Shown here: positions 1 to 40,934 of the stretch, piece by piece | How the letters are laid out: each line of letters begins with the position of its first letter | Numbering within the stretch: position 1 is the stretch's first letter | Program-made: the position numbers and the translations under genes | Notes under the pieces: model-generated | Seen by the model: the letters and a program-made list of their open reading frames with translations, nothing else | The model's database searches: none | Told to the model about the DNA's origin: nothing | DNA from: Saprospirales bacterium | GTDB lineage: Bacteria; Bacteroidota; Bacteroidia; Chitinophagales; Saprospiraceae | Length of the DNA: 40,934 nucleotides | Assembly (NCBI GenBank): GCA_002698985.1 | Contig: PAAY01000038.1 | Coordinates: forward strand, 1-40,934 | Direction of reading: 5' to 3'

Positions 1-108
1 GCAGGCGGATACGGGTAATCCGGCGAAAAATTTAACGAAGTGCAGGATAAAATTGGCCGCTTGCAGCCAAGTAATGGGAATTTAAACAGGCTCTTAATTG
101 GCTGTTGC

Positions 109-138
109 TTGAATATTTGAGAATTGTTAGAATCTTTG
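109..138 (+). promoter_or_regulatory. Putative Bacteroidota promoter of the SLC12-type gene
   Basis: TTG at 109-111, then 19 bases, then AATCTTTG at 131-138. This matches the Bacteroidota pattern TTG-N19-21-TAnnTTTG except for the first T of the -7 box. A start site near 145 would leave a leader of about 20 bases before the ATG at 165. Positions 1-108 show no gene I can support. Confidence 0.4.
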
Positions 139-164
139 GCGCTTCCTAACACATCAACCAACCA

Positions 165-2549
165 ATGAGCACAACATCGGTTCGTAAAAAGTTCGGCACT
201 GCTCCGGTATTTTTTACCGCAATTTCCACCATTCTCGGGGCCATCATGTTCCTGCGTTTTGGTTTTGCCGTGGGGCAGGTTGGCTTTGCCGGAACACTGT
301 TGATCATACTCATAGGCCACGCTGTCACCATTCCGACAGCCATGGCGATAGCCGAAATTGCGACGAACCAAAGGGTTGAAGGCGGAGGGGAATACTTCAT
401 CATCTCCCGTAGTTTCGGGCTGGTCATCGGCTCGGCCATTGGCATTGCGCTCTACTTTTCACAGGCCATCAGTGTAGCATTTTACATCATGGCCTTCTCC
501 GAGTCCTTCACGCCCCTGTTCACCTGGATGATCGAACGTTTCAACCTTCCCGGCTGGGCAGTCTGGATCCTCGAACAAAAACAAACGGTTGGCATTCCGG
601 CTTTGCTGGGTCTGACCTATATCATGCTGACCAAAGGAGCCGATCTGGGAGTTAAGACGCTATATGTAGTAGTGGCCACCCTCGGCATTTCGCTGGTGGC
701 ATTTTTCGTCGGAAAAACGGATTACAGCCAAACCACCACATTCGATCCTTTTGCGACAGTAAAAGACGTGGCCATCCACGAACTGCAACCCGGCGATGAT
801 GTTGCACAACACCTGATGCCCACAGAAGACCTGGTCAATAACAACCCCGATTCCGTCCGGCAAAGCCCTTCCAACACAGGAAACATGCAGGATCTTGGGT
901 ACCTGCTGCCTGTGGGCTTCTTCACGGTTTTCTCCATCATCTTCCCGGCTTTCACCGGAATGACGGCAGGTGTGGGCCTTTCAGGTGACCTCAAGGATCC
1001 AGGAAAATCCATCCCCATGGGTACTTTGGCTGCCACCATCAGTGGGATGGTCATTTACATTTTCATCGCATACAAACTCGCCGTCTCAGCCCCGCCGGAG
1101 CAACTTGCCGACACCTCTCGGCTTGTAATGGCGGACATTGCCTGGCAGGGTTGGCTCATCATCCCGCTCGGGCTGGCTGCGGCAACCATTTCGTCGGCAC
1201 TGGGATCCATCATGGTGGCACCCCGGACCTTGCAGGCAATCGCCAGAGACCACATCTTTCCGATTCCAAAGGCCAACAAATGGCTGGCAAAAGGCAAGGG
1301 CAAGAATGACGAACCTTACAATGCCAGCATCTTCACCATCTTGCTGGCCGGTGCTTTCATCCTTGCCGGTGCGCTGGACAGTGTGGCCCAGGTAATTTCA
1401 ATGTTTTTCATGGTTACCTACGGTTCGCTGTGCCTGATCTCATTCCTGAATCATTTTGCCGCCGATCCCTCTTACAGGCCCCGGTTCCGGTCTCGCTGGT
1501 ACTTGTCACTTTTTGGCGCTGTGGCTTGCTTTGGCCTGATGTTCCTGATGAACTCGGCCTATGCCATTCTGGCCATCATCATGATGGTTGTCCTCTACTA
1601 TGTGATTTCTGTTTACAACCCGGACAAGCGTTCCATTGCAGTGATTTTCCAGGGTGTGATCTTCCAGGTCAGCCGGCAGATACAGGTCTTTTTGCAGAAG
1701 GCTGAAAAAGAAAAATCAAAAAGCTGGAGGCCTTCAGCAGTAGCCATGTCAGAATCCACATTTGAACGGCTGTGCCTGTTTGATTTACTCCGGTGGATTG
1801 CCCACAAATATGGTTTCGGAACTTACATCCACCTGCACAAAGGTTTCCTCTCTTCGCAGGCTCACCAGGAGGCAGAAGAAACCAAACAGCGCCTAATAAA
1901 AATGGCAGAGGTTAGCCACAGCAATATCTACGTGGACACCATGGTGAGCCCATCTTACACGTCGAGCATTGCCTCTGTGATACAACTGCCGGGAATTGCA
2001 GGAACTGAAAACAACCTGGTACTGTTTGACTACGCCAGCTACAAACCTGACAACCTGCCGGACATCATTGACAATTACAACCTCATCCGTTCCGTCAATT
2101 TTGATGTGGTCATTCTGGCTTGCAATGAGAAGGGCTTCGGTCTCAAAAAGGAAATTCACATCTGGCTGACTTCCTCGGATTTTGAAAATGCCAACCTGAT
2201 GATCCTGTTGTCTTACATCATTCTGGGCCACAGAGACTGGAATGAAGGTGAGATCAAGATTTTCGCCCTCTATCCCGAATCAACTGTTGCCGAAGAAAAA
2301 GCCAGGTTGTTCGGCCTCATCAAAGCGGGGCAACTGCCCATCTCAGCCCACAACATCAAGGTTTTGGAAAGAAAAGAAGACGAAGACAAAAGGCAGATTA
2401 TCAGACGCTATTCCGAAGATGCAGACATGGTGGTAGTTGGTTTCCGCGGTGAAGCGCTAAAAAAGAAAGGTGCCGAACTCTTTACATCTTACAAGCTGCC
2501 TTGCAATACCGTCTTCGTAAATGCCGCAAAGCCGAAAGATATTAAGTAG
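165..2549 (+). CDS. SLC12-type cation-chloride cotransporter (APC superfamily)
   Basis: A 794-residue integral membrane protein. Residues 10 to about 520 are rich in hydrophobic helices in the APC-superfamily style. The segment SGDLKDPGKSIPMGTL (about residue 274) is the hallmark of eukaryotic Na-K-Cl and K-Cl cotransporters (SLC12), which move chloride with Na+ and/or K+. The C-terminal 250 residues (from SWRPSAVAMS) are soluble and resemble the SLC12 cytoplasmic domain; they end in a universal-stress-like stretch (DADMVVVGFRGEA). A hydrophilic insert lies at about residues 180-240. The ATG at 165 follows a promoter-like sequence closely. The family assignment is firm; the ions carried cannot be read from sequence. 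A general amino-acid permease is the alternative but fits the SGDLKDP motif and the long C-terminal domain less well. Confidence 0.88.
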   Translation: MSTTSVRKKFGTAPVFFTAISTILGAIMFLRFGFAVGQVGFAGTLLIILIGHAVTIPTAMAIAEIATNQRVEGGGEYFIISRSFGLVIGSAIGIALYFSQAISVAFYIMAFSESFTPLFTWMIERFNLPGWAVWILEQKQTVGIPALLGLTYIMLTKGADLGVKTLYVVVATLGISLVAFFVGKTDYSQTTTFDPFATVKDVAIHELQPGDDVAQHLMPTEDLVNNNPDSVRQSPSNTGNMQDLGYLLPVGFFTVFSIIFPAFTGMTAGVGLSGDLKDPGKSIPMGTLAATISGMVIYIFIAYKLAVSAPPEQLADTSRLVMADIAWQGWLIIPLGLAAATISSALGSIMVAPRTLQAIARDHIFPIPKANKWLAKGKGKNDEPYNASIFTILLAGAFILAGALDSVAQVISMFFMVTYGSLCLISFLNHFAADPSYRPRFRSRWYLSLFGAVACFGLMFLMNSAYAILAIIMMVVLYYVISVYNPDKRSIAVIFQGVIFQVSRQIQVFLQKAEKEKSKSWRPSAVAMSESTFERLCLFDLLRWIAHKYGFGTYIHLHKGFLSSQAHQEAEETKQRLIKMAEVSHSNIYVDTMVSPSYTSSIASVIQLPGIAGTENNLVLFDYASYKPDNLPDIIDNYNLIRSVNFDVVILACNEKGFGLKKEIHIWLTSSDFENANLMILLSYIILGHRDWNEGEIKIFALYPESTVAEEKARLFGLIKAGQLPISAHNIKVLERKEDEDKRQIIRRYSEDADMVVVGFRGEALKKKGAELFTSYKLPCNTVFVNAAKPKDIK

Positions 2550-2552
2550 GTT

Positions 2553-2605
2553 TTTTGGGGGGGTTGAGGGTTTTTTAGGTTTTTGAGGTTTTTGAAGGTT
2601 TTTGC
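2553..2605. repeat. G/T-rich short tandem repeat behind the cotransporter gene
   Basis: Successive units of the form GTTTTTTAG, GTTTTTGAG, GTTTTTGAAG and GTTTTTGC begin right after the stop codon at 2549. They resemble, with T-enrichment, the 10-bp GTTTAGAGAG-type repeat seen at three other intergenic sites in the window. Confidence 0.55.
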
Positions 2606-2637
2606 TGGTCAGACCAAGTAATGCGGTTGGAGCTAAG

Positions 2638-3741
2638 CTACCACCTGATTTTATTAAGATCCACACAGTTGCGAACCAATTCAACTGCTCTTCGGGCTTT
2701 GCCCAATGTTTGTACGTTGATCTTGACCTCCATGGTGCTGATTTGCACGGCGGTACCGTAGGTATCCAATGGCGTGGAGATGATCGGGATGTTGTTTTTA
2801 AAAACGTAGTTGGCATATTCAAATCCTTCATCCAGGCTATCGAGCAGAACACCATCACCCGTCAGAACGATGCCAGCCAGCGGATTGCTGATGCCTTCCC
2901 GCTCACTCAACTCGATGATCCTGCCCAATGAGTCATTCAGGCGGTTGCTGCTGGTAACCAGCAACAAGCCCTGTGTCTCCTCATTGAACTGGTATTTCGG
3001 AAGCAGCGAGGCAGCCACCACCTCCTCAACAAGGTTGTTCAGTCCAGCGGGATTGGCCAGCACCTTGCCTTGAATCCGGCTCCTGATGGTATCCAGCAAT
3101 GGATAAAGCAAAGTTTTGTCGTAGGGAATAAGGCCCAGCAGTGGAATGTCCCACTCTTTCAACTTCATGCCCACATAGTGCTCCACTTTTTCCACCTTTT
3201 CCGGCAACACCTTGTTGATGATGACACCTGCCAACCTCACGTCCTGCTCCCGGAACAGGGACAAACAGAGGTTCAGCCGGTCGATGGTGTAGCCAACACC
3301 ACCCTCTACGATGAGAATTACCGGCGCATCCAGCATTTTCGCTACATCAGCATTGGACAGCCCAACGACTGACCCGACACCCGGGTGCCCCGTGCCTTCG
3401 TAAACCACCATTTCGTATTCCGATTCCAGAATTTCAGAAGCGGCCTTAACATCGTCCCTGAAAGTAAATTTTTCGGGTTCGTCCAAATATGCCTGCGTAG
3501 CTCCCGGACCCAAAATCACCGGGCTATGCACCTTTGCCACCAGGTCAAAATGCATCATGGTGGAAAAGAGCAATGCATCCTTGTCAACCTGCAGGTTTTT
3601 GAAATCAACGGCCCCCTGCCCTACCGGTTTGCAATAGGCTACACGCTTTCCGGCCTCTCTGAAGGCTTCGACAATTCCGAGGGTGCAGGTTGTTTTTCCA
3701 ACGTGCTGATTGGAAGCAGCGATGTATAGTTTCTTTGCCAT
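2638..3741 (-). CDS. BioD-like P-loop ATPase with DRTGG-type domain (phosphotransacetylase N-half-like)
   Basis: A 367-residue soluble protein. Residues 1-12 (AKKLYIAASNQHVGKTT) carry a P-loop of the dethiobiotin-synthetase/CobQ type, followed by KPVGQG and the acidic VVYEGTGHPGVGSV region typical of this fold. The C-terminal part, from about residue 250 (TQGLLLVTSSNR), resembles the DRTGG domain of long phosphotransacetylases. The catalytic phosphotransacetylase domain is absent, so this is a stand-alone regulatory or nucleotide-binding module; no biochemical role can be assigned from sequence. An in-frame start at 3774 would add 11 residues, but a TACATTTG box at 3762-3769 on the same strand puts transcription start downstream of it, so the ATG at 3741 is preferred. 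No pta or ackA gene is in the window. Confidence 0.8.
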   Translation of the reverse strand: MAKKLYIAASNQHVGKTTCTLGIVEAFREAGKRVAYCKPVGQGAVDFKNLQVDKDALLFSTMMHFDLVAKVHSPVILGPGATQAYLDEPEKFTFRDDVKAASEILESEYEMVVYEGTGHPGVGSVVGLSNADVAKMLDAPVILIVEGGVGYTIDRLNLCLSLFREQDVRLAGVIINKVLPEKVEKVEHYVGMKLKEWDIPLLGLIPYDKTLLYPLLDTIRSRIQGKVLANPAGLNNLVEEVVAASLLPKYQFNEETQGLLLVTSSNRLNDSLGRIIELSEREGISNPLAGIVLTGDGVLLDSLDEGFEYANYVFKNNIPIISTPLDTYGTAVQISTMEVKINVQTLGKARRAVELVRNCVDLNKIRW

Positions 3742-3761
3742 GTTTTTGTGTTTCTGAGGGC

Positions 3762-3769
3762 CAAATGTA
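3762..3769 (-). promoter_or_regulatory. -7 box (TACATTTG) of the BioD-like gene
   Basis: On the minus strand the sequence reads TACATTTG, a match to TAnnTTTG, 20 bases before the ATG at 3741. No clear -33 TTG is seen. It decides the start codon because an upstream start at 3774 would lie before it. Confidence 0.45.
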
Positions 3770-3826
3770 TTCATTAAGAATTAAAAGGTCGTGTAAGATT
3801 TATCAGCCTGTGTTCCGTAATAAAAC

Positions 3827-3863
3827 AAAAAGCTCATTCCAATGAATATCACTGAAATGAGCT
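3827..3863 (-). terminator. Intrinsic terminator of the sulfur-oxidoreductase operon
   Basis: Read on the minus strand, AGCTCATT (3863-3856) pairs perfectly with AATGAGCT (3838-3831) and is followed by TTTTTGTTTT. It lies 21 bases past the stop of the molybdopterin gene. Confidence 0.65.
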
Positions 3864-3883
3864 CGAATGGATAAAGTGACTTT

Positions 3884-6751
3884 CTATTCTTTGATGTAAT
3901 AAGTCTCTTCTGCTGGCTTCAAGGCCCGCTTCATCCATAGTGGGCGGCGCAAGTTGTTTGGACCTGGTGCCGGACGGGTCATCTTCAGCCATTTGCGATA
4001 CACCTCCATGCTCTTGTTGGTGTCCACAAACACATCGCCGTAATTATCGCCTGGTTTAGCCTTTTCAATCCTGACTTTCTGGTGCCAGCAGTGCATGCCG
4101 GAGATGGGGTCGGGATGCACGGGGAAGGTGATGTTCTGGTGCACCCCTCCGTCGCTCCAGAAAATGCGGGCGCTGTCTTTGTCATTGCTTTTGAAAGGCT
4201 TGATGCCTGACACCTGTTTCATTCGCCAGCCGCCCTTGCCGTCGCTTTCAATCTGCACGGTGGCAGTGCCCCAGCGGTTGCCACCGGGGTCTTGCGGCCG
4301 GCGCCAGCGGCCCAGGTGGTGAGAGCAGGCCACCACGCCAGGTTTCATTCCTTCGGTAACCCAGACTTTGTCCACGAAGTAGCCAATCTCGGTATTTACC
4401 CGAAGGAGATCACCGGTTTTCACGCCAAGCCTTTTGGCATCGCTGGTGTGCATCCAAATCGGGTTGCGGTGTGAAATCTCATACAGCCACTTGGCATTGG
4501 CACTCCGTGAGTGGATGAGGGTTGGAAGGCGGAAGGTCGGAACCAGAGGGAAGTCGCCCTTCTCCCGCTCCATGTTTTCCTCATGGATGTGGCTCTTGAT
4601 ATAGGTCGGAATGGAATACTCCGGCCACTTCCAGTCCACCATGGTCGGGCTGTAGAATTCATTTTTACCCGAAGGGGTCGGAAATCCCTCCACCAGTTTG
4701 CCGTTGTTAAGCACACCGATGGTCTTGCCGTTTTTACGCACGGTGCCAAGCTCTTCGTCAACCTCTGCTTCCTTCAGCAAACTCTGATCGAGTTCTTTGA
4801 GGTTCTTTTCATACGAACCAACTTCAACGTGGAATGCACCGTATTTGCGCATGTAGTCCAGTGGTGTCAGACCTTCCTTTTCGGCAGTTTCAGGCAGCCC
4901 CTTGGTGTTTTCGAAGATGTACTGGTAGTATTCATCGATGGTGATCTTTTCACCGGGGCGGTAGGGAGATTCAAAATGCTTCCGGATTCCGAGCGAGCCA
5001 TCGGGGTCAATGCGCCATGAAAGCTCGATCCAGAACTCATCTTCTTCCCAAACTTCGCCCGGATTCACTTCGTAGGTGAAGGTAAAATCCCGGCCGTCAC
5101 GCCTGGCTTTTTCCCGAAGGACAGGTTGCCTGAAGGCGATCCAAACACCGGAATGCGTTGCATAGCTGTTGAGGTCGTGACGTTCGCTGGCCAGGCCCAT
5201 GGGCAACACGTAATCAGCAAAATAGGCCGTTTCGTTCCAGGTAGGTGTCAGCGCTGCGTGAAGTCCAAAACACTTGGGATCCTTTAAGGCCTCCATCCAC
5301 ATGAAGCCGTCGGGATACGTCCAAACGGGGTTGAATACCCTGGTGAAATATACATCCATAAAGCCACGACCTTCCTTCAGGAAGTGAGGCAGCAGGAAAG
5401 ACATTTCAAAGTAGGCCAGCGGGTATTCCTTCGGAAAATGAAGTTCGTTCCAGAACTTCTGCGCCGGGGGGTTATCGAAAAACCTGGGTTTGAACTTATT
5501 CCAGGAATTGGGAGAAGTGCCACCGATGGTGCCCACGGAGCCGGTTATCACATTGAGGAAGTGAAGGCAGCGCGCCACAGCCCAGCCGCCGAGGTTGCCG
5601 GAGCCGGCAGAGCGCCAATTGTGGGTGGCCAGTTTGGTGCCTGCGTCGGCAATTACTTTGGCCACTTCTTCAATCTGACTGGCCGGCACCCCCGTTTCCT
5701 TTTCTGCAAATTCGGGTGTGTATTCTGCATAGACCTCCACCAGGGTTTCAATGAAGGCCTCAAAAGTGCAGGGTTTGGAAGGATGCTCGGCCTTCATGTA
5801 TTGCTGCCAGTTGGTCCACTGCTCCATGTATTCCCGGTTGTACCAACCGTTTTTGAGCAGGATGCGGGCAATGGCCAACAACAAAGCGGCTTCCGTGCCG
5901 GGGTAAGTGGGCATCCAGTAATCGGCCATGCTGGCCGTATTGGAAAGGCGGGGGTCCAAAACAATCAGCTTGGCACCCTTCATTTTGCCCTCCATGATCC
6001 GCTGTGCGTGCGGATTGAAATAGTGACCACTTTCCAGGTGGGCTGAAATCAGCAGAATGGCCTTCGCATTGGCGTGGTCGGGTGAGGGGCGGTCATGGCC
6101 ATACCAGATGGCATAACCAAAGCGAGCACCCGAGGAGCAAATGTTGGTGTGGCTGTTGTGGCCATCAACGCCCCAGGCCTTTAGTACCCGGTCCATGTAT
6201 CCTTCATGGCCCGGCCGGCCCACATGGTAGGCTATTTCATTGTTGCGGCCTTCCTGTAAGGCCTTGCGAATCCTGCCGGCAATGTCATCCAGGACTTCAT
6301 CCCAAGTGACCCGCTCCCATTTACCCTCACCTCTTTCACCTGTCCGTTTGAGCGGATACAGGATGCGGTCCGGGTCAGTTATCTGGTTGATGGTGGCAGG
6401 GCCCTTTGCGCAGTTGCGGCCGCGGGAACCGGGGTGCCAGGGGTTACCTTCAAATTTCCTGACCTGATTGGTCTCTTTGTCAACATAGGCCAGCAAGCCA
6501 CAAGCACTTTCGCAATTGAAGCAGGTGGTAGGCACGATGGAGTAATGCCTTTTATCTTTTTTGGGCCAGGCCTTGGCCTCGTATTCCACCCAGTCATCCC
6601 ACTTTTCCGGCGGAGGATAATTGGTCAGGTCACCCGGCTCGGTCAGCGGGGTCAGGGTATTGGCGTAATCTTCTTCTTTGTGGAGGTTTGGAATCAAACC
6701 AATACGCTCTGCAAGCTTTTCTACAAAAGATGGTTTGTGCTTATAAGCCAT
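3884..6751 (-). CDS. Molybdopterin oxidoreductase catalytic subunit, SoeA/PsrA-like
   Basis: A 955-residue member of the DMSO-reductase family. Cys77, Cys80, Cys84 and Cys114 form the N-terminal [4Fe-4S] motif. Cys205 (in HTNICSSGAR) sits where the molybdenum ligand is found in Psr/Phs-type enzymes, which is inference from position. The molybdopterin-binding body and the C-terminal domain (from about residue 740, FRLPTLIHSRSAN) are complete, so length is normal. No twin-arginine signal or hydrophobic leader precedes the cofactor motif, unlike periplasmic PsrA/PhsA; this favours a cytoplasmic enzyme like sulfite dehydrogenase SoeA. It is the third gene of a run with a fused FeS/NrfD protein and a sulfide:quinone oxidoreductase (75-bp gap). 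The substrate is probably sulfite or polysulfide. The GTG at 6796 would add 15 residues; the ATG at 6751 gives a more usual N-terminus. Confidence 0.85.
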   Translation of the reverse strand: MAYKHKPSFVEKLAERIGLIPNLHKEEDYANTLTPLTEPGDLTNYPPPEKWDDWVEYEAKAWPKKDKRHYSIVPTTCFNCESACGLLAYVDKETNQVRKFEGNPWHPGSRGRNCAKGPATINQITDPDRILYPLKRTGERGEGKWERVTWDEVLDDIAGRIRKALQEGRNNEIAYHVGRPGHEGYMDRVLKAWGVDGHNSHTNICSSGARFGYAIWYGHDRPSPDHANAKAILLISAHLESGHYFNPHAQRIMEGKMKGAKLIVLDPRLSNTASMADYWMPTYPGTEAALLLAIARILLKNGWYNREYMEQWTNWQQYMKAEHPSKPCTFEAFIETLVEVYAEYTPEFAEKETGVPASQIEEVAKVIADAGTKLATHNWRSAGSGNLGGWAVARCLHFLNVITGSVGTIGGTSPNSWNKFKPRFFDNPPAQKFWNELHFPKEYPLAYFEMSFLLPHFLKEGRGFMDVYFTRVFNPVWTYPDGFMWMEALKDPKCFGLHAALTPTWNETAYFADYVLPMGLASERHDLNSYATHSGVWIAFRQPVLREKARRDGRDFTFTYEVNPGEVWEEDEFWIELSWRIDPDGSLGIRKHFESPYRPGEKITIDEYYQYIFENTKGLPETAEKEGLTPLDYMRKYGAFHVEVGSYEKNLKELDQSLLKEAEVDEELGTVRKNGKTIGVLNNGKLVEGFPTPSGKNEFYSPTMVDWKWPEYSIPTYIKSHIHEENMEREKGDFPLVPTFRLPTLIHSRSANAKWLYEISHRNPIWMHTSDAKRLGVKTGDLLRVNTEIGYFVDKVWVTEGMKPGVVACSHHLGRWRRPQDPGGNRWGTATVQIESDGKGGWRMKQVSGIKPFKSNDKDSARIFWSDGGVHQNITFPVHPDPISGMHCWHQKVRIEKAKPGDNYGDVFVDTNKSMEVYRKWLKMTRPAPGPNNLRRPLWMKRALKPAEETYYIKE

Positions 6752-6826
6752 TCTGAAAATGTTGTTGAAGGTAGCATGGAAAAGGAGGAACATCACCCTT
6801 GGCGATGCTCCCCCTGTTGATCATTA

Positions 6827-8017
6827 TCAAGCAGTTCCTTTTAGAATCTTGTTCCAGTACATCCAGGGAAGAACGTATTTCTTCAGCATCCACATGGACC
6901 AACGCTCTTTGGCCTGGTTGAAGGGGAAAGTCTCCATCGGTTTGTTGTCGTAATCAAACTCCGCCAAAATCAACTTCCCGTAACCGGTTACCAGCGGGCA
7001 TGAACCATAGCCATTGTACTTGTCTGTAAGTGAACCTCCGTCCATGACGTGGAGCAGGTTCTCAACGAGAACGGGTGCTTGCTTTCTAACGGCAGCTCCC
7101 GTTTTGGCGTTGGGCGTGCTGGCTACGTCTCCGAGGCTGAAAACGTTCGGATAGCGGTTGTGCTGGAGGGTGAACTTGTCCACATCAACCCAACCGAAGG
7201 GATTATCCGGAATTGCCAGCGGCGACTTTTTGATGAAATCCGGTGCGCTTTGAGGAGGTGTCACGTGCATCATGGCAAATTCCACCTCGTGCCGGGTTCC
7301 TTCTTTGTCTTCGAAATAAGCCTTTTTATTGGGGCCATCCACCTCAACCAGGTTGTGGAAGAAATGCGGAGTGATCTGGTAGCGGTCGTAGACCTTCTTG
7401 AGTGCATTTTCATACTTCTCTACACCGAAAATCCGGCTACCACCTGAATAAAAATGGACATTCACTTTACCCAGCAAGCCATGCTTCAGGAAATAGTCAC
7501 CGGCCAGAAACATGATCTTTTGCGGTGCACCACCACATTTGATCGGTGTATTGGGAGCGGTGAAAATGGCATTTCCAGACTTGGTATTTTTGATGCACTC
7601 CCAGGTGTAGGGGGCGGTCTGGAAGGTGTAGTTGGAAGTCACCCCATTTTTGCCGAGGGTTTCCTTCAAGCCCTTTATCTTGCCCCAATCGAGCTGAATG
7701 CCGGGAGCTACGACCATGTAATCATAAGTGTACACGGCGCCACTTTTACAGGTAACCTTGTTTTGCTCCGGCTCAAAAGTTTCCGCAGCGTCTTTTATCC
7801 AGGTAGCACCTTTTGGGATAAAATCCCCTTCCTTTCTAACAGTGGCATTGACATCAAACGTTCCTCCACCAACGAGGGTCCAGGCGGGCTGGTAGTAGTG
7901 TTTCTCTGATGGTTCGATGATACCGATGTCCAATTTCGGGCGCTTGCGCAACAGCTTGGCAGCTACTGAGAGGCCAGCGTTGCCGCCGCCGATGATCAAG
8001 ATCTGATGATGTTTCAT
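6827..8017 (-). CDS. sqr: Type II sulfide:quinone oxidoreductase (SQOR-like flavoprotein)
   Basis: A 396-residue FAD enzyme that oxidises sulfide to sulfane sulfur and passes electrons to quinone at the membrane. The FAD-binding GGGNAG motif is at residues 10-15. The two redox cysteines of the mitochondrial-type enzyme are recognisable: Cys161 in PIKCGGAPQK and Cys340 in SCPLVTGYGKLILAEF, the latter nearly matching the human SQOR motif. A second FAD segment (NVFSLGDVAS) is at about 291-300, and the C-terminal amphipathic stretch (MWMLKKYVLPWMYWNKIL) suits membrane attachment. It lies between the FeS/NrfD gene (60-bp gap) and the molybdopterin gene, all on one strand, so the products probably act in one sulfur-oxidising pathway. 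Flavocytochrome c sulfide dehydrogenase is less likely as no heme partner or signal peptide is present. Confidence 0.9.
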   Translation of the reverse strand: MKHHQILIIGGGNAGLSVAAKLLRKRPKLDIGIIEPSEKHYYQPAWTLVGGGTFDVNATVRKEGDFIPKGATWIKDAAETFEPEQNKVTCKSGAVYTYDYMVVAPGIQLDWGKIKGLKETLGKNGVTSNYTFQTAPYTWECIKNTKSGNAIFTAPNTPIKCGGAPQKIMFLAGDYFLKHGLLGKVNVHFYSGGSRIFGVEKYENALKKVYDRYQITPHFFHNLVEVDGPNKKAYFEDKEGTRHEVEFAMMHVTPPQSAPDFIKKSPLAIPDNPFGWVDVDKFTLQHNRYPNVFSLGDVASTPNAKTGAAVRKQAPVLVENLLHVMDGGSLTDKYNGYGSCPLVTGYGKLILAEFDYDNKPMETFPFNQAKERWSMWMLKKYVLPWMYWNKILKGTA

Positions 8018-8077
8018 GATTGTTGGTTTTGTTTGATGAAACTGAAGGTCATTCTTCTGTGAGGGGTGTGCCTCACC

Positions 8078-9697
8078 TTAGTTCAGTGGAATTCTTTGGG
8101 GCGCCTCCACCCAAATCTTTTCGGTAATGAGAATGCCGGCAAGCACCAAAACACTTGCTGCCAGCATGAGCTCATTGCCTCCGTAAATGAGCAGGGCAAA
8201 GGGAAGTAAATTACCCATCACAATGGCTCCAAACCAGAACAATCGGGAATACCTTCCTTTGGTAATCATTTCCACTGTCAGTTCAGCATCTTCAGTCGGG
8301 TGTTTCATGACCAACTCGACTATTATTGTCAGCAAATTGATTCCAATACCGGTTAGCATGACCATTCCCAGGTAGTCAGCAGTAATCTCAAATTTTCCGA
8401 GGAAAAAAGTGGCGATGGCCAGTGCCGCAGCACCCGCCATGAAACTGTGCACCAGCATGTGCACTGCCAATGAAGGGCTCTGCCAGAAATCACGGCCTTT
8501 CGCTTGCGCAAACAAAAAAGCAGTGTACACAGCAGTGATCACGCCTGACACGACAGCCAGCCAAAAAGCCAATTGCGAAGCGAGGCGCCACCCAAACATG
8601 ACAGAAAGCCCCCACAGGGTCAGCATGGCCCCGTAAAGCGTAATTGCATAGGCACCTTTCACCAGCCAGCTGTTCCATTGTGGGCGCAACAAGACGTAAA
8701 GGAAGCGCTTTGGTTGGTCGAGGTCCTTGATGAGCAAAATGCCGGTAAGTCCCAGAAAAACCAATGAAATCAGAACGGCGGCAGTGCCCATGCCCAGCAT
8801 CTCCAAATCCAGCAGGCTGGAATACTCCGGGAAAAGGGAGGCAAAAGCAAACACCAGGAAAGCTCCAGCCGCTATGGCTTTCGTCCAAACGTAAGCGCTC
8901 ACTTCCCAGCCCCAAAGAATGCCTTTGTCAGGAGCGTCGTAAACTCGTTTCTGGTTTCCAAGCATGACATGGGCCGAACTGGCAGGCCGTACAGTATTTC
9001 CATCAACAGTGGTTTCCTTCATGGCTGTCGCCACAATATCGTCACCGTCATAGGCCAGTTTTTCGGCATCCTTCGCAAAATGGCCAACACCCCTCGCCTG
9101 AGCACCCCAAAGGGTCACAGGCGTTTTTTCAGTGGCTACTGGATTCAGCGCAGCCTCATCCCCATCGATGTAAAAGAGATTGGGGTGTGTCCCCTTGGCA
9201 GCTTTTCTGACGGTAACGGTCTCCCTAGAAAGCAATTCTGCTATCTCGGAGTTGGGGTTGTCCATATCCCCGCTGATGATGGCGTGTTCCGGACAGACGT
9301 TGACACAGGCAGGTTCCAGGCCGATATCGATGCGTTGTGCACAGTAGTTACACTTGGCGGCGGTGTGCGTATCGGGATCGATGTACAATGCATCGTATGG
9401 GCAGGCCTGCATGCAGGATTTACATCCAATGCAGCGGTTCTTATCGAAATCAACGATGCCATCGGGTCGGAAATAGAGGGCTTCCACCGGACATATTTCG
9501 ACGCAGGGAGCGTCGGTGCAGTGGTTGCAGCGCATTACCGTAAAAACCCTTCGTGTGTTGGGGAAGGTTCCCTTCTCGACCTGTTTGACGAATGTTCGAT
9601 AGACGCCAACCGGTACGTCGTGCTCTGATTTGCATGCAGTTGTACATGCATGACAACCAATGCACTTCCGGTTGTCAATAATGAATCCGTACTTCAT
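8078..9697 (-). CDS. Fused four-cluster ferredoxin subunit and NrfD-type membrane anchor
   Basis: A 539-residue fusion of two normally separate subunits of Psr/Soe-type complexes. Residues 1-200 carry four [4Fe-4S] motifs: Cys12/15/18/22, 57/60/65/69, 89/92/95/99 and 116/119/131/135, the last with the long spacing usual in DmsB/PsrB proteins. Residues from about 265 to the end are a multi-helix NrfD/PsrC-like membrane domain that exchanges electrons with quinone. About 65 hydrophilic residues join them. No signal peptide precedes the ferredoxin part, which suits a cytoplasm-facing electron-transfer arm. As first gene of the operon, with sqr and the molybdopterin subunit behind it, it probably carries electrons between the catalytic subunit and the quinone pool. 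Confidence 0.88.
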   Translation of the reverse strand: MKYGFIIDNRKCIGCHACTTACKSEHDVPVGVYRTFVKQVEKGTFPNTRRVFTVMRCNHCTDAPCVEICPVEALYFRPDGIVDFDKNRCIGCKSCMQACPYDALYIDPDTHTAAKCNYCAQRIDIGLEPACVNVCPEHAIISGDMDNPNSEIAELLSRETVTVRKAAKGTHPNLFYIDGDEAALNPVATEKTPVTLWGAQARGVGHFAKDAEKLAYDGDDIVATAMKETTVDGNTVRPASSAHVMLGNQKRVYDAPDKGILWGWEVSAYVWTKAIAAGAFLVFAFASLFPEYSSLLDLEMLGMGTAAVLISLVFLGLTGILLIKDLDQPKRFLYVLLRPQWNSWLVKGAYAITLYGAMLTLWGLSVMFGWRLASQLAFWLAVVSGVITAVYTAFLFAQAKGRDFWQSPSLAVHMLVHSFMAGAAALAIATFFLGKFEITADYLGMVMLTGIGINLLTIIVELVMKHPTEDAELTVEMITKGRYSRLFWFGAIVMGNLLPFALLIYGGNELMLAASVLVLAGILITEKIWVEAPQRIPLN

Positions 9698-9762
9698 TTA
9701 AAGTTTCGTTTTTCCACTTTCTTATTGGAGTCGTAAAGGAATAACTTGCACTGGGCCTAAAG

Positions 9763-9778
9763 GGTGACTATGGTCACA
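9763..9778. promoter_or_regulatory. CRP/FNR-like dyad upstream of the sulfur operon
   Basis: GGTGA-CTATGG-TCACA is a near-match to the TGTGA-N6-TCACA operator of CRP-type regulators (nine of ten arm positions). It lies 66 bases upstream of the first ATG of the operon, where an activator site would be expected. A single dyad can arise by chance. Confidence 0.35.
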
Positions 9779-10023
9779 GACCCAAAAAAACGAATGATTG
9801 TCAGCTGCTCGATTGACGAAAGTTTTTCTCCCAGATGACGCTTGAATTGCCATATAAATTCTGACGATCTCAGTCGTACCAAAGATTAGAAAAGTTGTTG
9901 AATCAGGCGCAATTCCGGCAATTATTCTTTCAGAGAAAGCCTGCAAGGATTGAACTATTCTTTTCGGAGGAAATTTACTGAAATACAGATGTTTGCCTTC
10001 ATTCGCCGAAAGGTATAACTTGT

Positions 10024-10031
10024 TATCTTTG
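10024..10031 (+). promoter_or_regulatory. -7 box (TATCTTTG) of queA
   Basis: An exact TAnnTTTG match 46 bases before the queA ATG. At the expected -33 position there is TTC rather than TTG (10002-10004, spacing 19). Confidence 0.5.
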
Positions 10032-10077
10032 CGCGCTTTCTGAAGGCCCTTTATTCACATAAAAACTGCTGAAGTTA

Positions 10078-11142
10078 ATGAGGACTAAACTTTCTCAATT
10101 CAATTACGAACTCGACCCATCGCTGATCGCTCAATACCCTGCGCCAAACCGCGACGAATCCAAACTGATGGTTCTTCACAGAGATACCGGCAAAATAGAG
10201 CACAAGATGTTCAAAGACATTCTGGACTATTTTGACGAAAAAGATGTCATGATCTTCAACAACACCAAGGTGTTTCCGGCCAGAATGTTTGGACGCAAGG
10301 AAAAAACAGGTGCCAAGATCGAGGTTTTCCTGCTTCGTGAATTAAATCCCGACCAGCGCCTTTGGGATGTCCTCGTTGACCCGGCCCGGAAGATCCGTGT
10401 TGGCAACAAGCTGTACTTCATGGACAGTAAAGACAATGAATTGCTCGTTGCCGAGGTCGTTGACAATACCACCTCCAGAGGCCGTACCATCCGCTTTCTT
10501 TTTGACGGAACGGATGAAGAATTCAGAACCAACCTCAACAAACTTGGGAATACGCCGCTTCCCAAATACATCAACAGGGAGAGTGAGGACATTGACAGAG
10601 AGCGCTACCAGACCGTTTATGCCAAAGAGCTGGGGGCCGTGGCCGCACCAACTGCAGGCCTGCACTTCAGCGAGGGACTGTTGAAGCGCCTGGAAATCAA
10701 AGGTGTTGAGTTTGCGGAAGTGACCCTCCATGTCGGTTTGGGAACCTTCAGACCCATTGAAGTGGAAGACCTGTCCAAACACAAAATGGATGCAGAGTAC
10801 TTCAAAGTCGGACAGGAAGCAGCCGATATCGTGAACAAAGGAAAACTCGATGGTCGCAGAATCTGCGCTGTAGGAACCACCTCCATGCGCGCCATTGAAA
10901 GTTCCGTATCAGCCGAGAGTTTGCTGAAACCGGTGGAGGGCTGGACAAACCTCTTCGTTTATCCTCCTTTTGAATTTCACATTGCCAACTCGATGATCAC
11001 CAACTTCCACTTGCCCAAGTCAAGCCTCTTGATCATGGTTTCTGCTTTTGCAGGGATCGATTTCATCAAAGAGGCTTACAAAGAAGCGATTAAGCACAAG
11101 TACCGTTTTTACAGCTACGGCGACGCCATGCTCATCCTTTGA
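10078..11142 (+). CDS. queA: S-adenosylmethionine:tRNA ribosyltransferase-isomerase
   Basis: A 354-residue cytoplasmic enzyme that transfers and isomerises the ribosyl part of SAM onto 7-aminomethyl-7-deazaguanine at tRNA position 34, making epoxyqueuosine. Family hallmarks are the N-terminal [38 protein letters not shown], the [16 protein letters not shown] block near residue 183, [18 protein letters not shown], and the C-terminal [17 protein letters not shown]. Length and ends are normal. It stands alone, divergent from the sulfur operon, and ends in a strong terminator shared with the convergent methyltransferase gene. Confidence 0.97.
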
Positions 11143-11162
11143 CATGGCAGCCCTGTTAACGC

Positions 11163-11199
11163 AAAAAGCGGAACTTCAAATCGAGGTTCCGCTTTTTTT
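11163..11199. terminator. Bidirectional terminator between queA and the rRNA methyltransferase
   Basis: AAAAAGCGGAAC (11163-11174) pairs perfectly with GTTCCGCTTTTT (11186-11197) over 12 bp, with T-runs on both strands. It sits between the stops of two convergent genes. Confidence 0.9.
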
Positions 11200-11201
11200 C
11201 A

Positions 11202-12380
11202 TCACAATACCTGAAGTGCCAGGCCCTTTAGATAGGCCCCTTCCGGATGAAACAAATTGACCGGATGGTCAGGCGGTTGTGACAGGTGCTGCAGCACCCT
11301 TACCTGCCTTCCAGCATCCAGAGCAGCTGCAACGACAGTGTTGTAAAACAATTCTCTGTCAACCACCTGGCTGCATGAAAAGGTAAACATGATTCCCCCT
11401 GGTGCGACTTTTCGGAAAGCAGCGGCGTTCAGGCGCTTGTATCCTTGCACTGCATTGTGTCGCTTCGCAAAACTTTTTGCAAATGCCGGTGGATCCACCA
11501 CCATCACCTCATATTCGTCACATTCCCGAAGGTACTTCAAAACATCCTCAACGAAAGATTCATGCTTTTCTGAATCCGGAAAATTGAGGGCCACGTTTTC
11601 ATTGCACTGTTCGATTGCCCTGGCGGAAGCATCTACCGAATGGACCAATTTGGCACCTCCTTTCAGGGCATAAAGGGAAAAACCACCTGAATAGCTGAAA
11701 CAATTCAGGACTTTCTTTCCTTCGCAAAATTTTCCGAGCAATTCACGGTTGATCCGCTGATCGAGAAAGAAACCAGTTTTCTGCCCAGTCACCCAATCAA
11801 CTTTGAACTGGATTCCATTTTCCAGCACCGGCTCAGGTTCCGCATCTCCCCGGATGTAACCATTTTCCAGCGAAGCTGCGTAGTTGGCAGGCAGTGTCTC
11901 GCTGCTTTTGTCATAGACCGCAACGATATCGCCTTCCGCACGCTCAAGAATTGCATCAGCAATTTCACCTACACTCCGGTGCATACCGATGGAATGGCAT
12001 TGCACCACGGCCACATGGTTGTACACATCCACCACCAAACCGGGCAACCTGTCGCCTTCAGCATGCAGCAGGCGGTAACAAGTTGTCTTGCCCGGGGCGG
12101 GCAATCCCAGCATTCTGCGATAAGCAAAAGCATCTTGAATCCGCTTCTGCCAGAACCCGGCATTTATTTCCTCTTCGTCAAATGTCAGGATGCGAACTGC
12201 TATGCTCCCATTGTGGAAATGTCCGATGGCCAGGAAACGGCCCTTGTGGTCATTTACCCTGACGAGTTCGCCATCCTCAACGCGCTCATTTTCCAGATTC
12301 CTGATCGCACCGGAGAAGATCCAGGGATGAAAGCGCCTAACCGCTTTGTCCTTGCCCGGCTTTAGTTCTAGTGTCTTCAT
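11202..12380 (-). CDS. Class I rRNA large-subunit methyltransferase, RlmI family
   Basis: A 392-residue SAM-dependent methyltransferase. An N-terminal PUA-like RNA-binding domain (residues 1-75, with RRFHPWIFSGAI) precedes a central beta domain and a Rossmann methyltransferase domain. Visible motifs are TGQKTGFFLDQR (about 206), the SAM-binding NCFSYSGGFSLYAL, and the catalytic-region DPPAFAK followed by FSCSQ, in which the cysteine suits m5C chemistry. The E. coli RlmI enzyme makes m5C1962 in 23S rRNA; the exact site here is not proven. It is monocistronic, with a terminator of the neighbouring transport gene upstream. Confidence 0.9.
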   Translation of the reverse strand: MKTLELKPGKDKAVRRFHPWIFSGAIRNLENERVEDGELVRVNDHKGRFLAIGHFHNGSIAVRILTFDEEEINAGFWQKRIQDAFAYRRMLGLPAPGKTTCYRLLHAEGDRLPGLVVDVYNHVAVVQCHSIGMHRSVGEIADAILERAEGDIVAVYDKSSETLPANYAASLENGYIRGDAEPEPVLENGIQFKVDWVTGQKTGFFLDQRINRELLGKFCEGKKVLNCFSYSGGFSLYALKGGAKLVHSVDASARAIEQCNENVALNFPDSEKHESFVEDVLKYLRECDEYEVMVVDPPAFAKSFAKRHNAVQGYKRLNAAAFRKVAPGGIMFTFSCSQVVDRELFYNTVVAAALDAGRQVRVLQHLSQPPDHPVNLFHPEGAYLKGLALQVL

Positions 12381-12516
12381 CTTCCTGTTTTTACAAAAGT
12401 GGCAGCGAAGGAAAGAAGATTATGCATAAGGCGAAGTGGTTTTGGCGGCTTATGAAGCTCAGCATCAAATCCTCTACTAATGGTTAGGATGCGCCCAAAC
12501 CGTCTCGCCGGAGCAC

Positions 12517-12569
12517 AAAAAAAGGTCATGCCATTGGCAAAAGAAATTGCACCAGTGACATGACCTTTC
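12517..12569 (-). terminator. Terminator behind the MFS transporter gene
   Basis: On the minus strand AAAGGTCATG (12569-12560) pairs with CATGACCTTT (12530-12521) across a 29-base partly paired loop, followed by a run of T (the A-run at 12517-12523). It lies just past the transporter stop at 12585. Confidence 0.7.
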
Positions 12570-12584
12570 AGTTGGTACAGGTTG

Positions 12585-13787
12585 TCAGGCTGCCTGCTTC
12601 CGCTCCCTGAAAAACATCGAGAAGAGGAGCAATACCAGGCCCGATATGGCCGCAGGCACCAACCAGATGTTCTGCCAGTTGTGGGCATTCTCACCGGCTG
12701 TGTAAGCGTCAACCACCAGACCGGCAACGTAAAATCCGACCAGCATGCCCAAGCCATAGGTGGCCAGTGTGATGAGGCCTTGAGCAGCGCTTTTGTACTG
12801 TGCCCCCGCTTTGTTGTCGGTGTAGATCTGCCCTGTTACGAAGAAAAAGTCATAACAAATGCCGTGGAGCAAAATGCCAAGCACCAGCATCCAGAACCCC
12901 GAACCGGCATCGCCCTGAGCGAATAATACATACCTCAGCACCCAGGCCGCCATTCCAATCAGCAGCATCCGCTTGACGCCCAGACGCACGAAAAGGTACG
13001 GCATCAGAAACATGAAGACCACTTCCGACATTTGCCCAAGGGTCATCTTCCCGGCTGCCGCCGGAACCGCAAGTTCATTGAGAAACTGGTTTGCAAAGCT
13101 GTAATAAAATGCCAGCGGAACACAAATGGCAATGGATGCGATGAAGAACACGAGGTAATTCCGGTCTTTGAGCATGCCCAGTGCATCGAGCCCCAGAACT
13201 TCTTTCAGGCTGACATCTTTCCCTGCTTTTGGCGGTGGGGTTTTGGGCAATGCAAAACTCATGACGCCCAAAATGGCAGCTGCAATCGAAGCCATTTTGA
13301 AGGTCAGTTCGAGGGTGCCTTTTTCCTCCCAGGCAAACCAGCCGATCAGCAAGCCCGCCACGATCCATCCGATGGTGCCGAAGACCCGTATCCACGGAAA
13401 CTCTTTTTCGGTACTCTCCATTTGATTGAAAGAGATGCTGTTAACCAGAGCAAGCGTGGGCATGTAAAGGATCATGTACCCCAGCAAGACCGGAAAAAAG
13501 CTGCCGAAATCAGGCGCACCGGCCAGGTACCACAACAAGGCCGCACCCACGAGGTGCAGCACCCCTAAAATGCGCTCGGCGTTGAAATAGCGGTCGGCAA
13601 TAAGACCGATAATGAATGGTGCGATGATGGCTCCCCAGGATTGGGTGCCATAGGCCAGGCCCGTTTCGGCGCCACTGGCGTTCAACTGTGCAGAAAGAAA
13701 CCTGCCCATCGTCACAAACCATGCGCCCCAGATGAAAAACTCCAGAAACATCATGGCTGACAATTGAATGCGTGTACCTAGTCTCAT
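12585..13787 (-). CDS. MFS nucleoside:H+ symporter, NupG/XapB-like
   Basis: A 400-residue membrane protein with about twelve hydrophobic helices. The N-terminus (QLSAMMFLEFFIWGAWFVTMG) and GLAYGTQSWGAIIAPFIIGLIADRYF are typical of the nucleoside/H+ symporter branch of the major facilitator superfamily. A hydrophilic central loop (SFALPKTPPPKAGKD) separates the two six-helix halves. It follows gnd by 55 bases on the same strand and ends in a terminator, so it is probably the last gene of the gntP-gnd operon. The substrate is most likely a nucleoside, but the gluconate-gene context leaves other sugars possible. Confidence 0.82.
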   Translation of the reverse strand: MRLGTRIQLSAMMFLEFFIWGAWFVTMGRFLSAQLNASGAETGLAYGTQSWGAIIAPFIIGLIADRYFNAERILGVLHLVGAALLWYLAGAPDFGSFFPVLLGYMILYMPTLALVNSISFNQMESTEKEFPWIRVFGTIGWIVAGLLIGWFAWEEKGTLELTFKMASIAAAILGVMSFALPKTPPPKAGKDVSLKEVLGLDALGMLKDRNYLVFFIASIAICVPLAFYYSFANQFLNELAVPAAAGKMTLGQMSEVVFMFLMPYLFVRLGVKRMLLIGMAAWVLRYVLFAQGDAGSGFWMLVLGILLHGICYDFFFVTGQIYTDNKAGAQYKSAAQGLITLATYGLGMLVGFYVAGLVVDAYTAGENAHNWQNIWLVPAAISGLVLLLFSMFFRERKQAA

Positions 13788-13842
13788 GGTAAGTCGTTTG
13801 AGTTTTGATGATTAGAAAGGTAAAAACCGGCGAACAAGATAC

Positions 13843-14754
13843 TCAAGCTTTTGAATTGACCACTGCGTGCCCCCCAAATTCATTGCGGAGCGCAGCCACC
13901 ACCTTCCCGGAAAAAGTATCTTCCTGCTGAGAGCGGAAACGCATCAGCAAAGAAAGGGCAATAACAGGAGTGGGCACACCCAGGTCGAGGGCCGTTTCCA
14001 CGGTCCACTTACCCTCACCCGAAGCATTCATCACGCCTTTGATGGCGTCCAGTTTCGGGTCTTTCGAAAAGGCATTTTCCATCAGCTCGATCAGCCAGCT
14101 CCGGATAACCGAACCATTATTCCAGACCCTGGCCACGGCCTTGTAATCGAGCTCGAACTGGCTCCTTTCCAAAACTTCAAACCCTTCGGCAATGGCCTGC
14201 ATCATTCCGTACTCGATGCCATTGTGCACCATCTTCACAAAATGCCCGCTGCCCGGGGCTCCGGTGTGCAGATGGCCATCCTTTACGGAAATGGCAGTGA
14301 ACAACTCCCGCAAGGGTTCATAGGCCTCCGGCTCACCGCCAACCATGGTGCAGGCGCCGTTGAGCGCCCCGTCTATTCCGCCGCTGGTTCCACAATCGAT
14401 AAAATGAATGCCTTTTTCTTTCAAGCGTTTGTAGCGCCGAAGGCTGTCGTTGAAATTGCTGTTGCCCCCATCGATGATGGTATCACCGGGCCCGAGGAGT
14501 TCCTCCAACTCCCCGATGACGGATTCCGTGGCGTCCCCTGCCGGAACCATCACCCAGATGACTCTTGGACTGGGCAGGTGGAGCACTACACCCGACAGTG
14601 ATGAAGTCGTTTCAATGCCATCGGCCGAGGCTATACGCCGGTTCTCCGGATTTACATCGTAAGCCAGCACCTTGAAGCCGTTCCGCTGAATGTTACGGGC
14701 CAGCGGATTGCCCATTTTGCCCAGCCCGATAAGGCCGAGAGTAGTAATCTTCAT
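13843..14754 (-). CDS. gnd: 6-phosphogluconate dehydrogenase, decarboxylating, short NAD-type
   Basis: A 303-residue cytoplasmic enzyme that oxidises and decarboxylates 6-phosphogluconate to ribulose 5-phosphate. The N-terminal GLIGLGKMG dinucleotide motif, IIDGGNSNFNDS, the substrate-site CGTSGGIDGALNGACTMVGG and the catalytic GSGHFVKMVHNGIEYGMMQ are all present. The length (about 300 rather than 470 residues) marks it as the short YqeC/GndA-type class, which usually prefers NAD. It lies 53 bases behind gntP, consistent with gluconate use; a gluconate kinase is not in the window. Confidence 0.93.
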   Translation of the reverse strand: MKITTLGLIGLGKMGNPLARNIQRNGFKVLAYDVNPENRRIASADGIETTSSLSGVVLHLPSPRVIWVMVPAGDATESVIGELEELLGPGDTIIDGGNSNFNDSLRRYKRLKEKGIHFIDCGTSGGIDGALNGACTMVGGEPEAYEPLRELFTAISVKDGHLHTGAPGSGHFVKMVHNGIEYGMMQAIAEGFEVLERSQFELDYKAVARVWNNGSVIRSWLIELMENAFSKDPKLDAIKGVMNASGEGKWTVETALDLGVPTPVIALSLLMRFRSQQEDTFSGKVVAALRNEFGGHAVVNSKA

Positions 14755-14807
14755 AACCGGTAATGTTTAGTGGTTTTATCTGGAAATGCCCTTGTTGCCG
14801 GAGGCGA

Positions 14808-16142
14808 TCAGATAAAGATATCTAGCACCAGGCAACCGATCAGTCCTACGATGGAAACGATGGTCTCCATCACTGTCCAGGACTTCAGCGTTTCGACGAC
14901 GGAAAGGTTGAAATATTCTTTGAATAACCAAAATCCGGTATCATTTAATTGCGAACATGTCAGGCTGCCGGCGCCCGTTGCCAACACCAGCAATTCCGCA
15001 TTGACGTCGCCCATTTCCACAAGGGGCAATACCATACCCGCAGCCGTCAGTGCAGCAACGGTAGCAGAGCCAAGGGTTATCCGCAAAGCCGCTGCCAGTA
15101 GCCAGGCCATCAGCAAAGGTGACACCGCCAACGTCTCCATGGATGTTACAATGTAATTACTGGCCCCGCTGTCAACCAACACCTGTTTGAAAGCCCCGCC
15201 CCCGGCAATGATGAGCATGATCATCGCAATGGGTTTGACATAGCCGGGTAAACGCTCCATAACGGTTTTGAGCGGGGTGCCTTGTTTGACTCCCAGGGTA
15301 TAGCTGGCCAGCAATACTGAAAAGAGCAGGGCGGTAACGGGGTGTCCAATGAACTCCAGGGCTTTTGCTACCGGGTGTTCAGGTTCAACGATAAACTCTC
15401 CTACCAGCCCCGCCAGTGCCATGAGGATGACAGGTGTAAGGGCAGTTAATACCGCAAGCCCGAATCCTGGTTTTTGGCTGTAGAGCTGCGCACTTTTACC
15501 TGCACCGGCCGATCCGAAAAGTGAATCAGGAATGGGCGTGAATTTGTGACGAAAAACCCGGCTGAACAAAACGCCGGCAGCAATGATTGCCGGTATGGCT
15601 ACCACGATGCCCAAGAGCAAGGTTTTTTGCATGTTAGCTCCGTAGAATTCCACAATGGTGGTGGGTGCAGGGTGCGGCGGCAAAAATCCGTGCGTCACCG
15701 ACAGCGCTGAGATCATAGGCAATCCGACGAACAACAAGGGCAGTTTTGACTGTCTGGCCGTTTCGAAGATAATAGGTAAAACGACGAGAAAGGCCACGGT
15801 ATAAAACATGGGCACACCCACGATGAAGCCCGTGAGAATCATTGCCCAGGGAAGGTATTTCAATCCAAATGCCGACGTCAGCCGTGATGATATTACAGAG
15901 GCAGCCCCACTGTCGGCTATGATACCCCCAAGCATGGCTCCGAAGCCGAGGATGAAAGCGAGGCTGCCCAGGGTGCCGCCTACCCCACTCTGCATGGACT
16001 TCAGCACCTGCTCTGCTCCCATGCCCATGGCCAATCCCACACCAATGGCCACCAGTGTGAGCGCAATGAATGCATTGAGCTTGAAGCGCATGATGAGCAA
16101 CATCAGGCAAGCGATCCCAATAAGTATGACCAGAACAGGCAT
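14808..16142 (-). CDS. gntP: Gluconate permease, GntP family
   Basis: A 444-residue integral membrane proton symporter. Typical family segments are MRFKLNAFIALTLVAIGVGL, FILGFGAMLGGIIADSGAA, THGFLPPHPAPTTIVEFYGAN and the C-terminal LTCSQLNDTGFWLFKEYFNLS. The open frame extends upstream to 16286, but the added 48 residues are hydrophilic and unlike the family; the ATG at 16142 begins the usual hydrophobic N-terminus. Placed first before gnd, it probably imports gluconate for phosphorylation and entry into the pentose phosphate pathway. Related carriers take up other sugar acids or glycerate, so the substrate rests on context. Confidence 0.9.
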   Translation of the reverse strand: MPVLVILIGIACLMLLIMRFKLNAFIALTLVAIGVGLAMGMGAEQVLKSMQSGVGGTLGSLAFILGFGAMLGGIIADSGAASVISSRLTSAFGLKYLPWAMILTGFIVGVPMFYTVAFLVVLPIIFETARQSKLPLLFVGLPMISALSVTHGFLPPHPAPTTIVEFYGANMQKTLLLGIVVAIPAIIAAGVLFSRVFRHKFTPIPDSLFGSAGAGKSAQLYSQKPGFGLAVLTALTPVILMALAGLVGEFIVEPEHPVAKALEFIGHPVTALLFSVLLASYTLGVKQGTPLKTVMERLPGYVKPIAMIMLIIAGGGAFKQVLVDSGASNYIVTSMETLAVSPLLMAWLLAAALRITLGSATVAALTAAGMVLPLVEMGDVNAELLVLATGAGSLTCSQLNDTGFWLFKEYFNLSVVETLKSWTVMETIVSIVGLIGCLVLDIFI

Positions 16143-16658
16143 TTTGAGGGTGTATCTTAAAAGTATAGGGTCAGAAAAGGCCTCAAGGTATTGAACCTTT
16201 TGAATCGAGACAAATGAGGCCGATGAACCAATTTTTTCCTGAATGACTTTTATCAGTATCCCGCAATGACGAGTGTCATTGGTCACCCTGAGATGCTGCT
16301 CTATTATTGCCCCTGTTATAGGAAGTGAGCGCCTGAAAGGCAGGCGTAACTGAGATTGGAAGTTGGTAAATATTCTCCTGCATTAAGCATCAGAATAAGG
16401 GCGGACCTGAGTTGGGAATGGAAAATGAGAGGATGATGATTAGTTAGAAGACATGCCTGAGTTTTCCAACCCTAACCACCTAAACCATCTTTCAGGCATT
16501 TAATTGAGTGATCGTTGTAGCCGCCGATACTGCCGACGGAGGTTGTAACGTGATAACATTGCCAACCGGTCTGCCCAGTTTTCAGCGTTTTTTTTCTGAA
16601 AACAAAAAAATAGTCAAGCTATCGAAGGACTCATTCTTCAATGTGAGAGGTGTATCAT

Positions 16659-16691
16659 GGAAGCCACTAGTCGTGGCTTCCCTTTTTTTTT
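16659..16691 (+). terminator. Orphan strong intrinsic terminator on the plus strand
   Basis: GGAAGCCAC (16659-16667), loop TAGTC, GTGGCTTCC (16673-16681), then a C and nine T. The nine-pair stem is perfect. No plus-strand coding gene precedes it for more than 5 kb, so it probably ends an unannotated short transcript. Confidence 0.8.
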
Positions 16692-16695
16692 GTGG

Positions 16696-16725
16696 GTTGG
16701 GAGTGGTTTAGAGGAGTTGAGAGTG
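16696..16725 (+). repeat. Three copies of a 10-bp intergenic repeat
   Basis: GTTGGGAGTG, GTTTAGAGGA and GTTGAGAGTG follow one another at 16696, 16706 and 16716, directly behind the plus-strand terminator. The same decamer family is found at 21023 and 29029. Confidence 0.65.
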
Positions 16726-16728
16726 TGT

Positions 16729-16800
16729 ATAATCCTCATAATCCTCATAATCCTAATAATCCTAATAATCCTAATAATCCTAATAATCCTAATAATCCTC
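16729..16800. repeat. Eight tandem copies of a 9-bp repeat (ATAATCCTM)
   Basis: Eight uninterrupted nonamers: ATAATCCTC twice, ATAATCCTA five times, ATAATCCTC once; a decayed ninth follows at 16801. The array lies 16 bases beyond the nusB stop codon. Confidence 0.9.
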
Positions 16801-16815
16801 AATAATCCATAAATC

Positions 16816-17754
16816 TCATTCATCGATGAGTCCTCTGCCCTCCTTTACGATTTTACCCTCGCTGTTGAGCTTTTTCATCAACTTGTCAAGTATCCCATTG
16901 ATGAAGTCCTTGCTCTTGGGCGTGCTGTAGGTTTTAGAGATTTCCACGAATTCGTTGAGGGTGACTTTGGTAGGTATGGTGGGAAAATCCAACAACTCAC
17001 ACAAGGCCATTTTGAGGAGTATCATATCAATGACGGCGAGTCGGTCAGCATCCCAGTTTTTCAGGGTTGGTTCGATGATTTTCAGGAATTCATCATTGCG
17101 GTCGATGACTTCCTGCAGGAGGTGCTCACCAAATTCAGTGACTGCCTCAGAATCTGGAAAATGTTCATTGTAAAAATCTCCCTCTGCCGGCAAGGCTTTG
17201 ATGGTTTTCTTCATGGCCCCGACAACCAGCGATTTGTCGTCGATCCAGGACATGTAATGATCTTCCATCAAATCGGTGAAATGCTCACTGCTGGTGCAGG
17301 CCTTGTAAAGCTGCAACAAGACTTTCCTGTAAAATTCAAATGAATTTTCCTTTGGATTGATCAGCTCTTGATAGGCTTCCGTCTTTGCAAAATCATTGTA
17401 AAGCAGACGGGTGTTATCGTCGTTGATGCGCTCGTTGAGGTGGAACTTGCGGAATTGCTGTTGAAGCCCGGGATTTTCCACAAGGGATTGGATGAGGGGA
17501 TTTTCAAACAGGAGAGGTTTGAATTTTTTGTCTTCGTCGGAAGGCCTCAGCTTGGACTGACGTCTTTTGTAATCCTCCTTTGCGTATTCTGCCACCTTCA
17601 AAAACTGGAGGAGGTTAAACAGATACAGTTCATAGGATTTGTTGATACTCTGCCGGTAGAGTTTAGTGGCTTGTTGTTTGGTCAATTCACTGTCTCTACT
17701 CATGGCATACAGCACCTGCATAACTTTTATGCGGATGTTCCTTCTACTCAGCAT
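16816..17754 (-). CDS. nusB: Transcription antitermination factor NusB
   Basis: A 312-residue protein. In other bacteria NusB, with NusE, binds boxA RNA in antitermination of rRNA transcription. The N-terminal SRRNIRIKVMQVLYAM and the C-terminal core with WDADRLAVIDMILLKMALCELL, PTKVTLNEFVEISKTYSTPKSKDFINGILDKL are diagnostic. Bacteroidota NusB proteins are about twice the usual length because of a helical insertion in the middle, as here. A start at 17784 would add ten residues; MLSRRNIRIK at 17754 is the usual beginning. The gene is on the same strand as the DoxX gene but 190 bases away. Confidence 0.93.
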   Translation of the reverse strand: MLSRRNIRIKVMQVLYAMSRDSELTKQQATKLYRQSINKSYELYLFNLLQFLKVAEYAKEDYKRRQSKLRPSDEDKKFKPLLFENPLIQSLVENPGLQQQFRKFHLNERINDDNTRLLYNDFAKTEAYQELINPKENSFEFYRKVLLQLYKACTSSEHFTDLMEDHYMSWIDDKSLVVGAMKKTIKALPAEGDFYNEHFPDSEAVTEFGEHLLQEVIDRNDEFLKIIEPTLKNWDADRLAVIDMILLKMALCELLDFPTIPTKVTLNEFVEISKTYSTPKSKDFINGILDKLMKKLNSEGKIVKEGRGLIDE

Positions 17755-17947
17755 AATTTCAATCGTTGCTTTGGCAAAACGCAATTCAGATCAATCTACC
17801 CGTAGTGCATTTGCCGGCCGCCGGTTTTTGTTCAATGAGGCTGCAAATAAATGCAATTTTATTTAAACCGATCGACTATAAATTTTGGCCCCGCTATCAA
17901 ATAAAATCGGGGGCAAGGATTTCTCTCCCCTGCCCCCGACCGTTCAC

Positions 17948-19432
17948 TTACTTAAGATACTGTGATTGAATCTCTTCAAAGGATGGCAGCTTTTTAAAGT
18001 GCCATTTGGCAACTATTTTTCCATCGTGCCAAAGCACCAATCCCGGATTCGACCGCTGAATGGTTTTCAGCAGCAGGTCATCTGCTACATAGAAAGGATA
18101 AGCACTCTGGGTTTCGTGCCGGAAGTCATCGATCAGGGCCGGCGGATTTGGTGCAGTAACGGCAAACACCTTATACCCGGCAGCTTCGGCTTTTTCCAAA
18201 ACCGGATTGACGATCTCAGTGTATCGCTTCACGTAGTCGGGATCGAAGCTGTACACTTCTTTCTCCACGGTCCGCTCGATGATGTCGCCAACTTTCCAGA
18301 CCACAGAATCCACGCCATCGACCTGAATGGTATCGGCAACCATTATGGTGTCTTTGACAATCACATTCTCATTGCGGGGATCACCGCTCTGGTAAATCTT
18401 GTATGCCACCACCATGAAGGAGTAGCCAGGATCATTTAGAATATCCTCTGTTACATTGTTGCCATCGAGGTCGCTGATGTCAAAATCGCTGATCTTGCTG
18501 GGTTCAATTTCAGGCTCGGTTTTGATTTGTTCAAATTCCCACTCTTCCTTCGGGTAATCCTTGAATTCTTTGAGGTATTGCTCATAGGGCAAGGTCACCA
18601 CCTGACCAGTTTTCTTGTTGGTCATTCTGTAATGGGTGATTTTCACATTGGCCATTGCCTCCTCTTCGGCCAGCTTTTGAGCCCTGACATCCGTGCCGGC
18701 TTTGAACGGGCGGAAATCAAAGATAGGCTCATCCCATGCGTAGTTCCGGACACAGAATATCAGGAACAGCAATGAAACCAGCCCAACAATGGCCATGCGG
18801 ATGCGCGAGGTGAAAAGCCTGTGCATGTTGCGGTGAGCGAGGACAAAATAGATGGATGGGAAGAGCAGAAATACGTCTTTGAAGAAGGAGACTTTGGGTT
18901 TCAATTTGATGAAATCCCCAAAACAGCCGCAATCGGTGACGCGCATGTTGGTTTCCACATAGGGTCCCCATTGGCTGAATTCAAAGAAATTGACGCCCTG
19001 GGGAACATAACCGGTCAGATAGGTGAATCCTGTCAGAATGGTGAAGAACACCACCAGCAGGAAGAACAACCAGGCGGTCAGTTTTGGCCTTGCCCCAACG
19101 ATCAGCATCACTCCGAGCGCAATCTCAAACACGATCATTGCAACGGAGATGAGCAGTCCGTGCTCCGACATCCACGGAAACATGGGGGCAATGAAAGACA
19201 GCGCCGTTTCATTGAAGGTGTAGTAAAACTCGGCAAAGTACTGCTCCATTTTGAAGGCGGTACCCAGCGGGTCAACGGCTTTTACATAACCCGAAAAAAT
19301 GAAAAGTGAACCACAGAAATGCTGCACGTAAGTCATCAAGATGGACTTCTGCGCTTTCAGCACGAAAACCGTCAATCCCGTCAGTATTGCGGCAGCGATG
19401 GCTACATAAATCATTAAGGTAATAATCGTCAT
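17948..19432 (-). CDS. DoxX-like membrane protein of the BT_3928 family with thioredoxin-like tail
   Basis: A 494-residue protein. The first 230 residues hold several hydrophobic helices of the DoxX/MauE type, including GSLFIFSGYVKAVDPLGTAFKMEQYF and the DCGCFGDFIKLKP motif characteristic of this branch. The remaining half is soluble, probably periplasmic, and ends in a thioredoxin-like stretch (GLVLWHDGKIVAKWHFKKLPS) without a CxxC pair. The role of the family is not established; a redox or membrane-assembly function is only suggested by the cysteines. It lies 15 bases behind the DUF1599 gene, so the two are co-transcribed, a pairing common in Bacteroidota. Confidence 0.83.
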   Translation of the reverse strand: MTIITLMIYVAIAAAILTGLTVFVLKAQKSILMTYVQHFCGSLFIFSGYVKAVDPLGTAFKMEQYFAEFYYTFNETALSFIAPMFPWMSEHGLLISVAMIVFEIALGVMLIVGARPKLTAWLFFLLVVFFTILTGFTYLTGYVPQGVNFFEFSQWGPYVETNMRVTDCGCFGDFIKLKPKVSFFKDVFLLFPSIYFVLAHRNMHRLFTSRIRMAIVGLVSLLFLIFCVRNYAWDEPIFDFRPFKAGTDVRAQKLAEEEAMANVKITHYRMTNKKTGQVVTLPYEQYLKEFKDYPKEEWEFEQIKTEPEIEPSKISDFDISDLDGNNVTEDILNDPGYSFMVVAYKIYQSGDPRNENVIVKDTIMVADTIQVDGVDSVVWKVGDIIERTVEKEVYSFDPDYVKRYTEIVNPVLEKAEAAGYKVFAVTAPNPPALIDDFRHETQSAYPFYVADDLLLKTIQRSNPGLVLWHDGKIVAKWHFKKLPSFEEIQSQYLK

Positions 19433-19447
19433 GTCTGTATGTTTGGT

Positions 19448-20101
19448 TTAGTTGGTGGCTTGGGAAGCGTCATTTTCGCCACCCTGCTCACTCAACAGAA
19501 TCAAAGCAAATATTGCATAGTTAATAATGTCCAGGTAGTTGGCTTCCGGCCCTTCGGAAATCAATAACAATTTGCCCCCTTCATTGTCCTCGATTTGTTT
19601 CAGGCGCAGCAGCTTCATCAGTATGAGGTCCGTAATGGAACTGATGCGCATCTCCCGCCAGGCTTCGCCGTAATCGTGGTTCTTCGCCAACATCAGGGAG
19701 CGGGCCGTTTGGATCTGATGGTCGTATAAAGGAAGCAGCTCTTCCAGTGAGGCCTTTTCAGGATGTGGCTCAGCCTCAGAAACCGGATGTTCCAGTTGGA
19801 TGAGCGCCATGACTGCGTAATTGACAATGCCGATGAAATCCCCATCGATGCTGTCCTCCACTTTTTGGGTTTTCTTCTCCTCGATGGAACGGATGCGTTT
19901 GGCTTTGATCATCAGCTGGTCTGTCAGGGAAGAGGGCCTGAGAATCCGCCAGGAGGCGCCATAATCAGCGTTTTTCTTTACAAACACATCGCGGCATTTT
20001 GCCACTGCTTCATCGTATTGTTTCAATGTATCTTTCACCGGTGAAAATTTGCGCAAATCTAATGGCTTAGCCGGAAATGGATCCATGGTCGTTTTCTGCA
20101 T
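19448..20101 (-). CDS. DUF1599 protein with two internal repeats
   Basis: A 217-residue soluble protein made of two related halves. The first has YDEAVAKCRDVFVKKNADYGASWRILR, the second YDHQIQTARSLMLAKNHDYGEAWREMR; each is followed by SSxTDxxxxKxxRxxxIEE/D and then by D..xIxNYAxxALI. The duplicated DYG..WR.LR motif defines DUF1599. The all-helical pattern recalls nucleotide-pyrophosphohydrolase-like helical bundles, but that is inference and the function is unknown. It is the first gene of a two-gene unit with the DoxX protein and is divergent from yidD. Confidence 0.85.
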   Translation of the reverse strand: MQKTTMDPFPAKPLDLRKFSPVKDTLKQYDEAVAKCRDVFVKKNADYGASWRILRPSSLTDQLMIKAKRIRSIEEKKTQKVEDSIDGDFIGIVNYAVMALIQLEHPVSEAEPHPEKASLEELLPLYDHQIQTARSLMLAKNHDYGEAWREMRISSITDLILMKLLRLKQIEDNEGGKLLLISEGPEANYLDIINYAIFALILLSEQGGENDASQATN

Positions 20102-20203
20102 TCGGCAAACGTGCCTCCAGTCACTCTGGCTGTTGAAAATCGGGTATAGCTTTCAACCTTGAACTGATCAACTTGTTGCGAAGCGAAGAGAAAAGAAAAA
20201 AAC

Positions 20204-20455
20204 ATGCTGAGGCAAATCATCAATTGGATTTTCATCCTACCCATCAAATTCTACCAATGGGTTATTTCGCCCATGTTTCCGCCCTCCTGCCGCTTTCAGC
20301 CTACCTGCTCGCATTATGCCGTTGATGCCATCAGGGAATGGGGCCCCTTCAAAGGCATTTACCTGGCCATCAGGAGAGTATCCCGTTGCCATCCCTGGTC
20401 AGAAGGAGGTGAAGATCCGGTACCAAGGAACCCGAAAAAAAAGGTCAGGGGCTGA
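20204..20455 (+). CDS. yidD: Membrane protein insertion efficiency factor YidD
   Basis: An 83-residue amphipathic membrane-associated protein that assists YidC in inserting membrane proteins. The family signature is complete: IKFYQWVISPMFPPSCRFQPTCSHYAVDAI, then GIYLAIRRVSRCHPWSEGGEDPVP. Both conserved cysteines of the PxCRxxPTCSxYA motif are present. It is monocistronic and convergent with the acetyltransferase gene; its last 11 bases overlap the ancestral 3' end of that gene. Confidence 0.95.
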   Translation: MLRQIINWIFILPIKFYQWVISPMFPPSCRFQPTCSHYAVDAIREWGPFKGIYLAIRRVSRCHPWSEGGEDPVPRNPKKKVRG

Positions 20456-20460
20456 CCTTT
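20440..20460 (-). terminator. Hairpin terminator of the acetyltransferase gene
   Basis: On the minus strand AAAGGTCAG (20460-20452), loop CCC, CTGACCTTT (20448-20440), then five more T. It overlaps the second, downstream TGA of the interrupted acetyltransferase frame, marking that as the original gene end. Confidence 0.75.
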
Positions 20461-20981
20461 CCTTCCTGCCAGTTTTCCCGCTTCATTTCAAACAGTACGC
20501 CGGGATGTTCCTCGAATTCAACCGGCCCTACTTTTCACATACCAATTTTTTCGAGTACCCTTATGGATGCCATGTTCAGTTCCATGGCCCGGCCAATGAT
20601 CCGATGCAGGCCCAATTGTCCAAAGCCGTAGTCGAGGCAGGCTGCGGCCGACTCGGTGGCATAGCCCATACCCCAGAATTTTCTGAAAAACCGGAATCCA
20701 ATGTCGGTTTCATCCATGGAGGCAACATATCTCAGGCCACACCACCCTATCACTTCCCCGCCATCCTTCCTGACCACGGCCCAGCGGCCATAGCCGTATT
20801 TTTCATACTGATCGTATTTGCGAAGAAAAGCTTCGGCAGCATGGATACTCTCAAAGGGAGGATCGCCCGTGTATTTTATTACTTCCGGATCGTTGTTCAA
20901 CTGAAAAAACCAATGGGCATCCGAAGCATCAAATTGCCTCAGTTTCAGCCGGTCGGTCTCGAAAATGTAGCGTCTGTTCAT
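20445..20981 (-). pseudogene. RimJ/RimL-type GNAT N-acetyltransferase interrupted by an in-frame TGA
   Basis: The first 148 codons encode a GNAT fold of the ribosomal-protein-acetyltransferase type: ETDRLKLRQF at the start, the acetyl-CoA loop RKFWGMGYATES at about 116, and NMASIRVLEKIGM at the end. There a TGA (20535-20537) stops the frame. In the same frame it continues for 29 sense codons (KVGPVEFEEHPGVLFEMKRE and on) to a second TGA at 20445-20447 that lies inside a terminator hairpin. This tail is what the family has after EKIGM, and the total of 178 codons is the usual family length. A change of CGA (Arg) to TGA would explain it. It may be a recent nonsense mutation, a sequencing error, or readthrough; the 148-residue product would lack the last beta strands. 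Confidence 0.75.
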
Positions 20982-21022
20982 TTATGAACTTATTTCAGGG
21001 TCGCCTGTGAACAGGTGTTTTC

Positions 21023-21050
21023 GTTGAGAGAGGTTTAGAGCCCTCTCAAC
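21023..21050. repeat. Inverted 10-bp-family repeat between two minus-strand genes
   Basis: GTTGAGAGAG and GTTTAGAGCC, two units of the 10-bp intergenic family, are followed by CTCTCAAC, so GTTGAGAG (21023-21030) and CTCTCAAC (21043-21050) form an 8-bp stem. Confidence 0.55.
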
Positions 21051-21060
21051 AATCGAATAA

Positions 21061-21094
21061 AATTCTCCCGGCCCTGAAACCAGAACCGGGAGAA
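21061..21094 (-). terminator. Terminator of the Asp-box propeller gene
   Basis: On the minus strand TTCTCCCGG (21094-21086) pairs with CCGGGAGAA (21071-21063), followed by TTTTATT. It lies just past the stop at 21101. Confidence 0.6.
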
Positions 21095-21100
21095 AATCAC

Positions 21101-24100
21101 TTATTCAGATTTGGGAACCGTTAGTACATCCACTTCGAGCTCCCGTATGAGTTTGTTGAACTGCGGCACTTTCTGATCCCTCACTTCGTAATACTTCGCC
21201 AACCAATCGTCAATTTCCTTCGTCAATTCTTCCTTCACCTGAATGGCCTGTTTGGTGGGCGGGTAATCACCCCGCATCAGGGAGTTCAGGTGACCCAGTT
21301 TGTTGGTCAACCGAATGGGGAAATTCAGAGGATCCTGGCGGGCCCTGTTTTTGGTCTGGTACAAGGCTTCTTCCACTGCGGTCATTACGGAGTCCATTTC
21401 CAAAGACAATTCAATCAGTGGCTTTAGCTTTTCGTTCTTCTTGTCGAGGGTTTTGGTAAACTCCTTCGCCTTTGACCGCAATGTGCGTATCTCCTCAATG
21501 GCGGTGTGAGCTTCGGTGAGCTTATCCCGTACCTCGATTGCAAAATCGAACTGCTTCTGAATATCCTCTACAGTAACTTCACTTCTCGGATCCTTCAGAA
21601 TCTTGAACGGCTGTTCCAAAACGATACTGTCCACCGTCAACCGCACGGTGTACTCACCCGGTACAGCCTGTGGTCCATTCAAAGAAGCCCACCACAGGAT
21701 CATCCCTTTGAAAGATTTGGCATCCGGGTAACGCATGTTCCAGTTGAAGGTGTTGCTGCCGGGTTTAACATCAAGCTTTTCATCACGCTTTTTGGCTTTG
21801 GTACTGAATTCCCGGATCACATCCCCGTCCTTTTCCAGGAAGGCAATGCTCACATTGGCTTTCGAAGTGTCAAACTCCGGCAAATAGAAGTACACATTGA
21901 CACCACCTGGATGGTTGGTTCCCGCTGTTTTCAGGTTCTTTCTTTGGAAGCCATCCATGCGCCAGGCATCCATGGGTTTGTACATGAAAGCAGCATCTGT
22001 TTTGATCTCGTCGGAAAGCTGATGCAGAACCGTCAGGTCGTCGATCATCCAGAGGCTACGGCCCTGGGTTGCGGCGATGAGGTTGTCGTTTTTGATGGTC
22101 AGGTCAGTGATGGGCACGATGGGCAGGTTGAGCTGGAATGAGTTCCAGCTTGCCCCGTCGTCAAAACTGATGTACATGCCCGACTCTGTTCCGGCATACA
22201 ACAGCCCCTTGCGTTTGGGATCGGCCCGAACCACCCGGGTAAAATGATCATCGGGAATACCATTGACGATCTTGGTCCAGGTCTTTCCGTAATCGCTGGT
22301 TTTATACAGATACGGCCTGTAATCACCCAGTTTGTAGCTGGTAGCGGCAAAATAGCAGCCTCCATCTTCATAAGGGCTTGGCTCTATGCTGTTGATCATT
22401 GTCCATTCAGGCAGGTCAGGCGGGGTCACATTCTGCCAGGATTTACCGCCGTCACGGCTCACATGCACCAGTCCATCGTCACTGCCCACCCACAGCAGGT
22501 CTTTCACCCGGGGGCTTTCAGCAGCGGCGAAAATGGTACAGTAGTATTCTACCGAAGTATTGTCCTTTGTAATGGGTCCACCGGAGGGGCCGAGTTTGGT
22601 CGGGTCGTTTCGGGTCAGGTCGGGTGAAATCACCTCCCAACTATTTCCCTCGTCGTAACTTACATGCAAGTGGTTGGAGGCAGTGTAGAGCTTGTTGGGG
22701 TCGTGCGGGGAGAAGAAAATCGGGTAGTTCCACTGAAAGCGGTATTTCATGCCCTCGGCGCCGTGCCCCATGGGGTTGTCCGGCCACACATTTACGGAAC
22801 GGCTGAAGCCAGTTTTGTGATTCCGGCGCTCCAGCAGACCGTCGTAACAACCACCGTAAACAATATCGTTGTCCTCAGGGTCAATGGCGATGTGCCCGCA
22901 TTCACAGCCGGCTGTTGGTTCCCAGTCATCTTCGCCAATGGAGCCACCTTGTGTGCGGTGGTAAATGCGCACCGTTGAGTTGTCTTGCTGGGCGGCATAA
23001 ATGCGGTACGGGAAATGATTGTCCGTTGTAACCCGGTAAAACTGGGCGGTAGGCTGGTTGTAGTAAGTGCTCCACGATTTACCCCCATCGTAAGAGACCT
23101 GTGCGCCACCATCATCGGCAATGATCATCCGGTTTGGATCTTCGGGGGCTATCCACAGGTCGTGGTGGTCGCCATGCGGAGCGTTGTAAGCTTCGAAGGT
23201 CCTCCCTCCATCTGTTGACTTGTGGTAGCGTACGTTCATCACATACACCACATCCTCATTTTGCGGATCGGCATAAATCCTGGAGTAGTACCAGGCTCGC
23301 TGGCGCAAGGCCCGCTCGTCGTTCAGTTTTCGCCAGGTCTTGCCGCCGTCCTCTGAGCGAAACACGCCCCCGTTTTTCGCCTCGATGATGGCCCAGACGC
23401 GGTTGCTGTTGACAGGTGAAACGGCTATGCCGATGATTCCGAGGGTGTCTTTGGGCAGGCCGGGATTGCTGCTGATGTTGGTCCAGGTATCACCGCCGTC
23501 GGTGCTTTTCCACAGCGCAGACCCTTCGCCCCCGCTCTCCAGGCTGTAAGGCGTGCGGCGCACCCGCCAGGTCGATGCGTAAATGATTCTGGGATTGTTG
23601 GGGTCGAGAATGAGGTCAACGGCTCCGGCGTTTTCATTGGCAAAGAGGATGCGTTCCCAGGTCTGGCCCCCATCCTTGCTGCGATACACGCCCCTTTCTT
23701 CCGTCGGCTTGTAGAGATCACCCAAAACGGCGGCATACACCAGGTTTTCATTTTTCGGGTGTACACGCACCCGCGGTATGTGGCGGGAATTTTCCAGGCC
23801 AATGTGTTTCCAGGTGGCCCCGGCATCTTCGCTCTTCCACATGCCATAGCCGTAGGACACATTCCCCCGGACGGTGACCTCGCCACCGCCAACATAGATC
23901 ACATTGTGGTCGCTTTCAGCAACGGTGACGGCTCCGATTGAGCCTCCGAAAAAACCGTCGGAGATATTCTCCCAGGTTTCGCCTCCGTCGGTGGTGCGCC
24001 AGACACCGCCACCGGTAGCCCCGAAGTAAAACAGTTTGGGTTTGCCCGGCACCCCGGTCACCGCCGCCGAACGGCCACCCCGGAATGGCCCTACCAGGCG

Positions 24101-24271
24101 CCATTGCAAGGCATCATACAGCTTTTGATCGTAGGTGGTGGTTTCTACGACAGGCGCTTCTTTCTTTTTGGATTTCTTTCGCTGCGCAAAAGCAGCATCA
24201 GGTAAGCAGACAAGCAAGCTGAGCAGCAGAACACCTGCCAGCCTTAACAGTGGGTGTGAGTTCAGTTTCAT
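21101..24271 (-). CDS. Secreted Asp-box (BNR) beta-propeller protein, VPS10/sortilin-like
   Basis: A 1056-residue exported protein. Residues 1-29 are a signal peptide ending in AAFAQ, followed by a very basic stretch (RKKSKKKE). Eleven Asp boxes of the S-x-D-x-G-x-T/S-W type are visible between about residues 88 and 710 (for example RTTDGGETWENI, KSEDAGATWKHI, RSKDGGQTWERI, VSRDGGKSWQNV), enough for one ten-bladed or two smaller propellers. A beta domain follows (about 790-910), then a helical, charged C-terminal region (920-1056). No sialidase FRIP motif or arginine triad is seen, so hydrolase activity is doubtful despite the usual annotation as glycosyl hydrolase. No type IX sorting domain was recognised. 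The natural ligand is unknown. Confidence 0.85.
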   Translation of the reverse strand: MKLNSHPLLRLAGVLLLSLLVCLPDAAFAQRKKSKKKEAPVVETTTYDQKLYDALQWRLVGPFRGGRSAAVTGVPGKPKLFYFGATGGGVWRTTDGGETWENISDGFFGGSIGAVTVAESDHNVIYVGGGEVTVRGNVSYGYGMWKSEDAGATWKHIGLENSRHIPRVRVHPKNENLVYAAVLGDLYKPTEERGVYRSKDGGQTWERILFANENAGAVDLILDPNNPRIIYASTWRVRRTPYSLESGGEGSALWKSTDGGDTWTNISSNPGLPKDTLGIIGIAVSPVNSNRVWAIIEAKNGGVFRSEDGGKTWRKLNDERALRQRAWYYSRIYADPQNEDVVYVMNVRYHKSTDGGRTFEAYNAPHGDHHDLWIAPEDPNRMIIADDGGAQVSYDGGKSWSTYYNQPTAQFYRVTTDNHFPYRIYAAQQDNSTVRIYHRTQGGSIGEDDWEPTAGCECGHIAIDPEDNDIVYGGCYDGLLERRNHKTGFSRSVNVWPDNPMGHGAEGMKYRFQWNYPIFFSPHDPNKLYTASNHLHVSYDEGNSWEVISPDLTRNDPTKLGPSGGPITKDNTSVEYYCTIFAAAESPRVKDLLWVGSDDGLVHVSRDGGKSWQNVTPPDLPEWTMINSIEPSPYEDGGCYFAATSYKLGDYRPYLYKTSDYGKTWTKIVNGIPDDHFTRVVRADPKRKGLLYAGTESGMYISFDDGASWNSFQLNLPIVPITDLTIKNDNLIAATQGRSLWMIDDLTVLHQLSDEIKTDAAFMYKPMDAWRMDGFQRKNLKTAGTNHPGGVNVYFYLPEFDTSKANVSIAFLEKDGDVIREFSTKAKKRDEKLDVKPGSNTFNWNMRYPDAKSFKGMILWWASLNGPQAVPGEYTVRLTVDSIVLEQPFKILKDPRSEVTVEDIQKQFDFAIEVRDKLTEAHTAIEEIRTLRSKAKEFTKTLDKKNEKLKPLIELSLEMDSVMTAVEEALYQTKNRARQDPLNFPIRLTNKLGHLNSLMRGDYPPTKQAIQVKEELTKEIDDWLAKYYEVRDQKVPQFNKLIRELEVDVLTVPKSE

Positions 24272-24503
24272 TGCACTACAGTTTTTGATAATTCAGTTTC
24301 AGTAAGTCCGGACAATTGCCTCCGGCGACCGGGCAAAATAGAAAATAACGGCAAACAAAATGGTGACTTGGGGCCTTTTTCAATCAAATCCCAAGTTTAC
24401 AAATGACTGATTTTTAAATGTTTCTAAACAACACATGGTATTTTACCCTAAAAATGGTAGATACATTATAGAAAAAAGGCAAGGCTTTTGGAATGGGAGG
24501 GTC

Positions 24504-24542
24504 AAGTTGCATTTTTACAGCGGTTTACGAATGCAACTTTTT
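24504..24542 (+). terminator. Orphan terminator-like hairpin 1 in the divergent spacer
   Basis: AAGTTGCATT (24504-24513) pairs perfectly with AATGCAACTT (24530-24539) across a 16-base loop and runs into five T. No coding gene precedes it on this strand. Confidence 0.6.
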
Positions 24543-24575
24543 AAACTACCTATTTTCCCAAAAAGGTGAACGACC

Positions 24576-24616
24576 GCAGGAAAGCATACTATGAGAAAAC
24601 TTTTCCTGCCTTTTTT
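24576..24616 (+). terminator. Orphan terminator-like hairpin 2 in the divergent spacer
   Basis: GCAGGAAA (24576-24583) pairs with TTTCCTGC (24602-24609), followed by C and six T. It follows the first hairpin by 34 bases and lies 215 bases before the dockerin-protein start. Confidence 0.55.
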
Positions 24617-24830
24617 CAGCTTCCCTTTTTACAACAAGTCCGTCGTCATTCTCAGAAAAGAAAACTACTCAGGTGACCACCATACTGGTTTCGCTGGTGC
24701 AATGACTCAATGATCATTAGCAAATGGTCATTGGGCCTGTTGCCCTGTGAATTACTGGAATTGCATAGCCTGGAAGCTGCCTCCTTTTCCTGTTTTTCAA
24801 ACTCCAAATTCTTTAACTAAATCATTTCCC

Positions 24831-27800
24831 ATGATGAAACCGGAAGTTACTAAACCGGCTTTCAGGAGGCTATCTATCATCCTGAGCTTTACGCTTGGAC
24901 TGTTTGTTTCGGCCTTCGGCCAACCAACTCCAACCATCACCGGCGACACAATCGTGTGTCCCAGTGATACGCGTTTCTACGCCACCGACTTCGTGCAGGG
25001 CAACTCCTGGACCTGGGCAACCTCCCCCGGCGGCGTAATCATTCAAAACTTTGGCAACTTCATAGAAGTGAAGTGGACCGGTGGGCCAAATACCAGTCAA
25101 TGGGTTTCGGTCACCGAAACAGATACCAACAACGTCTCTGTTACGGTCCAGAAAACGGTCTTGATCAAAAACACCAACTTGTCTTGCAACGACAATGTCT
25201 ATGTTTCACTGGACCAGTCAGGTCACGCCCTCATCACACCGGATATGCTTCTGGAAGGATCGTACAACACCTATGAAGGCTATACAGTAGTAGTTACCAC
25301 ATCATGGGGCGCCTACCTGGGAGATTTGCTCGATTGCAGCCACATTGGCCTTACCCTCACGGGCAAGGTGATCGTGGATTGCACCGGCAATGCCTGTTGG
25401 GGCAACATCTATGTTGAAGACAAAACTGCACCCAAATGGCAGTGCCCTGCCGATACGGTGGACATTGCCTGTGAAACGGATATTGACAGCCTGCCACACC
25501 CTCCAGTTTTTGACAATTGCGACCAGGATCCGCTTGTATCACTTACTGGCATCACCATTGACAATGACGACATCTGCCAGGGTGTTGACATCGTGCGTTA
25601 TTGGGTGGCTACTGACGAGTACGACAACAAGTCAACCTGTACGGAACACCTGCGGATCCCTGCCGACGGCGGTGTGGTATTTCCGGAAGACAGGTTCTGG
25701 CAGTGCATTGACTATTACAATTACCCCAACATTGTGGAACCAACACCCTACACTGGTGACCTTGAAACCACGGGTTCTGGAATCGTACAAGGTGTGAACG
25801 GGGTCTATTGCCAATACACCGCTGTCCACCAGGATGAAATCCTTGAAAATTGTGGAAACACCTTTAAAATCGTTCGTACCTGGACGGTAATAAACTGGTG
25901 TACCAATGAGATCATAACTGAAGATGGCCTCGGAAATGACAATGAGCAGATCATCAAGCTGATTGACACCATTCCTCCGGTCATGACAGTTGATGACATT
26001 ACCATCAACGCCAACGTCACTGGACCCAACGCCATTTTCTGCGCCTCAACGGGTGAGTTGCCGGCCCCGGTCGTATCAGATGAATGTGGCGAAGTAACCG
26101 TACAGATATTTACGACCGTTGGCGAAGCTATCTACAACAACGGTTACGACGGAAAAGAAGGTGGCAATGTGCCGACCCCCGGTCTGCACATTGGCCAACA
26201 CGATGTGATTTACAAAGCCACGGATGGCTGTGGCAACGTCACCCTCGACACCATTACCGTAACAGTGGCAGACCTTACGCCTCCCACTGCCATTTGCGAC
26301 GAAATAACCACCACCACGCTCGACGTCTTCGGTCATGCGGAAATTTATGCCTCCACCTTTGACGACGGCAGCCACGACAACTGCTGCATCAGCCACTACC
26401 GGGCACGCAGGATGGATGAACCTTTCGCTGATTTTGCCCCGTCGGTGGTTTTCGATTGCGACGATGATGAAGTCCAGGTGGTTGTTAGGATTTATGACTG
26501 TTTCGACAATTACGGCGAATGTATGGTCGTCGTGCACGTTCAGGATAAGATCGCACCTTCCTGCATTGCACCGCCGGATAAAAACATCAATTGCAACGAA
26601 TTGCCTCCGGACATCACCGAGACCTGGATCAAGTCACATGGCGATGCTGCCACTTACGATAACTGTGGCGCCGAATTGGTTGAACTCCCCTACCAGGAAT
26701 CACTCGACGGCTGCGGTGGAGGCACCATCCTACGCCAATGGGTGGCGGTGGACAGTTCCGCAAACATTTCGGGAACCTGCACCCAAACCCTGAATATCAT
26801 TCCTGTGTCGGATTGGATCATCCACTTCCCGCCGAACTTCACCGGTGGCTGTGGAGACAGCCTGGCAGCCGACAGCCTGCACATCGAGAACTTTGGCTGC
26901 GATCAATTCGCCGTGAGTGTGAAGGATCAGTATTTCAGCATATCCAACGATACGGTTTGCTTCAAAATCGTTCGCACCTACAAGGTGATCAACTGGTGTT
27001 ATTACGACCCTTACAAGGATCCTGTCAAGGTGCCGACCGACCCACTGGGTGCGTGGATTGATGAATCCTTCAGCAGCTATCACGGTGCATTTGAATACCA
27101 GCAAATCATCAAGATCCACGATGATACTCCGCCGGTACTCTCCTACCCCTTCACGCAGGAGTTCTGCAGCTATGATTCCCTGTGCGAAACGGGCAATGTG
27201 TATGTACCCGTCATGATCGCTGGCGAATGTTCCGACTATTTCGACATCGTTTACCACCTGGATATCAATGCAGATTTCACCATCGATGAAACCGGTGAAG
27301 GCTTCTATGAGGGCGTTTTGCCCATGGGCCCGCACAAGATCCACTACAGCATACAGGATGGTTGCGGAAATGAATCCGTGATCGACATCGACTTTGCCGT
27401 GGTTGATTGCAAGGCACCGGTTACCATTTGCAAGAACGGCCTGATCGTAGAGATCATGCAAACGGGCATGGTGGAAGTCTGCGCCTCGGCTTTCGACGAC
27501 AAGAGTTTCGACAATTGCAGCGAGCAACTGTACTTCTCCTACTCACAAGACATTGCCGACAGTTGTCACACCTTCTTATGCAGCGATACTTACCAGGAAA
27601 TACCCGTAGAAATATGGGTGACCGATGAGTCCGGTAACCAGGACTATTGTGAAACATTCATTACCATCCAGGACAACCTGTTCCATTGCGACACAAATGT
27701 GCCGCTTTCGGGGGCCGTTGCTACAGAAGCTGACAAAGCCGTTGAAGGGGTTGACATCATGCTCAACAGCCAGAACGGTGACCTGAATGCCGTCACGAAT

Positions 27801-28952
27801 CAAAATGGTCTTTACCAGTTTGCTGCCCTCGAGTCCGGTATCGACTACTCCATCACACCATCGAAAGACGATGACCTGCTTAACGGCGTGTCCACTTTTG
27901 ACCTGGTGCTGATCTCCCGGCACATCCTTGGGGTGACCAAGCTTGATTCGCCCTACAAGATCATTGCTGCCGATGTCAACAACTCTAAGACAGTGACCAC
28001 CCTCGACCTGGTCTTGCTTCGCAAAGCCATCTTGTATGTGAACGATAATTTCCCGAACAACAAATCTTGGCGATTTGTGGACAAAGACTTCGTTTTCCCT
28101 AATCCGGAAAACCCCTGGACTACTGATTTCCCCGAGGTGATCAACCTCAACAACCTGAGCGCTGAAGTCACTGATGCTGATTTCGTCGCAATAAAAGTGG
28201 GCGACGTCAACGGCAACGCCGTCACCAACCTGAACGGAGACGAAGTTGGTGATCGTTCAGCCGGAAGCTGGACCCTGAAAGCTGACAACCAGGCATTTGA
28301 GCCAGGTCAGACGATCAGCCTGCAATTACAGGCAAGCGACGAGGAGAGCGTAGCCGGTTACCAATTGGCCCTCGAATACGATGCTCAATCTCTGGTTTTG
28401 AACGACATCGAAGTTCTGGACGAAGGCAGCTCAGAAAACTTTGCCTTTAACGAAGTGCGGCCCGGACTCATACTGATGAATTGGTACGACAACGGCGCCG
28501 AAGCGCTGAAAACCGCTCTGCCTCGCATCGAATTCGAAGCGCTTGCCGCAGGTCAGTTGAGCACTTCCGTCAGAATTGTTGACGACTTCCTCAGCGCTGA
28601 AGCATACCCCAGGGTGTCCGTTACTGGAGACCTCGAGGTCAAAGCGATAAATCTGGAATTCACACCAGGATCAAGCGAAAGTCTCGAACTGACCAGCTTG
28701 AGGAACATACCAAACCCATTCACCGGTGCAACGAGGTTGCAATTGACAACCCAAACCAGCGGCCTCGTTAGGCTATACATCACCGATTTGGATGGAAAGC
28801 TGGTATGGAGTTTCGAAGAACATCTCGAAAAAGGGTTCCACGAACTCCTGCTGACGGACGATGACCTTCCCGGACAGGGCGTTTACATCTGCCGCATGCT
28901 CACAGAAAGCGGACACGAAACCATCAAACTGGTGAAAGTGTCCCAACCATAA
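24831..28952 (+). CDS. Giant surface protein: HYR-like repeats, dockerin, cohesin-like domain, type IX sorting tail
   Basis: A 1373-residue exported protein. The signal peptide (RRLSIILSFTLGLFVSAFGQ) fits a start at the ATG at 24831 rather than the GTG at 24747. The body is a series of immunoglobulin-like/HYR-like modules separated by D-x-T-x-P boundaries (DKTAPKW, DTIPPVM, DLTPPTA, DKIAPSC, DDTPPVL, DCKAPVT), rich in paired cysteines. Near residue 950 a carboxypeptidase-regulatory-like module (SGAVATEADKAVEGV) leads into a dockerin type I pair: FDLVLISRHILG with DVNNSKTVTTLDLVLLRKAIL, and DADFVAIKVGDVNGNAV. A cohesin-like beta domain (WTLKADNQAFEPGQTISLQL) follows, then a type A sorting domain (NIPNPFTGATRL ... 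GVYICRM). It is likely secreted by the type IX system and anchored at the surface; its binding target is unknown. Confidence 0.85.
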   Translation: MMKPEVTKPAFRRLSIILSFTLGLFVSAFGQPTPTITGDTIVCPSDTRFYATDFVQGNSWTWATSPGGVIIQNFGNFIEVKWTGGPNTSQWVSVTETDTNNVSVTVQKTVLIKNTNLSCNDNVYVSLDQSGHALITPDMLLEGSYNTYEGYTVVVTTSWGAYLGDLLDCSHIGLTLTGKVIVDCTGNACWGNIYVEDKTAPKWQCPADTVDIACETDIDSLPHPPVFDNCDQDPLVSLTGITIDNDDICQGVDIVRYWVATDEYDNKSTCTEHLRIPADGGVVFPEDRFWQCIDYYNYPNIVEPTPYTGDLETTGSGIVQGVNGVYCQYTAVHQDEILENCGNTFKIVRTWTVINWCTNEIITEDGLGNDNEQIIKLIDTIPPVMTVDDITINANVTGPNAIFCASTGELPAPVVSDECGEVTVQIFTTVGEAIYNNGYDGKEGGNVPTPGLHIGQHDVIYKATDGCGNVTLDTITVTVADLTPPTAICDEITTTTLDVFGHAEIYASTFDDGSHDNCCISHYRARRMDEPFADFAPSVVFDCDDDEVQVVVRIYDCFDNYGECMVVVHVQDKIAPSCIAPPDKNINCNELPPDITETWIKSHGDAATYDNCGAELVELPYQESLDGCGGGTILRQWVAVDSSANISGTCTQTLNIIPVSDWIIHFPPNFTGGCGDSLAADSLHIENFGCDQFAVSVKDQYFSISNDTVCFKIVRTYKVINWCYYDPYKDPVKVPTDPLGAWIDESFSSYHGAFEYQQIIKIHDDTPPVLSYPFTQEFCSYDSLCETGNVYVPVMIAGECSDYFDIVYHLDINADFTIDETGEGFYEGVLPMGPHKIHYSIQDGCGNESVIDIDFAVVDCKAPVTICKNGLIVEIMQTGMVEVCASAFDDKSFDNCSEQLYFSYSQDIADSCHTFLCSDTYQEIPVEIWVTDESGNQDYCETFITIQDNLFHCDTNVPLSGAVATEADKAVEGVDIMLNSQNGDLNAVTNQNGLYQFAALESGIDYSITPSKDDDLLNGVSTFDLVLISRHILGVTKLDSPYKIIAADVNNSKTVTTLDLVLLRKAILYVNDNFPNNKSWRFVDKDFVFPNPENPWTTDFPEVINLNNLSAEVTDADFVAIKVGDVNGNAVTNLNGDEVGDRSAGSWTLKADNQAFEPGQTISLQLQASDEESVAGYQLALEYDAQSLVLNDIEVLDEGSSENFAFNEVRPGLILMNWYDNGAEALKTALPRIEFEALAAGQLSTSVRIVDDFLSAEAYPRVSVTGDLEVKAINLEFTPGSSESLELTSLRNIPNPFTGATRLQLTTQTSGLVRLYITDLDGKLVWSFEEHLEKGFHELLLTDDDLPGQGVYICRMLTESGHETIKLVKVSQP

Positions 28953-28996
28953 GACAACAACGCAAACAGGATAGATAGATTTGGAGTAAAGTTTGG

Positions 28997-29028
28997 GCTG
29001 CCCCTCTGTATGGAGGGGTGGCTTTTTT
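28997..29028 (+). terminator. Terminator of the dockerin-protein gene
   Basis: GCTGCCCCTC (28997-29006), loop TGTATG, GAGGGGTGGC (29013-29022), then six T. The ten-pair stem has two G-T wobbles. Confidence 0.85.
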
Positions 29029-29072
29029 GTTTAGAGGGGTTTAGAAAGGTTGAGAGAAGTTTAGAGAGGTTG
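29029..29072 (+). repeat. Four-copy 10-bp intergenic repeat (GTTTAGAGAG type)
   Basis: GTTTAGAGGG, GTTTAGAAAG, GTTGAGAGAA and GTTTAGAGAG follow one another in exact 10-base register from 29029, then GTTG. The array starts at the very end of the terminator T-run. Confidence 0.8.
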
Positions 29073-29197
29073 CCGGTTCATACTTAGTGTCACCATTTTT
29101 TTACCAGAGGTGAACAGGCTAGAGACGGAAATAGACTGGAGAACTTTGGACCATTCCATCAAAGGGAATCTATCTTGGCAGCCAAAATTGTTGCCGG

Positions 29198-31264
29198 ATG
29201 CAAAACCGCTTATCATTCATCCTCTTGTCGCTGCTTTTCGGAAATACGTTGCTCCTTTCGCAAAACCAAGGGCAGGACACCCTACTGGCCAAAAGCCTTG
29301 GTGAGGTTGTCGTCTCAGCGCTGCGGCTGCCCGAAAATCCATTTCTGGCACCATCAGCACTTTCATTGGCCGACAGCACCATTCTGAAACACACTTCACA
29401 GGGTCTGGCACTGAATGAAGCACTTTCCGCTCTGCCGGGAGTTTTTGTTCAGAACAGCGAGAATTTTGCCCAGGATCTGCGGATTTCGGTGCGGGGCTTC
29501 GGAGCCCGGTCGGCATTCGGCATCCGGGGTGTGAAGATATTTTCCGACGGCATTCCAGAAAGCACACCTGACGGCCAAAGCCAGGTTGACAACCTAGACC
29601 CAAGCTCGGTGCAATCCCTCGAATTGCTGCGTTCTTCAGCAGGTTCATTGTATGGCAATGCCAGCGGAGGGGTCTTGAACATTACCACCCTCAACTTCAA
29701 CCCAGGAAAGGAAGCCAGTGCAGCGCTGACCGCCGGCTCTTACGGTTTCAAAAAATACAGCCTTTCGCTGCGCAATGGCTCCGCAGGCAAGCTGGCATGG
29801 CACTTCAGGGCATCCCATACCAGGCTGAACGGCTTCCGGGAACATTCCAAAATGGAGCAATGGAACCTCAACTCCGGTCTGAAGTACGATTTCTCAAATA
29901 GCCTTTCGCTGCGCCTGCTGGCAAACTATGTCAACAGCCCGGTGGCAGAAGATCCCGGATCAATCACACTGGAGCAAAGCAGGGCTGACCGGGCTTCGGC
30001 TTATGTCAACAACATCGAATACGACGCAGGCGAAACAGTGGAGCAAGGCCGGGTGGCTGCCATTTTGAAAAAGAAGTTCAATGCCGGCCAACAACTCGAA
30101 TTGAAATCATACCTCACATTGCGGGATTTTGAGAACAAGTTGCCCTTTCAAAATGGCGGTGCAGTCAAATTGGACAGGAGTCACTACGGGTTCAGCCTCG
30201 GTTACCTGGTTCGTAAAAGCATTGCAGGGCTTCCCTTTACCGGATACACAGGAGCAGAAATCAATGTACAGAAAGATGACCGGCAGCGTTTCAACAACCT
30301 GAATGGGATCAGGGGAAACACTACGCTCAGCCAATTGGAAAAATTCAACGAATCCGGCCTTTTTACAACCTGGAAAGTGCAGCCTGCCGATCCATTGTCG
30401 GTCAGGGTTTCCTTGCGATACAGCGCAGTCAGCATCGAAGCATCGGATAAGTATCTGGCAGATGGTGATGATTCAGGTGACAAGGAATTCAACCGGTTGG
30501 TTCCGGCAATCAATGCCAGTTGGCAACTCAGCAAAGAGTTCAGCCTGTTTGGCGGCTACACCACGAGTTTTGAAACGCCAACCCTCAACGAACTTAGCAA
30601 CAATCCACTGCTCACCGGTGGCTTCAACCCGGAATTGAAGCCTCAAAGCGCAGAAACATTTGAATTCGGCCTTCGCACCAGGAATGCAACCAAAAAGGCG
30701 TACGGTGAAATCAACATATTCCACATCAGGCTCGAAAATGAAGTGGTACCCTTTGAACTGGAGCAATTTCCAGGCAGGACATTTTACCGGAACAGCGGTA
30801 AATCCAGCCGGTCGGGAATTGAGCTGAGCTTTGCTTCGCAATTCTCGAAATCACTTCGATGGCTGGTCAACTACACCTACAATGACTTCAAGTACAAAGA
30901 CTACCGTCCACAAGCCAAAGATTTTTCAGGTAACAGGCAGCCGGGAGTGCCCATGCACCTGCTATGGTCCTCCTTGTTTTACGAAAATGAGAATGGCCTC
31001 ACAGGTCAGTTTCAGATGCAATACACCGGAAGCCTTTTTGCTGACGACGCCAATACCACGAAAATCAATCCCTACCTGGTGGTAAACACCAGAATTGGCT
31101 ACCGCTTCGATTTATCCAAAACTTCAATCCACATCGTAGGTGGAGTCAACAACATTCTTGACAGCCACTATTTCTCAAATGTGCGAATCAATTCCTTTGG
31201 AGGGAGGTATTACGAGCCGGCACCAGGCCGCAACTGGTTTGTAAGAATAAAATTCTCGTTTTAG
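29198..31264 (+). CDS. TonB-dependent outer-membrane receptor
   Basis: A 688-residue outer-membrane protein that takes up a ligand using energy from TonB. A signal peptide (RLSFILLSLLFGNTLLLSQNQ) is followed by a TonB-box-like LGEVVVSALR, the plug domain (LNEALSALPGVFVQNSENFAQDLRISVRGFGARS ... SAGSLYGNASGGVLNITT, about residues 70-165) and a 22-strand-type barrel ending in the aromatic IKFSF. The plug motif VRGFGARS and the barrel segment GGYTTSFETPTLNELSNNP are typical of siderophore- or vitamin-type receptors. No SusD partner, carboxypeptidase-regulatory N-extension or biosynthesis gene is near, so the ligand is unknown. Confidence 0.92.
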   Translation: MQNRLSFILLSLLFGNTLLLSQNQGQDTLLAKSLGEVVVSALRLPENPFLAPSALSLADSTILKHTSQGLALNEALSALPGVFVQNSENFAQDLRISVRGFGARSAFGIRGVKIFSDGIPESTPDGQSQVDNLDPSSVQSLELLRSSAGSLYGNASGGVLNITTLNFNPGKEASAALTAGSYGFKKYSLSLRNGSAGKLAWHFRASHTRLNGFREHSKMEQWNLNSGLKYDFSNSLSLRLLANYVNSPVAEDPGSITLEQSRADRASAYVNNIEYDAGETVEQGRVAAILKKKFNAGQQLELKSYLTLRDFENKLPFQNGGAVKLDRSHYGFSLGYLVRKSIAGLPFTGYTGAEINVQKDDRQRFNNLNGIRGNTTLSQLEKFNESGLFTTWKVQPADPLSVRVSLRYSAVSIEASDKYLADGDDSGDKEFNRLVPAINASWQLSKEFSLFGGYTTSFETPTLNELSNNPLLTGGFNPELKPQSAETFEFGLRTRNATKKAYGEINIFHIRLENEVVPFELEQFPGRTFYRNSGKSSRSGIELSFASQFSKSLRWLVNYTYNDFKYKDYRPQAKDFSGNRQPGVPMHLLWSSLFYENENGLTGQFQMQYTGSLFADDANTTKINPYLVVNTRIGYRFDLSKTSIHIVGGVNNILDSHYFSNVRINSFGGRYYEPAPGRNWFVRIKFSF

Positions 31265-31599
31265 AAATGCTGCTCGCTTTTTCAAAACATAGCCTTGAAA
31301 ACGTGCAATTTATATTCGTAAAAATGGAGTCATATTGGATTGTGCACTGATAAAGAGGCCCTCCATCCGGCCCGGTTTTTGAAAAATGTGTCCAGATCGG
31401 CGCAGATTTTACCATTCTGTGCGTGTAAGAATTTATCCAAAACGAAACCTGCCCCCTGAAGCATGCACCCGGCATGCTGGAAAAAAAATCCTTCAAAATT
31501 TTCCCGTCAGTAAGAAACGCTGAATGCCCCCGATGAATTAACGGCTGTGCATGGCACCCCCACCGTGAGTACAGCCGCATCCATGAACTAATCCAAAAA
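31265..31599. other. Spacer without a gene between the TonB receptor and the transglycosylase
   Basis: 335 bases with no supportable gene. A short dyad AGCATGC (31460-31466)/GCATGCT (31472-31478) is present, but no T-run follows on either strand, so it is not a terminator. Nothing else was recognised. Confidence 0.5.
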
Positions 31600-32724
31600 A
31601 TGATGAAACAACTATGGACGCAACTCACACAGGGTATTCTATTGGCATTATGCCTGATTCTTCCGGCGGCTCACCTCCAGGCTTCGAATGCAATTGATGA
31701 TGCAAGCATCACCGCCCGCCTGAAAAACATGAGCCAGATCATCTCAACTGACTTTTCCACCAGAGCCAAGGGCTATGTCAAAGGTTACCTCTACCACAGG
31801 GATGACACCGAGAAACTGCTGGGTAAGACAGCCCAGTATTTCCCGATTTTTGAATTTTTCCTCGACAATTACAACCTGCCTGAAGAGCTCAAATACCTGC
31901 CCATCATTGAATCCCGGTTGAGGCCTTTTGTGTATTCCACTGCCGGTGCTGGTGGCATGTGGCAATTTACTACCCCAACTGCAAGGCATGTTGGGCTAAA
32001 AGTGAATCGTTACCTGGATGAAAGGCGAGACCCTCATAAATCAACCAAAGCAGCCCTGAAATACCTTGCCTATCTGTACGAACAGTTTGACAGTTGGGAG
32101 TTTGCCCTTGCAGCTTACAATTGTGGGGAAGGCCGTGTACGAAAGGCCATGGCGAGAGCGGGAAGCCGGGAATTCAAGAAGGTGCTGCCCTATTTGCCGA
32201 AGGAAACTCAACTGTACATCCCTAAATTTCTGGCCGGCCAGTACATCTGCCGGTACTACATGGAACACGGGCTGATGCCTCAGTTGCCGACAGCTGATTT
32301 CTTGCACACGCAAACCGTCATGGTTTACAAGTCGTACAGCATGTTCAAGATTTCAAATGTGACTGGAGTAGCGCTAAAAACCCTCAAGGTGCTAAATCCT
32401 GCCTATTACGACAATTACATCCCAGCAAGCCAAACGGGCAACTACCTGACGGTACCTCAACGGTCATTTGCCTTGCTCATAGAGTATGTCAGCGAAAGAG
32501 AGGGCTGGAAGCCTTTCAGCAACCACCAAAAATCCGGCTATTACGCCACAAAGTGGGTGGTTGGTAAAGGAGACACACTGGACAAACTGGCTGCACTTTG
32601 CGGAGCGACAAAATATCAGATCATGAAATGGAACAACCTGCGCACTTCTGAATTGTACAACGGGCAAATTCTGCACTTGTACTATGCTGTACCCAGCGTA
32701 CACACGCCTGGCCCCAAGGCCTGA
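31600..32724 (+). CDS. Lytic transglycosylase (MltD/Slt type) with LysM-like C-terminus
   Basis: A 374-residue exported peptidoglycan enzyme that cleaves the glycan strand to 1,6-anhydromuropeptides. A signal peptide (GILLALCLILPAAHLQAS) precedes the SLT domain at about 75-240: ELKYLPIIESRLRPFVYS contains the catalytic Glu, followed by GAGGMWQFTTPTARHVGL and FALAAYNCGEGRVRKAM. Behind it are a stretch resembling a decayed LysM (SMFKISNVTGVALKTLKVLNP) and a clearer C-terminal LysM (WVVGKGDTLDKLAALCGATKYQIMKWNNL). Bacteroidota MltD-like proteins have this order. It is monocistronic and ends in a strong shared terminator. Confidence 0.92.
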   Translation: MMKQLWTQLTQGILLALCLILPAAHLQASNAIDDASITARLKNMSQIISTDFSTRAKGYVKGYLYHRDDTEKLLGKTAQYFPIFEFFLDNYNLPEELKYLPIIESRLRPFVYSTAGAGGMWQFTTPTARHVGLKVNRYLDERRDPHKSTKAALKYLAYLYEQFDSWEFALAAYNCGEGRVRKAMARAGSREFKKVLPYLPKETQLYIPKFLAGQYICRYYMEHGLMPQLPTADFLHTQTVMVYKSYSMFKISNVTGVALKTLKVLNPAYYDNYIPASQTGNYLTVPQRSFALLIEYVSEREGWKPFSNHQKSGYYATKWVVGKGDTLDKLAALCGATKYQIMKWNNLRTSELYNGQILHLYYAVPSVHTPGPKA

Positions 32725-32762
32725 AATGACGGCTGTTAATAGATTTGATCCCATGAACAAAC

Positions 32763-32800
32763 AAGCCGCTTCCGGTTTCCCGGAAGCGGCTTGGCTTTTT
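32763..32800. terminator. Bidirectional terminator between the transglycosylase and glutamine synthetase
   Basis: AAGCCGCTTCCGG (32763-32775), loop TTTC, CCGGAAGCGGCTT (32780-32792), a perfect 13-pair stem, followed by GGCTTTTT on the plus strand. The convergent arrangement suggests use by both genes. Confidence 0.9.
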
Positions 32801-32814
32801 ATATCAGAAGAGGA

Positions 32815-33882
32815 TTAGTTATCCTTTGCAGCCTCTTTGCCTTTCTTCACCTTCTCAGCCTTGCCATTGTTTTTGGCATGCACTTCGAAAGCGTGGCCCA
32901 GGGTCTTCATGATCCTTGCAATGATGCGGTAAGGATCAGCGTGAGAGGCAGGACGACGGTCTTCGAGATACCCTTTCCAATCCTGTGCGGTAGCTACCGG
33001 CACACGGATGGATGCTCCTCTGTCACTAATTCCCCATGAGAACTTATCAATGGCCTGCGTTTCGTGCAAACCGGTGAGGCGAAGTTCGTTGTCGGAACCA
33101 TAGACTTCGATGTGCTCTTTGTGGTAGAGAGCGAGCTTCTCAAAGATGGCTTCAAACATTTCTTTGCTTCCCTCTTCCCTCATCTCGTGGGTGGAGAAGT
33201 TGGTATGGAGACCTGAGCCGTTCCAGTCGCCTTGCAAGGGTTTAGGGTGAAATTCAACTTTCACATTGTATTTCTCAGCAACACGATGCAGCAGGTAACG
33301 GGCTACCCAGAGATCATCCGCAGCACGCTTTCCTTTTCCGAAAATCTGGAATTCCCATTGACCAAGCAATACTTCTGCGTTGATACCAGTGATGTTCAAA
33401 CCTGCATCGAGGCATAGATCAAAGTGTTCTTCCACAATTTCACGACCTGAGCAGTTGTCCACACCAACGGAACAATAGTATGGTCCCTGTGGACGCGGAT
33501 ACCCTTTGGTTGGAAAGCCGAGCGGAATACCATCGTGTGTAAGTACATATTCCTGTTCAAAGCCAAACCAGTAGTCTTCATCATCCGGAAAAGTGGAACG
33601 GAAGTTCGTCTCGTGTGGGGTGCCATCTGGATTGTACACCTCACACATCACCAGGAAGGCTGATTTCCGGGCCGGATCAGGATAAACTGAAACCGGTTTC
33701 AGAATGCAATCGGAGTACCTGCCTTCTGCCTGCATTGTGGAACTGCCGTCATAAGCCCACAGAGGAAGTGATTTAATATCGCCATGGAAAAAATCCATGT
33801 CAAGCACTTTGGTTTTACTGCGCAGGTTGGGCTCGGGCTTGTAGCCGTCAAGCCAGATGTACTCGAATTTGAATTTTGCCAT
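32815..33882 (-). CDS. Glutamine synthetase, type II (eukaryotic-type GSII)
   Basis: A 355-residue cytoplasmic ligase that makes glutamine from glutamate, ammonia and ATP. The beta-grasp part (EYIWLDGY ... LPLWAYDGSST) and the catalytic domain are complete: YWFGFEQEYVL with the metal-binding glutamates, NAEVLLGQWEFQIF, FHPKPLQGDWNGSGLHTNFST and LTGLHETQAIDKFSWGISDRGASIRVP. Length and motifs are of the GSII class found in eukaryotes and some bacteria, not GSI or GSIII. The last 20 residues are a lysine-rich tail. A large palindrome lies about 75-110 bases upstream of the start, downstream of a TAACTTTG box, so it may be in the mRNA leader. No PII or amt gene is nearby. Confidence 0.95.
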   Translation of the reverse strand: MAKFKFEYIWLDGYKPEPNLRSKTKVLDMDFFHGDIKSLPLWAYDGSSTMQAEGRYSDCILKPVSVYPDPARKSAFLVMCEVYNPDGTPHETNFRSTFPDDEDYWFGFEQEYVLTHDGIPLGFPTKGYPRPQGPYYCSVGVDNCSGREIVEEHFDLCLDAGLNITGINAEVLLGQWEFQIFGKGKRAADDLWVARYLLHRVAEKYNVKVEFHPKPLQGDWNGSGLHTNFSTHEMREEGSKEMFEAIFEKLALYHKEHIEVYGSDNELRLTGLHETQAIDKFSWGISDRGASIRVPVATAQDWKGYLEDRRPASHADPYRIIARIMKTLGHAFEVHAKNNGKAEKVKKGKEAAKDN

Positions 33883-33955
33883 CGTTGAGGAAGTTTTAAA
33901 AGATTGAAAGTGAATGCCTTAAAAATAAAGTGCCAAATTACGTGCCCTTAAAAGC

Positions 33956-33994
33956 GAAAAGCGGTCAGGTGAGTTACTCACCAGACCGCTTTTC
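33956..33994. promoter_or_regulatory. 39-base near-perfect palindrome in the putative glutamine synthetase leader
   Basis: GAAAAGCGGTC (33956-33966), one base, GGTGAGT (33968-33974), one central base, ACTCACC (33976-33982), one base, GACCGCTTTTC (33984-33994). Only the A/A pair at 33967/33983 breaks symmetry. Both strands carry T-rich sequence behind it, so in either direction it has the form of an intrinsic terminator. Confidence 0.8.
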
Positions 33995-34041
33995 TATACA
34001 TTAAGGTTCAGTACGTTTTAACACGGTTGAAATTGTTTGTG

Positions 34042-34049
34042 CAAAGTTA
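34042..34049 (-). promoter_or_regulatory. -7 box (TAACTTTG) for glutamine synthetase
   Basis: On the minus strand TAACTTTG matches TAnnTTTG 159 bases before the ATG. It would give a leader of about 150 bases including the palindrome. No clear -33 TTG. Confidence 0.4.
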
Positions 34050-34157
34050 TAGAAGATGGTCCGGCTTTTAAAAACATGAAAACTCTTTGGTATCTATGGC
34101 CCTGGAAGAAAAAAAAGCCACCAGAACATCATTCTAAAATATTTGCATAGCTTGAAA

Positions 34158-34165
34158 TAAATTTG
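34158..34165 (+). promoter_or_regulatory. -7 box (TAAATTTG) for the HhH-barrel gene
   Basis: An exact TAnnTTTG match ending five bases before the ATG at 34170, which is too close for that ATG to be used; it favours the start at 34224. Confidence 0.4.
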
Positions 34166-34223
34166 GACGATGGCAATCAGACCAAATTATCTGTGCATTG
34201 AAGGAGGAGGCAATTTTGAGCCA

Positions 34224-36368
34224 ATGAACCAAAACGATCTGTCCAACGGCAAGGTTCCTGAGCGTAAACGCTGTTCTGACAGTAAGTACCTATGCCTTCT
34301 GCTCATGGGCTGGCTTTGGTTCACTATGCCTTGTGGGGCATTCTCTCAAGTGGATACCAGCCTGGTGGAGCCTGCTGCCATCGATATTCTCGAAGAATCT
34401 GCCGAGGCCACCCTGAGTGAAGAGATTACAGACAATACAGCCTTTGAACAACTAGATGTTTTTCGTCGCAATAAACTCGACCTGAACACCGCCGATGCTG
34501 CTGAACTCTCACAGTTGCCGTTTCTTACGCCGCTTCAAATCGAGGGCATACTCTCCTATCGCCAGGGCCTTGGACCATTCATTTCGATTTATGAACTGCA
34601 GGCGGTACCTGAGCTGGACCTGAGCAGCATTGCACTCATGCTGCCCTTTGTGGAGGTCAGTGACGATATCAACTTTTCCTCCTCTCTGCAGCAGTTGTTA
34701 TCGTCGAAAGGCGACCACGTTTTGATTGCCCGGTGGTCATCAGTCCTGGAAAGAGCCCGTGGGTTTGAGCAACCGGATGATGAGAGTAGATCTCACTACC
34801 TGGGAGATCCCAACAGGTACTACCTGCGCTATCGCTACAATGTGGGCAGGTCATTTTCGGCAGGAATTACCGCTGAAAAAGATGCCGGAGAACCATTTTT
34901 TGCCGAAGGAAACAAACAGGGCTTTGATTTTTATTCTGCACACCTGGAATGGAAACGCAGCACCCAGCATGGGCTGAAGCACATAGCAATCGGTGATTAT
35001 GAAGTGAATTTCGGCCAGGGTTTGATTCAGTTTCATGGATTCAGCACGGGAAAGTCAGCCCTCACCACAACGGTTAAAAGAGTCGCTCCGGTTTTCAAGG
35101 CCCACACCTCCGTGAATGAGATCGAGTTCTACCGGGGCCTGGCCCTGACCTGGCAACTGGGTCCTGAATTGTCCCTGACCGGTTTCGCTTCCCGCAAAAA
35201 ACGTGATGCCAATGTTGTGGAAGCAACCGACAGCCTGGTAGCTGAAGAATTCCCGGATATCAGTTCGCTTCAAAGCTCCGGTCTGCACCGGACGGCCAGC
35301 GAATTGGCAGACAAAAACAGCTCAACCCAAACTTCCCTCGGTTTCAGCTTGAACCTCCGGCACCGGAAACTTCAGCTGGCAATCAATGGGGTACACCACC
35401 GGCTCTCCAACCCGCTCAGGCCACGGGAAGCCCTCTACAACCGCTATTATTTCACCGGCACCCGGCTCTTCAACATGAGTGCTTCCTATTCATGGACTTT
35501 CAAAAACGTCCATTTCTTTGGAGAACTGGCAAATGCAGACTTTGGAGCCTTTGCCAGCCTGAACGGGCTTTTACTCTCGCTTGGCAAAGGCATCGAAACT
35601 GCTTTTGTCTATCGGAATTATCAGAAGGATTTTGCCAGTTTCAGCACGCGTGCGTTTGGTGAGAGCCGGAATCCTGTCAATGAATCAGGGCTGTATTTTG
35701 GGGCAAAGCTCCGGCTCGCAAGTAAATGGAAACTCAACCTTTACAACGATTTGTGGAGCAATGAGTGGCCCAGCTTCAGGAACGACGCTCCGGCAAAGGG
35801 CCAGGAAATGCTATTGCGACTGACTTACGAAGAAAGAAGAAGGTGGCTGGTGTATTTCCAGTTGAAGCGGGAACTCAAAGAGTCAAATGTAAATTCTGAA
35901 CTCAACACCTCTCCCACCCTACCCAAAGAAACCTTTCAAACCAGGTTGCATACTTCGTACAAACTTACCGACTGGCTTGAATTGAGGACGAGAATGGATT
36001 GGGGCAAAGTGAGTCAGGGATCGGAAACACTGAGCGGAATCAGCATTTACCAGGATTTCATCTACAGAAAGTTAGGAAGCCCCTGGTCCCTGTCCGGCAG
36101 GTATGCCATTTTCGACACCGAGGATTACGACATCCGGTTTTACCACTATGAAAACGATGTGTTGTACAGCTTTTCCATCCCGGCGTATTTCAATGCCGGC
36201 ATCCGTTACTACCTGAAGCTGCGTTACAAGATTCGATATGGGCCGCAACTCGAGCTCAGGTTTGCCAGAAGCACCTTTCCGGCACTCCCGAGCATCGGCA
36301 GTTCACTGGATGAGATCAATGGCAACACAAAGACGGAAGTGAAATGCCAGCTTTTCTGGAAGTTTTGA
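34224..36368 (+). CDS. Exported helix-hairpin-helix protein with probable outer-membrane barrel
   Basis: A 714-residue protein (732 if the ATG at 34170 is used). A basic N-terminus and hydrophobic segment (KYLCLLLMGWLWFTMPCGAFSQ) form a signal peptide. A ComEA-like helix-hairpin-helix module follows at about residues 75-120 (KLDLNTADAAELSQLPFLTPLQIEGILSYRQ ... ISIYELQAVP). The remaining 550 residues alternate aromatic and polar residues in strands (YYLRYRYNVGRSFSAGI, YRLALTWQL-like repeats) and end in CQLFWKF, a terminal Phe typical of outer-membrane barrels. HhH modules usually bind DNA backbone; what one does on an exported barrel protein is not known. It ends one base from the convergent NamZ-like gene. 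Confidence 0.75.
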   Translation: MNQNDLSNGKVPERKRCSDSKYLCLLLMGWLWFTMPCGAFSQVDTSLVEPAAIDILEESAEATLSEEITDNTAFEQLDVFRRNKLDLNTADAAELSQLPFLTPLQIEGILSYRQGLGPFISIYELQAVPELDLSSIALMLPFVEVSDDINFSSSLQQLLSSKGDHVLIARWSSVLERARGFEQPDDESRSHYLGDPNRYYLRYRYNVGRSFSAGITAEKDAGEPFFAEGNKQGFDFYSAHLEWKRSTQHGLKHIAIGDYEVNFGQGLIQFHGFSTGKSALTTTVKRVAPVFKAHTSVNEIEFYRGLALTWQLGPELSLTGFASRKKRDANVVEATDSLVAEEFPDISSLQSSGLHRTASELADKNSSTQTSLGFSLNLRHRKLQLAINGVHHRLSNPLRPREALYNRYYFTGTRLFNMSASYSWTFKNVHFFGELANADFGAFASLNGLLLSLGKGIETAFVYRNYQKDFASFSTRAFGESRNPVNESGLYFGAKLRLASKWKLNLYNDLWSNEWPSFRNDAPAKGQEMLLRLTYEERRRWLVYFQLKRELKESNVNSELNTSPTLPKETFQTRLHTSYKLTDWLELRTRMDWGKVSQGSETLSGISIYQDFIYRKLGSPWSLSGRYAIFDTEDYDIRFYHYENDVLYSFSIPAYFNAGIRYYLKLRYKIRYGPQLELRFARSTFPALPSIGSSLDEINGNTKTEVKCQLFWKF

Positions 36369-36369
36369 G

Positions 36370-37596
36370 TCATTCAAAATCAGGGTAAAGCAGGTACTTT
36401 TTCCGGATTTGCTTAAAGGAATCAATGCCCGGCTTCCAACTTGCCCTGATGGCTGATTCCGTCATGCCTGCCTGCAGTTGTTTTCTCAGTTCGGCCGTTC
36501 CGGCCAACTTTTCGAAATAGCCGGTTTTCAGGAAAAAAGAAGGTTTGTCGGAATAATGCTCGTAGGCTGTCAAAAGGAAAGACAGGTTCAAACGGTTCTG
36601 GGACCGGAGGCTGTCCAGCGGCATTTTGCTTAGATCCACCCCCCGGCATTTTTCATCTCGATGCGGCGGATATTTTGAGCCTGCATTCGGTTGCGGAGTG
36701 AAGTAGAAGTCTCCATATTCCAGGTCCGGCGCTCCAAAACACTGAAAAGGGATATCGGTTCCCCGTCCCACACTTATTTGTGTCCCTTCGAAAAAACAGA
36801 GGGAGGGGTAAAGGTAGATGGCCCGCATATTGGGAAGATTTGGCGAGGGTGGCACAGGCAGCTCATAGCGGGTATTGTGATCGTAATTTCTGCATTCAAT
36901 GACAGTCAAAGAGCACTTGATTCCATCCCGGAGCCAGCCTTCACCGTTCACCATGGAAGCCCATTCGCCGATGGTCATGCCGTACACGACTGGCACAGGA
37001 TGCAGCCCTACATAGCTTTGAAACTCCGGTTCCAGTACAGGCCCATCTATGTAAAACCCCAGTGGATTCGGCCGGTCGAGGACCATCACAGGTAGCTTGA
37101 ATTCAGCACATGCTTCCATGAGGTAGCTCAGCGCCGAGGTAAAAGTGTAAAAGCGGGCACCCACGTCCTGTATGTCAAAGACGACCACATCGATATCTTC
37201 CAGTTCTTCTTTACCCGGCTTTTTCTTTTTTCCGTAAAGTGAAATCACGGGAAGCCCGGACCTGGGGTCTCTTCCGTCGGCAATATGTTCGCCATCGGCG
37301 GCATCTCCCCTGAAACCGTGTTCGGGAGCAAAAATTCTTACAATCTGCACCCCCTGGCTCAACAGGCTATCCACAAGGTGTGTCTCACCGATCAGGGAAG
37401 AATGATTGACCATCAAGGCCACTTTTTTGCCTTCAAGAAATGGAAGATAGGCCTCGGTGTTCCAGGCACCGGGCTTTACCACCTGATCAGCTGTTGGTTT
37501 TGTTGCCCTATGGTTAGATTGCGCGTGAAATTGGGTGCATCCTGAAAAAGGAATTGCAAGCAGAATTGCAACAATTATTTTTAGCTTTACAACCAT
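36370..37596 (-). CDS. DUF1343 lipoprotein, NamZ-like exo-beta-N-acetylmuramidase
   Basis: A 408-residue protein with a lipoprotein signal (VAILLAIPFSGC, lipidated Cys about residue 20). The DUF1343 body has KKVALMVNHSSLIGETHLVD, RIFAPEHGFRGDAADGE, DVVVFDIQDVGARFYTF, MVLDRPNPLGFYIDGPVLEPEF, VYGMTIGEWA and LCFFEGTQISVGRGTDIPF. Tannerella NamZ, of the same family (GH171), releases N-acetylmuramic acid from muropeptide glycans; the same role in cell-wall recycling is inferred here. The frame is complete. Its stop and that of the HhH-barrel gene are separated by one base, so no terminator fits between them. Confidence 0.87.
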   Translation of the reverse strand: MVVKLKIIVAILLAIPFSGCTQFHAQSNHRATKPTADQVVKPGAWNTEAYLPFLEGKKVALMVNHSSLIGETHLVDSLLSQGVQIVRIFAPEHGFRGDAADGEHIADGRDPRSGLPVISLYGKKKKPGKEELEDIDVVVFDIQDVGARFYTFTSALSYLMEACAEFKLPVMVLDRPNPLGFYIDGPVLEPEFQSYVGLHPVPVVYGMTIGEWASMVNGEGWLRDGIKCSLTVIECRNYDHNTRYELPVPPSPNLPNMRAIYLYPSLCFFEGTQISVGRGTDIPFQCFGAPDLEYGDFYFTPQPNAGSKYPPHRDEKCRGVDLSKMPLDSLRSQNRLNLSFLLTAYEHYSDKPSFFLKTGYFEKLAGTAELRKQLQAGMTESAIRASWKPGIDSFKQIRKKYLLYPDFE

Positions 37597-37669
37597 ATTG
37601 TTTCAAAGAGTTTCATCCGGGTAAGTTGAGCTTTGGCCCTCATACCCTTCGGTAAAAGTGAGCAGCAGA

Positions 37670-39067
37670 ATGTCCAAGCGATACGCAATAATAGATGTTG
37701 AAACGACAGGAGGAAGGGCGGTCAGGGATAAAATTACAGAGATCGCAATCGTGCTGCACGATGGTGAGCAGGTGCTGGACAGCTTCGAATCCCTTGTAAA
37801 CCCCGAATGTCCGATACCTTACGGGATCACTGAATTAACAGGTATCAGCAATGAGATGGTAGCCGATGCCCCAAGGTTCTACGAGATTGCGAAGCGAGTG
37901 GTGGAAATGACGGAAGGAGCTGTATTCGTGGCGCATAATGTTAGGTTTGATTACAGCTTTGTACAAGAGGAGTTCAAACGGCTTGGATTCACTTATACCC
38001 GCAAGCAGCTCTGCACCGTAAGGCTGGCCCGAAAAGCTTTTCCCGGATTGCGCTCATACAGCCTGGGCAACCTCATCAGAACCCTTAACCTCAATGCAGG
38101 TGCCCGCCACCGGGCCATGGGCGATACACTGGCCACGGTTGACCTTTTTGAACGGATCATGCGGCTCGAGAATGGTAAGTCCGAAGCTGGTGACCTTATC
38201 AATCTGGGAATCAAAGAGGCCTTGCTGCCCGGTGCTTTGAGCCTTGAAAAAATTCATTCGCTCCCACAAGAATGCGGCGTTTACTACTTCCACGACCAGT
38301 ACGGCCAGGTGGTTTATGTCGGGAAAAGCATCAACATTCAAAAACGGGTAGCCTCTCATTTTGCGAAGAAAACAGAAAAGGCAGGGAAGCTCCAAAAGCT
38401 GGTCCATGATATCAGCTACGAGGTCACCGGAAGTGAACTGATATCATTGCTGTACGAATCACATGAAATCAAACGGCTCCATCCCTCCATCAACCGGGCG
38501 CAGAAAAACCGCACTTTTCTATGGTCCATCTATGCGTATCAGAATCAGGCCGGTTACTGGTGTTTCGATGTTGCCCGCACTTCCACTTTGAAAAAAAAAC
38601 AGGTACCTGTTCTTTCTTCTTTTCCTTCGGCAATACAGGCCCGCTCCTGGCTCAAATCCATTCAGGCCGAACACGAACTGTGTCTGAAACTGTGCAACCT
38701 TGAAAAATCAGGTGGCCCCTGCTTTGATTATCACCTTCAGAAATGCCACGGAGCTTGTATCGGACAGGAGGATCCAAAGAACTACAATACCAGAGCCATG
38801 ATGGCCTTCGATCAATGGGACAAGAGCTATCCCCATGATAATTTCATCATCGTTGACCGGGGAAGAGAGGAGGGAGAATGCGCGCTGATTCTTGTTGAGG
38901 GAGGCAAATACCAGGGCTGGGGATTCGCCCGGGAAGAGCTTGTGAACGGCGGCAATCCGAACGTGGCCCGGGATGTCATCAGCAGATTTGAGGACAACCA
39001 GGAAATTAACAGGATCGTTCTGACCCAGCTCCGCAAGAACAAAAAACTAAAAGTTATTCCTTTCTGA
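37670..39067 (+). CDS. DnaQ-type 3'-5' exonuclease fused to a GIY-YIG (UvrC/Cho-like) nuclease
   Basis: A 465-residue cytoplasmic protein. Residues 1-170 are a DEDDh exonuclease like the epsilon subunit of DNA polymerase III: DVETTGG (Exo I), AHNVRFDYSF (Exo II), HRAMGDTLAT (Exo III). Residues about 200-285 are a GIY-YIG endonuclease domain like UvrC/Cho: CGVYYFHDQYGQVVYVGKSINI, then SLLYESHEIKRLHPSINR. The C-terminal part has the cysteine-rich GGPCFDYHLQKCHGACIG of UvrC relatives. The arrangement suggests a DNA-repair nuclease making an incision and trimming the end, which is inference. The open frame begins at a GTG (37658); the ATG at 37670 is preferred. Confidence 0.88.
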   Translation: MSKRYAIIDVETTGGRAVRDKITEIAIVLHDGEQVLDSFESLVNPECPIPYGITELTGISNEMVADAPRFYEIAKRVVEMTEGAVFVAHNVRFDYSFVQEEFKRLGFTYTRKQLCTVRLARKAFPGLRSYSLGNLIRTLNLNAGARHRAMGDTLATVDLFERIMRLENGKSEAGDLINLGIKEALLPGALSLEKIHSLPQECGVYYFHDQYGQVVYVGKSINIQKRVASHFAKKTEKAGKLQKLVHDISYEVTGSELISLLYESHEIKRLHPSINRAQKNRTFLWSIYAYQNQAGYWCFDVARTSTLKKKQVPVLSSFPSAIQARSWLKSIQAEHELCLKLCNLEKSGGPCFDYHLQKCHGACIGQEDPKNYNTRAMMAFDQWDKSYPHDNFIIVDRGREEGECALILVEGGKYQGWGFAREELVNGGNPNVARDVISRFEDNQEINRIVLTQLRKNKKLKVIPF

Positions 39068-39071
39068 CAGC

Positions 39072-39106
39072 ACCAAAAAGACAAAGCCGGCTGCAAAGCA
39101 ACCGGC
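39072..39106 (-). terminator. Terminator of the DUF2853 gene
   Basis: GCCGGCTGC (39086-39094), loop AAA, GCAACCGGC (39098-39106), one mismatch; on the minus strand it runs into CTTTGTCTTTTT. Confidence 0.6.
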
Positions 39107-39136
39107 CCGTCCGTTGTTGTAAAATCACCCGATAAA

Positions 39137-39463
39137 TTACACTTTAACTCCAAGCTTTTGTGCCAGCATGTAGTAGAATACAGCGCGGTACTTGTGGTTG
39201 GAGTCGTACTCTTCACAAACAGCCTTGATTGCTTCGTCGAGCTTTGGGCTGTCTTTCAGGCCAAGTTTCTTGATGAGGAAATTCTGCTTTACGCGATCGA
39301 GTTCACTCTGATCAGAGCAGGAAACGAGGGATGAATCTCTGTTGTAGATTGACGGGCCAAGACCTTTTGTAATGGCTTTAAGTTGATCGGCATCAACTGC
39401 AGTGCGTGTCTTACTTTTCAAATGGTCCTGGTACTTGTCGAGAAGTTCATCAAATTTACTCAT
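39137..39463 (-). CDS. DUF2853 family protein
   Basis: A 108-residue soluble, helical protein. KGLGPSIYNRDSSLVSCSDQSELDRVKQNFLIKKLGL and the C-terminal KYRAVFYYMLAQKLG match the DUF2853 family, whose function is not known. The start ATG at 39463 lies 40 bases behind a TAGTTTTG box. It is a single-gene unit with its own terminator. Confidence 0.88.
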   Translation of the reverse strand: MSKFDELLDKYQDHLKSKTRTAVDADQLKAITKGLGPSIYNRDSSLVSCSDQSELDRVKQNFLIKKLGLKDSPKLDEAIKAVCEEYDSNHKYRAVFYYMLAQKLGVKV

Positions 39464-39502
39464 GATGATGTTGTGTTTTGAGTTAAAAAGTTGGAATCAG
39501 GC

Positions 39503-39510
39503 CAAAACTA
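39503..39510 (-). promoter_or_regulatory. -7 box (TAGTTTTG) of the DUF2853 gene
   Basis: An exact TAnnTTTG match on the minus strand, 40 bases before the ATG. Confidence 0.45.
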
Positions 39511-39717
39511 ACGAATTATCCATTAAAGGTGGCCTGCCGGAACGATCTCTTTGACGGGAAGATGCGCCTGAGGTCACAAATGAATTTAATAACATGATGC
39601 GGGGACTTAAAATGGCTCTTTGCTAATCGGTCAGTTGTCTTGTACAAACTTGCCAAGAACGCTGCTAAAGCTTTGACAATCAAGCGCACTAGGTTAATGA
39701 CTAGGGTGCCAAACAGA

Positions 39718-39748
39718 ATGCCCTGGCAATCAAAAGCTGCCAGGGCAT
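39718..39748 (-). terminator. Hairpin behind the cysteine-rich gene
   Basis: ATGCCCTGGCA (39718-39728) pairs perfectly with TGCCAGGGCAT (39738-39748). On the minus strand only TTCTGTTT follows, so the T-run is weak; it lies 23 bases past the stop. Confidence 0.6.
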
Positions 39749-39771
39749 GAAACTTTATTTTTAGGGATTTA

Positions 39772-40467
39772 CTACTTATAACTGCAACATGCATACGCTA
39801 CCCCCTGCAGGCAAGAAATTGAACATCTCTGTGATGCACCTACGCTGCCACTTGCATCGGTGCCAACAATTTGCATACCCACCCCAGCGGGAAAAGCTGT
39901 TGATACACTACAAAACGTTGAAAGTTCATCTCCCACGTCACATTCAATTTCCTCATTATTAGGCCCACATGGCGTACTTGTCATTGGTACGCAATGACAA
40001 TCCAAATCTAAAACAGGCAGGTCTTCATTTTTCGCATTTGTCCCCAGGTATGTAAAATCCTCGTTTTGAGTTGGGTAATAACCAATGGCATGGCCGATGC
40101 CATAAATAGTTGAACCGTAGATGGTTGAGCCATTCACAAAGGATTTAACCAAATTGTTGTCTGCGTCAAAAACCTGCACAGTCCCTAGATTAAAATCCAC
40201 AGTAACAGACGCATTGGCAACTACCTCATCGCCAGGCAAGGAAGAGGCCAAGCCATCCAAACAGACCTGGCAATAGGCAAATTCACCTGTTGCCTTGTAA
40301 TGAACTGCTATACCATTTCGATAATACCTGATTAATACGTCACTCCTGGAATTATTTGAATTGGTCCAAGATGTTGATCCTTCTCCAATTGAAGAGGAAT
40401 CGTGGACACCATTTTGTAAAAAAAGTGCAACCACAAGCACGATGCTGGAAATAAAGTGATTGTACAT
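39772..40467 (-). CDS. Secreted cysteine-rich protein of unknown function
   Basis: A 231-residue protein I do not recognise. The first 26 residues (NHFISSIVLVVALFLQNG) look like a signal peptide. The C-terminal third is cysteine-rich (DLDCHCVPMTSTPCGPNNEE, ECDVGD, FCSVSTAF, RCSISCLQGVAYACCSYK), suggesting disulfides outside the cell. A short internal duplication gives GSTIYGSTIYG at about residue 114. The DNA looks more A/T-rich than the preceding genes, and the gene sits beside the tRNA-like array, so recent gain is possible. A promoter-like TTG-N18-TATTTTTG precedes it. Confidence 0.65.
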   Translation of the reverse strand: MYNHFISSIVLVVALFLQNGVHDSSSIGEGSTSWTNSNNSRSDVLIRYYRNGIAVHYKATGEFAYCQVCLDGLASSLPGDEVVANASVTVDFNLGTVQVFDADNNLVKSFVNGSTIYGSTIYGIGHAIGYYPTQNEDFTYLGTNAKNEDLPVLDLDCHCVPMTSTPCGPNNEEIECDVGDELSTFCSVSTAFPAGVGMQIVGTDASGSVGASQRCSISCLQGVAYACCSYK

Positions 40468-40538
40468 GTTCCGTGATTTGGTTAATTCAAAGGGTAATTC
40501 TGATGTGACTTTGGCTAAAGATCATTCAGCTGCATTTG

Positions 40539-40567
40539 CAAAAATACATCGCAAAAGAATAAGACAA
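40539..40567 (-). promoter_or_regulatory. Putative promoter of the cysteine-rich gene
   Basis: On the minus strand TTG (40567-40565), 18 bases, TATTTTTG (40546-40539), close to the Bacteroidota consensus. The leader to the ATG at 40467 would be about 65 bases. Confidence 0.45.
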
Positions 40568-40692
40568 TTTGAAAAATCAAGTAATGATTGGTGGTTTCCA
40601 AAGCTATTTCATTTCACTATTCAAAAGGAGTTCAACGACAAGAATTTGTGCGATAGCTATCCTCCTAAGGAGCCTTTTATTTCGTAGTGCAC

Positions 40693-40719
40693 AAAAAAAG
40701 CGAGCCACTCGACTCGCTT
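40693..40719 (-). terminator. Terminator hairpin of tRNA-like unit 1
   Basis: On the minus strand AAGCGAG (40719-40713) pairs with CTCGCTT (40704-40698), followed by more T. The loop differs from that of unit 2 while the stem is identical. Confidence 0.75.
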
Positions 40720-40724
40720 CTCCG

Positions 40725-40800
40725 TCGGGGTGGCAGGATTCGAACCTTACTGGCCCTCCCGAGTACTCGGGATGCGCTAACAGGACTGCGCTACAGGTAT
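40725..40800 (-). other. Degenerate tRNA-like element, unit 1
   Basis: On the minus strand: TA, D-arm GCGC-loop-GCGC, an anticodon-arm region replaced by the palindrome TCCCGAGTACTCGGGA (40757-40772), the T-loop GGTTCGAATCC and a 3' end CACCCCGA. The 5' acceptor side is ATACCTG, which cannot pair with CACCCCG beyond two bases, the T-stem is incomplete, and no CCA follows. It is not a functional standard tRNA. Confidence 0.65.
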
Positions 40801-40806
40801 GGACAC

Positions 40807-40833
40807 AAAAAAAGCGAGCCGTATGACTCGCTT
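40807..40833 (-). terminator. Terminator hairpin of tRNA-like unit 2
   Basis: The same AAGCGAG/CTCGCTT stem as in unit 1, with loop sequence changed at four positions, and the same T-run. Confidence 0.75.
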
Positions 40834-40838
40834 CTCCG

Positions 40839-40914
40839 TCGGGGTGGCAGGATTCGAACCTCAATGGCCCTCCCGAGTACTCGGGATGCGCTAACCGGAC
40901 TGCGCTACAGGTAT
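40839..40914 (-). other. Degenerate tRNA-like element, unit 2
   Basis: The same layout as unit 1, with D-arm GCGC-AGTCCGGTTA-GCGC, palindrome TCCCGAGTACTCGGGA at 40871-40886, T-loop GGTTCGAATCC and 3' end CACCCCGA. The acceptor halves again do not pair. Confidence 0.65.
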
Positions 40915-40934
40915 AGGCACAAAAAAAGCGAGCC

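Follow-up and report, generated by a model that had tools for sequence, protein, structure and literature searches.

A tandem array of tRNA-like elements at the end of a Saprospirales bacterium contig raised the question of what such elements are and how they arise. The window, the whole 40,934-nucleotide stretch analysed here, is an entire contig (PAAY01000038.1 of assembly GCA_002698985.1; here C44) that ends inside the array. A preliminary description, made from sequence alone, reported tRNA-like units repeating every 114 bases, with a 16-base perfect palindrome in place of the anticodon arm, acceptor halves that do not pair and a terminator for each unit. This observation is confirmed. Tandem Repeats Finder (TRF) identified a 114-base period at 40690-40934, with 2.1 copies, 93% matches and no indels. 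On the minus strand, each unit retains a tRNA D-arm and T-loop, a tRNA 3′ half and a terminator-like hairpin, whereas the 5′ acceptor strand does not match the 3′ strand. The sense strand is minus, so the 17 bases beyond the two units, previously taken for the start of a third repeat, are the tail of the preceding element. The features are as follows.

40690-40803, minus strand: unit 1, a hairpin-swapped copy of tRNA-Pro(UGG) plus terminator
40773-40794, minus strand: unit 1, D-arm part kept from tRNA-Pro
40757-40772, no strand assigned: unit 1, palindrome TCCCGAGTACTCGGGA in place of the 17-nt anticodon arm
40724-40756, minus strand: unit 1, tRNA-Pro 3′ half (variable region, T-arm, acceptor 3′ strand), with the T-stem 5′ strand partly decayed
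40693-40719, minus strand: unit 1, intrinsic-terminator-like hairpin and T-run, with the same stem as after the intact gene
40804-40917, minus strand: unit 2, as unit 1 (94% identical)
40887-40908, minus strand: unit 2, D-arm part
40871-40886, no strand assigned: unit 2, palindrome
40838-40870, minus strand: unit 2, tRNA-Pro 3′ half
40807-40833, minus strand: unit 2, terminator-like hairpin and T-run
40918-40934, minus strand: terminator end of the preceding element, cut by the contig end; it may be the terminator of the intact tRNA-Pro itself

We next sought the origin of the units in the same genome. A second contig, C56, ends with dnaA (Pfam Bac_DnaA), tRNA-Ser(GCT), two 85-base units carrying the same or nearly the same palindrome, an intact tRNA-Pro(TGG) with a terminator, and then the start of a further unit. 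The first 39 bases of C44 on the minus strand match the last 40 of C56 except for one T in a T-run. On C56 these bases are the terminator of the intact tRNA-Pro and the start of the next unit, so the two contigs may meet directly, with just two downstream units, or a gap may hold more. Gene order supports adjacency: an RNase_T/GIY-YIG protein at 37658-39067 of the window has similar-sized GIY-YIG-domain counterparts, in the same relative orientation, 3.8 and 5.1 kb from tRNA-Pro on single contigs of two relatives (G001 and G004), a comparison that rests on places and frame lengths rather than on alignment. The join is likely, not proven. Aligned with the intact gene plus terminator, each unit comprises the D-arm, the palindrome where the 17-base anticodon arm should be, the 3′ half and the same terminator stem; the 5′ acceptor strand is lost and the T-stem is partly broken. 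The blocks identical between units are those shared with the parent gene and its terminator, indicating sequence shared with the parent rather than a kept tRNA fold. The units are decayed, tandemly repeated copies of the adjacent tRNA-Pro(UGG) gene. An ordinary tRNA with a misread boundary was ruled out by this alignment and by ARAGORN, which calls no tRNA in the window. Rfam likewise returned no family at gathering score, either in the window or in 20 nuclease loci described below, and as a free RNA the unit does not fold clearly better than shuffles (z −1.28). Elsewhere in the window, TRF identified a tandem 9-base repeat, ATAATCCTA, at 16729-16808 (8.8 copies, 97% matches).

To determine whether the swap is confined to this locus, we examined relatives and then a broader sample. 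In 13 genomes of the genus, including this one, in which about 1-3 kb of the tRNA-Pro locus was read, 7 have such copies and 6 have none; the hairpin of one genome, G002, is decayed, and hits at nt 54-64, which fall in the tRNA-Ser T-arm, were dropped. All 7 genomes with copies have the anticodon stem CCTGC/GCAGG in tRNA-Pro(TGG), whereas 4 of the 6 without copies have CCTGT/ACAGG (loci L057, L058, L059 and L063), which may reflect phylogeny or target-site resistance. In another relative, G009, an isolated 24-base tRNA-Pro 3′ end lies about 15 kb from the intact gene (contig C161, 42286-42309), perhaps the scar of a larger integrated element. An exact pattern scan of one genome for each of 84,980 species returned 117 contigs with 149 matches; by title, 108 are Bacteroidota, 6 Fidelibacterota, 1 Chlorobiota and 2 unplaced. 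In an even sample of the phylum the exact form is rare, occurring in 3 of 395 genomes. Of the 117 contigs, 74 have a well-matching intact tRNA on the same strand within 1500 bp (49 Pro, 19 Val, 5 Lys, 1 Asn), 17 have only a weakly matching one and 26 have none, partly because contigs or the retrieved stretches end there. In a separate test of 74 Pro and Val loci, the local gene matches the copies better than the mean foreign gene in 70 and equals or beats every foreign gene in 55, so the copies arise, or are homogenized, in place. In one Saprospiraceae genome (locus L114, 7591-7875), four tandem hairpin-swapped tRNA-Pro copies, each called as a tRNA of undetermined type, precede an intact tRNA-Pro.

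We then analysed the hairpin itself. Its outer six pairs are fixed by the search, but the next pair is Watson-Crick in 119 of 128 cases against 58.3 in shuffles, and the one after in 42 of 63 against 27.4. The same palindrome family is dispersed in this genome, with 149 sites in 4.83 Mb (one per about 32 kb) against 7 for the reversed pattern, and TCCCGA palindromes also lie in what looks by eye like Rhs-type coding sequence of this genome (locus L054, about 600-660 and 2870-2900). Of 36 sites read, which were the first ones listed and not a random draw, 14 lie inside a further palindrome with an outer stem of at least 6, against a mean of 4.1 and a maximum of 9 in 200 shuffles. Across 40 relatives, the number of TCCCGA palindromes shows no clean link with tRNA-nuclease presence (0 in relative G017, 5 in G009 and 668 in relative G003). 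Among the 149 tRNA copies, 22 are still called as whole tRNAs by ARAGORN with only the arm swapped, suggesting that the swap precedes decay, although the minimum-energy fold of one of them is not a cloverleaf. Such calls occur, among others, at loci L101, L114, L116, L122, L127, L153, L178, L196 and L199, and some are of odd or undetermined type (SeC, Stop, Ile-TAT), making the copies an annotation trap.

The preliminary description had advised looking for nuclease genes beside the arrays, and this proved informative. A small GIY-YIG open reading frame (ORF) lies between the intact tRNA-Pro and a hairpin copy in relatives G006 (two copies, in a repeat of about 0.4 kb) and G011 and, in another family, in G045, whereas G017 has a broken one with a 43-aa frame. 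In the Saprospirales genome itself, the same layout occurs at tRNA-Arg(CCT), with palindromes in the D-loop and T-loop of the copy, and another small GIY-YIG ORF (locus L081) has tRNA-Met pieces on both sides. Starting from hairpins, 48 of 117 contigs have a same-strand GIY-YIG ORF within 900 bp, as do 32 of the 60 with at least 700 bp of sequence on both sides; 69 of the 117 and 28 of the 60 show none within that distance. A recount on both strands gives 47 contigs on the same strand and 0 on the opposite strand in 175 kb of near sequence, and a single ORF in 517 kb of far sequence. Starting from nucleases, 34 of 69 small GIY-YIG ORFs in this and related genomes have tRNA sequence within 400 bp on both sides, 13 on one side and 22 on none, against 0 of 99 control windows. 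These 69 ORFs come from 72 loci with 77 domain hits (71 after removal of duplicates, 2 of them large); small frames were chosen by eye from part of a longer list of matches, and the tRNA-Pro nucleases of G006, G011 and G017 were left out. Among copies beside nucleases, 39 of 56 have a stem of at least 6 in the exchanged segment, against 9.3% of 1320 random segments; this count includes all palindrome families, counts tandem copies more than once, contains a few artefact chains and covers 31 of the 69 loci. No such nuclease gene was found in the window array, where the only GIY-YIG match is the RNase_T/GIY-YIG protein 1.6 kb away.

The nucleases of the relatives' elements score over the cut-off for PF01541 and have invariant Y, G, R, H and E columns in 10 aligned proteins. 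Their nearest solved structures are UPF0213 proteins and SLX1 structure-specific endonucleases, followed by intron-associated endonuclease 1. In a tree of 66 nucleases, the 46 tRNA-labelled sequences lie in one 50-row group (SH-aLRT 98), and the labels, none included, need 24 changes against 42.8 when shuffled, a value as low in 0 of 200 shuffles. Nuclease lineages tend to follow tRNA type, strongly for Met, Arg(CCT) and Asp but without resolution for Val, Glu, Asn and Arg(TCT). The tree has few columns, 26 of its 63 inner branches are open, and its labels were set by hand; the G006 and G011 nucleases were added by hand, and locus L224, which had a tRNA hit on one side, was left as none. The remaining 16 nucleases form a separate group without tRNA within 400 bp (L226, L246, L249, L255, L258, L260, L261 and L267 among them); several, such as L226, L249, L255 and L258, sit among longer palindromic repeats on both sides, as if another hairpin family had its own nuclease.

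These observations suggest, with moderate confidence, that the window units are nuclease-less members of a class of small chromosomal elements in Bacteroidota that combine displaced tRNA copies with, in many cases, a stand-alone GIY-YIG nuclease gene at the tRNA gene, or else that the nuclease of this array lies in the unassembled gap between C56 and C44. On this reading the elements would work like free-standing GIY-YIG homing endonuclease elements targeted to tRNA genes. The sequence data establish that the copies resemble the local tRNA, that in most of those beside a nuclease an arm or loop (anticodon arm, D-loop, variable region or T-loop) is replaced or interrupted by a palindrome, that an intact gene usually lies beside them where the locus is complete, that small GIY-YIG ORFs are strongly concentrated at such places, and that nuclease lineages tend to be tRNA-specific. 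The mechanism is inferred: in this view the nuclease would cut the tRNA gene, repair would duplicate the locus so that one intact gene is kept and a spare displaced, and the spare would be sealed at the cut by a palindrome, making it resistant to further cutting. Cutting, duplication, movement into alleles that lack the element and the source of the hairpins all belong to this inferred part. A weakness is that the intact tRNA gene survives beside the nuclease, so simple self-protection by the hairpin does not explain why that gene is spared, although the paper on phage SegB notes that related enzymes cut their own donor allele poorly (PMC13096335). Our confidence is also tempered slightly by the broken nuclease of G017 and by the 43 of 117 hairpin contigs with no or only a weakly matching intact tRNA in the sequence examined.

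The closest analogue is phage T4/T6 SegB, a free-standing GIY-YIG homing endonuclease of the tRNA region that promotes tandem amplification of a tRNA-segB segment, and for which duplication of the locus by repair has been proposed (PMC13096335). SegB belongs to phage rather than to bacterial chromosomes, the main text of that paper mentions no hairpin, and the G006 protein, the one query used to probe a phage origin, has no match at E 0.001 in 50,697 phage records. The tyrT/rtT repeats of E. coli are tandem repeats downstream of a tRNA gene that contain its 3′ end, but they are not known to show an arm swap or to carry a nuclease gene. Integrative elements and phages that insert in tRNA genes likewise sit at a tRNA gene, keep one intact copy and leave a partial one (PMC9897764); here, by contrast, there is a short GIY-YIG ORF, copies lie on either side of the intact gene, and an arm is replaced by a hairpin. 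Repetitive hairpin-forming elements of mitochondrial DNA (PMC2800124) are short dispersed palindromes with conserved stems and variable loops. Bacterial REP/RAYT and Rickettsia palindromic elements share these features. In the present elements the palindromes replace tRNA arms in displaced copies and are found with a GIY-YIG gene. The hairpin-swapped copies are the new part: our searches of the open-access literature, which do not extend to papers outside it or below the top-ranked results, showed no report of GIY-YIG genes with hairpin-swapped tRNA copies in Bacteroidota.

We considered whether the units could instead be ordinary tandem tRNA pseudogenes, made by slippage or unequal crossing-over and later hit at random by dispersed palindromes, with the nuclease genes as passengers. 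The dispersal of the palindrome family, the high identity of the tandem units and the commonness of tRNA fragments left by integrating elements (PMC9897764) are compatible with this, but we consider it unlikely. At the observed palindrome density, chance hits in 39 of 56 copies are improbable, the palindrome in most tRNA-Pro copies sits at the same place across genera (after nt 27-30 and before nt 44-46), 22 of 149 copies are still called as whole tRNAs, and nuclease ORFs are concentrated at these sites on the same strand only. It is also unlikely that the palindromes are REP sequences moved by RAYT (Y1) transposases that favour tRNA copies. Y1_Tnp matches occur in 33 of 40 relatives, one in the own genome, and the nesting of palindromes within palindromes is what a hairpin-seeking enzyme would give; yet none of 14 Y1 loci examined, out of over 100 listed places, carries TCCCGA..TCGGGA within roughly 2 to 7 kb, and several, including the own-genome one, have other palindromes on both sides that differ from genome to genome (L291, L293, L295, L298, L301 and L303).

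The preliminary description's interpretation was partly supported: the units do derive from a tRNA and the place is a hot spot for duplication or insertion, but selection for a small structured RNA or a tRNA-mimic decoy has little support. Covariation of the hairpin pairs, the units' own terminators and the ARAGORN calls elsewhere could be read in its favour. However, covariation is expected of any mobile palindrome, acceptor and T-stem pairing are broken in the window units, many copies at relatives' tRNA-Pro loci have lost recognizable 5′ or 3′ parts, and the fold is not clearly better than shuffles, leaving this reading improbable. Assembly duplication, suggested by the break of the assembly at the array, is very unlikely, as the units differ from each other, both C56 and C44 carry units, and assemblies of two relatives (G010 and G011) show the same kind of arrangement inside contigs, as does G006, albeit with a run of N in it. 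A more speculative possibility, which we regard as unlikely but do not exclude, is a minimal DNA mobility system in which an SLX1/UPF0213-like GIY-YIG nuclease recognizes hairpins that DNA can form, both tRNA-gene arms and dispersed palindromes, and exchanges or inserts hairpin arms there. Such a system would both create hairpin-swapped tRNA copies and spread palindromes through Bacteroidota genomes without a transposase.

Small stand-alone GIY-YIG frames (70-220 aa) appear in at least 25 of 40 related genomes and, to our knowledge, have no assigned role. Our data give about two thirds of those examined (47 of 69) an address, tRNA genes, and a likely way of life as tRNA-specific homing elements. 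They also explain a class of false tRNA calls, and offer a natural case for studying how a selfish nuclease lives beside essential genes and how short palindromes spread.
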